Virus record (IMG/VR): IMGVR_UViG_3300024951_000016
Span: 1-38,766 of that record
From: a virus
Direction: 5' to 3' (one strand)
Length of the DNA: 38,766 nucleotides
In this document: piece after piece, positions 1 to 38,766 of the stretch
Numbering within the stretch: the stretch's first letter is position 1
How the letters are laid out: every line of letters starts with the position of its first letter
Translations under genes and position numbers: made by a program
Notes under the pieces: model-generated
The model's input: only the letters and a program-made list of their open reading frames with translations
Databases searched by the model: none
Told to the model about the DNA's origin: nothing

Positions 1-951
1 ATGCCCAAGGACTGGTCTGCGCAAATTTCCCACGTCAATTTCCGCTGCGGTGAGTGCCGCCGCGCGTTCGAGGGCGAGCCTGACCTGATCGAGGACGCTC
101 CGGACCAGGAGCACCACCCGTTCCGCTATTTCGCGCACTGCCCGCACTGCGGCGCAGAGCACCAGGCGCAGGCGAGCTGGGAGCGCGCGCTGTTGAAGGC
201 GCACCAGCATTCGACCGGGCCGAAGACGCCCCAGGGCATGGCGGCAGTCACTGCCAACCTGGAGGGGCACCCTACGCCGCATGAGGCGCTGCGCACCCGG
301 TTCAACGCCATGAAGCACGGTGCCGCGGCGCGCACGGCCAAGTACTTCCCGGCGAAGGCGGGCGGGTATTCGTTCTGCGAACGCTGCGATGTGGACCGCT
401 CCTGGTGCGCCCAGCAGCCGGCCTGCGTGAAGCAGACCGAGATCTTCATGCTGCACCACGCCGCGTTCGAGCAGCGCGACCCGAAGGTGTTGGCCGCCCA
501 GCACGCCGACATGCACGCGGCGCTGATGGCCACGCTGCAGATGTGCATTCAGGAGGTACTGGGCCTGGGCGTGCTCATCAAGGCGCCCAAAGTGGAGCTG
601 GACCGCGAGGGCAACCCCGTCACGCTGACCTACACGGCCGAGGACGGCAGCAAGCGCTACATCTACAACTACACCAGCAACCCGGCGTTCAAGCCTTTGA
701 CTGAGCTGATCTCGCGCCTGGGCCTGTCCATGGGCGACCTGGGCATGACGGTGAAGGCGGCCGACGACGACGAAGACAAGGCCCTGGGCCGCCTGCAGCT
801 CGATGCCGAGTCCAAGGAAACGCTGACCGCCTTCGGCCAGCGCATGCTGGAGGCCACCGAGAAAGCCCAGGCGCTGATCCAGCAGGCCACCAAGGCCACC
901 AAGGCGGATCCGGTACTGGTGGAGCACCAGGCCCGAGGGGGCGACAAGTGA
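1..951 (+). CDS. Putative terminase small subunit / packaging protein with two Cys clusters
   Basis: 316 aa. It lies directly upstream of the large terminase, where the small subunit that recognises phage DNA normally sits. Residues 73-107 carry a GPKTPQG ... RFNAMKHG signature like that of phage proteins encoded beside terminases. Two cysteine clusters could each bind zinc: C16-x2-C19 with C47-x2-C50, and C126-x2-C129 with C136 and C142. The C-terminal third (about 240-316) is charged and probably helical. The stop (TGA 949-951) overlaps the GTG of the next gene. The start is the first base of the window, so any ribosome binding site lies outside it; if the molecule is circular, GGAGG at 38751-38755 would serve. 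The role rests on position and the motif; there is no diagnostic small-terminase fold visible by eye. Confidence 0.6.
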   Translation: MPKDWSAQISHVNFRCGECRRAFEGEPDLIEDAPDQEHHPFRYFAHCPHCGAEHQAQASWERALLKAHQHSTGPKTPQGMAAVTANLEGHPTPHEALRTRFNAMKHGAAARTAKYFPAKAGGYSFCERCDVDRSWCAQQPACVKQTEIFMLHHAAFEQRDPKVLAAQHADMHAALMATLQMCIQEVLGLGVLIKAPKVELDREGNPVTLTYTAEDGSKRYIYNYTSNPAFKPLTELISRLGLSMGDLGMTVKAADDDEDKALGRLQLDAESKETLTAFGQRMLEATEKAQALIQQATKATKADPVLVEHQARGGDK

Positions 952-2630
952 GCCGCACCACCGCCGCCCAGCGGGCCAAGAGCAGCATCGTCGCCGAGCG
1001 CGAGATCATGCGCTTCGCGCTGCCGGACCCGGCTACCGGCATCCGGCCCCATGCCCTGTGGCACAAGCACGTGCACAACGTGGAGCTGGACCCTATCCAG
1101 ATCCTCAAGATGCAGGAGATGGACAAGCACCCGAACACGGTGGACTTCTCGTGCCGGCGCACGGGCAAGACGGCGGTAAAGGAGATGTACCACCTGGAGA
1201 TGCTGGCCACGACGCCGCACCAAGAGCTGGGCATCGTGGCGCCGCGCATGCAGCAGAGCCAGAACAACCTGAACTACCTGATCGACGGCATCCGGCGCAG
1301 CGAGCTGCTCACGGCCTTCATCGAGCACAAGCAGGGGCGCCCGCAGCTCAAGGACACGTCTTTCCAGTTCGTGAACCAGTCCAAGGGCAGCGCCTACGGG
1401 ATCATGAGCCAGATCGACGGCGACTCCATCACCATGGCGAGCCTGGAGGAAACCGACGACATGCCGCAGGACCGGCTGATGTCTCGCTTCCTGCCCATGC
1501 TGGGTGCGGCCCGGCGCCTGGGCGTGGACCGGAAAACCACCGAGTTCAAACCCTCCATCCGCATCAGCGGCGTGTACAAGGGCGCCGACGTGCTGCAGCG
1601 CCTGATCGACACGGGCGAATACCACACGCTGCCCCCGGTGGACGTGCACTTGGGCGTTGCCCTGGGCATGGTCGATGCCGAGTGGGCCAAAAGCATGCAG
1701 GTGCAGCTGCCTCCCGAGGAATACATCCGGCAGTTCCTGTGCCGGAACATCCGGGCGCGCAACTGGATCTGGGAGGAGCACCTGCGCCGCGCCAGCGCCC
1801 TGGGCCTGGAGGCCGGGCTGCAGCGCGCCGCACCGGTACCGGGCGAGCGATACCGGCGCCGAGGCCTGGTTTCCCTGGGCTACGACCACACCGGGCACGG
1901 CGAAGACCCCGCCGCCTCGAAAAGCGCCCTGGTGATCTGCGAGCAGCTCGGCAACTGGATCACCTTCCCCTACGTGCGCATGTGGCAGCCAGGCGTGGAT
2001 GACCGCGTGCTGGCGCGCGACCTGGTGGCAATCTGGGACTACTTCCGCCCGGACTACGGCATCGGCGACGCCTACGGCGTGGGCATGCTCACCGCGGTGA
2101 ACGATGAGCTGTTCCGCAAGGGGCTGACCCACGTCAACCGCGAGACGGTGGCCGATGGCCAGAGCACGGCCACGGCCTGGAGCGAATGGGCCTTCGCCCC
2201 CATGCGCTTCGAGGGGATGACCAAGCACATCATGGCCAGCGCCGTGCGCGAGGCGTTCCACCACAACCGCGCCGCCTTCCCCTACGTCGACACCATGGAC
2301 GAGCGCGAGCCCGAGGAGTGGCTGGCCTTCGTGCGCCAGCTCGGCAACATCAAGGCCGTGCCCACCCAGGCGAGCTACAGCAGCTTCCAGATGGTGGACC
2401 GCAAGACGGGCGACGACTTGTTCGATGCCGTCTGCGCCGCCGTGTACGCCCTGCTCACGCGCGGCCTGGCCGACGCCCCCACCGTCATCCAGAGCCGCAA
2501 GCAGACCCGCGACCAGCTCATGGGCATGGGCCACGGCGTTGCCGGGCTGTTGCAGCGCGCGGCGGCCGGCGCGTGCGCGTTCGGCCAGCGCTGGCTCCCA
2601 TCTACGGGCGGGCTGCTGCTGCCCGCCTGA
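948..2630 (+). CDS. terL: Terminase large subunit
   Basis: 560 aa, the usual size for a TerL. This is the ATPase-nuclease motor that pumps DNA into the prohead and cuts it. The Walker A-like loop is SCRRTGKT (residues 68-75) and Walker B is ITMASLEE (161-168). The C-terminal RNase H-like nuclease begins near SLGYDHTG (309-316, D313 a likely metal ligand), with further acidic residues at GIGDAYG (371-377) and near DDLFDAV (about 485-491). The start is GTG 948, overlapping the previous stop, which implies translational coupling. A start at a later ATG (1008) would still keep the whole ATPase. The next gene follows after 13 bases with its own ribosome site. Confidence 0.93.
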   Translation: MSRTTAAQRAKSSIVAEREIMRFALPDPATGIRPHALWHKHVHNVELDPIQILKMQEMDKHPNTVDFSCRRTGKTAVKEMYHLEMLATTPHQELGIVAPRMQQSQNNLNYLIDGIRRSELLTAFIEHKQGRPQLKDTSFQFVNQSKGSAYGIMSQIDGDSITMASLEETDDMPQDRLMSRFLPMLGAARRLGVDRKTTEFKPSIRISGVYKGADVLQRLIDTGEYHTLPPVDVHLGVALGMVDAEWAKSMQVQLPPEEYIRQFLCRNIRARNWIWEEHLRRASALGLEAGLQRAAPVPGERYRRRGLVSLGYDHTGHGEDPAASKSALVICEQLGNWITFPYVRMWQPGVDDRVLARDLVAIWDYFRPDYGIGDAYGVGMLTAVNDELFRKGLTHVNRETVADGQSTATAWSEWAFAPMRFEGMTKHIMASAVREAFHHNRAAFPYVDTMDEREPEEWLAFVRQLGNIKAVPTQASYSSFQMVDRKTGDDLFDAVCAAVYALLTRGLADAPTVIQSRKQTRDQLMGMGHGVAGLLQRAAAGACAFGQRWLPSTGGLLLPA

Positions 2631-2643
2631 AAGGACTTCCCCC

Positions 2644-4056
2644 ATGCTCAAACGCCTCTCATCCCTGCCTGCATCGGCCATGACCCGCCTGGCCACCATG
2701 TGGCGCGAGTTCTACCCCGCAGCCAACCACCTGCAGGGCGAAACCGGCGCACGCCTGGCGTCCGACCAGGCCATGGAACGCATGTACCGCACCATGTGGC
2801 TGGACACCGAGCGCCGCGCCATGGTGCAGACCGTCCGGGACATGGACCGGCGCGACGGCCGGGTTAAGGCCATCCACCGCAAACTGGCTGCCGATTGCGT
2901 CCGGGGCGGCCTGGTGCTGCAGGTGAGCGAGAAGGCCAGCAGCGAAACCCTCAAGCGCGAATGGCTGGCCATGAAGGGCCGCGTGCAGCTCGACATGGCC
3001 GAGAAGCTGCGAAGCGACGCGCGCGGTTTCGTGATGGAAGGCAACCTGCCGCTGCAGCTGGTGCTGAACGAGCGGCTGGAGGTGGTGGCCGGTATCCGCA
3101 TGCCCAGCGACACCATCCAGCCCATTACCGACTCGCGCGGCCGCTTCAAGAACCCCGCCCAGGCCTGGGAGCAGCGAGACGTGATGACCGGCACCACGCT
3201 GGCGAGCTGGCCCGCCTACCAGATGGCAGTGGCGCGGCTGGACCCCGACAACTTCGACGACCTGGGCAGCATGGGCCGCCCCTTCCTCGACGCCTGCGCC
3301 ACCGTGTGGCGCAAGCTGGTGATGACCGAGGAAGACCTGGTGCTGCGCCGCCGCATGCGCGCGCCGCTGCGCATGGCCCACGTGCTGGAGGGGGCTGATG
3401 ACACGACGCTGGAGAACTACCGCAAGCAGGTGGAAGGCGAGCAGGGCTCCATTACCACCGACTACTACCTCAACCGCAAGGGCAGCGTGACGCCCGTGCA
3501 AGGGGATGCCACCCTGGGCGACATTGGCGACGTGACACACCTGCTGGATTCGTTCTACGCCGGCAGCCCTGCCCCCAAGGGCCTGTTCGGTTACACGGAC
3601 GGCATGGCGCGCGACATCCTGGAAGACCTCAAGCGCAGCTACTACGACGAGGTGGACAGCCTGCAGGACAGCATGGCCGCCGCCTACGCTGTGGCCTTCC
3701 GCATCCACCTGCTGTTCAAGGGCATCGACCCCGGCACCGACGAATTCACGCTGCGCTACGCCCAGCGCCGCACCGAGACGCCGAACCAGGTGGCCGACCT
3801 GGCCCTGAAATACATGGCCCTGGGCCTGCCCGACGACATGGTGTTCGCGGATATGGGGCTGGACCCCGACCAAGTGCGCGCCAAGCGCATCGAGCAGGCC
3901 CAGCGCAACGACCCGTACCCACCGGCCGCCCAGGGTGCTGGCCGAGGGCAGGGCGGCATGCCGCGCGTGAGCGTGACACCGGGCAACGCGCCCAAGGGCG
4001 AGAGCTCCACGGCGGTGAGCCAGGCCGGGGGCAACCAAGGAAAGGGCCGAGCATGA
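2644..4056 (+). CDS. Portal protein (Mu gp29-like)
   Basis: 470 aa. It would form the dodecameric ring at the packaging vertex through which DNA passes. The ATG at 2644 is chosen because AAAGGA lies a few bases upstream; the open frame runs further upstream but overlaps terL. The N-terminal half shows the portal pattern of a charged helical region, then SEKASSETLKREW and a wing-like segment with FVMEGNLPLQLVL. Around residues 250-330 comes a long charged segment like the clip and stem helices of Mu-family portals. The C-terminus (from about 425) is a low-complexity Gly/Pro/Ser tail. Position between terL and a Mu F-like minor head protein supports a Mu gp29-type (DUF935-like) portal. The stop overlaps the next start (ATGA, 4053). 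Confidence 0.85.
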   Translation: MLKRLSSLPASAMTRLATMWREFYPAANHLQGETGARLASDQAMERMYRTMWLDTERRAMVQTVRDMDRRDGRVKAIHRKLAADCVRGGLVLQVSEKASSETLKREWLAMKGRVQLDMAEKLRSDARGFVMEGNLPLQLVLNERLEVVAGIRMPSDTIQPITDSRGRFKNPAQAWEQRDVMTGTTLASWPAYQMAVARLDPDNFDDLGSMGRPFLDACATVWRKLVMTEEDLVLRRRMRAPLRMAHVLEGADDTTLENYRKQVEGEQGSITTDYYLNRKGSVTPVQGDATLGDIGDVTHLLDSFYAGSPAPKGLFGYTDGMARDILEDLKRSYYDEVDSLQDSMAAAYAVAFRIHLLFKGIDPGTDEFTLRYAQRRTETPNQVADLALKYMALGLPDDMVFADMGLDPDQVRAKRIEQAQRNDPYPPAAQGAGRGQGGMPRVSVTPGNAPKGESSTAVSQAGGNQGKGRA

Positions 4057-4265
4057 AAGTCGAAATCGAAGTGGGCAAGACCGTCCACAACCAACCTCTC
4101 AAACTGGTTGCCGCCCGCGCAAAGCCGGGCGAACCCTGGCAGTTTGGACTGTTCAAGGAGGCGGTGGATCAGCGCGACGAATCGGATGCGATTTGCGGCC
4201 TCTCCATGGAGGTGCTGGAAGCCATCGGCAGGGCCGTCGCCACGGTGAAGGGGATCGACGGGTGA
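4053..4265 (+). CDS. Small conserved-context head-module protein
   Basis: 70 aa, not recognised. The start overlaps the portal stop by four bases (ATGA) and its own stop overlaps the GTG of the F-like gene, so it is embedded in the head operon by coupling. It is soluble and slightly acidic, with no membrane segment. A helical C-terminal half (LSMEVLEAIGRAVATVKG) follows a beta-rich start (MKVEIEVGKTV). A minor head or chaperone role is possible from position alone. Confidence 0.6.
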   Translation: MKVEIEVGKTVHNQPLKLVAARAKPGEPWQFGLFKEAVDQRDESDAICGLSMEVLEAIGRAVATVKGIDG

Positions 4266-5368
4266 ACCAAGCCGCCGCCATCCGCCGCGCGAGCCGTCAG
4301 GCCCGCCATGCCATGCAGGAACTCGATCGCCGCGGCATCGAGGACTTGCTGGTGCTCTACGGCCGGGCGGCGGAGGAGGTGCGCCAGCGCATCGCGGCGG
4401 CGGTGGACGGCGGCGACGAGGTTCCGGAGCACCGCCTGCGCGAGCTGCTGCGCCAGATTGACGCCGTGGTCGACAGCCTGCGCGAAGCGCGCGACGCGCT
4501 CATCTTCTCGAACATCGATGCCGCCGCCGCGCTGGGCGTGCGCCCCTACACCGCCCAGGGTGTGGGCGCGGTGGGCGGCAGCACGGCCGCGATCGACAGC
4601 AGCGCCGCCATGCGCGTGCACCAGGCGGCCGTGCGCTTCGTGCGCGAGTTCACCCTGGCGGACGGGCTCACGCTGTCCGACCGGCTCTGGCGCCTGGACC
4701 AGGGCGCCAAGGAGGTGCTGCAGCGCGCCATCGGCCAGGCCGTGGTGATGGGCAAGAGCGCCGCGCGTGCCGCGCAGGACTTCATGCTTCGCGGGGAACG
4801 GGTGCCCGGTGACCTGGCCGCGCGCATCGCCGCGGGCCGCGCTGGCGCCCTGGCGCAGGCCGCCGACACGCTGACCGACCGCAGCACCGGCCTTTTCGCC
4901 CAGGTGGAGCGGGTGTTCCGCACCGAGATCAACCGCGCCCACGGCGAGGCCTACATGGCCGCAGGGGAGGGCACGCCCGGCTTCGCGGGCTGGCGCTTCC
5001 TGCTGTCGCCCGCGCACCCGCGCCCCGACATTTGCGACCTGCTGGCCGCGCAGAACCTGCACGGCCTGGGGCAAGGCGTGTACCCCGACCGCGCGCGCTG
5101 TCCCTGGCCAGCGCACCCCAACACGCTCAGCTTCGTGGTGATGGTGTTCGCCGACGAGGTGACCGACGCCACCCGCGCCGCGCAGGAAACCGAGCTGCAG
5201 GCCCTGGCCCGCCTGGCGCCCGAGGTGCGGGACGGCGCCCTGGGCAAGACCAAGGCGGCCTACTTCGACCAGGGCCTGCTGCGCAAGGGCATGATCCGCG
5301 CGCCGCTGCGTGCGGTTGATGCCCGTTTAAGCCGCCAGCGCTTGCGGAACAAGGGCGAGCAGCTATGA
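4262..5368 (+). CDS. Minor head protein, Mu gpF / SPP1 gp7 family
   Basis: 368 aa. Proteins of this family sit inside the prohead beside the portal. The conserved region is in the C-terminal half: FRTEINRAHGEAYMAA, then HPRPDICDLLAAQ and a CPWPAHPNT stretch, which together resemble the Cys/His/Pro-rich signature of Mu F and SPP1 gp7 proteins. The N-terminal 130 residues are helical and Arg/Ala-rich. GTG 4262 is chosen because AAGGGG lies 8 bases upstream and the codon overlaps the preceding TGA. An upstream start at 4193 would lie inside the previous gene. The stop overlaps the next ATG (ATGA, 5365). Confidence 0.85.
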   Translation: MNQAAAIRRASRQARHAMQELDRRGIEDLLVLYGRAAEEVRQRIAAAVDGGDEVPEHRLRELLRQIDAVVDSLREARDALIFSNIDAAAALGVRPYTAQGVGAVGGSTAAIDSSAAMRVHQAAVRFVREFTLADGLTLSDRLWRLDQGAKEVLQRAIGQAVVMGKSAARAAQDFMLRGERVPGDLAARIAAGRAGALAQAADTLTDRSTGLFAQVERVFRTEINRAHGEAYMAAGEGTPGFAGWRFLLSPAHPRPDICDLLAAQNLHGLGQGVYPDRARCPWPAHPNTLSFVVMVFADEVTDATRAAQETELQALARLAPEVRDGALGKTKAAYFDQGLLRKGMIRAPLRAVDARLSRQRLRNKGEQL

Positions 5369-5706
5369 ATTTTGATCAACTCTTGGAGCAGTACAAGGCC
5401 AACCCGCGCCGCGAAAGCGCCGCGCTGCTGCTGAACGACGGGGTGCTGCTCAAGTACTGCGTGGTGTTCAAGCAGGTGCGCCCGCGCCGCGTTCACGACT
5501 GGCCCGAGGAAAACACCTGGCCCGCGCTGTGGGCCTGCGTGGAAGTGGACGTGGCCGCCATCGCCACGCTGGCCGACGACGTGCCCGCTGTGGCGCTGCG
5601 AAATATCGAGCGCATCAAGGGGCTGCGGCTGGTTTACCCGGATGGGACGATCCTGCAGGAAGTTGAGCGCCTTCTGGAGAAGCGGATCAACGAGGCACTC
5701 AAGTAG
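5365..5706 (+). CDS. Hypothetical head-module protein
   Basis: 113 aa, not recognised. It is coupled to the F-like gene by an ATGA overlap. There is no signal peptide, membrane segment or Cys motif. The middle contains VRPRRVHDWPEENTWP and the end is a charged helix (LQEVERLLEKRINEALK). It closes the first head operon; a non-coding gap of about 160 bp follows. A virion or assembly role can be inferred only from position. Confidence 0.6.
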   Translation: MNFDQLLEQYKANPRRESAALLLNDGVLLKYCVVFKQVRPRRVHDWPEENTWPALWACVEVDVAAIATLADDVPAVALRNIERIKGLRLVYPDGTILQEVERLLEKRINEALK

Positions 5707-5869
5707 CCGCGATGCGCGATGGCGGGCGTGCAATGCTCCCGCAAATCGCTCCTGTTTCCGTAGCTGCCAGCGCTTGCTGCATAAGCGCTGCAGCGACATT
5801 TTGCCCCCTTTTTTTGTCGTCGTAGCCCGCCGATGATCCCCACCGTGGACGAATCCGCGAGGGGGGATC
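5707..5869. other. Intergenic region with palindrome upstream of the capsid gene
   Basis: This 163-bp gap interrupts an otherwise gapless structural operon. It is richer in T than its surroundings and contains the palindrome at 5763-5794, a following T-tract (5809-5815), and a purine-rich ribosome site (GAGGGGGG) just before ATG 5870. A promoter or partial terminator before the capsid gene is plausible. I see no clear -35/-10 pair. Confidence 0.5.
5763..5794. repeat. Palindrome resembling Comamonadaceae intergenic repeats
   Basis: Left arm GCTGCCAGCGCTT (5763-5775) pairs with right arm AAGCGCTGCAGC (5783-5794) across a 7-base loop, with one bulged base. The core AGCGCTT-N7-AAGCGCT preceded by TAGCTGC looks like the dispersed intergenic palindromes I know from Acidovorax and Comamonas genomes. 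The resemblance is from memory and is not searched. It could also act as a hairpin terminator, since CCCCCTTTTTTTG follows at 5804-5816. Confidence 0.55.
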
Positions 5870-8533
5870 ATGAAGCGTACTTTGATTGCGTTGGCAGCCG
5901 TGGCCGTGTCGGCCTGGAGCGCTGCCGTCGCCGTGCCGCAGGGCCGGCACATTCGGCTGGGAGAGTCTGAGGGCACACCGGGACGGGTGCGCTTTCTCTC
6001 GCAGTCCATCACCCTGGCTGACGGCCAGAAAACCTCCTGGATCACGCTCACGCGGACGGGCCGTTTCAACGACCCCCGCTATGGAGATTTCGAGATCACC
6101 CACGCCATGCTGGCGCAGATGGTGGCGAACTTTGATGACCGCGTGCTGGGGCAGGACGTGTTCATCGACGTGGCCCACAAGCCCGACAACGGCGCCGCCG
6201 CCAAGGTGCTGCGCCTGTCGGTGGAGGGCGACCGCCTGCGCGCGCTGGTGGAGTGGACGCCCTACGGCGTCCGGTCCGTGAAGGAAATGGGCTTCGCCTA
6301 CCTCTCGGCCGAATACCACGAGGCGTGGCAGGACAACGAACACAGGAAGCAGCACGGCTGCGTGCTGCTGGGCGCGGGCCTCACCAACCGCCCTGTCGTC
6401 AAGGGCCTGGATTTCGTGGACCCCAAGCAGCTTTCCCAAGACGACGATGACCACGACGCTCCGGCGCGCGTGGCCGTATCCCATCAACTTCTGCGTGAAC
6501 TGAAGGAGCAGAGCGTGAACTACATCGAACAACTCAAGGCCCACTACAAGACGCTGGGCATCCCCGAATCCGTCATCACCAAGCTGCTGGCCGAGGCCAA
6601 GAAGCAGCTCGACGCCGCAGGCAGCGACGACGCCAAGTGCCTGGCGCTGGTCACCACCTGGAAGGCGACGGGCGACGCCCTGGCGCCCGAGCTTAAGGCG
6701 CTGGCCGAGCGCGGCGGCGACGCAGGCGGCATCTCCATCACCCTGGCACAGCCCGCCGTTGACGTTGACGCCGCCGTGAAGAAGGCCCTGGCCGAAGCGG
6801 TCACCGCAAACGCCGCCGTTGGCAAGAAGCTGAGCGAGAAGGTCACGCTGCTGTCCGCCACCATCAAGGCCGACATACCCGATCTGGACGATGCCGGCGT
6901 GAAGGCGCTGGCTGACGCCGCTGCGCCATTGGTCACCGCCGACAGCTCCGACGAGCAGGTCAAGGCCCTGGCCGGCATGCAGGTGTCGCACGCCAAGCAG
7001 CTGTCCGCCCAGGCCAAGCTGCAGGGCATGGGCTTTGTGCACATCGCGGGGGATGCGCGCATCACCGTGGATAGCAGCAACTCCATCAAGAGCCTGCAGG
7101 CCACCATTGACAAGCGCCTGGGCCTGGACGGCATGGCCGATTCCCGCCGCTTCGAGAAGACGGGCGGCATTCTGCTGGCGGAGAACAAGAAGTTCGCCGA
7201 GAAGGCGCTGGCCCAGTTCGACGCCCTGCACGGCCACCGCCTGGACGCCGAGCACAAGGCCCTGGCCGCCGGCACGGGCAGCGTCAGCGACGTGAAGGTG
7301 CCTGCCGTGGTGGAGCGCACGGTGATCCGCGAGGCGCTGTACCAGCTCACCAGCCTGAACGTGGTCAACGTGGGCACGGCACCCTTCGCCGAGGCGCTGT
7401 CCATCCCCTACAGCTACCGCGACAACAGCGCCGCGGGCGTGGGCGCGCTGCGCCGCTACGAGGGCCAGGGCATCCGCCGCGCTGGCGTGATCCAGACCGC
7501 CGAAGAGGCCCGCCCCCTGCCGCAGAAGCTCGCGTTCCTGATCTCCAGCGAACTGCAGCTGCTCATGGGCGCTTCGGCCATTGACTACGACCCCATCGCC
7601 GAGAACGTGCGCAACATCATCCGCATCGTGGGCGAGGACACCGAGGCGCTGAACTACAACGAACTGGTGTTCTCCGCCGACGAGGCGGGCGCCGTGGCGT
7701 TCAACGAAACGCTCACCGCGCAGTGCAATGGCACCAACTCGGTGTTCGTGTGCTCCAAGTTCCCGGTGGTCCGCCCGCGCAAGGTGTTCAACCTGCGCGG
7801 CGAGCAGGTGGGCGCCACGGCCAACGCCCTGGTTTGGACGTATGACGGTGCGGCGCGTTCGGAATATGCCCTGCCTGCCGATGGCTCCGCCCTGGCGGCG
7901 GGCATCTACTACGTGATGGACTGGAACCTGGGCGAGATGCGCCTGGTGGACCAGGATGGCGCGGTGGTGACCCCTGCCAACGGCAAGGTGCTGACCGTTG
8001 CGGGCTACTACTCCACCAACGTCGTGAAGTGGGATTCCGACGCCGTGGGCGGCGAATCCATCGGCCAGCGCTACGACCGCCTTCTGACCGTGCTGGGCGG
8101 CCGCAAGGTGGTGATCGAGAACGATCGCTACTACACCGCCAACCTGGTGCTGATGAGCGGCGCGCTGGACAACGCCATCACCCAGGCCGAGAGCTTCAAG
8201 GCCGCCAGCTCGCGCGTAGCCACGGGCTTGGCCGCTGACGGCAGCCTGGGCCTGACCAAGAACATGCCCACCTTCAACCCCACGGCGCCGGGCCTGGTGC
8301 TGGGCGACACCCGCATCCTGGTAGGCGAGCGCGGCAACACGCGCTTCCGCATGGTCAAGCCCTTTGCCATGAACCCGCTGGAGCAGGCGCGCAACGGCAA
8401 CGGCCTGTTCACCGACCAGCGCGAGGGCTTCGGCACGCAGTTCGTGGTGAGCCACACGCCCACCCAGCTCAAGAACGCGCTCACCTCGGTGATCGTCCAC
8501 AGCGCCGCCGGGCGCGTGGCGCGCGCCGCCTGA
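5870..8533 (+). CDS. Protease-scaffold-major capsid polyprotein
   Basis: 887 aa. The N-terminal part (about 30-190) resembles the Mu gpI-type prohead protease, with FIDVAHKPDNGAAAKV (D100, H103), VEWTPYG, a YLSAEY segment (S146) and GLTNRPV. Residues about 216-470 are helical and Lys/Ala/Asp-rich like a scaffold (Mu gpZ-like). From about 485 to the end it has capsid character: SIPYSYRDNSAA, KVVIENDRYYTANLVL and a C-terminal FRMVKPFAMNP. In Mu these functions lie in separate genes, I/Z and T. The first 22 residues look like a signal peptide (MKR then LIALAAVAVSAWSAAVA), odd for a cytoplasmic head protein. An internal GTG at 6515 with a strong ribosome site could give scaffold-capsid alone. A GC hairpin follows the stop. 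Confidence 0.82.
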   Translation: MKRTLIALAAVAVSAWSAAVAVPQGRHIRLGESEGTPGRVRFLSQSITLADGQKTSWITLTRTGRFNDPRYGDFEITHAMLAQMVANFDDRVLGQDVFIDVAHKPDNGAAAKVLRLSVEGDRLRALVEWTPYGVRSVKEMGFAYLSAEYHEAWQDNEHRKQHGCVLLGAGLTNRPVVKGLDFVDPKQLSQDDDDHDAPARVAVSHQLLRELKEQSVNYIEQLKAHYKTLGIPESVITKLLAEAKKQLDAAGSDDAKCLALVTTWKATGDALAPELKALAERGGDAGGISITLAQPAVDVDAAVKKALAEAVTANAAVGKKLSEKVTLLSATIKADIPDLDDAGVKALADAAAPLVTADSSDEQVKALAGMQVSHAKQLSAQAKLQGMGFVHIAGDARITVDSSNSIKSLQATIDKRLGLDGMADSRRFEKTGGILLAENKKFAEKALAQFDALHGHRLDAEHKALAAGTGSVSDVKVPAVVERTVIREALYQLTSLNVVNVGTAPFAEALSIPYSYRDNSAAGVGALRRYEGQGIRRAGVIQTAEEARPLPQKLAFLISSELQLLMGASAIDYDPIAENVRNIIRIVGEDTEALNYNELVFSADEAGAVAFNETLTAQCNGTNSVFVCSKFPVVRPRKVFNLRGEQVGATANALVWTYDGAARSEYALPADGSALAAGIYYVMDWNLGEMRLVDQDGAVVTPANGKVLTVAGYYSTNVVKWDSDAVGGESIGQRYDRLLTVLGGRKVVIENDRYYTANLVLMSGALDNAITQAESFKAASSRVATGLAADGSLGLTKNMPTFNPTAPGLVLGDTRILVGERGNTRFRMVKPFAMNPLEQARNGNGLFTDQREGFGTQFVVSHTPTQLKNALTSVIVHSAAGRVARAA
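6503..6517 (+). promoter_or_regulatory. Internal ribosome site and GTG start for a scaffold-capsid product
   Basis: AAGGAG at 6503-6508 lies 6 bases before an in-frame GTG at 6515-6517 (codon 216 of the polyprotein). Translation from here would give a 672-aa product starting MNYIEQLKAHYK, exactly at the boundary between protease and scaffold-like parts. Mu makes its scaffold Z from an internal start within protease gene I, so the arrangement has a precedent. A weaker second candidate is GGAG followed by GTG at 7322 (codon 485), which would give capsid alone. Confidence 0.55.
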
Positions 8534-8540
8534 TGGCCTG

Positions 8541-8562
8541 GCCCCCGGCCCACGCCGGGGGC
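8541..8562 (+). other. Strong GC hairpin after the capsid gene
   Basis: A perfect 9-bp stem, GCCCCCGGC (8541-8549) with GCCGGGGGC (8554-8562), encloses the loop CCAC. It lies 8 bases after the capsid stop and just before the AGGAG of the next gene. No T-tract follows, so it is not a classical intrinsic terminator. It may protect the 3' end of an abundant capsid message or lower downstream expression. Confidence 0.6.
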
Positions 8563-8573
8563 AGGAGCACACC

Positions 8574-9005
8574 ATGCCCACCAAAAGCATCGAGAACACC
8601 ACGGCTTCGCCCCTCTTCGTAGGGGGCAAGCTCATTCCGCCCGGCGAGAGCCGCGATATCGACACGGCCCTGCTGCCGCCCGAGCACCGCGACGGCCCAG
8701 CGCTTTCCGCCGAGCCTGCAGCGCCCAGCCTGGTTGACCTGGTGAAGGCGCTGCACGCCCATCCCGTGAAGGAGATCGTGGCCGAACTGCCCGGCCTCAC
8801 CCAGGAGGCGTTCGACCTGCTGTGCCAGGCCGAGAAGGAGCACGCCAAGCCGCGCACCAGCCTGCTGACTGCGCTGGAGGCTGAGCGCATCCGCCGCGCA
8901 GACGCGCAACTGGCGGCCGATGCCGACGCCGCGTACCAGCGGCAGCTTGCCGAGCTGAACCCCGAGCAGCTCGCCGCCGTTGGCGAAAAAACGCCCGCAG
9001 CGTAA
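8574..9005 (+). CDS. Hypothetical protein between capsid and connectors
   Basis: 143 aa, not recognised. The N-terminus (SPLFVGGKLIPPGESRDID) is beta-like. The rest is helical and acidic, ending in a charged stretch (about 85-130) that could be a coiled coil. Its position, between capsid and head-tail connector, is where decoration or head-completion proteins are often found, but no family motif is visible. The ribosome site AGGAG overlaps the end of the 8541-8562 hairpin region. Confidence 0.6.
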   Translation: MPTKSIENTTASPLFVGGKLIPPGESRDIDTALLPPEHRDGPALSAEPAAPSLVDLVKALHAHPVKEIVAELPGLTQEAFDLLCQAEKEHAKPRTSLLTALEAERIRRADAQLAADADAAYQRQLAELNPEQLAAVGEKTPAA

Positions 9006-9016
9006 GGGCCGCCAGT

Positions 9017-9637
9017 ATGTCCATGCAGCTTTCAGCCCTGGTGGCGGACCTCAAGGCCTCGTTGAACGACGCGGCCGGGCAGTTTCGCGCGCCGGCTGAC
9101 GCCGACTTCCAGCGCCTGCTGGGGGTGGCGCTGCTGGACATGCAGGTCAAGCGCCCTGTGACCAAGCCCGGGCAGGTGTCCCTGTTCCCGCTGCAGGCGC
9201 GCTACGCCATCACGCACGACGACTTCGCCGCCCTCAAAGTGCACCAGTGGGCCGACCCGGCCAGCACGCCCAAGCCCTGGGAGGCCAACTACCCCGGCGC
9301 GGTGCCGCGCGTGGCCGCCCAGTGGGGCGGGGCGTCGTGGTGGCTGGAGTTCAGCCCCGCGCCCACGCCGCGCCAGTTGCAGGTGTGGGGCAGCGAGTTC
9401 CGTTTCTGGTATTTCGCCACCCACACGCTGGGCGAAGCGGTGGGCGAGACTACCGTGAACCCGTCCGACCGTGGCCTGCTGCTGCTGCGCGCCCAGGCCG
9501 AGGCTATGCGCGAGCTGGCCATGCGCAACGTGGTGAAAACCCAGGCCATGCGCGACGGCTTCAGCGGGCAGCCGCGCAACGGCACGCCTTCGGCGTTGTT
9601 CGAGACGCTGCTGGCCGAATTCAAGGGGGCGCGCTGA
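9017..9637 (+). CDS. Putative head-tail connector (gp6-like)
   Basis: 206 aa. Order suggests a head-completion or adaptor protein that docks on the portal once packaging ends. The N-terminal helices (LVADLKASLNDAAGQF ... FQRLLGVALLDMQ) and the later helix LLLLRAQAEAMRELAMRNVVK resemble helical connector proteins, with a Trp-rich middle (QWGGASWWLEFSP). ATG 9017 is used; a second ATG two codons on is possible. The next gene starts 2 bases after the stop. The assignment comes mainly from gene order. Confidence 0.6.
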   Translation: MSMQLSALVADLKASLNDAAGQFRAPADADFQRLLGVALLDMQVKRPVTKPGQVSLFPLQARYAITHDDFAALKVHQWADPASTPKPWEANYPGAVPRVAAQWGGASWWLEFSPAPTPRQLQVWGSEFRFWYFATHTLGEAVGETTVNPSDRGLLLLRAQAEAMRELAMRNVVKTQAMRDGFSGQPRNGTPSALFETLLAEFKGAR

Positions 9638-9639
9638 CC

Positions 9640-10185
9640 ATGGCCGCCACCACCAACGTCCGCCAGGTCACCGCCTCGATCGCCACCGGCGGCGAAGGGC
9701 TGGAGCGCGCGCTGTGCGACGAACTGGCCGTGCTGGCCCAGCAGGCCGCGGTGCTCATGCGCAACAGGGCGCCAAAGTGGCGCACCACCCTCACCAACTC
9801 GATCCACGCCGAGCAGGTTTCCCCGTTCGAGTGGCATGTAAGCCCGGGGGTGGACTACGCCCAGGCCGTGGAGGAAGGGCGTGGCCCCGGAAAGGGCCTG
9901 CCGCGCTGGGCCGACCCCGAGGCCGCCGACATAAAGGCCTGGCTGGCGTCCAAGGTGTTCACCGGCCGGCGCCGCGCCCGCAAGACCAGCATGAACGCAG
10001 TGCACGAGAACCTGGAGCTGCGCGACCGCTACCAGGGCCTGGCCTGGCATGTGCGCCACCACGGCATCAAGCCGCACCCCTACGCAGGCCCCACGGCGGA
10101 CATGATGCAGCGCATCTTCCCCGGGCGCCTGGAGCAGGCGGGCCGTGACTACCTTGCCCGGCAGGGCGGCGGGAGCGTGGCATGA
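9640..10185 (+). CDS. Putative HK97 gp10-like / tail completion protein
   Basis: 181 aa. It has the pattern of HK97 gp10-type proteins, which lie between connector and tail terminator. An N-terminal helix (LERALCDELAVLAQQAAVLMRNRAP) is followed by TLTNSI, then VSPGVDYAQAVEEGRGPG, a YA.xVE.G.G signature common in this family. A C-terminal PHPYAGPTADMM motif (P-H-P-[FY]) is also typical. An extra loop of about 40 residues (100-140, Arg-rich) separates the two parts. The ATG at 9640 is chosen because it follows the previous stop and keeps the family N-terminus. The stop overlaps the next ATG. Confidence 0.7.
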   Translation: MAATTNVRQVTASIATGGEGLERALCDELAVLAQQAAVLMRNRAPKWRTTLTNSIHAEQVSPFEWHVSPGVDYAQAVEEGRGPGKGLPRWADPEAADIKAWLASKVFTGRRRARKTSMNAVHENLELRDRYQGLAWHVRHHGIKPHPYAGPTADMMQRIFPGRLEQAGRDYLARQGGGSVA

Positions 10186-10619
10186 CGCCGAACCCCACGG
10201 ACACCGCCCTGGAAGGCATCAGGGCCAGCATGGCCGCCAAGCTGCCCCACCGCGAGGTGCAGCGCAGCCTGGTGCTGGATCCACAGAACCACGACCCCGA
10301 CGCCATGGCGAAGGGCGTGCTCTGCCTGGTGAGCAACGGCGGCGGCAACTTCGCCAACTACCGGGGGCGCGAGGGCCAGCTGGGCCGCGTGTCGCTGGGC
10401 GTGGTGGGCTTCATCAAGGTGGCCGACGACGCCGAGCCCGAGGCCGTGGAAGCGGCCGAGCTGGCCCTGCTGCATGACGTGCTGGACTGGGTGCGCGACA
10501 CCGGCACGCCGCGCCCCTTTGACAGCGCATTGCCCAAGGACTGGCGCCAAAGCCGCCAGTTGGAACACCCCTACGGCTGGATCGTCCTGGACCTGGACGT
10601 GCGGCCCCTTGCCACCTGA
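10182..10619 (+). CDS. Putative tail terminator / minor tail protein
   Basis: 145 aa. It is coupled by an ATGA overlap to the gp10-like gene and lies just before the tail tube gene, the usual place for the tail terminator (lambda gpU-like). The sequence is a mixed alpha/beta domain with VLCLVSNGGGNFANYRGREGQ and a C-terminal beta-rich YGWIVLDLDVRPL, compatible with a terminator fold. No diagnostic motif was identified, so the call is positional. Confidence 0.55.
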   Translation: MTPNPTDTALEGIRASMAAKLPHREVQRSLVLDPQNHDPDAMAKGVLCLVSNGGGNFANYRGREGQLGRVSLGVVGFIKVADDAEPEAVEAAELALLHDVLDWVRDTGTPRPFDSALPKDWRQSRQLEHPYGWIVLDLDVRPLAT

Positions 10620-10630
10620 AAGGAACCACC

Positions 10631-10834
10631 ATGGCACCCAAGACAACCCCCCAGGCAGCCCCGCAGGACGGCGAGCGCAAGCCCATGCCCGTACCCGAGG
10701 GCGGCTGGCCCGCCGACGAGTTCACCGGCAAGGCCGGCCGCTTCGAGCGCGACCCGTTCACCGGCAAGCGCCACCGCGTGGAGGAGCCCACGCAGCCCAA
10801 GGCGCCTGGCGCCGACGGCAAGAGCCCCGCCTGA
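10631..10834 (+). CDS. Small Pro/Lys-rich protein
   Basis: 67 aa, not recognised. It is low-complexity and charged, with a short internal repeat: EFTGKAGRFERD and DPFTGKRHRVEE share FTGK-x(2-6)-R. AAAGGA lies shortly upstream. It sits between terminator and tail tube genes. It may be a disordered accessory peptide of tail assembly. Confidence 0.5.
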   Translation: MAPKTTPQAAPQDGERKPMPVPEGGWPADEFTGKAGRFERDPFTGKRHRVEEPTQPKAPGADGKSPA

Positions 10835-10877
10835 CCCCGGGCGCTGACGCAACCCCCTCCACTTCCAAGGAACGATC

Positions 10878-11813
10878 ATGAGCCTGAACATGAGCAACAT
10901 GGTGCTGCTGGCCAAGAAGCAGACCGCCAAAGGCACCCCCGCCGCGCCCACCGCCGCCGATAACGCCATCCTCTGCCGGGGCCTCACGCCCCAGCCCATC
11001 AAGGGCAAGTTCGTGGAGCGCAACCTGCTGCGCGGCTCCAAGGGCAACCAGGGCGCGCTGTTCGCCAGCGGGCACCGCGTGTTCGAGTTCGAGGTGGAGC
11101 TGGCCGGCTCCGGCGCCGCGGGTACCGCGCCCAAGTTCGCCCCGCTGCTGCTGGGCTGCGACATGAGCGAGACCATCACCGCAGCCACCAGCGCCGTCTA
11201 CCAGCCGCACGGCGACGAGGGCGACTACCTCACGCTATTTGCGTACATGGACGGCATCTTGTTCAAGATGTCCGACGCCAAGGGCTCTTGGAGCTTGTCG
11301 CTGAACGCCGAGGAAATCCCGGTGCTCAAGTTCAACTACATCGGCAAGTACCACCCCGTCGAAGACGCGGTGTTCCCTCCCGGCATCTCGTTCACCGGCT
11401 TCCAGCAGCCGCTCACGGTGGGCGACGACAACACGGCCACGTTCTCCCTCGACGGGCTCGACCTGGCCACCAAGTCGTTCAGCCTGGATTTGGCCAACCA
11501 GGTGGCATGGCGCGACCTCATCAACCAGTCGGGCGTGCGCAGCCCCGACCGCAAGTCAACGGCCAGCGCCGTGTTCGAGATGACCAAGGTGGCCACCAAG
11601 GACTGGGCGGCCCACGTGGTCAACGGCACGGTCATGCCGCTGGAGATCGTGCACGGCCTGGTGCCCGGGAACATCGTGGGCATCTCCCTGCCCAAGCTGC
11701 AGTTCAACCAGGAGCCTTCGCTGAGCGACCTGGACAAGACCGCCATGCTGAACGGCAACTTTGCCGTGATGCCAGACGCCGGCAACGACGAGGTGGTGCT
11801 CACGTTCATGTGA
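10878..11813 (+). CDS. Major tail tube protein
   Basis: 311 aa. It is expected to polymerise into the non-contractile tail tube. Evidence is position directly before the chaperone pair and tape measure. The N-terminus, NMSNMVLLAKKQTAKGTPAA, is typical of tail tube proteins (KKQT.KGTPA), followed by beta-rich segments (FEFEVELAGSG, SLSLNAEEIPVLKFNYIGKY, FEMTKVATKDWAAH). Length fits a tube protein with one extra domain. AAGGAACG precedes ATG 10878. No sheath gene is present anywhere, which argues for a siphovirus. Confidence 0.8.
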   Translation: MSLNMSNMVLLAKKQTAKGTPAAPTAADNAILCRGLTPQPIKGKFVERNLLRGSKGNQGALFASGHRVFEFEVELAGSGAAGTAPKFAPLLLGCDMSETITAATSAVYQPHGDEGDYLTLFAYMDGILFKMSDAKGSWSLSLNAEEIPVLKFNYIGKYHPVEDAVFPPGISFTGFQQPLTVGDDNTATFSLDGLDLATKSFSLDLANQVAWRDLINQSGVRSPDRKSTASAVFEMTKVATKDWAAHVVNGTVMPLEIVHGLVPGNIVGISLPKLQFNQEPSLSDLDKTAMLNGNFAVMPDAGNDEVVLTFM

Positions 11814-11869
11814 CCGCTGCCACGCCGCATTTCTTCCCTCATCAACCAACCCATCCATAGGAACCAGCC

Positions 11870-12199
11870 ATGGCATTCAGTTTCAAGACACGCAATTTCT
11901 TCCCCGTCGAAGTCACCGTGCCCGTGCCCAACGAAAAGGGCGGCATGGACAACAACAAGTTCACGGCCCACTTCAAGCCCGCCACCTCCGACGAGATCAA
12001 GGCACTGCGCGAAGGCGATGACGCCGAGGCCGTGCGCAAGCAGCTCGTGGGCTGGGAAATGGTCGACGAGGAAAGCAAGCAGCCGGTGCCGTACAGCGAA
12101 GAAACCCGCGAGGCAGTGCTGGCCATCGCATCGGCCCCGTACCACATTGCCCTGGCCTTCTACCGCGCCAGCAGCGGCGCCAAGGCAAAAAACTTGTAA
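11870..12199 (+). CDS. Tail assembly chaperone, short form (gpG-like)
   Basis: 109 aa. It lies between tail tube and tape measure genes, the place of lambda G. The protein has a beta-rich start (KTRNFFPVEVTVPVP), then a helical segment with SDEIKALREGDDAEAVRKQLVGWEMVDEE cut by acidic residues, ending AKAKNL. The last codons, GCA AAA AAC TTG TAA, contain the slippery heptamer A AAA AAC in frame, so a fraction of ribosomes should shift by -1 and make the long form. Such chaperones coat the tape measure during tail assembly and are absent from the finished virion. Confidence 0.8.
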   Translation: MAFSFKTRNFFPVEVTVPVPNEKGGMDNNKFTAHFKPATSDEIKALREGDDAEAVRKQLVGWEMVDEESKQPVPYSEETREAVLAIASAPYHIALAFYRASSGAKAKNL

Positions 12200-12615
12200 G
12201 CGCCGCGCGCGCCTGGGCCGGCATCGGCGCGGCCCAGGAGCGCTCGGCGGTGGTGGTGGACGCGGCGCTGGAGGAGGGGATGCGCCGCATGGGGGCATCC
12301 GAAGCCGAGATCGAGAAGGTGCGCAGGGAGCGCGGCACTGCCGGTGCCCAAGACCCGAATGTGTGCTGGGTGCTCGATGAGAACTGGACCGTGTGGCAGT
12401 TCTACCTCAAGGGCCAAACGCAGTGGGTGTACGCCGGCGGCGGCATGGCCCCGCCCATGCGGGTGGCGATGGACTACCCAGGCATGGAGTCCGTGGCGCG
12501 CATCCGGGGCGTGCCAGGCGAGCAGCTGCAGGCCTGGGCCGATGACCTGCACACGATCGAGCTGGCCGTGTTGGAGGCAGACAACGAACTGGCGCTGAAG
12601 CGCCGCAGGAAATAG
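11870..12615 (+). CDS. Tail assembly chaperone, -1 frameshift long form (gpGT-like)
   Basis: The downstream -1 frame is open from the slippery site (12193) to TAG at 12613-12615. It adds about 140 residues starting LVSAARAWAGIGAAQERS, giving a fusion of about 248 aa. The added part is acidic and helical (AALEEGMRRMGASEAEIEKV) and ends near LALKRRRK. It has no well-placed start codon with a ribosome site of its own, so expression by frameshift is the simplest reading. This reproduces lambda G/GT, where the T part binds the tail tube protein. The ratio of the two forms usually matters for assembly. Confidence 0.8.
12187..12238 (+). promoter_or_regulatory. -1 ribosomal frameshift signal
   Basis: The slippery heptamer A AAA AAC occupies 12187-12193 in the correct register (GCA AAA AAC). 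A perfect 9-bp stem follows: CCTGGGCCG (12212-12220) with CGGCCCAGG (12230-12238), loop 9 bases. The spacer of 18 bases is longer than the typical 5-10, so the stimulator may be helped by further pairing among the intervening GC repeats. The zero-frame stop TAA lies 4 bases after the heptamer. Confidence 0.8.
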
Positions 12616-12629
12616 GGAGGGCAGGGATC

Positions 12630-15600
12630 ATGAACTTGGGCACGCTGGTGGTGAAGCTGCTGCTGGAGCGTGCGCAGTTCAAGAGCGAACTCGCCCAGAC
12701 GGTTCAGGACGTCAACGCGGCCGCCAACCAGGTGCAAGGCCGCACCGCTGCCGTTTCCGGCGCGGTGACGGATGCCATTACCGGCCAGACCACCGCAGTG
12801 CAAACGGCCACCCGCGCCCTCACGGTGCTGGGCCCGGTGGCCGCCACGGCCGCCGCCGCCGCGCTGGCCGTGGGGCTGGCCTACCACCAGGCCCAGCAGG
12901 AAACGCGGGGGTATGAGAAGGCCATCGTCCTCACCGGCAATGCGGCCGACGTGACGGCGGGGCAGCTCGGCGACATGGCCAAGCGCATCGATGGGGTGGT
13001 GGGCACGCAGGCCAATGCCGCCGCCGCCCTTACGGCCATGACGGCTGGCGGCAAGGTGGCGCGCGAAAACCTGGAGAAGGTGGCCCTGGCCGCCGTCGAG
13101 ATGGAGCGGGCCACCGGCCAGGCCATCAGCGAGACGGAAAAAATCTTCTCCAGTCTGGGCAAGGAGCCTGTGAAGGCGAGCCTGCGCCTGAACGAATCGC
13201 TGAACTACCTCACCGCCGGCACCTACGCCCAGATCAAGGCCGCCGAGAACCTGGGCGATACCGAGCGGGCCGTTTCCATCGCCCAGAACGCCGCAGCCGA
13301 CATGCTGCGGGACCGGGCCGCCAAGATCGAAAAGAACCTGGGCACCATGGAGCGCGCCTGGCGCGGCGTGCGCGACCTGGCCAAGGAAGCATGGGACGCC
13401 ATGCTGAACATCGGGCGCCCCGACAGCTCTGCCGACCAGCTTTCCAAGGCCGGCGAGCGCGTGGCGTACCTTGAAAAGCAGGTGGAGGGCCGGCGATCGC
13501 GCGGCATGGCCACCGGCGACCTTGACGGGCAGCTGGCAGCCGCCAAGGCGCTGCACGACACCCTGCGCGAGACGGCACGGCTCGATGAGCGTGCCGCAGG
13601 CATCAAGGCTGACCTGGCCGCCAAGGACAAGGCCCGGCTGGAGCTGGCCCTGGCCCTGGAGCAGTCGGCCAGCAAGCAGGAAAAGCTGGCGATCGCCATC
13701 GCCCAGGCCAACGCACTGGCCGACCGCTCCGGCGCCAGTGCAGCCGAGCGCGCGCAGCTCGTGAACGCCGCGCGCGAGAAATACGCCGAGAAGGAATCCC
13801 AGGCCAGCCGCGACGCCCGCAAGGAACTCGAGCGCGAGGCAGCGCTGCTCTCCACCCTCTCGGGGGTGAATGCCGACTACCAGGAGCAGCTCAAGCGCCT
13901 GCAGCTCATTCGCGACAAGGGAAACATCAGCGAGGCGCGCTACATCGAGTTGGTGACCGCCCTGATCGCCAAGCAGCCCATGGCGAAGCAGCTCATGGAC
14001 GAGCAGACCAAGGCCACCACCGCAGCGGAAAAGGCCACTGCGGAGCTTGCCAAGGTGCGCGACCACGCCCTTGCCGCCCAGGCCAAGGAGCTGGAGAAGA
14101 TGCGCGCCGCCGTGACGGCGCAGCAGGAGCAGAACGCCCGCCTGGGGCTGACGAAGGAGGCCATCACCGAGCTGGACGCCGCCAAGCTCGACATGCTCGC
14201 CACCGACCTGGATCTGCAGGCCATCAAGGCGATGGACAAGAACCTGGACGAGCAGCAATACGAGATGCTCCGCAAACAGGCGCAGGCGTACCGCGACCTG
14301 GCCCAGGCGAAGCGCGACGGCGCTGCCCGGCAGGTAGAGCTCGACCGAGAGGCCGACCTGAAAAAGGAGGCCGACAAGGCGGCGAAGGAGTTCGAGCGCG
14401 CCTCCGAGCGCATCGAGCAGTCGCTGACCGACGCGCTGATGCGCGGTTTCGAGGCGGGCAAGGACTTCGCCAAGAACATGCGCGACACGGTCGTCAATAT
14501 GTTCAAGACCATGGTGCTGCGGCCCGTTGTGAGCGCTATCGTCAGCCCGGTGGCGGGGGCGATCACCGGAATGCTGGGGCTCGGGGGCACGAGCGCGGGG
14601 CAGTCCGGCGGCGGAAGTGCTGCCTCCACGGCCATGAGCGCGGCAAGCCTGTTCGGTGCGGGGGGCATGGCCGGCTCGCTGGCGGCGGGCGCTGGTTGGC
14701 TTACGGGGGCAACCACGCTCGGTGGCTCGCTGACGGCAGGGATGTCGCTGCTTGGTACCGGGACAGCGGCAGGCGCAGCGAGCGGTCTGGGGATGCTGGC
14801 CGGCGCCCTCGGCCCCATCGTCATCGGCATCGCCCTGCTGTCCAGCCTCATCAAGAAATCCACCCCCCACATGGGCGGCGGCTCCAGCTACAGCGCGGCC
14901 GATGGTCTGGTGACCGGTGCGGGCCAGTACACCACGGCCAATTACGGCCTGGCTGACACGCGCACTTACGACGCTGCCGCCGGCAAGCTCACGGGCGACC
15001 TTGCGCGCACGCTGGTGACTATGCTGGACACGACGGCTACGACCTTCGGCAAGGAGGCAGGCTACCGCGTTGCCACCGCGTTTGCAGACGACAAATCGAA
15101 AGACGGCGCCTGGGGCCAGCTGCTCATTGAACAGATGGGCAAGAAGGTTGCCGACTGGCGCGACACCCAGACCGACGCCTGGGCGCCCAAGGTGTTCAGC
15201 GACGGTGAAGCAGGCAGCAAGGAATACCTGGCCGCCTACGCCCTCAGCGCGCGGGACGCCCTTGTGCAAGCCATCGGCGATGTGGACTGGGCTCGCGACA
15301 TGCTGCAGGCCCTGGGCGACAGCCCCACGCTGGAGAACCTGGCCGGCACGGTGGACCAGATCAACTCCGCCCGGGCGGCGTTTGTTCAGTTCGGCAAGCT
15401 CATGCCCGAATTCGCAGGCCTGTCGCAAGAAGCAGTCAGCAAGATGGCCGAAGCCGTCGGCGGCGCCGGTGCTCTGGTGCGCTCGATGGACGTCTTCACC
15501 CGCGAGTACTACTCCGACGCTGAGCGCCAGGCGGTGCTGCGCGCGGATCTCACTGCCGAGTTCGGCAAGCTGGGTTTCAGCCTGCCCAAGACCCGCGATG

Positions 15601-17585
15601 AACTCAAGGCGCTGATTGAAGCCCAGTGGGCGATGGGCGAGGGCGGGGCTGCGACGGCGGGCAAGCTCGTGCAGCTTTCTGAGATGTTCGCGTCGCTCAC
15701 GCAGTCCGCCGACGATGCGCGCAACGCCGCATTCAGCAGCCTGCAGCGTTCTGTGGACGCGCAAAAGCGCCTGCTCGACAGCCAGCGGCAGGCGGCCGAA
15801 TCGGTAGTGTCCGAGCTGTCTGGCCTGTTCGACCTGTTGCACGAGAACGTGCGCAGCCTTTACGGCGAAGTCGAATCCACGCGCGGCATGCTGGCCCAGC
15901 AGGGCAGCGACTTCATTGCGCAGGCCCTGGCTGTAGCGCGGTCCACCGGCTATCTGCCCGACGCCGACAAGCTGGCCGAAGCCATCGGCGACGTGCGCGC
16001 CGGGCTGGACGCGAGCAACTTCGCCAGCTCCGAGGAGCGCGGCTACGCCGCTCTGGTGCTCGCGGGCCAGCTCTCAGGCCTGGAAGACCTTGCCGGCCAG
16101 CAGCTGACCGATGCAAAGCGCACCGTGTACGAGCTGGAGAAACACTCCAAGCAGCTCGACCAGACGCTGGACTACTGGCAGCAGCAGATCGACCTGGCCA
16201 GCGGCACCTACGAAGCCATCTTGGGCATGACCGCTGCCGTCGATGGCCTGAGCCAGCAGATCTTCAACGGCGGCAGCACCACCAAGCCGCCAACGGCCGG
16301 GGGTTCTGGCGGCGGAGGTGGTAGTGGCTACGTGGCTGGCGGCGGGTATGCGCAGCGCGTGGGCTATGGCGCCGAGGAGGCCCTGGGCAGCTTCGAGAAG
16401 TTCAAGGCCTGGTATGACGGCCTGCGGCACAACGCGGACCCGAACCTGTTCAAGGGCGGAGAGTACGACGTGCCCGACTGGATGCGCATGACGCGTATGG
16501 CGGCCGACGGCACCGACAAGGAGCTGTTCGGGCAGTACCTGTTCTACAAGAACAACCCGCAGTACGCCCAGGACTACGAGCAGATCATGACCGCCGGGCG
16601 GTCGAGCTTCGCTACGGACGGCAGCACCCTCATTCGGAGCGATCTTTCCAAGATGCCGGGCGATGCCGCGGACTTCTTCCGGGGTGACACGGCCTCACTG
16701 CTGAGCTATGAGGGCATGGGGATCGACCCTGTGCTGGGCTATCAGCTCTACAAATACGGCCCTGAGCACTTCGGCCTGAACGCGAGAGGCACAAACTTCA
16801 CCGAGTGGCTGCGCACCCACAAGTGGACCGAGGACGGGGTCATCGAGAACAACAACGCGGCAAGCCTCAACGCTGCCGGGTTCTCGAACTACCGCCAGGC
16901 ACGCTGGGACACGATCACGGGCAACCTGGTGAACGTGGACGGGCAGATCTACACCCCGGACGGCCGACCACTCGGCACGGCCAGCCGGGCGCAGATGGCA
17001 GCCCTGTACGGCGCCGCGTTCGTGGGCACCTCTGGCAGCAGCTACGGGGAGCAGCAACGCTCGTCGCTCTACAACCAGCATGTTGCCAACGGGGCCAGCG
17101 AGGCCGACTACTACGCCGCAATCAGGACGAACCTGGACCGTGAAATCGCCAACGGCATCACGGCGCAGGGCGTCGTGGATGCAATGCGTGACACGGGTGC
17201 ATCCATGCACGACGTGGCTGCGGCCTACAACATCACCGTGGCGCAGCTCGAAGAGAACCTGCGCACCGGCGGTGCCACGGGCATCCCGGGCTTTGCCGGC
17301 GGCGGCGACCACGCCGGCGGCCTGCGCATCGTCGGTGAACGGGGCTGGGAGCTGGAGGCTACGGGCCCTTCGCGTATCTGGAACCAGCAGCAGATCTTCT
17401 CGGCACTCACCGGCGGCGGCAACACGGACCGGCTGGAGGCGGTGATGAAGGATCTGACCGCCGAGGTGGCAGCGCTCAAGGCTGCGGCCACCGCGACGGC
17501 CAACAACACGGGTCGCTCTGCCGATGTGCTTGTGGCCGTCAAAAACGGCAATTCCCTGGTGACGACAGCGGTGCCCACTTTCTGA
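12630..17585 (+). CDS. Tail tape measure protein
   Basis: 1651 aa, the longest gene in the window. It would set tail length and is likely ejected ahead of DNA. The N-terminus (residues 1-50) and the hydrophobic segment near 60-95 (VLGPVAATAAAAALAVGLAY) match lambda-type tape measures; the SETEKIFSSLGKEPVKAS region is typical of this family. Long Ala/Lys/Glu helices span about 200-620. A second hydrophobic region (about 635-750, Gly/Ala-rich, ending LGPIVIGIALLSSLIKK) could insert into the inner membrane. Near residues 1224-1234 a Gly/Ser linker precedes an unrecognised domain, and the end has GFAGGGDHAGGLRIVGERGWE, a frequent tape measure C-terminal signature. At about 1.5 angstrom per residue the full length would span roughly 250 nm, an upper limit. 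Confidence 0.92.
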   Translation: MNLGTLVVKLLLERAQFKSELAQTVQDVNAAANQVQGRTAAVSGAVTDAITGQTTAVQTATRALTVLGPVAATAAAAALAVGLAYHQAQQETRGYEKAIVLTGNAADVTAGQLGDMAKRIDGVVGTQANAAAALTAMTAGGKVARENLEKVALAAVEMERATGQAISETEKIFSSLGKEPVKASLRLNESLNYLTAGTYAQIKAAENLGDTERAVSIAQNAAADMLRDRAAKIEKNLGTMERAWRGVRDLAKEAWDAMLNIGRPDSSADQLSKAGERVAYLEKQVEGRRSRGMATGDLDGQLAAAKALHDTLRETARLDERAAGIKADLAAKDKARLELALALEQSASKQEKLAIAIAQANALADRSGASAAERAQLVNAAREKYAEKESQASRDARKELEREAALLSTLSGVNADYQEQLKRLQLIRDKGNISEARYIELVTALIAKQPMAKQLMDEQTKATTAAEKATAELAKVRDHALAAQAKELEKMRAAVTAQQEQNARLGLTKEAITELDAAKLDMLATDLDLQAIKAMDKNLDEQQYEMLRKQAQAYRDLAQAKRDGAARQVELDREADLKKEADKAAKEFERASERIEQSLTDALMRGFEAGKDFAKNMRDTVVNMFKTMVLRPVVSAIVSPVAGAITGMLGLGGTSAGQSGGGSAASTAMSAASLFGAGGMAGSLAAGAGWLTGATTLGGSLTAGMSLLGTGTAAGAASGLGMLAGALGPIVIGIALLSSLIKKSTPHMGGGSSYSAADGLVTGAGQYTTANYGLADTRTYDAAAGKLTGDLARTLVTMLDTTATTFGKEAGYRVATAFADDKSKDGAWGQLLIEQMGKKVADWRDTQTDAWAPKVFSDGEAGSKEYLAAYALSARDALVQAIGDVDWARDMLQALGDSPTLENLAGTVDQINSARAAFVQFGKLMPEFAGLSQEAVSKMAEAVGGAGALVRSMDVFTREYYSDAERQAVLRADLTAEFGKLGFSLPKTRDELKALIEAQWAMGEGGAATAGKLVQLSEMFASLTQSADDARNAAFSSLQRSVDAQKRLLDSQRQAAESVVSELSGLFDLLHENVRSLYGEVESTRGMLAQQGSDFIAQALAVARSTGYLPDADKLAEAIGDVRAGLDASNFASSEERGYAALVLAGQLSGLEDLAGQQLTDAKRTVYELEKHSKQLDQTLDYWQQQIDLASGTYEAILGMTAAVDGLSQQIFNGGSTTKPPTAGGSGGGGGSGYVAGGGYAQRVGYGAEEALGSFEKFKAWYDGLRHNADPNLFKGGEYDVPDWMRMTRMAADGTDKELFGQYLFYKNNPQYAQDYEQIMTAGRSSFATDGSTLIRSDLSKMPGDAADFFRGDTASLLSYEGMGIDPVLGYQLYKYGPEHFGLNARGTNFTEWLRTHKWTEDGVIENNNAASLNAAGFSNYRQARWDTITGNLVNVDGQIYTPDGRPLGTASRAQMAALYGAAFVGTSGSSYGEQQRSSLYNQHVANGASEADYYAAIRTNLDREIANGITAQGVVDAMRDTGASMHDVAAAYNITVAQLEENLRTGGATGIPGFAGGGDHAGGLRIVGERGWELEATGPSRIWNQQQIFSALTGGGNTDRLEAVMKDLTAEVAALKAAATATANNTGRSADVLVAVKNGNSLVTTAVPTF

Positions 17586-17592
17586 TTCGACC

Positions 17593-18549
17593 ATGTACTA
17601 CATCGAGAGAAACGCCATTACCGATGCCATGTTCCTGGCCGGCAGCGTGGGTGAGCCTGCTGTGGGCGAAGCGGCGTGGGCGGTGGGTGCGTATGCGGTG
17701 GGGGCCGAAGTCATCCGGCCCGCACTGCATCGCGTCTTCCGCTGCGCCGTTGCCCGCACGGCAACGAACACCAGCCCGCCAGAGGTGGACAAAACCGCCT
17801 GGGCAGACATGAGGCCCACGGCGCGCTACCTCCCTTTCGGGCCCCAGGTGCGCGCCGATGGGTTGATGGTCTACCAGAACCTGCCGCTCAAGAGCACCAC
17901 AGGCGACATCGAGTACCGGCTCGCGCAGCGGTTCGCCAATGCCGTGGCCATCTTCGGCGCTAAAGGCGCGCTGTGGCGCGTGCGCGTGTACAGCAGACCG
18001 GGCGGTCCGCTGGTGTTCGAGCGCTCGGGCCGCATCAAGTCTGCGGCGCGGGGCTACTGGGACTACGCATACGGCCAGCGGATCATGGAAGACCGCGTGC
18101 TGGTCACTGGCCTGCCCATGTTCGCCAACGCCGAGGTGCGCATCACCATTGAAGGCTCCGGGGCACAGCTGCGCGCCGTCAGCCAGATTGAGGTGGGCAA
18201 GCTGCGCTACATCCCCGGCGTGGACTTCGGGGGCGTTGAGTACGGCCTGAGCCGCGCGCCCAAGGCGTTCACTGCCCGCAAGAACGACCCGGACACCGGC
18301 AGCACCTCGGTGCTGATCTACGGCACCAGCTTCGACATGAGCGGCACCGTGCAGCTCAGCGGCCGACAGGAAGACTCCGCGCTGTTCCAGCTGCGCAACC
18401 TGCTGGGGCGTGGCGTGGCCTACGCCCCCGACATCGGCCCCGGCTGGCGGCAGAGCCTGCTGTTCGCCGTGCTCAAGTCGTCAGACGTCACCCGCGATTC
18501 CTTCAACAGTACATCCGCCCGCTTCGATCTCGAAGGCCTTCCAACCTGA
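17593..18549 (+). CDS. Putative distal tail / tail tip protein
   Basis: 318 aa. It follows the tape measure, where the distal tail (Dit) or tail tip protein belongs. The composition is beta-rich: ALWRVRVYSRPGGPLVFERSG, AEVRITIEGSG, LRYIPGVDFGGVEYG. There are no Cys motifs. No homologue is recognised by eye. As no lambda gpJ-type central tip protein exists here, this protein and the propeller protein downstream may form most of the tail tip. The start ATG 17593 has only a weak ribosome site and is 8 bases from the tape measure stop. Confidence 0.6.
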   Translation: MYYIERNAITDAMFLAGSVGEPAVGEAAWAVGAYAVGAEVIRPALHRVFRCAVARTATNTSPPEVDKTAWADMRPTARYLPFGPQVRADGLMVYQNLPLKSTTGDIEYRLAQRFANAVAIFGAKGALWRVRVYSRPGGPLVFERSGRIKSAARGYWDYAYGQRIMEDRVLVTGLPMFANAEVRITIEGSGAQLRAVSQIEVGKLRYIPGVDFGGVEYGLSRAPKAFTARKNDPDTGSTSVLIYGTSFDMSGTVQLSGRQEDSALFQLRNLLGRGVAYAPDIGPGWRQSLLFAVLKSSDVTRDSFNSTSARFDLEGLPT

Positions 18550-18558
18550 GTCATTGCC

Positions 18559-20133
18559 ATGCTCATCATTGAACCCACACCCATCCCTGACGGCCCTCCG
18601 GTTCCCAACTCGAACGACCCCGAGGTCACCTTCGACGAACAGTACGAGGCCTCCATTGCCTGGCAGCGCAACGATGCGGTACCTGGTATGAATTCGCTGG
18701 CCCAGGCCTCCTACGCCAACGCGGTCTCTGCACGCGATAGCGCCGTCGCTGCGGCGGATTCCGAGGCTTCGGCGGCGGCCATGTCCAACTTCCGTGGCTA
18801 CTGGGCCGACCAGGCGGGCGCGCTGGCCCGCCCGGCCAGCGTGAAACACTCCGGTGGCCTGTGGATGCTGCTCAATGACCTGGCCGACGTGACGTCCAGC
18901 CAGCCGGGCGTATCTGCTGACTGGGAGGCGCTGACGGGCTACTTCTCCACGGGGGACATCATTTCCACCGTGCGACCCATGGCGCCGCCCTGGCTGCCGA
19001 CGAACGGGGCGCTGTACCTGATCGGCGCTTACCCCCACCTGGCAGCGCTGCAGCCAACCCCGTTCACCGACCCGATGACGAAGATCGGCAACCCGGCCAC
19101 GCTGCCCGCCAGCGATGGCTGGGGCGGAGCGTTCAGCCCCGACGGCGTGTATCTCGCCGTAGCGCACTCGCTCACGCCCTTCATTTCGATCTACAAACGC
19201 ACGGGAGACACGTTCACCAAACTAGCCAACCCGGCCGAGCTGCCGACCGGGCAGGCGCTGGCTTGTGTCTTCAGCAACGATGGCACCTACCTGGCAGTGG
19301 CCCACAACACGGCGCCGAGCATCACCATCTACAAGCGCGCGGGCGACGCGTTCACGAAGCTTGCCAACCCTGCGGACTTGCCGCCGGGCACGGGGGCGGA
19401 TGGGTGCGCGTTCAGCACCGATGGCACCTACCTTGCTGTCGCGCACAGCCTCACGCCGTTTCTCACGATCTACAAGCGCGCGGGCGATGTCTTCACGAAG
19501 CTGGCCAATCCTGCTGCATTGCCTGCGGGGGGAGGCAGCAAGTGCGCGTTCAGCGCAGATGGCACCTACCTCGCAGTGGCGCACATAACAACGCCATTCA
19601 TCACGATCTACAAGCGCGCGGGCGATGTCTTCACCAAACTGGCCAATCCAGCGGCGCTGCCCACGGGCAACGGCGCGGGCGCTGCGTTCAGCCCCGATGG
19701 CAACTACCTTGCGGTGGCCCATACCACCACGCCGTTTTTGACCATCTACAAGCGCACCGACGACACGTTCACCAAACTAGCCAACCCGGCGGCGCTGCCC
19801 ACAGGCAACGCCCGCCGGGTGGCGTTCAGCCCGGATGGGCTGTACCTCGCAGTAGCGCACGCCACCACGCCCTTCATTACGGTCTACAAGCGCGCCGGCG
19901 ATGTGTTCACCAAGCTGACAGACCCCACGGGATTGCCCGCCAGCGACGCGCGCGACGCCTCGTTCTGGTTCGGCGCCAACAACATGGAGCACTTCCTTGT
20001 CGTGCCCCATGCCACGACGCCCTATGTCGCGCTCTACCGCGACGGCTACCCGTTCGATCCTTCCGTGGAATTCGCTGTGCCGAACTACACCGGCCTGGGC
20101 GGGGACCGCGCATCCACCTACATCAGGAGCTGA
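18559..20133 (+). CDS. Seven-bladed beta-propeller tail protein, candidate receptor-binding protein
   Basis: 524 aa. Residues 1-172 include an N-terminal part likely to attach to the tail (Asp/Pro-rich start, then a helical AVSARDSAVAAADSEASAAA segment). From residue 173 there are seven tandem repeats of 46-47 residues, beginning near 173, 220, 266, 313, 359, 405 and 451. The consensus is TKLANPAALP ... AFSPDGTYLAVAHTTTPF ... IYKRAGDVF. The sixth and earlier units are close copies; the seventh is degraded and closes the ring. The FSPDGTYLAVAH core is characteristic of propeller blades. Seven units fit a closed beta-propeller. By position and architecture it is probably the tail adhesin; receptor binding itself is inferred. 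Confidence 0.75.
   Translation: MLIIEPTPIPDGPPVPNSNDPEVTFDEQYEASIAWQRNDAVPGMNSLAQASYANAVSARDSAVAAADSEASAAAMSNFRGYWADQAGALARPASVKHSGGLWMLLNDLADVTSSQPGVSADWEALTGYFSTGDIISTVRPMAPPWLPTNGALYLIGAYPHLAALQPTPFTDPMTKIGNPATLPASDGWGGAFSPDGVYLAVAHSLTPFISIYKRTGDTFTKLANPAELPTGQALACVFSNDGTYLAVAHNTAPSITIYKRAGDAFTKLANPADLPPGTGADGCAFSTDGTYLAVAHSLTPFLTIYKRAGDVFTKLANPAALPAGGGSKCAFSADGTYLAVAHITTPFITIYKRAGDVFTKLANPAALPTGNGAGAAFSPDGNYLAVAHTTTPFLTIYKRTDDTFTKLANPAALPTGNARRVAFSPDGLYLAVAHATTPFITVYKRAGDVFTKLTDPTGLPASDARDASFWFGANNMEHFLVVPHATTPYVALYRDGYPFDPSVEFAVPNYTGLGGDRASTYIRS
19075..20055 (+). repeat. Seven tandem coding repeats of about 138 bp (propeller blades)
   Basis: Each unit is 138-141 bp and encodes one propeller blade. 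Units begin near 19075, 19216, 19354, 19495, 19633, 19771 and 19909. The middle copies are highly alike at DNA level (for example TTCACGAAGCT and ATCTACAAGCGCGCGGGCGA recur), which suggests recent duplication or gene conversion and offers a route for blade number or sequence to change by recombination. Confidence 0.85.
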
Positions 20134-20137
20134 TGCC

Positions 20138-20689
20138 ATGCAGACGGTTCACGAATACGACCTTGCCACAGGCGTCGCCACCGGCGCAGTCCGACACATT
20201 GCCGACCATGAGGGCGTGCAGCCCGGTTGGACGCGCACGCCGCCGCCGCCGGCCGAAGATGGATTTGTCGCGGCATGGGGCGGTGGGCGCTGGGTGGTCG
20301 CTGAGCCACCGCTGCCGCCCGCCTTCGACCGGGCCGGGGCGGCCAGCGCTATCGATGAGGCCGTGGCCGCAATCTACGGTCGCTTCACGCGCTTCGCTAT
20401 CGAGTACGAAGAACGCGAAGCCCAGGCCCGCGCGTTCCAAGAGGCCGGCTACCTGGGCGAGGCGCCGCCCCGGGTGGCTGAATTCGCGGTGCCGGCGGGC
20501 ATGCCGGCACAGGCCGCGACGGACCTGATCCTGGCGCAGTCCGTGAGCCTGCGCGCGGCCCAGGGCTCGCTATCTGCCCTGCGCATGCGCAAGTACGAAG
20601 TGCTGCGCGCTCCGACGGATGAACAGGCGCTGGTTGTTGCGGGCGAGATCCTGGGCGCTATCGCCCTGGTTGGCGGGCAGGTGTCATGA
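20138..20689 (+). CDS. Tail fibre assembly-like protein
   Basis: 183 aa. It follows the putative adhesin gene, as tail fibre assembly chaperones commonly do. The N-terminal part has the pattern of that group: short beta strands, then GWTRTPPPPAEDGFVAAW and GGRWVVAEPP, followed by a long helix (AGAASAIDEAVAAIYGRFTRFAIEYEEREAQ). ATG 20138 is chosen because it lies just downstream of the previous stop and a GGAGC. The stop overlaps the next ATG. Function is inferred from position and the W/P-rich region. Confidence 0.6.
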   Translation: MQTVHEYDLATGVATGAVRHIADHEGVQPGWTRTPPPPAEDGFVAAWGGGRWVVAEPPLPPAFDRAGAASAIDEAVAAIYGRFTRFAIEYEEREAQARAFQEAGYLGEAPPRVAEFAVPAGMPAQAATDLILAQSVSLRAAQGSLSALRMRKYEVLRAPTDEQALVVAGEILGAIALVGGQVS

Positions 20690-21162
20690 GGGCCGCGTTC
20701 TACAAGGCCACCCGCCCCGGCTGGCAGGGCCTCTACAGCCGGGCGGCCCGCGCCGTGGACCGTGGGCCCTACAGCCACTGCGAGCTGGTGTTCAGCGACG
20801 GCATGAGCGGCAGCGCAAGCTTCATCGACGGCGGCGTGCGGCTCAAGCGCATCGACTACGACCCCGAGCACTGGGACTTCATCGAGCTTCCGGCCCGCCT
20901 GGAGGCCCAGGCCCGCGCCTGGTTCGAGCTGCACAAGGGCCAGCCCTACGACCTCCCGGGAAACCTGCGGTTCGTCTGGTGGATGGTGCGCGATGCACCG
21001 CAGGGCTGGTTTTGCAGCGAGGCCGCCGCCGCCGCTCTGGGCCTGCGCGAGCCGTGGCGCCTGGGGCCGAACGGCCTGGCGGCGCTGCTGCTGAGCATCT
21101 ACCCACAACAACAAGAGCAGGGAGGGGCCGCATGCCCGAGCCAACGTCTACATCCGGCCTGA
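20686..21162 (+). CDS. Papain-like (NlpC/P60 or YiiX-type) peptidase
   Basis: 158 aa. It resembles permuted NlpC/P60 (YiiX/YebB-like) hydrolases: a histidine in GPYSHCELVF and, after about 80 residues, a probable nucleophile cysteine in GWFCSEAAAAAL, with acidic residues between. Such enzymes cut peptide bonds of peptidoglycan or other amide bonds. Position between tail and holin genes suggests a tail-associated or lysis-linked wall hydrolase. The C-terminal part (GGAACPSQ) overlaps the start of the next gene, so the last 10 residues are encoded together with the beginning of 21132. Confidence 0.7.
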   Translation: MRAAFYKATRPGWQGLYSRAARAVDRGPYSHCELVFSDGMSGSASFIDGGVRLKRIDYDPEHWDFIELPARLEAQARAWFELHKGQPYDLPGNLRFVWWMVRDAPQGWFCSEAAAAALGLREPWRLGPNGLAALLLSIYPQQQEQGGAACPSQRLHPA

Positions 21163-21533
21163 GCTTGGCGGCCGTGTCCATCGCCCTGCTGGGGCCGATG
21201 GCCGGGCCGTATGCCCTGATCGTGTTCGCCGCGCTGGCCGGCGCGCTGTGGCCGCTGAGCGCGTCGGAGACCATCAGCCGCGCGGCAGGGGCCAAGCTGC
21301 TGCTGCGCTGCACGCTCACGGCAGTGGCGCTCACGTCCGCCCTGGCCCTGGTGCTGCAGAGCAAGTGGCAGATCCCGGCCACCGAGGCGCTGGCGCCTGT
21401 GGCCTTTGCCATCGGCGCGCTGGGCAACGGCTGGCGGCCGGTGTTTGAGGCCATGGGCTCCGGCCTGTCGGCGCTCGCTGCGCGCGTAAGCGGCGGCCAG
21501 GCTGGCCCGCCACCGGGAGGGCCCAACCCATGA
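21132..21533 (+). CDS. Small membrane protein, holin candidate
   Basis: 133 aa with three probable membrane segments: near 9-41 (ALLGPMAGPYALIVFAALAGA), 55-74 (LLRCTLTAVALTSALALVLQ) and 84-102 (EALAPVAFAIGALG). The tail is Gly/Pro-rich. It is followed by another small membrane protein and an endolysin that lacks a signal peptide, so a holin is needed and this is the better candidate. GGAGGGG lies just before ATG 21132, inside the end of the previous gene. The stop overlaps the next ATG (ATGA, 21530). Confidence 0.65.
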   Translation: MPEPTSTSGLSLAAVSIALLGPMAGPYALIVFAALAGALWPLSASETISRAAGAKLLLRCTLTAVALTSALALVLQSKWQIPATEALAPVAFAIGALGNGWRPVFEAMGSGLSALAARVSGGQAGPPPGGPNP

Positions 21534-21844
21534 ACGCACTACTGATTGCGCACGAGCTGGCCTGCGCCGCTCTGTTCTTCTCGGTCTTCTGCCGCATGCT
21601 CAAAACCAGCCACCGCACCCGCGTGCTGGTGCGCCTGGCGTTCTGGGTGCTGGGCATCGTGGCCATGGCGGGCATGGCCTGGCCCATCCTGGGCTGGCCG
21701 CTGCCGTGGTTCGGCGTGGCGCTGTGCCTGGCCATCGTGCTGGTGCAAGGCGTAACCGCCTTCTACTGGTCCCGGGGCGTGCCCCGGCAATTCATCAAAG
21801 GAGGTGCTGCGTATGGACAGCCTGACCACCAACATTCTGCGTGA
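21530..21844 (+). CDS. Second small membrane protein, holin/antiholin candidate
   Basis: 104 aa. It has a hydrophobic N-terminus (LLIAHELACAALFFSVF) and two strong segments (LAFWVLGIVAMAGMAWPIL and WFGVALCLAIVLVQGVTAFYW). It is coupled to the first membrane protein and its last 32 bases overlap the endolysin gene, whose AAAGGAGG is encoded within it (residues FIKGGAA). Two adjacent small membrane proteins next to an endolysin often form a holin and antiholin pair. Which is which cannot be told from sequence. Confidence 0.6.
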   Translation: MNALLIAHELACAALFFSVFCRMLKTSHRTRVLVRLAFWVLGIVAMAGMAWPILGWPLPWFGVALCLAIVLVQGVTAFYWSRGVPRQFIKGGAAYGQPDHQHSA

Positions 21845-22376
21845 AGCCGCCGGCTGCACTGCCAGCCGTGCCGAAACGTGGCTGCCGCACATCCGGCGCG
21901 CCAGCGAGCTGTTCGGCATCAACACACCCGCGCGGCTGGCCGCCTTCCTTGCGCAGATCGGCCACGAGTCCGGGCGCCTTGTCTACGTGCGCGAAATCTG
22001 GGGGCCTACCCCGGCCCAGAAGCGCTACGAAGGCCGGGCAGACCTTGGTAACACCCAGCCGGGCGACGGCAGGCGCTACATGGGGCGTGGCCTGATCCAG
22101 ACCACGGGCCGGGCGAACTACCGCGCCACCCGCGATGGCTTAGCGGCCCATGTGGCGAACGTGCCTGACTTCGAGGCCGAGCCTGCCCTGCTGGAGCGCC
22201 CCGACATGGCTGCGCTGAGCGCTGCATGGTATTGGCATAGCCGCGACCTTAACGCTCTTGCCGATGCAGGCGACTTCATCGCCATCACCCGCCGCATCAA
22301 TGGCGGGCTCAACGGGCTGTCCGACCGACAGGCGCTGCACAGCGCAGCACGCAATGCAATGGGGGTGCCTGCATGA
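21813..22376 (+). CDS. Endolysin, glycoside hydrolase 19 (chitinase-like) family
   Basis: 187 aa. GH19-type phage endolysins cleave the glycan of peptidoglycan. Signature residues are visible: QIGHESGRL (48-56, E52 the likely catalytic acid), E61, then RYMGRGLIQTTGRANY (88-103) and ITRRINGG in the C-terminal half. There is no signal peptide or SAR segment, so release depends on the holin. ATG 21813 is chosen because AGGAGG sits 9 bases upstream; an apparent GTG start at 21804 would lie within the ribosome site. The stop overlaps the spanin ATG. Confidence 0.88.
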   Translation: MDSLTTNILREAAGCTASRAETWLPHIRRASELFGINTPARLAAFLAQIGHESGRLVYVREIWGPTPAQKRYEGRADLGNTQPGDGRRYMGRGLIQTTGRANYRATRDGLAAHVANVPDFEAEPALLERPDMAALSAAWYWHSRDLNALADAGDFIAITRRINGGLNGLSDRQALHSAARNAMGVPA

Positions 22377-22903
22377 TCCCCGGCCTTTCCACCCACCTGA
22401 TCGCTGCCGGCGTCGCTGGAATCGTCGCCTTCGGTGGCGCATGGCAGGTGCAAAGCTGGCGCTACGGACTGGAGATCGAGCAGATCAAGCACCAGCAAAC
22501 CAGCGCTGAGCTGAACGGCGCGCGCGATGCCGTGCAGGACATGGCCGCATTCCAGAAAGGACTGAACGATGCTCTCACCAACTTCCAAGGAACCCAGCAG
22601 CGCAACGCAGCTGCGCAGCAGGACCTGGGCCGCCTGCTGCTTGACCTGCGCGGCACTACTGCAGGGCTGCGCCGCGACTTTGCCGGACTCCCCGACCGAA
22701 TCTCCACCGCTGCCCAGCCCGCCATCGCTGAGTACGCCACAACCTGCACAGCCGCATTCCAAGAGCTGGCAGATCGAGGTGGACGAATGGCGGAGCGCGG
22801 TGCAGAACTCGCGCGCCAAGCTGATGGCCACGCCGCTGATGCGCGACTGATGCTGGAGGCGTGGCCTGCGCGAGGGCAGGGTGATGCCGGCGCGCCACCC
22901 TGA
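22373..22903 (+). CDS. Rz-like inner-membrane spanin
   Basis: 176 aa. The i-spanin bridges the inner and outer membranes with Rz1 and completes lysis of Gram-negative hosts. Residues about 9-26 form a single N-terminal membrane anchor (LIAAGVAGIVAFGGAWQV). The remainder is a periplasmic, helical, Gln/Ala/Arg/Glu-rich rod (LNGARDAVQDMAAFQ and so on). A lipoprotein frame lies nested within the gene, as for Rz/Rz1. It is coupled to the endolysin by ATGA. Confidence 0.8.
   Translation: MIPGLSTHLIAAGVAGIVAFGGAWQVQSWRYGLEIEQIKHQQTSAELNGARDAVQDMAAFQKGLNDALTNFQGTQQRNAAAQQDLGRLLLDLRGTTAGLRRDFAGLPDRISTAAQPAIAEYATTCTAAFQELADRGGRMAERGAELARQADGHAADARLMLEAWPARGQGDAGAPP
22569..22850 (+). CDS. Rz1-like outer-membrane spanin lipoprotein, nested in Rz
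   Basis: 93 aa, wholly inside the Rz gene in the +1 frame. The N-terminus has Arg residues (RSRT) followed by a short hydrophobic stretch ending in a lipobox, ALLQGC, with Cys34 as the lipidated residue. The mature part begins AATLPDSPTESPPLPSPP, the Pro-rich character typical of Rz1. A nested arrangement is known for lambda Rz/Rz1. ATG 22569 is the most reasonable start; its ribosome site (AAAGGACTGAACG upstream) is fair. The hydrophobic part is short, which lowers certainty a little. Confidence 0.75.
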   Translation: MLSPTSKEPSSATQLRSRTWAACCLTCAALLQGCAATLPDSPTESPPLPSPPSLSTPQPAQPHSKSWQIEVDEWRSAVQNSRAKLMATPLMRD

Positions 22904-23063
22904 CCAGGCCACAGGCGCCCCCCAGCGCGGCCGGCGCCGTGCCAAACAACATGAAGAGCGCCTGCGGCGAGACCAGCGCGAGCTGGCCAGGGCGTTAGCC
23001 GAATGTGTGGGGTGCGGCTGCTATCCGGTGCAGGATGATGGGCCGGTACCGCGGATCGACTGA
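22884..23063 (+). CDS. Small basic protein at the end of the late operon
   Basis: 59 aa, not recognised. It overlaps the end of Rz by 20 bases and begins at ATG 22884 after GAGGGCAGGG. It is Arg/Gln-rich (PQRGRRRAKQHEERLRRDQREL) and ends in a CVGCGCYP cysteine cluster that could bind a metal. It is the last gene before a strand switch. Reality is likely but not certain. Confidence 0.5.
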   Translation: MPARHPDQATGAPQRGRRRAKQHEERLRRDQRELARALAECVGCGCYPVQDDGPVPRID

Positions 23064-23071
23064 CCTGGTCC

Positions 23072-23371
23072 TCAGTCCCCCAGCCGCAGGCGCCACGCCT
23101 GCGCCACCCAGCTCCCATCGGCGGTGCGCTCAAGGCCCTGCACCTCCAGCTCGCCGCTCACCATGTCAACAATGCGTGGCTCAAAAAGCCGCTGGGGCTG
23201 AAAGCACGACAGGTGCAGTGCCGGGGTGGTGCCAAACCTCCCCTCCAGGCGCACCACCGTCAGCTCGCCCGTGAACTCATGCAGAGTGCCGGTGCATGCG
23301 CGCCGCCCGCCGTGCGCGTACAGCGTGCGGATGGTCGCTTTGACGGGTGATGAAATGCTGGCGGGCGACAT
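23072..23371 (-). CDS. Hypothetical protein, divergent from SRAP at an SOS box
   Basis: 99 aa, not recognised. It reads as a compact beta-rich domain: IRTLYAHGGRRACTGTLHEF, GELTVVRLEGRFG, then GELEVQGLERTADGSWVAQAWRLRLGD. There is no signal peptide or membrane segment. ATG at 23371 lies only 3 bases from a LexA-type operator, and no ribosome site fits, so the message may be leaderless with the TATATT inside the operator as -10. It is transcribed toward the late operon. SOS induction is suggested by the operator, but its function is unknown. Confidence 0.6.
   Translation of the reverse strand: MSPASISSPVKATIRTLYAHGGRRACTGTLHEFTGELTVVRLEGRFGTTPALHLSCFQPQRLFEPRIVDMVSGELEVQGLERTADGSWVAQAWRLRLGD
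23085..23103. other. Perfect short hairpin at the convergent gene boundary
   Basis: CGCAGGCG (23085-23092) and CGCCTGCG (23096-23103) form an 8-bp stem with the loop CCA. It lies within the 3' end of the minus-strand gene, 22 bases beyond the last late gene. Without a T-tract it is not a standard terminator, but it may slow transcription between the converging units. Confidence 0.35.
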
Positions 23372-23374
23372 GGG

Positions 23375-23390
23375 CTGTACGAATATACAG
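23375..23390. promoter_or_regulatory. LexA-type SOS box in divergent promoter
   Basis: CTGTACGAATATACAG is a perfect CTGT-N8-ACAG operator. Read on the minus strand it extends to TACTGTATATTCGTACAG, close to the enterobacterial LexA consensus. It lies between the minus-strand 99-aa gene and the SRAP gene and overlaps the only TATATT-like -10 for the minus gene. For the SRAP gene it sits 31-46 bases upstream of the ATG. SOS control of one or both genes is a strong inference; the exact promoters are not clear. Confidence 0.75.
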
Positions 23391-23420
23391 TACTTGGCCT
23401 CCTGGGTGTACAGTGGGGCG

Positions 23421-24143
23421 ATGTGCAATCGGTACACCTCACCCACCGAAGCCGACATCGAGCGCGCCTGGCGCGTGGGGCGCCAGAACCCGCTGCGGTG
23501 GTGGGACCAGGCGCTCTTCCCACGCGGTCGCGGCCCGTTCATCCGCCGTATGCGTGACGATGCTGGCTACAGCCGCGAGCTGGTGGCGGGTCATTGGGGC
23601 TTCATCCCATGGTTCGCCGAGGAGGCGAAGCAGAAGCACCCGATGAACAACGCTCGGTCAGAAGAGCTGGCCGACAAACGCAGCTTCAAGGATGCGTGGC
23701 GCCGTGGCCAGCGCTGCATCATCCCTGCGCTGGACTTCACTGAACCGAACTGGGAATCTAACGTGCATGTGCCGTGGGTCTTCCGCCGCGCCGATGGCGA
23801 GCCCTGGGGCCTGGCCGGGATCTGGAACACGTGGACGGACAACAGCACGGGCGAGGTGCATGAGAGCTACAGCATGCTGACCATGCACGCGAACGCACAC
23901 CCCCTGATGAGCCGCATGCATAGGCCCGAGATCGACAAGGTGACGAAGCAGCCGCTGCCCCTCGAACTGCAGGACAAGCGCAGCGTGATCCCGATAGAGC
24001 TGGGCGACGTCGACGCCTGGCTGGCCGGCACCATCGAGCACGCCCAGGCCCTGCTACGCCTGCCGCCCGTGGATGTGTTTGACGCAGGGCCAGATCCTGG
24101 CCATGTGGCCACGCAGGGGAGCTTTGCTATCGACGGATTCTGA
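23421..24143 (+). CDS. SRAP (SOS response-associated peptidase) domain protein, YedK/HMCES-like
   Basis: 240 aa. Proteins of this family cross-link to abasic sites in single-stranded DNA through Cys2, exposed after removal of Met1. The start MCNRY is the diagnostic N-terminus, fixing ATG 23421. Other expected elements are visible: W59-G-F-I-P-W (GHWGFIPWF), NNARSEE (about 76-82), CIIPALDFTEPNW (E108) and a His in MHRPE (H167), where the usual form is HxRMP, so the active site is somewhat divergent. The final 20 bases overlap the convergent membrane protein gene. It may protect replicating phage DNA from abasic lesions. An SOS box lies just upstream. Confidence 0.9.
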   Translation: MCNRYTSPTEADIERAWRVGRQNPLRWWDQALFPRGRGPFIRRMRDDAGYSRELVAGHWGFIPWFAEEAKQKHPMNNARSEELADKRSFKDAWRRGQRCIIPALDFTEPNWESNVHVPWVFRRADGEPWGLAGIWNTWTDNSTGEVHESYSMLTMHANAHPLMSRMHRPEIDKVTKQPLPLELQDKRSVIPIELGDVDAWLAGTIEHAQALLRLPPVDVFDAGPDPGHVATQGSFAIDGF

Positions 24144-24423
24144 CCAATGCCGCGCGCATGCCCGCCACCAGCAGCGCAGCGAGCGCACCGATTTGCAGCC
24201 AGGCCACCACGAGCGTGACATCGACCAGCTGGCGGCCGTGCTCTAGGTCATCGGGAGGCCCGGGGTCCGCCAGCACCGCTGCGATGTTGAAGGGCGGCAT
24301 GATCAGGTTCAGCAGCAGCTTCATTCCAGGGGTGTAGCCCATGAAGGCCAGCATAAAGACCAGCACCAGGAAGAATGTGCTGATGACCAGGCCGATCAGG
24401 ATGGTTTTAAAGGTGCTGCGCAT
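24127..24423 (-). CDS. Small inner-membrane protein
   Basis: 98 aa with two or three membrane segments: about 8-30 (ILIGLVISTFFLVLVFMLAFM), 35-52 (KLLLNLIMPPFNIAAVL) and 70-88 (TLVVAWLQIGALAALLVAG), with an Arg-rich cytoplasmic-looking end (AALVRIRR). It is convergent with, and overlaps by 17 bases, the SRAP gene. The upstream neighbour is a lipoprotein gene on the same strand. Together they look like lysogeny-expressed accessory genes. ATG 24423 is used because upstream frame is non-membrane-like; the ribosome site is weak. Confidence 0.6.
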   Translation of the reverse strand: MRSTFKTILIGLVISTFFLVLVFMLAFMGYTPGMKLLLNLIMPPFNIAAVLADPGPPDDLEHGRQLVDVTLVVAWLQIGALAALLVAGMRAALVRIRR

Positions 24424-24452
24424 GGGCGGAATGTAGCAGGGGGCCAGGAACG

Positions 24453-24473
24453 AGAAAGCCCGCGCGAGGCGGG
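24453..24473 (-). terminator. Weak candidate terminator after the lipoprotein gene
   Basis: On the minus strand, just after the lipoprotein stop, CCCGC-CTCGC-GCGGG forms a 5-bp GC stem (24459-24473), followed by CTTTCTCG. It resembles short intrinsic terminators but the T-tract is poor. Confidence 0.4.
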
Positions 24474-24875
24474 TTAACAGCTCCGGTCCGCGCCCGCCCA
24501 GTTGATGCGCGAAACGATCTCCAGTCCGCCACGGCTGGAGAACCGCAGCGGGTAGCTCTCTGTGGTGATGCCGGTATAGCCGCCGTAGGCGTTCTTCGCG
24601 TTGTATTCCACGCACACCAGCCAGGCGCGCTCGAAGTTGCCGCCGGCGGTGGTGCCCGTCACCAGGTCGGGCCCGGACAGCCAGGCGAAGTCGCGCAGGC
24701 TGTCGGGGTCGCGCAGGGTGCGGCGCAGGTGCGTGCGGATGGCGCCCTCTGCCTGATCTCGGGTGGGCTGCGCGCCCGCCTCCTCGATGACCTGCCCCGT
24801 GGGCGTTGCGGCGCAGGCGGCCAGCGTGACGATGGCGGCGCAAGGCATGAGGTGGCGAAGGTTCGAGGGGCTCAT
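24474..24875 (-). CDS. Putative lipoprotein
   Basis: 133 aa. The N-terminus, MSPSNLRHLMPCAAIVTLAAC, is a lipoprotein signal with lipobox LAAC and Cys21 as the lipidated residue. The mature domain of about 110 residues contains AIRTHLRRTLRDPDSLRDFAW, then FERAWLVCVEYNAKNAYGGYTG. That order resembles small bacterial envelope lipoproteins of unknown function. It is unrelated to Rz1. On the minus strand, between a membrane protein and an RHH repressor gene, it is a likely lysogenic conversion gene, possibly acting at the cell surface. ATG 24875 gives a standard signal; the open frame extends 13 codons further upstream. Confidence 0.7.
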   Translation of the reverse strand: MSPSNLRHLMPCAAIVTLAACAATPTGQVIEEAGAQPTRDQAEGAIRTHLRRTLRDPDSLRDFAWLSGPDLVTGTTAGGNFERAWLVCVEYNAKNAYGGYTGITTESYPLRFSSRGGLEIVSRINWAGADRSC

Positions 24876-24924
24876 GGTTCGTTCGGGCGTGTTCGCAACA
24901 ACGCCATCTTGCACAACAAATGGG

Positions 24925-25233
24925 TTACCGGAACAGGCTCAGCAGGGCCAGGCGCTTCTCCGGTGGGAGCTTCCTGAATATGTCGAGCATGGCTTGGTCG
25001 GTGTCTGTGAGCGCGACGGGCGGCGAATCGCGTTCTGTGCCGTTCAGCTTGTAAGGCGGCGAGCCCTCGCCGGTCTTCTGTGCCTTGAGGCTTTCTTCCA
25101 GCCGTATCGCAATTTCCTTGCTCAGGCTTCGCCCGTTGATGAACGCGAGCCGTACCAACTCCGCGCGGGTGTCGGGGTGGAGGCGCAGCACCGTGGGGGT
25201 CACTTCGCGCGCCTTGAACTTCGCATTTTCCAT
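24925..25233 (-). CDS. Arc-type ribbon-helix-helix DNA-binding protein, candidate repressor
   Basis: 102 aa. Residues about 8-45 form an RHH domain: a short strand with TPTVLRLHPDTR, then helix ELVRLAFINGRS and helix LSKEIAIRLEESLKAQ. A C-terminal extension ends with MLDIFRKLPPEKRLALLSLF. RHH proteins bind as dimers to short inverted repeats, and such repeats fill the divergent intergenic region just upstream (25277-25318). The minus-strand orientation facing away from the early genes is that of a lysogeny-maintenance repressor. ATG 25233 has GGGAGA upstream. Its role as prophage repressor is inference. Confidence 0.72.
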   Translation of the reverse strand: MENAKFKAREVTPTVLRLHPDTRAELVRLAFINGRSLSKEIAIRLEESLKAQKTGEGSPPYKLNGTERDSPPVALTDTDQAMLDIFRKLPPEKRLALLSLFR

Positions 25234-25328
25234 TGTCCGAATTCTCCCACTGAAAAAAAACTGTTGACGACCATTTGTGTATTCACATAGCATTCACATG
25301 CAATCAATGTGAATACACGAGGTTCGAT
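25234..25328. promoter_or_regulatory. Divergent operator-promoter region of the RHH switch
   Basis: A 95-bp AT-rich gap between divergent RHH genes. A plus-strand promoter candidate is TTGACG (25264-25269), 18-bp spacer, TAGCAT (25288-25293). A perfect 12-bp inverted repeat, GTGTATTCACAT (25277-25288) and ATGTGAATACAC (25307-25318), flanks a further half-site ATTCACAT (25292-25299). The half-sites overlap the promoter spacer and -10, as expected for repressor sites. Confidence 0.7.
25277..25318. repeat. Operator half-site repeats
   Basis: Three half-sites of ATTCACAT/ATGTGAAT lie at 25281-25288, 25292-25299 and 25307-25314, the outer two extended to a perfect 12-bp inverted repeat. A further copy of the 14-base form CAATGTGAATACAC occurs at 25501-25514, inside the second plus-strand RHH gene. 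Confidence 0.75.
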
Positions 25329-25496
25329 ATGAGCAGTGCAAGGAAGAAGACAGCCGCAGCCGTTTCCCCGGTGGTGGTGCGGCTTCCAAAGAAGATGGTT
25401 TTGGCTCTGGACAAAGCTGCCGAGGCTAACTGCCGCACCCGCAGCAGCGAGGTGCGTATCCGCCTGCAGCAGACGCTGGGACGGGGTGCAGCATGA
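25329..25496 (+). CDS. Small RHH DNA-binding protein
   Basis: 55 aa. The fold is visible in VSPVVVRLPKKMVLALDKAAE, then ANCRTRSSEVRIRLQQTLG: a strand, helix, turn and helix of Arc/MetJ type. It is basic at the N-terminus (SSARKKTAA). ATG 25329 follows GAGGT by 5 bases. The stop overlaps the ATG of the next gene (25493). It faces the minus-strand RHH gene across the operator region, so it may act as the Cro-like arm of the switch; this is inference. Confidence 0.68.
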   Translation: MSSARKKTAAAVSPVVVRLPKKMVLALDKAAEANCRTRSSEVRIRLQQTLGRGAA

Positions 25497-25750
25497 CGAA
25501 CAATGTGAATACACACCGCGCAACCGATGTGTTTCCAACCGTTTCCAGCCGCCCTGGGCAGGGCGACCTGTGGCGCCCGATCCTGCTCCGTTGCCCCGTG
25601 GGGCTGCTGAACCACATCGACGCCTGCGCAAAGGCCGGCTACCGCACGCGCACGGCTGAACTCCTTGCGCGGCTTGAGGCCTCGACGGCTGGTGAAACGG
25701 TTGATGAGCATGGCGTGATCGTCCGCGCTGGCCTCGCTCGTTCCAAGTGA
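25493..25750 (+). CDS. Third RHH-like protein with an operator copy in its start
   Basis: 85 aa. The central part, LLRCPVGLLNHIDACAKAGY followed by RTRTAELLARLEAS, has the strand-helix-helix order of RHH proteins. It overlaps the previous gene by ATGA. Codons 3-8 hold a copy of the operator sequence (CAATGTGAATACAC, 25501-25514), so it may bind or be bound by the same regulator. A regulatory role is likely, but a specific function is not seen. Confidence 0.6.
   Translation: MTNNVNTHRATDVFPTVSSRPGQGDLWRPILLRCPVGLLNHIDACAKAGYRTRTAELLARLEASTAGETVDEHGVIVRAGLARSK
25501..25514. repeat. Intragenic copy of the operator sequence
   Basis: CAATGTGAATACAC is identical to 25305-25318 in the divergent promoter. 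It lies 8 bases into the third RHH gene, about 196 bp downstream, a distance suited to repression by looping or roadblock. Confidence 0.65.
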
Positions 25751-25757
25751 GGCCGCC

Positions 25758-26234
25758 ATGCCAACCCCACCAAAAGCCCCGAAACACGAAGTGCCCGTGA
25801 GCCCCTTCCGCGCGCTCTACGAGGTGGTGCACAGCTACGGCGCCAAGGACCTGGCCGAGGAACTCGGCATGCGCCAGGGCGTGCTGTGCAACAAGGCCGA
25901 CGCCGACGTGGAGAGCCACCACCAGCCCACGCTGCGCGACCTGATCGCCATCACCCGGCAGACCGGCGACATGCGGGTGCTGGAGAGCCTGAACCGCCTG
26001 TTCAACCGCGCAACCATCGACCTGCGCCCAGGCCCCGTAAGCGACGCGGCGGTGCTGGAGCTGCTGCTGCGCGTGAGCAGCGAGAAGGGCCAGATGGCCC
26101 AGGCCCTGCGCAACGGCTACGCCGACGCCCGGTTCTCCCGCGAGGACTACATGGCCGTGCGCGCCGAGGGGTTCGACGTCATCAACGCGGTGCTGGACTT
26201 CATGCACCGCCTGGAGGGCCTTGTCGATGACTAG
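25758..26234 (+). CDS. CII-like phage regulator (CP76 type)
   Basis: 158 aa. The N-terminal half has the pattern of phage regulatory protein CII (CP76 family): LYEVVHSYGAKDLAEELGM, then RQGVLCNKADADVESHHQPTLRDLIAITRQTGD, a helix-turn-helix region that includes the family's LxNK and HxPTLxxL features. The C-terminal half is helical (ALRNGYADARFSREDYMAVR). Such proteins control lysogeny genes in several temperate phages. It follows the three RHH genes by 7 bases, within the same probable unit. Confidence 0.75.
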   Translation: MPTPPKAPKHEVPVSPFRALYEVVHSYGAKDLAEELGMRQGVLCNKADADVESHHQPTLRDLIAITRQTGDMRVLESLNRLFNRATIDLRPGPVSDAAVLELLLRVSSEKGQMAQALRNGYADARFSREDYMAVRAEGFDVINAVLDFMHRLEGLVDD

Positions 26235-26490
26235 GCCCGACCGCCGCATTACCCACCGGGCGCCCGAAGGGCAGGGGCCCGCCGCCAACCAGGCGCTTGC
26301 GCTCCTGTTCGGCGTGGAGCTGATCGATGCCCTGCAAAGGAGACGCGATGCCAAGCCGCAGCAACCCGCACCAACCCCGGCTCCCCTTGGACATGCCGCC
26401 GCCAGCGCGCGAGGAAGACATGCGCGCCCTGTTCGAGGCGCAGTGGTCGCGCTGGCACCACTGCAAGACCTACGAGGCGGCCGTGGCTGA
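26227..26490 (+). CDS. Small hypothetical protein, partly overlapping the next gene
   Basis: 87 aa, uncertain. ATG 26227 overlaps the end of the CII-like gene and follows GGAGG by 9 bases. Residues 1-45 (VELIDALQRRRDAKPQQP and upstream) look protein-like. The rest overlaps the next gene in another frame and is Ala/Arg-rich, like a shadow frame. Either a real overlapping gene or the intact remnant of one. Confidence 0.4.
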   Translation: MTRPDRRITHRAPEGQGPAANQALALLFGVELIDALQRRRDAKPQQPAPTPAPLGHAAASARGRHARPVRGAVVALAPLQDLRGGRG

Positions 26491-26572
26491 CCCCATCACC
26501 CGGCGCCTGCTGGAGCTGAGCGTGGTTCACAGCGCACGCCACGCGGTGCAGCACGGACGGGGCCGGCGATGA
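26348..26572 (+). CDS. Small hypothetical protein
   Basis: 74 aa, not recognised. AAAGGAGA just before ATG 26348 decides this start. The N-terminus is Pro-rich (NPHQPRLPLDMPPPAREEDM); the rest is helical with FEAQWSRWHHCKTYEAAVADPITRRLLEL cut by aromatic residues. It looks like a short early phage protein. The stop overlaps an ATG at 26569. Confidence 0.55.
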   Translation: MPSRSNPHQPRLPLDMPPPAREEDMRALFEAQWSRWHHCKTYEAAVADPITRRLLELSVVHSARHAVQHGRGRR

Positions 26573-26949
26573 GCTGGGGAAGCGATTTTTTGAACAAGGC
26601 CGGGACTTCGCCGCAGGGCGTGGTGCTGGCCCTGGTGTGGGCTGGCTTGGTGTGCGCCAGTACCGCGTGGGATTCAGAGCACGCCGCAACAGAAAAAAAC
26701 CTCATGGAGTTCACGAATGCAAAAGCGATATTTGACCGAGTTAGAGCAGTCTCGGCTGCTCAGTGGGGCCTTGGCAGTCAACTGCTCGCTGGCCCAGCGC
26801 GACCACCACTGGATGGCCGTGCTGATCCTCACGGGCATGCGCATCCAGGAGTTCTCGCGCCTTACCGTGCCGATGGTTCAGCAGGCGCTGCAAACGGGCT
26901 GGCTGGTCACCCCGAAATCGTTCTGCAAGGGCGGCCGGCGCGGCCATGA
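26569..26949 (+). CDS. Doubtful ORF overlapping the recombinase
   Basis: 126 aa if complete. The first 50 residues, with a hydrophobic stretch (GVVLALVWAGLVCAS), are plausible as a small membrane protein starting at an ATGA overlap. The second half runs over the recombinase gene in another frame and is Pro/Gly/Ala-rich like a shadow. A run of seven A (26693-26699) forms an in-frame slippery A AAA AAC; a -1 shift would stop after about 11 codons. Probably only the N-terminal part, if any, is meaningful. Confidence 0.25.
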   Translation: MSWGSDFLNKAGTSPQGVVLALVWAGLVCASTAWDSEHAATEKNLMEFTNAKAIFDRVRAVSAAQWGLGSQLLAGPARPPLDGRADPHGHAHPGVLAPYRADGSAGAANGLAGHPEIVLQGRPARP

Positions 26950-27391
26950 GTTCGTGATGACGGCGCGCCTGCGCTGCCACCTGGCCGCCCTGGTGAAGCT
27001 GAGCGACCAATTCGGCGCCGGCTGCCAGGCGCCGGAGCAGGGCCAGCCCCTGGTATGGGGCGGGCGCGACGCAGCCGGCATTGCCGGGCCGCTGGGCGTG
27101 CGGGCCTATGAGATCCGCGTGAAGCAGTGGGCCGTCCATGCCGGGCTGGATCCGCGCATCAGCCCCCACTGGTTCCGCCACACCCGCGGCATGAACATCA
27201 TGCGCCGCAGCCGGGGCGACAACCCCCTCAAGGTGGCCCAGATCGCCCTGGGCCACGCCAGCCTCAAGAGCACGGGCGTGTACATGCAGCTCAGCCGCGA
27301 GGAATACGAGCGCGAGATTCACCTGGTGGACGGCGGGCGCCTGCCCAAGGCCGTGGCGCGGCGCCTGGCGCTGCAAGGAGCCCCGGCATGA
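26717..27391 (+). CDS. Minimal tyrosine recombinase (integrase-like)
   Basis: 224 aa, only the catalytic domain. Family residues are visible: TGMRIQEF (Arg42), a basic segment FCKGGRRGHEF (Lys71 possible), HWFRHTRG (H151, R154), LGHASLKST (H180) and the nucleophile Tyr189 in GVYMQLSREEY. There is no N-terminal core-binding or arm-binding domain, so it is shorter than classical phage integrases (about 350-400 aa). It sits in the early region; no attachment site or excisionase is obvious nearby. GGAG lies 7 bases before ATG 26717. It could integrate the phage, or act in resolution or recombination of phage DNA. Confidence 0.85.
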   Translation: MQKRYLTELEQSRLLSGALAVNCSLAQRDHHWMAVLILTGMRIQEFSRLTVPMVQQALQTGWLVTPKSFCKGGRRGHEFVMTARLRCHLAALVKLSDQFGAGCQAPEQGQPLVWGGRDAAGIAGPLGVRAYEIRVKQWAVHAGLDPRISPHWFRHTRGMNIMRRSRGDNPLKVAQIALGHASLKSTGVYMQLSREEYEREIHLVDGGRLPKAVARRLALQGAPA

Positions 27392-27654
27392 ACGCCCCCT
27401 CCCACTGGCAAATCCACGGCACCGCTGAGCTGCTTCCCCGCAGCAAGCGCGAATCCCCCGGCACGCTGTCCGTGCACACCCAGCAGCACCCCTCCATCGC
27501 CGGGGGGAAGGTGCATGTGGTGCAAGAAATCAGCATGGGCCCGTTCACCCTGGCCGCGCGCATGGACAGCAAGGCAGTGCGGGCGCTGTGCGTGAAGATG
27601 CTGGCCGCCGCCGAGGTGGCCGACGCGCTGGCCCGCAAGGAAGGGGGCGCGTGA
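27388..27654 (+). CDS. Hypothetical early protein
   Basis: 88 aa, not recognised. ATG 27388 overlaps the recombinase stop (ATGA) and AAGGAG lies upstream. Middle part QQHPSIAGGKVHVVQEISMG is beta-like; the end is helical (AVRALCVKMLAAAEVADALARKEGGA). The C-terminus KEGGA-stop is an incomplete form of the GGAA tail seen at repeated junctions further on. Confidence 0.6.
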   Translation: MNAPSHWQIHGTAELLPRSKRESPGTLSVHTQQHPSIAGGKVHVVQEISMGPFTLAARMDSKAVRALCVKMLAAAEVADALARKEGGA

Positions 27655-27806
27655 TGGTGTTCACGGTCACCCACATCAGCCCCGCCGGGGCCATGCACCG
27701 CCGCGACGTGCGGGCCGCCAGCAACGAGCTGGCCATGGCCTGGATGGAGCAGCTCTACGGCCAGGCCCGCACCATCGCCGCCATCCTGAAAGGCGGTGCC
27801 GCATGA
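27654..27806 (+). CDS. Small hypothetical protein ending GGAA
   Basis: 50 aa, not recognised (MVFTVTHISPAGAMHRRDVR, then ASNELAMAWMEQLYGQAR). It overlaps the previous stop. Its last four codons and stop are the first copy of the repeated junction element, so it ends LKGGAA and couples directly to the P-loop gene. Confidence 0.55.
   Translation: MVFTVTHISPAGAMHRRDVRAASNELAMAWMEQLYGQARTIAAILKGGAA
27789..27806 (+). repeat. Junction element copy 1
   Basis: AAAGGCGGTGCCGCATGA: ribosome site, upstream C-terminus (GGAA-stop) and downstream ATG in one. The 17-bp core is at 27790-27806. Confidence 0.85.
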
Positions 27807-28090
27807 AGATCGTTCGTATCCATGGCTCATGTGGCGCAGGGAAGACCACCGTCCTCAACTATGCCGCCCGTGTCTTGGCGGTGCAGGACGGGCGCGCTGT
27901 TCGTGAGCTGACGGGCCTTCGCTATGCCGCTGTAGCGAAGCTTTTGCAAGAGAACCACAACGCGAATACGTGTTTCGTCATCGACGAGCCGGACCGCGTT
28001 GTCTGGGAGTTGCTGGAGCGTTCGACGAATCACCCTGCCCATCTGCTTGTGGCCTTCGCCGCCGAAGCGTCGGAAGGCGGTGCCGCATGA
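27803..28090 (+). CDS. Mini P-loop NTPase
   Basis: 95 aa. A Walker A motif, GSCGAGKTT (residues 8-16), directly follows the first strand, and a Walker B-like CFVIDEPD (57-64, D61/E62) follows at the usual order but short distance. This is a minimal P-loop fold, much smaller than typical kinases or ATPases; later elements (sensor or lid) appear to be missing. It might bind a nucleotide or act as part of a larger complex. It ends in SEGGAA at a junction element and begins at another. Confidence 0.65.
   Translation: MKIVRIHGSCGAGKTTVLNYAARVLAVQDGRAVRELTGLRYAAVAKLLQENHNANTCFVIDEPDRVVWELLERSTNHPAHLLVAFAAEASEGGAA
28074..28090 (+). repeat. Junction element copy 2
   Basis: AAGGCGGTGCCGCATGA, exact copy. 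Preceded by GG, as in copy 3, so 19 bases are shared with it. Confidence 0.85.
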
Positions 28091-28269
28091 AATACATCGC
28101 ATGCCGCGCCGCTTGGCTGACGCTCGACGCCGTGTACCGCTTGGCCGCCCGGTTCGCCGCGCTGCTGGCCCGGGCGGCCGATGCGGCGCAGATCGAAATG
28201 CTGATCGCCCTGGCGGACCAGCGCATCAAGGCGCAGCAGCGCCAGGCCGCAGGGGAGGGCGACGCATGA
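28087..28269 (+). CDS. Small helical hypothetical protein
   Basis: 60 aa, Ala-rich amphipathic helix throughout (LDAVYRLAARFAALLARAAD, then EMLIALADQRIKAQQRQAA). It might associate with a membrane or form a coil, but no family is known to me. It starts at junction copy 2. Its own end (GEGDA-stop, overlapping ATG 28266) is only partly like the junction element. Confidence 0.55.
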   Translation: MKYIACRAAWLTLDAVYRLAARFAALLARAADAAQIEMLIALADQRIKAQQRQAAGEGDA

Positions 28270-28478
28270 GCCGGCAAGCCTTTATCACCCTGGCGGCCGA
28301 GCGGATCGAGCCCGGCCCCCTTCGCTGGGTGGGTGACGTGCTGCAGCAGGAAACCCGCCTGTTCCTGAACGGCCAGTGCGTGTGCGTGCTGCTGGTGTCG
28401 TTCCCCCCTGGCAGCCCCGAGTGGACGAAAGGCCAGCGCCTGCGCGCCCTCGACGGCATGGGGGCCGTGCCGGCATGA
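28266..28478 (+). CDS. Small hypothetical protein
   Basis: 70 aa, not recognised. Coupled by ATGA on both sides. Beta-like: LRWVGDVLQQETRLFLNGQC, VCVLLVSFPPGSPEW. No membrane segment. Confidence 0.55.
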   Translation: MSRQAFITLAAERIEPGPLRWVGDVLQQETRLFLNGQCVCVLLVSFPPGSPEWTKGQRLRALDGMGAVPA

Positions 28479-28909
28479 CGGCCGACCTCCGTTCCCAGGT
28501 GCTGCAGGTGCTGGCCGAGGCCGGCACCTGGGTGGACCGCCCCGCGCTGGCCCACCTGACCACCTGCGTGCCCGCGCTGGATGACGTGCTGGCCGACCTG
28601 GTGGTGGACGGGCGCGTGGAGCACCAGCGCTTCGTGGGCTACCGGCTGGCGGTGTCTGCGCTGGCGCGCGCCGCGCTATTGAAACTGCAGCGCGAACCGC
28701 AGTTACGGCGGGCCGTAGCGGCCAAAACCATAGAAAAAAACGGGCAGTCCCAGGTGCTGATGGGCGTGGCGCAGCGGTGCGCGGACGCCGCCGGCGGCGT
28801 GGTGACCTTCGACATGGCCCTGCCTGTCTGCACCACGCCCCAGGCGGCGCTGGCGCAGGCCCAGGCATGGCTGGCGTTCTGTGCAAAGGGAGGGCTACTC
28901 AATGGCTGA
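28475..28909 (+). CDS. Winged-helix-like early protein
   Basis: 144 aa. Residues about 5-55 look like a winged helix-turn-helix: LRSQVLQVLAEAGTWVDRPA, LAHLTTCVPALDDVLADLV, then a wing VDGRVEHQRFVGYRLA. A basic linker and an Ala-rich C-terminal part follow. DNA binding, perhaps in replication or transcription control, is the likeliest role. At codons 87-89 (GAA AAA AAC) an A7 run forms an in-frame slippery heptamer (28735-28741). Confidence 0.55.
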   Translation: MTADLRSQVLQVLAEAGTWVDRPALAHLTTCVPALDDVLADLVVDGRVEHQRFVGYRLAVSALARAALLKLQREPQLRRAVAAKTIEKNGQSQVLMGVAQRCADAAGGVVTFDMALPVCTTPQAALAQAQAWLAFCAKGGLLNG

Positions 28910-29201
28910 CGCGAATTACTGGAAGGCGCGCTGCCGGCGCGCCGAGGGGCTTCTGGCGAAAGCGCGCCAGGGCCTGCGGGTGACCAGCCAGCGCGCGGCG
29001 GTGCTGCAGGCGCTGGGCGAGCTCAAGCCCGGCGAGTGGCTGGGCACCGACCGCCTGGCGCGCATGGCCGGGGTGAAGTGGTCGCACCTGGCCGAAATGG
29101 AGGCGCTTGGCCTGGTGGTAAGCCGCCCAGTGCAGGGCGCCAACAAGTCGGAATGGCAGCTGGAGCACCTGGTGCTGGTGCCGGAAGGCGGTGCCGCATG
29201 A
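28902..29201 (+). CDS. Small winged-helix-like protein ending GGAA
   Basis: 99 aa. N-terminal WKARCRRAEGLLAKARQGLR is basic and helical; VTSQRAAVLQALGELKPGEW then LGTDRLARMAGVKWSHLAEM read as a helix-turn-helix with a following wing (LGLVVSRPVQGANKSEWQLEHL). It overlaps the previous gene by 8 bases and ends PEGGAA at junction copy 3. Two wing-HTH genes in tandem suggest related duplicates, although identity is low. Confidence 0.6.
   Translation: MADANYWKARCRRAEGLLAKARQGLRVTSQRAAVLQALGELKPGEWLGTDRLARMAGVKWSHLAEMEALGLVVSRPVQGANKSEWQLEHLVLVPEGGAA
29185..29201 (+). repeat. Junction element copy 3
   Basis: AAGGCGGTGCCGCATGA, exact copy, preceded by GG as in copy 2. Confidence 0.85.
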
Positions 29202-29656
29202 GCGTGGTGACCGTTACCTACCGCCGCCAGCCCGCACCGCTGCCTAAGTTCTGGCGCCCCAAGCTGCAGGCCCCCACCCGCGACTTGTGCCGAACCATCC
29301 ACTGGGACCTGATCTCCCGCTTCACCGCCGGCACCGCCGACCGAGAAGTGCTGTGGGACTGGATGGAAACGGGCCTGACCTACCACCAGCTCATGCGCTA
29401 CCTGGAGATGGACGGCACGCCGTTCACCCTGGAGGCCATGGCGGCGGTGACCGAGCAGCTCGGCATCTACGAGGCCGTTGCCGCCCGCTTCGCCCGCACG
29501 GGCCGCGTGGGGTTCAGCGCGCCGGAGCTGCTGGTGGCACGCGCGGCCGCGCAGGTGTTTGACAGCCTGCTCGACCTGGACCGCCACGGCCTGGCCGAGA
29601 AGGCCGCGCTGTGGAGCAACGGCGTGATGGCTAAGGCGCGGGCGGGCAAGAAATGA
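29198..29656 (+). CDS. Hypothetical early protein
   Basis: 152 aa, not recognised. A basic N-terminus (YRRQPAPLPKFWRPKLQAP) precedes a helical body with TADREVLWDWMETGLTYHQL, MRYLEMDGTPFTLEAMAAVT. It lacks membrane segments. It starts at junction copy 3 and its stop overlaps the following ATG. A regulator or DNA-associated role is conceivable but unsupported. Confidence 0.6.
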   Translation: MSVVTVTYRRQPAPLPKFWRPKLQAPTRDLCRTIHWDLISRFTAGTADREVLWDWMETGLTYHQLMRYLEMDGTPFTLEAMAAVTEQLGIYEAVAARFARTGRVGFSAPELLVARAAAQVFDSLLDLDRHGLAEKAALWSNGVMAKARAGKK

Positions 29657-29925
29657 ACGGCCTGCCCTACATCGAAATTTCTGCCGCCTTCTTTGGCGTG
29701 CTGGGCACCTTGCTGCTGGCCGGGCGCTCGCGCGCTGCGGGCTGGGGCTTCGTCGCCTACCTGGCCAGCAATGTCGGCTGGCTTGCCTTTGCGTGGGAGC
29801 GCGCCCTGTGGGCGCTGTTCCTGCAGCAATTCGTGTTCACCCTGTGCAGCGTGTACGGGGTGTGGATGTGGATCGTTCGACCCGCGTGGCATGGCCGCGT
29901 GGGCGGTGGACTGAACAAGGAGTGA
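29653..29925 (+). CDS. Small three-helix membrane protein
   Basis: 90 aa with three membrane segments: about 8-23 (ISAAFFGVLGTLLLAG), 30-46 (WGFVAYLASNVGWLAFA) and 52-74 (LWALFLQQFVFTLCSVYGVWMW). The pattern of three helices with a SN-xx-W in helix 2 and YG-x-W in helix 3 recalls SemiSWEET or PnuC-like half transporters often found in phages; that is a resemblance only. Confidence 0.6.
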   Translation: MNGLPYIEISAAFFGVLGTLLLAGRSRAAGWGFVAYLASNVGWLAFAWERALWALFLQQFVFTLCSVYGVWMWIVRPAWHGRVGGGLNKE

Positions 29926-29928
29926 GCG

Positions 29929-30234
29929 ATGGGAGTTCAAGTAACTGGAAATGTGCAGCTGTCTTGCGACGGTTCCGCGAGTGACATCGGCGTTGACGGC
30001 GCGGCCGTGCTGCTCGCGCCGCTGGTGAATGGCTGCCGAGAACGCATGCCCCGCCAGGAGATGGTCCCCTTGTGCCGCGGCCTCCTGTCGGGTGTGCTGG
30101 CGCACTTCTCCGAGGAGCTGTCCCGCGAGGAGCTGCTGGATCTGCTGGAGCGTGCAAAGGACATGGTGGGCGCCTGCGACGCGTTCAAGCCTGCGAAGGA
30201 CTTGCTTGCGCGCCCAGGAAAGGCGGCGCACTGA
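29929..30234 (+). CDS. Hypothetical early protein
   Basis: 101 aa, not recognised. Acidic helical middle (ELSREELLDLLERAKDMV) after VPLCRGLLSGVLAHFSE. GGAGTGAGCG just upstream serves as ribosome site. No domain seen. Confidence 0.55.
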   Translation: MGVQVTGNVQLSCDGSASDIGVDGAAVLLAPLVNGCRERMPRQEMVPLCRGLLSGVLAHFSEELSREELLDLLERAKDMVGACDAFKPAKDLLARPGKAAH

Positions 30235-30833
30235 TGGCCGACAAGAGACAGGCGGCTGGAGGCTGCATGACGAGCCTCGCACACGTTCAAGCCAAGCTGG
30301 TATCGGCCCAGCATTGCCACCCAAATGCAGTGCAGGCGCTTATCGGTGAAGCGCTGGCAGCTATCGATGTGATAGCGACCGCCAAGGAGGATGGAGCACC
30401 ACTCCTGCCGCCCTACAAAGTCCGCGTCATGGACCCGACCGGCCAGTGGAGCCCGTGGGTACCTCTTGGCGGTGGGCTCAGACACTCGCAAGTTGAGGTT
30501 GGTTTGTCAGAGTTAGATCCACTGGCGGCGCCTGCGCTCAGCGAACAGGATGCCGGGTTGCTGGAACAAGGCGCGTCCATGCTGGAGGCCCTGGCGAACG
30601 ACGAGCGCAATCGCGGCAACGATTCAGCCGCAATGGGGGCCGAGTGCAGTGCTCATGCCGTGCGCAGGCTCGCCGTCGAGCTGCTGAATGCGGCGCGGTA
30701 CCGCTTTCTCGCGCGCTCCATGGGCGTCATTTGCATCGCCAGGGCCGACGAGAACACTGGCGGAGTCCTGAAAGCCGGGGCCGCAGATGCTGCCATCGAC
30801 GCCGCCATGGTTGCGAAAGGCGGTGCCGCATGA
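30234..30833 (+). CDS. Hypothetical early protein ending GGAA
   Basis: 199 aa, not recognised. After a basic start, residues about 60-85 (LPPYKVRVMDPTGQWSPWVP) are beta-like; a helical C-terminal part follows (LEQGASMLEALANDERNRGN, AVRRLAVELLNAARYRFLAR). ATG 30234 abuts the previous stop; a second ATG at 30267 (MTSLAHVQAK) is an equally good start. It ends AKGGAA at junction copy 4, so it is coupled to the cytosine methyltransferase. Confidence 0.55.
   Translation: MADKRQAAGGCMTSLAHVQAKLVSAQHCHPNAVQALIGEALAAIDVIATAKEDGAPLLPPYKVRVMDPTGQWSPWVPLGGGLRHSQVEVGLSELDPLAAPALSEQDAGLLEQGASMLEALANDERNRGNDSAAMGAECSAHAVRRLAVELLNAARYRFLARSMGVICIARADENTGGVLKAGAADAAIDAAMVAKGGAA
30817..30833 (+). repeat. Junction element copy 4
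   Basis: AAGGCGGTGCCGCATGA, exact copy; its extension GCGAAAGGCGGTGC is also found at copy 5. Confidence 0.85.
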
Positions 30834-32701
30834 AGCCCCAGGACGTCACGAGCTTCTTCCTCTTCGGCGGCTCCGGCGCGGGCGCTGCGGGCTTCAAGGA
30901 TGCGGACCCCTCCATAGGCACCATCCGGGGCCGCATGGTGGTGCTGGGCGGAATCGACGTGGACCGGCGGGCCTGCACCGACTTCAAGATGCTCACGGGT
31001 GTGCCGCAGGCCTGCGTGGATCTGTTCAGCCTGCAGCAGTACCTGGCCTGGTACGGCCACATGCCGCCCGAGGGCTGGCGCGAGGCCTCTGCCGACACGG
31101 TGCGCTCTGCGGCGCAGTGGCTGTGCCCCGACATCGTGTTCCTGTCGGCGCCGTGCAAGGGCTTCTCGGGCTTGCTGCCGGCCGCCCACGCCTCGACGGT
31201 GAAATACCAGGCGCTGAACGAGCTGACGCTGCGCGGCGTGTGGATGATGCTGGAGGCCTTCGCAGACGACTTGCCGGGCCTGATCGTGTTCGAGAACGTG
31301 CCGCGCATCGCCACACGGGGGCGGCACCTGCTGGACCAGATCATCGGCATGCTGCAGCACTACGGCTACGCCACGGCCGAGACCACGCACGACTGCGGCG
31401 AGCTGGGCGACGGCCTGGGCCAGAGCCGCCGCCGCTTCCTGCTGGTGGCGCGCCTTGTGCGCAAGGTGCCGCCGTTCCTGTACGAGCCGCCCAAGCGCGC
31501 CCTGCGCAGCGTGGGCGAGGTGCTGGGCCACATGCCCTTGCCGGGCGACCCGCTGGGCGGCCCCATGCACCGCATGCCCGCCCTGCAGTGGAAGACCTGG
31601 GTGCGCCTGGCCTTCGTGGAGGCGGGCAGCGACTGGCGCAGCCTGAACCGCCTGGCCGTGGAGGATGGGAACCTGCGGGACTACCTGATCGTTCCCGACA
31701 TGCACGGCGGCGTGCTGGGCGTAAACCGCTGGGATGAACCCACCGGCGTGGTGGCCGGGGCATCCCGCCCGGCCAACGGCTCGTTTTCCGTGGCTGACCC
31801 GCGCTTCATCCAGTCCGCCAAGTGGAAGGATGGCCAGGCCCTGGGCGTGCGCCGCTGGGGCGAGTCCACGGGCACGGTGGCGGGCCAAACCGGGCCGCTG
31901 CAGGGCGCCTACAGCGTGGCCGACCCGCGCCACGGCGGCCCGGCGAAGCACTCGAACGAGTTCCGCATCGTGGCGTGGGACAACGCGGCGCGCGCGGTGA
32001 CCAGCGCGCACGGCTCCGGCCAGGCCGTGGCCGACCCGCGCCAGGAGGGCTTGCCGTTCGCCAAGTACAGCGTGACGCCCTTCCACGAGGCCTGCGGCAC
32101 CGTGATTGCAGGCAGCACCACGGGCCAGGGCGCTTTTGCTGTGGCGGACCCGCGTCCCAACATGCAGCGCGGCAAGGGCGACCACTACCTGACCGGCGGG
32201 CACTACGGCGTGGTGCGCCACACCGACCCGGCCGGGGCCGTGAGCGCTTCGGCGTGCCACGACAACGGGAACTGGAGCGTGGCCGACCCGCGCCCCGCTT
32301 CCGGTTTTGCCCCCGTGATCGTGGCGCCCGCCATGCCCGCAGCCAACGACAAGCTGGTGGCGCGCATCCAGTCGCTCGACGGCACTTGGCACCGCCCGTT
32401 CACCACGCTGGAGCTGGCCGCGCTGCAGAGCTTTATCGACCCCGAGGAGTATTTCGCCGCCGGCGGCCCGGCCGAGCAGGGCGAACGCTTCGTGCTTGAC
32501 GGCACGAACGACCAGCGCTGGCGCGAGGCCATCGGCAACGCCGTGCCGCGCAAGTCGGCCAAGGCCATCGGCACGGTGATGGGCCAGACCATCCTGCTGG
32601 CCAGGAACGGCGAGACCTTCGTGCTGGGCAGCACGCCCATCTGGGTGCGGCCCATGGTGGCCGCGCTGGCGGTGGCGCGGGAAGGGGGTGCCCATGCTTG
32701 A
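30830..32701 (+). CDS. C5-cytosine DNA methyltransferase with repeated target domain
   Basis: 623 aa. It transfers a methyl group from SAM to cytosine C5 in a specific site. Motif I is SFFLFGGSGAGAAGF (8-22, variant of FxGxGG); motif IV is SAPCKGFSG with Cys109 as nucleophile; motif VI is FENVPRI (E155 N156 V157); motif VIII is GLGQSRRRFLL (Q198, R200, R202); motif X is GNAVPRKSAKAIG (569-581). The variable region between VIII and X is unusually long (about 330 aa). It contains five repeats of roughly 37-46 residues, each ending VADPR (321, 363, 400, 438, 484). It may shield phage DNA from host restriction; specificity cannot be read from sequence. No partner restriction enzyme is present. 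Confidence 0.88.
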   Translation: MKPQDVTSFFLFGGSGAGAAGFKDADPSIGTIRGRMVVLGGIDVDRRACTDFKMLTGVPQACVDLFSLQQYLAWYGHMPPEGWREASADTVRSAAQWLCPDIVFLSAPCKGFSGLLPAAHASTVKYQALNELTLRGVWMMLEAFADDLPGLIVFENVPRIATRGRHLLDQIIGMLQHYGYATAETTHDCGELGDGLGQSRRRFLLVARLVRKVPPFLYEPPKRALRSVGEVLGHMPLPGDPLGGPMHRMPALQWKTWVRLAFVEAGSDWRSLNRLAVEDGNLRDYLIVPDMHGGVLGVNRWDEPTGVVAGASRPANGSFSVADPRFIQSAKWKDGQALGVRRWGESTGTVAGQTGPLQGAYSVADPRHGGPAKHSNEFRIVAWDNAARAVTSAHGSGQAVADPRQEGLPFAKYSVTPFHEACGTVIAGSTTGQGAFAVADPRPNMQRGKGDHYLTGGHYGVVRHTDPAGAVSASACHDNGNWSVADPRPASGFAPVIVAPAMPAANDKLVARIQSLDGTWHRPFTTLELAALQSFIDPEEYFAAGGPAEQGERFVLDGTNDQRWREAIGNAVPRKSAKAIGTVMGQTILLARNGETFVLGSTPIWVRPMVAALAVAREGGAHA

Positions 32702-32891
32702 GCCGACCACCGTCACTGTCAGTGCCGACGCACTTTCCCGGGTGCTGGTGGCCCTGATCGGCCCGCCGCACCGCATCCGAGAGCTGCAGGCCACACGCAG
32801 CCTGCACAAGCTGGGGTTCCCGAACCCCATCGACATCCTGATAGAGCAATACAACGCAGCCGCCGCGCTGCAGGAGAACCCCCATGGCTGA
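32694..32891 (+). CDS. Small hypothetical protein
   Basis: 65 aa, not recognised. It overlaps the methyltransferase end by 8 bases, at a degenerate copy of the junction element (AAGGGGGTGCCCATG, 32682-32696), the upstream protein ending REGGAHA. Sequence: VSADALSRVLVALIGPPHRI then RELQATRSLHKLGFPNPID, helical. Confidence 0.55.
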   Translation: MLEPTTVTVSADALSRVLVALIGPPHRIRELQATRSLHKLGFPNPIDILIEQYNAAAALQENPHG

Positions 32892-33138
32892 AACCGTCCT
32901 CAACGCCTTCCAGTCCGTCCGCCCCCGTGGCGTGAACCGCCCTAGCGCCATCCCGGCGAAGAAGGGCGCCGGCAAGCCGATGACCATCGGGAACCCGCGT
33001 GTGCGGGTGCTCGACTCCACCGGCCAGCTCCGCTCCTCCCTGGCCCCGCGCCCGCACAGCGGCTTCCTGATCGAGGGCCGCGAGCAGGCCCAGGCCAGCC
33101 AGGACAAGCGCCGCAAGCTGGTGAAAGGGGGCCTGTGA
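32884..33138 (+). CDS. Small basic hypothetical protein
   Basis: 84 aa, not recognised. Basic (VRPRGVNRPSAIPAKKGAGK), with beta-like RVRVLDSTG and a charged C-terminus (QASQDKRRKLVKGGL). It overlaps the previous gene by 8 bases. Confidence 0.5.
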   Translation: MAETVLNAFQSVRPRGVNRPSAIPAKKGAGKPMTIGNPRVRVLDSTGQLRSSLAPRPHSGFLIEGREQAQASQDKRRKLVKGGL

Positions 33139-33422
33139 TGGCCGCGCCCGTTTGCCAAACCCAGGCCGAGGCCAACGCCTTCTGGGCCGACAAGGAGCTC
33201 AAAAAGTGGGTGGTGACCTTCACCGCCGGCGCGCGCGGCCGGCGCCGCACGGGCGAATCCTTCGTGGGCGCGGCCACGTCGGCCGGCGCCCGGCGCGCCG
33301 GCATCGCCGACATGGAGCAGCGCGGCCACGACTGGGCCCGCTGCGCCGCCGCCACGGTGCGGCTGGCGACGGCGCAGGATCTGGGGTGCGTGCACGTGGG
33401 TGCGAAAGGCGGTGCGGCATGA
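33138..33422 (+). CDS. Small hypothetical protein ending GGAA
   Basis: 94 aa, not recognised. N-terminal helix (QAEANAFWADKELKKWVVTF) then an Arg/Gly/Ala-rich segment (GARGRRRTGESFVGAATSAG) and helical C-terminus with DWARCAAATVRLATAQ. It may bind nucleic acid, judging only from charge. It ends AKGGAA at junction copy 5. Confidence 0.55.
   Translation: MAAPVCQTQAEANAFWADKELKKWVVTFTAGARGRRRTGESFVGAATSAGARRAGIADMEQRGHDWARCAAATVRLATAQDLGCVHVGAKGGAA
33406..33422 (+). repeat. Junction element copy 5 (one base changed)
   Basis: AAGGCGGTGCGGCATGA; the change (GCC to GCG) keeps alanine, so the protein still ends GGAA. Confidence 0.8.
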
Positions 33423-34030
33423 AGGAGCGCCCGATTCTGTATGCCGGCGCCATGGTCCGCGCGCTGCGGGCAGACCTGAAGACCATGACCCGGCGCCTTG
33501 TAAATGGGGCCGCTCTCGACTGGCTCGACCGGGAGGGATTCACGCCGGAATTCGTTGCGTTGCCGGAGAACGGCATGTGCCCCTACGGCCAACCGGGTGA
33601 CCGGCTTTGGGTGCGAGAAAGGGGGTGGGAACGGCCACCTCGCACGCGGAAGATGATGTGCGATGGTGCGGACACCTGGGAGCGCTTCTACTACGACGCC
33701 GACGGTCTGAGCCCTACCGAGACCGAGGATTTGAAGACCTGGGGCTTCAAGCGCCGACCGAGTATCCACATGCCCAGATGGGCCAGCCGCATTTCGCTGG
33801 AGATCACGTCCGTGCGCATCCAGCGCCTGCAGAGCATCAGCGAAGAGGACGCGCTCGCCGAGGGTACGCCCGGCGGCCACGGTTCGATTCCTGGCTATGG
33901 CTACAACGCCATGCCCGGCGAGCATTTCATGTGGCTTTGGCAGCAGCTGTACGGATCCGGTTCGTGGGCCGCCAACCCCTGGGTGTGGGTGCTGGAGTTC
34001 CGGCGCCTGCAGGAAGGCGGTGCCGCATGA
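33419..34030 (+). CDS. ASCH-like phage protein
   Basis: 203 aa. It matches a common phage family of ASCH (PUA-like) proteins: KERPILYAGAMVRALRADLKTMTRR, split here as RPILYAGAMVRALRA and DLKTMTRRL; PGDRLWVRERG; and RRPSIHMPRWASRISLE with EITSVRIQRLQSISEEDAL. ASCH domains are thought to bind RNA or modified nucleotides. The middle FYYDADG region and the C-terminal FMWLWQQLYG and NPWVWVLEFRRL complete the typical layout. It ends QEGGAA at junction copy 6 and begins at copy 5. Confidence 0.75.
   Translation: MKERPILYAGAMVRALRADLKTMTRRLVNGAALDWLDREGFTPEFVALPENGMCPYGQPGDRLWVRERGWERPPRTRKMMCDGADTWERFYYDADGLSPTETEDLKTWGFKRRPSIHMPRWASRISLEITSVRIQRLQSISEEDALAEGTPGGHGSIPGYGYNAMPGEHFMWLWQQLYGSGSWAANPWVWVLEFRRLQEGGAA
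34014..34030 (+). repeat. Junction element copy 6
   Basis: AAGGCGGTGCCGCATGA, exact copy; preceded by GG as in copies 2 and 3. Confidence 0.85.
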
Positions 34031-34284
34031 GACCCACCCAGCACCCCACCAACAACGACGTGCTGGGCGCACCGCCTGGCGTGGCGATCGAGGATTGCAA
34101 GCCGCTGGCGATCACCCGCGTGATGTATGAGCGCGGCGGGCCTGCCCTGTGGTCGTTCTGGGAGCCGAGCCCGGAGGAGCGCGCTGCCATTGCTGCCGGC
34201 GCGCTGGTGCGGTTTTCCTGCTGGGGCAGGACGCACCCGCCCGTGGCCATTGGCGTGGACGGCGTGGAGGAACGCCCATGGTGA
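34027..34284 (+). CDS. Small hypothetical protein
   Basis: 85 aa, not recognised. It starts at junction copy 6. Middle: PLAITRVMYERGGPALWSFW, then PSPEERAAIAAGALVRFSCW, ending GVEERPW. No membrane segment or known motif. Confidence 0.5.
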   Translation: MRPTQHPTNNDVLGAPPGVAIEDCKPLAITRVMYERGGPALWSFWEPSPEERAAIAAGALVRFSCWGRTHPPVAIGVDGVEERPW

Positions 34285-34481
34285 GCGAACCCACCCCCTG
34301 GCACGCCGCCGACAAGGCGTACCAAGCGCACCACGGCGCGTGCGCGCAGTGCCGGGCGGCCGGCGTCAACCCGGCTGGCCAGGCGCGCTGCGCCGCCGGC
34401 GCGGCGCTGTGGGCCGCATACCAGGAGGCGGGCGATCCGCCGCACTTTCTGTGGCTTCGGAGCAAGGGGCGCACGTCATGA
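34278..34481 (+). CDS. Small Cys-containing hypothetical protein
   Basis: 67 aa. Contains YQAHHGACAQCRAAGVNPAG then QARCAAGAALWAAYQEA: a H-x3-C-x2-C ... C pattern that could bind zinc, of a type common in small phage proteins. It overlaps its neighbours by a few bases. Confidence 0.55.
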   Translation: MVSEPTPWHAADKAYQAHHGACAQCRAAGVNPAGQARCAAGAALWAAYQEAGDPPHFLWLRSKGRTS

Positions 34482-34672
34482 CGTTGGAACAAGTTGCCGC
34501 CGTGATTTTTGCTTGTGCCTCCAGCGTGTTGTCCGTGGTGGCGGCGCTGTCGGCACGGCCACAGGAGTCCGAGTTGCCCGCGTGGGCCGCTGGTTTGCTG
34601 TTCCTTGGGTTCGCTTGGGGCGTCTTCGTGACTGCCGTGTTGTTCCGGGTGTTCATGGTGGGCAAAGCATGA
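34478..34672 (+). CDS. Small membrane protein
   Basis: 64 aa with two membrane segments, about 5-25 (QVAAVIFACASSVLSVVAAL) and 34-58 (LPAWAAGLLFLGFAWGVFVT). Not recognised. Coupled by ATGA at both ends. Confidence 0.55.
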   Translation: MTLEQVAAVIFACASSVLSVVAALSARPQESELPAWAAGLLFLGFAWGVFVTAVLFRVFMVGKA

Positions 34673-34968
34673 GCACCCGCATCTACATCGCCGGCCCCAT
34701 GACGGGCCTGCCCGAATTCAACTACCCCGCCTTCCAGGCCGAGGCGGCGCGCCTGCGTGCGCTGGGCTTCCACGTGGAGAACCCGGCCGAGAACGCGGCG
34801 CCGGCGTGCGGCTCGTGGGCGGGCTACATGCGCCTGGCCATCGCGCAGCTGGTGACGTGCGACGCCATCTGCCTGCTGCCCGGGTGGGCGGCGTCGCGCG
34901 GCGCGTCCATCGAGCACGGCCTGGCCGTGCAGCTGGGGCTGGCGGTGATGTTCCAGGACGCCCAATAG
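34669..34968 (+). CDS. DUF4406 protein (nucleoside 2-deoxyribosyltransferase-like)
   Basis: 99 aa. The N-terminus, RIYIAGPMTGLPEFNYPAFQ, is the hallmark of DUF4406; a following LRALGFHVENPAE and the AQLVTCDAICLLPGW region fit the small Rossmann-like fold related to nucleoside deoxyribosyltransferases. It may act on nucleotides or nucleotide signals; the exact reaction is not known to me. It closes the run of small early genes. Confidence 0.8.
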   Translation: MSTRIYIAGPMTGLPEFNYPAFQAEAARLRALGFHVENPAENAAPACGSWAGYMRLAIAQLVTCDAICLLPGWAASRGASIEHGLAVQLGLAVMFQDAQ

Positions 34969-35026
34969 GTTTACACACATTTTTGATTCCAACGCACGTC
35001 CGCTGTGCGTCTACAGCTATAAAAAC
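34969..35026. promoter_or_regulatory. AT-rich gap with inverted repeat before the replication gene
   Basis: A 58-bp gap in a region otherwise without gaps. ACGCAC (34992-34997) and GTGCGT (35005-35010) form a 6-bp inverted repeat with a 7-base loop, followed by GCTGT-N6-ACAGC (35002-35017) and TATAAA (35018-35023). No ribosome site precedes ATG 35027. A promoter or operator for the replication gene is plausible; I cannot define -35 and -10. Confidence 0.45.
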
Positions 35027-37906
35027 ATGAGCAACAACGGATCAACATCAGCGCAGGGCGGCCAGCGGCCCGACCTTGCAGCCAAGCTGAACGCGGAAAT
35101 CTGCTGCGAAGACCTGGCCGAGAGGCTGGGCCTGGAGCGGCCGGGGGGCAAGACCAGCAACTTCCGCAGCCCCCACCACAAGGACAAGGCGCCGAGCGTG
35201 TCGGTGTATGTGCCCGAGAAGGCCCCGACAGGGAGCAACAAGCGCTGGAAGGACTGGAGCACGGGCGAGGCTGGCGGCCCGGTGGACATGGTGATGTGGG
35301 CGCGGGGGCTGGACTTTCCGGAGGCGGTGAAGGAGCTGTCCGGGCTGTACCCGTCCATCCGCGTGCCGGCGCCGGCGCCGTCCGCCGCTGCCCTGGGCCC
35401 GCGCCCGCAGCCCACGCTGGCGGAGTGGATTGCCGAGAGGTGCATCGCCGCGGCCAAGACCGACCAGAAGGAGGAGCTGCTGAACTACCTGTGCGGCCAT
35501 GAGGACGGCCAGCGGCACCTGGCGCTGCCGGTGGTGGAGGCGGCCATCAAGCGCGGCACGGTGGGGCTGAACACCTGGACCAAGCCGGGCGCCACGCCGG
35601 GCGAGCAGGGCTACGGCGGGCCGGCGGCGGCGTTCATCGTGCGTTCGCGCCTCGACGGCCGGGTGCTGGGCGTGGACATGCGTTTCATCGACGCCGACCT
35701 GAACGGCGGCCAGAAGACCACCAGCCAGGGCGACAAGGTGGGCGCGCCGTGGACGGCGGACTGGCGCAAGCTGATGGCGGCGCGCACGGTGGTGGTGGTG
35801 GAGAGCGCCATCAACGCGCTGAGCGTGGATTCGGCCCAGGTGCCGGGCGTGGCCGCGCTGGCGGTGCGGGGCACGCAGACGATCGAGGGCGGGGACTGGT
35901 CATTCCTGCGGGGTAAGCAGGTGATCCTGGCCTTTGACAACGACCACAAGCCGCAGGAGCAGGGCGAGAACAAGGGCTTTTGCCCGGGCCCGCTGGCGGC
36001 CTGGCGCATGCACGAGATCCTGACGGGGCTGGACGTGGCCTGCCTGCTGGTGGACCAGGAGGGCTGGAAGCACAACGACGAGCCGGTGAACGACCTGAAC
36101 GACCTGCTGCAGGTGCGCAAGGCGGACGGCCTGGGCCTGGCCCTGAAGGTGCTGGAGGAGTGCGCCATTCCGGGCCTGCCGACCAAGACCTACCGCCCGG
36201 GCAAGCAACGCATTTGGCTGCCTACGCACGACTTCCACGCCTACAGCAAGTACCGCGTGGCGCCGGACTTCACCCGGGCGGTGAAGGCGGTGGAGCGCGA
36301 CAGCGAGACGGGCGAGGAGAAGGTGTCGTATGCCGACATTTGCGGCTTCCGGGTGGCGGCGGTGAGCCGGGTGCAGATTGCCTCGCCCACGTCGACCATG
36401 ACGGGCGACCCGGACAATGCGCCGCGCACGGTGTTTGCGCTCTCGGTGCAGGTGGCGCGCCACGGCCCGGTGCTGCAGCGCCGCGTGGTGGACGATGAGA
36501 AGCTGCACAACCAGGACGTGTGGAAGAAGCTGGGCCCCATCTACGCCCCCACGGCCTTTGCCCGCCTGGTCAACGTGTGGGAGCGGGCGTCGCACATCGG
36601 CGCGCGGGAGGCCATCAACTTCGTGGGCCTGGCCTGGCGTGACGGGCGCCCGGTGGTGAACGAGGGGCCGGACTGCTTCTTTACCGACGCGCGCCAGCAG
36701 TGCCCGTACAGCGACCTGGTGTTTCCCAGCGGCACCATGGACGATGCACGGGCGGTGCTGGCCCAGTTCCAGGGCACGTTCCGCGACAACGCGGCCATGA
36801 TCCCGCTGGTGTGGGGCCTGGGGGCGCACCTCAAGGCCTTCCTGGGGTTCTGGCCGCATTTCGTGATGCAGGCCGAGAAGGGCACCGGCAAGAGCACGCT
36901 GGTGAAGCGCCTGGAGCGCGCCATTGCCATGGTGATGAGCAGCCGCCAGAGCCTGCAGACCGAGTTCCGCCAGCTCACCAGCGTGAGCTACACCAGCCAC
37001 CCGGTGGGCTGGGGCGAGATGAGCGCGAACAAGCAGGACATCATCAACAAGGCGGTGCACAACCTGCAGGAGTGCTACCAGTACGAGCACACCCGGCGCG
37101 GCGCCGACCTGATCGACTACCTGCTGTGCGCGCCCGTGCTGCTGGCCGGCGAGGACGTGCCGGTGCAGAGCCTGCAGGGCAAGGTGGTGCGCAGCGAGCT
37201 GACCAAGGTTCGCCGCGGCCCAGAAATGCCCCAGGACTTGCCCGTGTTCCCGGTGAAGCAGTGGCTGCTGTTCCTGACCCGCAAGGACAAGGCGCGGGTG
37301 CGCAAGCTGCACGAGGACATGGTGGAACGCCTGTCGGCGAGCTGCGTGGCCAGCACGGCCGACGCCGGCGCCGAGCGCATGGTGAACAACTACGCCGCCC
37401 TGGCCGCCGCCTGGCACTTACTGTGCGAGTTTGCCGACCTGCACGAGGACACGGGCGACTTCCTGGGCGACCTGACCGCCGAGATGAACGCCCACATCGG
37501 CGAGAGCGTGAGCGACCGCCAGCCCTGGGCCTGGATCACCGAGAAGCTGCTGAGCGAGATCGCGCAGCACACCTTCCGCTACCCCTACGAGTTCGACTCC
37601 ATCGACGACGTGCCCGTGCTGTGCGTGCGCACCTCCCACGTCATGAGCCACATGAGCACCACCGCCACGCTGCGCGAGTTCTGGGACGGCCTGCCGGTCA
37701 AGAGCGACCGCATCTACAAGAAGCAGTTGCAGGCGGCCGGCGTGCTGCTGGAGAAGGACGGCCACCCGCAGGCGGTGGAGCGCGTCATCAAGGGCACGCG
37801 CATGTCCAACATGGTGGCCATGAAGCTGGAGGCCCTGCGCCAGTACGGCCTGCACGCGGCCGTGCCGGTGAAGGAGACAGGCGACCCGGGAGCTGTGCCA
37901 TGGTGA
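35027..37906 (+). CDS. Primase/helicase-type replication protein
   Basis: 959 aa, the probable replication initiator of the phage. The N-terminal 100 residues resemble a CHC2-type primase zinc domain (FRSPHHKDKAPSVSVY, then WKDWSTGEAGGPVDMVMWA), but the expected cysteines are missing. A TOPRIM domain follows: VVVVESAINALSV (E259) and LAFDNDHKP (D304, D306). The C-terminal half holds a P-loop ATPase with Walker A EKGTGKSTL (K622) and nearby WGEMSANKQDIINKAVHN. Such primase-helicase fusions unwind DNA and prime synthesis. The ATG lacks a Shine-Dalgarno sequence, so initiation may be atypical or the true start slightly different. Its last bases overlap the adenine methylase start. Confidence 0.85.
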   Translation: MSNNGSTSAQGGQRPDLAAKLNAEICCEDLAERLGLERPGGKTSNFRSPHHKDKAPSVSVYVPEKAPTGSNKRWKDWSTGEAGGPVDMVMWARGLDFPEAVKELSGLYPSIRVPAPAPSAAALGPRPQPTLAEWIAERCIAAAKTDQKEELLNYLCGHEDGQRHLALPVVEAAIKRGTVGLNTWTKPGATPGEQGYGGPAAAFIVRSRLDGRVLGVDMRFIDADLNGGQKTTSQGDKVGAPWTADWRKLMAARTVVVVESAINALSVDSAQVPGVAALAVRGTQTIEGGDWSFLRGKQVILAFDNDHKPQEQGENKGFCPGPLAAWRMHEILTGLDVACLLVDQEGWKHNDEPVNDLNDLLQVRKADGLGLALKVLEECAIPGLPTKTYRPGKQRIWLPTHDFHAYSKYRVAPDFTRAVKAVERDSETGEEKVSYADICGFRVAAVSRVQIASPTSTMTGDPDNAPRTVFALSVQVARHGPVLQRRVVDDEKLHNQDVWKKLGPIYAPTAFARLVNVWERASHIGAREAINFVGLAWRDGRPVVNEGPDCFFTDARQQCPYSDLVFPSGTMDDARAVLAQFQGTFRDNAAMIPLVWGLGAHLKAFLGFWPHFVMQAEKGTGKSTLVKRLERAIAMVMSSRQSLQTEFRQLTSVSYTSHPVGWGEMSANKQDIINKAVHNLQECYQYEHTRRGADLIDYLLCAPVLLAGEDVPVQSLQGKVVRSELTKVRRGPEMPQDLPVFPVKQWLLFLTRKDKARVRKLHEDMVERLSASCVASTADAGAERMVNNYAALAAAWHLLCEFADLHEDTGDFLGDLTAEMNAHIGESVSDRQPWAWITEKLLSEIAQHTFRYPYEFDSIDDVPVLCVRTSHVMSHMSTTATLREFWDGLPVKSDRIYKKQLQAAGVLLEKDGHPQAVERVIKGTRMSNMVAMKLEALRQYGLHAAVPVKETGDPGAVPW

Positions 37907-38766
37907 CCCGGCCGGCCCTGCGCTACCACGGCGGCAAGTTTCGGCTGGCGCCGTGGGTGATGCGGTTCTTTCCGCCGCATCGGATCTACACCGAGGCATT
38001 CGGCGGCGCGGCCGGCGTGCTGCTGCAGAAGCCACGCAGCCACGGCGAGGTCTACAACGACCTGGACGGCAACGTGGTGGCGTTCTTCCGCTGCCTGCAG
38101 CAGCCCGAGCTGCGCGACCGCCTGGTGCAGGCGATCACGCTTACGCCATATGCCCGTGACGAGTTCGACCTGGCCTGGGAGCCGACAGATGACCAGATCG
38201 AGCGTGCGCGCCGCACGGCGATCCGGGCGCAGATGGGGTTCGGGTCCGCAGGGGCTACGAAAGGGTCCACCGGGCTGCGCACGGACACCATGCGCCGCTA
38301 TTCCACGGCCCAGATGGACTGGGCGGCCTACCCACCCGTGCTGCTCGACGTGGCCGAGCGGTTCCAGCAGGTGCTGATCGAGAACCGGCCCGCCGTCGAC
38401 GTGCTCCAGCAGCACGACAGCCCGGAGACGCTGCACTTCGTGGACCCGCCCTATGTGCACAGCACCCGCGTGCTGCGCAGCCAGGGGGGCTACAGGCATG
38501 AGATGACCGACGAGGACCACGCCGAGCTGCTGCGCGGGCTGCGCGGCATGGTGGTCCTGTCGGGGTATGCCTCGGACCTGTACGCCGGCGATCTGCCGGG
38601 CTGGATCTCGCACAGCACCCAAGCACGCATTGCAGCCGGGCGCGGCGCAGCCGTGCGCACTGAGGTGGTCTGGCTGAATCCGGCGTGTGCTGACGCGCTG
38701 GCCAGCGCCGCTGGCGGGCTGTTCGGCGGCCTCGATGCGGCCCCGGTGATGGAGGTGTGCCCATGA
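37900..38766 (+). CDS. Dam-like N6-adenine DNA methyltransferase
   Basis: 288 aa, the size of Dam/DpnM-type enzymes. The N-terminus ALRYHGGKFRLAPWV has the YxGGK motif; TEAFGGAAGVL is the SAM-binding FxGxG motif I; HFVDPPYVHST is motif IV with catalytic DPPY; GMVVLSGYASDLY is a later conserved segment. Target site is not evident (GATC is the commonest for the family). ATG 37900 overlaps the end of the primase. The stop is the last base of the window. Near its end GGAGG (38751-38755) is placed to serve gene 1 if the genome is circular. Confidence 0.9.
   Translation: MVTRPALRYHGGKFRLAPWVMRFFPPHRIYTEAFGGAAGVLLQKPRSHGEVYNDLDGNVVAFFRCLQQPELRDRLVQAITLTPYARDEFDLAWEPTDDQIERARRTAIRAQMGFGSAGATKGSTGLRTDTMRRYSTAQMDWAAYPPVLLDVAERFQQVLIENRPAVDVLQQHDSPETLHFVDPPYVHSTRVLRSQGGYRHEMTDEDHAELLRGLRGMVVLSGYASDLYAGDLPGWISHSTQARIAAGRGAAVRTEVVWLNPACADALASAAGGLFGGLDAAPVMEVCP
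38751..38755 (+). promoter_or_regulatory. Ribosome site positioned for gene 1 across the sequence ends
   Basis: GGAGG lies 11 bases before position 1 if the last base is joined to the first. The joined sequence CCCATGA-ATGCCC places the terminase start right after the methylase stop, the same tight spacing as elsewhere. This supports a circular or permuted molecule. Confidence 0.5.

Follow-up and report, generated by a model that had tools for sequence, protein, structure and literature searches.

A putative gene-joining linker repeated at the ends of accessory genes in a temperate phage genome

A 17-mer, AAGGCGGTGCCGCATGA, is present six times in the window (the whole stretch of DNA analyzed here: one strand, positions 1 to 38,766 of IMG/VR record IMGVR_UViG_3300024951_000016), with five exact copies and one carrying a single change. 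It is probably a gene-joining linker at the 3′ ends of accessory genes in a temperate phage family of beta-proteobacteria, acting as a portable joint between gene cassettes. Comparison with related genomes shows that single genes and blocks of genes are present, absent, or replaced, and that the breaks fall at the linker joints. Judged from their sequences, the copies most likely share descent, either by copying from each other or through a common pool of donors, because they resemble one another far more closely than would be expected had they evolved independently under the usual junction constraints.

Relatives were found among viral contigs through the primase gene (L246, L247, and L248, with 81, 80, and 65% identity); L530, reached through its linker, is a prophage in a genome of the Paracidovorax wautersii family. 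The relatives that reveal what the linker marks have primase identities of 79 to 89%. The six copies are as follows.

27790..27806, + strand: copy 1, exact; ends a 50-aa gene and starts the 95-aa cassette gene.
28074..28090, + strand: copy 2, exact; ends the 95-aa cassette gene; L247 has an identical 18-mer at the same border behind an unrelated gene.
29185..29201, + strand: copy 3, exact; ends gene 28902-29201, with the tail EGGAA versus AAEKE in L246 and EGEA in L247.
30817..30833, + strand: copy 4, exact; at the start of the methyltransferase gene, where the same linker type is found in L530, L250, and L248.
33406..33422, + strand: copy 5, one synonymous change; bounds the 203-aa cassette gene on the left.
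34014..34030, + strand: copy 6, exact; bounds the 203-aa cassette gene on the right; its ATG is where DNA homology with relatives begins.

The initial annotation had given these coordinates correctly, and two of its further claims hold for all six copies: each lies at a gene border with an overlapping stop and ATG, and each upstream protein is made to end in Gly-Gly-Ala-Ala. The copies are confined to the + strand and to the interval from 27.8 to 34.0 kb. Each is a −4 nt ATGA stop/start overlap that follows a ribosome-binding-like stretch, and the structural half of the window contains none. The residue before GGAA is Lys at 27806, 30833, and 33422 and Glu at 28090, 29201, and 34030; within each of these classes the string common to the copies extends to 18 to 20 nt. 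The change in copy 5 is C to G, converting codon GCC to GCG. The 9-base core AAGGCGGTG occurs eight times in the window, at the six linkers and at 36284 and 37049 inside the primase gene, where there is no accompanying stop/start. A second contig, L249, is identical to the window over their overlap and has all four linker copies in its range, so an assembly error is unlikely. The linker region lies between an integrase-like gene at 26717 and the primase gene at 35027 and, judging from the genes recognized in the window (terminase, head protease, tail protein, CII-like regulator, and primase), is the accessory part of a temperate phage.

In the relatives, the integrase-primase interval is a scaffold of small genes in a common order, with different genes set between them. 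Three sites of exchange (A, B, and C) and the methyltransferase gene involve the following features.

27803..28090, + strand: cassette A, a 95-aa P-loop-like protein; GC content 0.61 versus about 0.70 around it.
30217..30236, + strand: TGATG form of the linker, GGAAAGGCGGCGCACTGATG; marks the left edge of a three-gene insertion, and is a single joint in L246 and L530.
30234..30833, + strand: cassette gene of 199 aa, between the TGATG form and copy 4.
30830..32701, + strand: C5 cytosine methyltransferase gene, 623 aa; flanked on either side by a linker in L250 and L530.
32682..32696, + strand: decayed linker at the end of the methyltransferase gene; of intact type in L250, L252, L273, and L530.
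33138..33422, + strand: left neighbor of cassette B; AKGGAA end in the window and L246 alike.
33419..34030, + strand: cassette B, a 203-aa protein of PHROG 874 (unknown function), flanked by two linkers.
34027..34284, + strand: right neighbor of cassette B; protein 82% identical in L246.

At site A, the window has the 95-aa gene with a linker at either end, and L247 has an unrelated gene of similar size ending in the identical 18-mer; the site is empty in L246 and L530, where the empty joint is not the linker. A search of the viral collection for a relative of the 95-aa gene turned up no contig other than one identical to the window. At site B, L246 has homologues of both neighbors (59 and 82% identity) joined directly at one linker, GAAGGGCGGTGCAGCATGA. 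At site C, homologues of the genes at 29929 and 32884 are joined in L246 and L530 at GGAAAGGCGGTGC(C/A)CTGATG, in which the overlap is −1; an almost identical joint is present in the window, followed by the 199-aa, methyltransferase, and 65-aa genes and only then the homologue of 32884. A matching PHROG family was not found for the 199-aa gene (30234..30833). The TGATG form at 30217-30236, which had previously been missed, is a better variant than the degenerate forms that had been listed. Of these, there is good support for reading the one at 32682-32696 as a decayed copy, since the same methyltransferase gene ends in a near-consensus linker in four relatives; those at 27640-27656, 21797-21815, and 21121-21134 resemble ordinary ribosome sites.

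The methyltransferase gene is found in four different upstream and several different downstream contexts. The linker is present at its start in the window, L530, L250, and L248, and at its end in L530, L250, L252, and L273, before different genes. The gene follows the homologue of 32884 in L530 and precedes it in the window. The earlier proposal that cassettes are shuffled at the element is supported by occupied, empty, and replaced sites among the relatives, and neither of the two outcomes that the initial annotation had named as refuting it was observed: the order of the flanking genes is not constant, the methyltransferase gene lying on either side of the 32884 homologue, and the 17-mer is not equally frequent elsewhere (see below). 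As in boundary sequences, the linker has different neighbors in different phages (sites A, B, and C, and the methyltransferase gene). When phage records were searched for distant DNA matches to the linker region and plasmid records for near ones, the hits fell mainly in the methyltransferase gene. Within that gene, at 31913-32297 of the window, there are repeated GTGGCCGACCCGCG stretches (VADPR motif).

Alignment around the joints also resembles that of boundary sequences, in that a short sequence is shared where homology starts or stops. At the right side of site B, comparison of the window with L246 in 12-base blocks gives 3/12 identities before the linker, 10/12 within it, and 10/12 after; at the methyltransferase end, L530 and L250 share 11, 12, 11, 9, and 11 of 12, then 6, 2, and 2 of 12 from the ATG on. 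The joint is far better conserved than the flanking coding DNA where genes have been exchanged. Proteins with conserved bodies carry alternative tails (ILKGGAA, IRIGGVA, or IRQGARP; VPEGGAA, MEGEA, or AAEKE; EFRRLQEGGAA versus EFKRVTS): the (E/K)GGAA tail is gained or lost while the rest of the protein is kept, and it is acquired by unrelated proteins. This bears on the idea that (E/K)GGAA is a working C-terminal signal, for example in proteolysis, with the DNA repeat simply following from it. Variation among the copies and relatives is mostly synonymous, as that idea would have it, but we regard it as very improbable, as homologues of the same proteins lack the tail, relatives also have GVA, GGVA, and GAP, and GGAA ends are found in the window only at ATGA-coupled joints.

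Could the same string have arisen repeatedly without copying? Chance and base composition as causes of the repeat are ruled out by dinucleotide shuffles: with up to three mismatches allowed the window still has six matches, and 100 shuffles give a mean of 0.30 and a maximum of three. A more serious alternative is convergence only, in which the ATGA overlap, the ribosome site, and the host preference for particular glycine and alanine codons yield nearly the same string at each joint. The string is indeed found at gene borders in phages and operons of unrelated hosts, its variable central base resembles glycine codon usage, and relatives have synonymous variants (AAA/AAG and GCC/GCG/GCA/GCT). 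However, models of the bases before ATGA overlaps, built from 483 background junctions with GC≥0.6 and with the 17-mer itself left out, give the exact 13 nt before ATGA a probability of 2e-6 (independent sites) to 4.9e-4 (third-order Markov, a model limited by data) per junction, whereas five of the 19 ATGA junctions in the window are identical. None of the 36 comparison loci fetched via the primase or methyltransferase gene has more than two identical junctions.

The spacer and the wider occurrence of the string also speak against convergence. At gene-border junctions in viral contigs, the fixed core GAAGGCGGTG is followed by CAGC in 28/86 cases and by CCGC in 2/86; CCGC is absent among the listed spacers of 43 junctions from loci with GC≥0.6, and all three CCGC cases are in loci with GC<0.6. 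Because CCGC is such a rare spacer, its sharing among the copies is itself unlikely by chance. The AAGGCGGTGCNGCATGA class has 39 matches in 301 genomes of the Paracidovorax wautersii family (comamonad), with at most two per genome and one match for the reversed control, in comparison to six in the window; by these counts and the shuffles, the string is not equally frequent elsewhere. With the spacer fixed (n = 104), the center base is C in 77, G in 12, A in nine, and T in six, and the central C looks to follow apparent glycine codon usage rather than ribosome-site strength. The initial annotation had held that coding constraint cannot explain the element, which is right for its repetition but probably not for the central C. 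Constraint could produce the string anywhere, but it does not account for six copies in 6.2 kb. Ribosome-site or codon constraint by itself is accordingly rejected on the junction models, the rare CCGC spacer, and the rarity of the class in the 301 genomes, and convergence only is, in our judgment, an unlikely account, given also that the joint is conserved beyond its flanks where genes were exchanged.

The linker is unremarkable as a ribosome site. Its computed duplex is −8.4/−8.5 versus −12.6 for AAGGAGGTG, the central C costing about 4 kcal/mol, and other ATGA junctions in the same phage range from −4.2 to −11.7, so the earlier description of a near-perfect ribosome site was overstated. Folding energies are likewise ordinary (mean −16.2 kcal/mol at linker junctions versus −16.0 kcal/mol at other ATGA junctions), and special translational strength or structure was rejected as an explanation; because its strength is ordinary, ribosome-site strength is not why the linker was copied. 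ATGA overlaps give termination-reinitiation coupling in the prokaryotes tested, in most cases with the aid of a Shine-Dalgarno motif inside the upstream gene (PMC6728339), and, as in such coupled chains, the linker places the TGA/ATG overlap and the ribosome site inside the upstream gene; translational coupling at the linker joints can thus be soundly inferred by analogy.

For the preferred reading of a linker spread by copying, a plausible scheme starts from the fact that a single stretch of 17 to 20 nt unites the last upstream codons (E/K-G-G-A-A), a ribosome site of ordinary strength, and the overlapping TGA/ATG. Ribosomes finishing the upstream gene would restart on the next. A linker-ended cassette could then be inserted, deleted, or swapped without harming expression of its neighbors, any such gene fitting before any other. 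Selection would retain recombinants joined at the linker, and a single linker sequence would have become numerous in this genome through repeated exchanges. The DNA would most likely be exchanged by rare short-homology or illegitimate recombination, or by recombination in longer flanking homology, with no dedicated enzyme implied.

In a different role, as has been proposed for lambdoid boundary sequences, the linker would be a short homology target that actively raises exchange, for example via a phage annealase; the initial annotation similarly suggested that the element promotes homologous recombination. Linkers and breaks do coincide at three sites and both methyltransferase ends, and where identical 17-mers share a downstream gene, the upstream genes differ in 41% at linkers versus 2% elsewhere, in a sample that was picked by the linker, such that the contrast is probably one of ascertainment. 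Without the condition of identical 17-mers, swap rates are alike: among 2,057 candidate ATGA junctions, which include chance open frames and come from loci fetched through the linker and are thus biased, neighbors are swapped in 57% and 51% with the core versus 46% and 50% without. Moreover, the linker identity of 17 to 20 bp is below the minimal pairing lengths of 31 to 34 bp for RecA and 23 to 27 bp for Red-beta (PMC3945230), and no annealase was recognized among the window proteins scanned, which are part of all of them. The suggestion is therefore unsupported, and we consider a recombination hot spot quite unlikely, more so than convergence.

Beyond the close relatives, the matches listed for the 17-mer include many unrelated phages and bacterial operons that have a single copy at a gene border, and constraint alone therefore makes it now and then. 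It is doubtful that [G]AAGGCGGTGCNGCATGA serves proteobacterial temperate phages of different hosts as a widespread signal for joining cassettes, spreading as a compatible end for exchange between unrelated phages. We note several other occurrences. The 17-mer is kept at one chromosomal operon joint, with frames of about 270 codons on both sides, in several Pseudomonas genomes (L138, L141, L153, L161, L169, L173, L180, L193, and others). AAGGCGGTGCAGCATGA (17 to 18 nt) is found at annotated gene borders in 31 phage records of several genera, including U32222/NC_001317 (coliphage 186), whereas its perfect ribosome-site version, GAAGGAGGTGCAGCATGA, matched six records. L335 (IMGVR_UViG_3300002847_000001) provides a second example of linker clustering; its three GAAGGCGGTG....ATGA joints all fall within about 500 bases, the spacer being CAGC in two and CCCC in one. 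The PHROG 874 proteins of the window (33419-34030) and of several enterobacterial prophages end in KR(I/V)EGGAA, with a joint of this type leading into several different downstream genes. The prophage loci (L297, L305, L308, L325, L328, L388, L398, L403, L477, and L487) were all reached by way of the linker; in a sample of enterobacterial genomes selected without regard to it, every PHROG 874 gene found lacks the tail.

No description of the linker sequence was found in the open-access papers searched, but there are several precedents for parts of the pattern. The lambdoid boundary sequences (HK620, Clark et al. 2001; P22, Susskind and Botstein 1978; both as cited in PMC3029335) are, like the linker, short sequences at module borders with different flanking genes in different phages; the window linker differs in being repeated six times in one genome and in lying inside the coding end of the upstream gene. 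The nin-region genes of lambda and P22 (Kroger and Hobom 1982; Cheng et al. 1995; cited in PMC8022706) are likewise packed accessory genes with TGA/ATG overlaps, although they involve other phages and other genes, and the cited description is of ATGA overlaps without a long identical linker. Gene 68 of mycobacteriophage Island3 (PMC3029335) follows the same logic as sites A and B, being an extra small gene, absent in a relative, whose 3′ end repeats that of the upstream gene, but with about 50 bp of similarity at one place rather than 17 to 20 bp at several. The SAS of cluster K mycobacteriophages (PMC3203893), a 13-bp repeated ribosome-site-like sequence, precedes many unrelated nonstructural genes, as does the linker. 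However, SAS sites have another consensus and are mostly before genes with more than 50 bp of intergenic space, whereas the six linkers are all at −4 nt overlaps; the SAS consensus GGGATAGGAGCCC has no matches with up to two mismatches, and membership in this group was rejected on both counts.

What sets the window apart from these precedents is that one coding-end linker is repeated within a single genome, and that occupied, empty, and replaced states are present in close relatives. It has long been asked how single genes come and go in mosaic phage genomes while the operons stay intact, and at most joints no trace of the events is left. With all three states found at one type of joint, a simple cross could address the question, and the linker is a natural part for adding genes to phage operons. 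Elsewhere in the window, gene 18559-20133, which encodes a virion-like protein, contains imperfect repeats with 138/276-nt spacing at 19129-19959.
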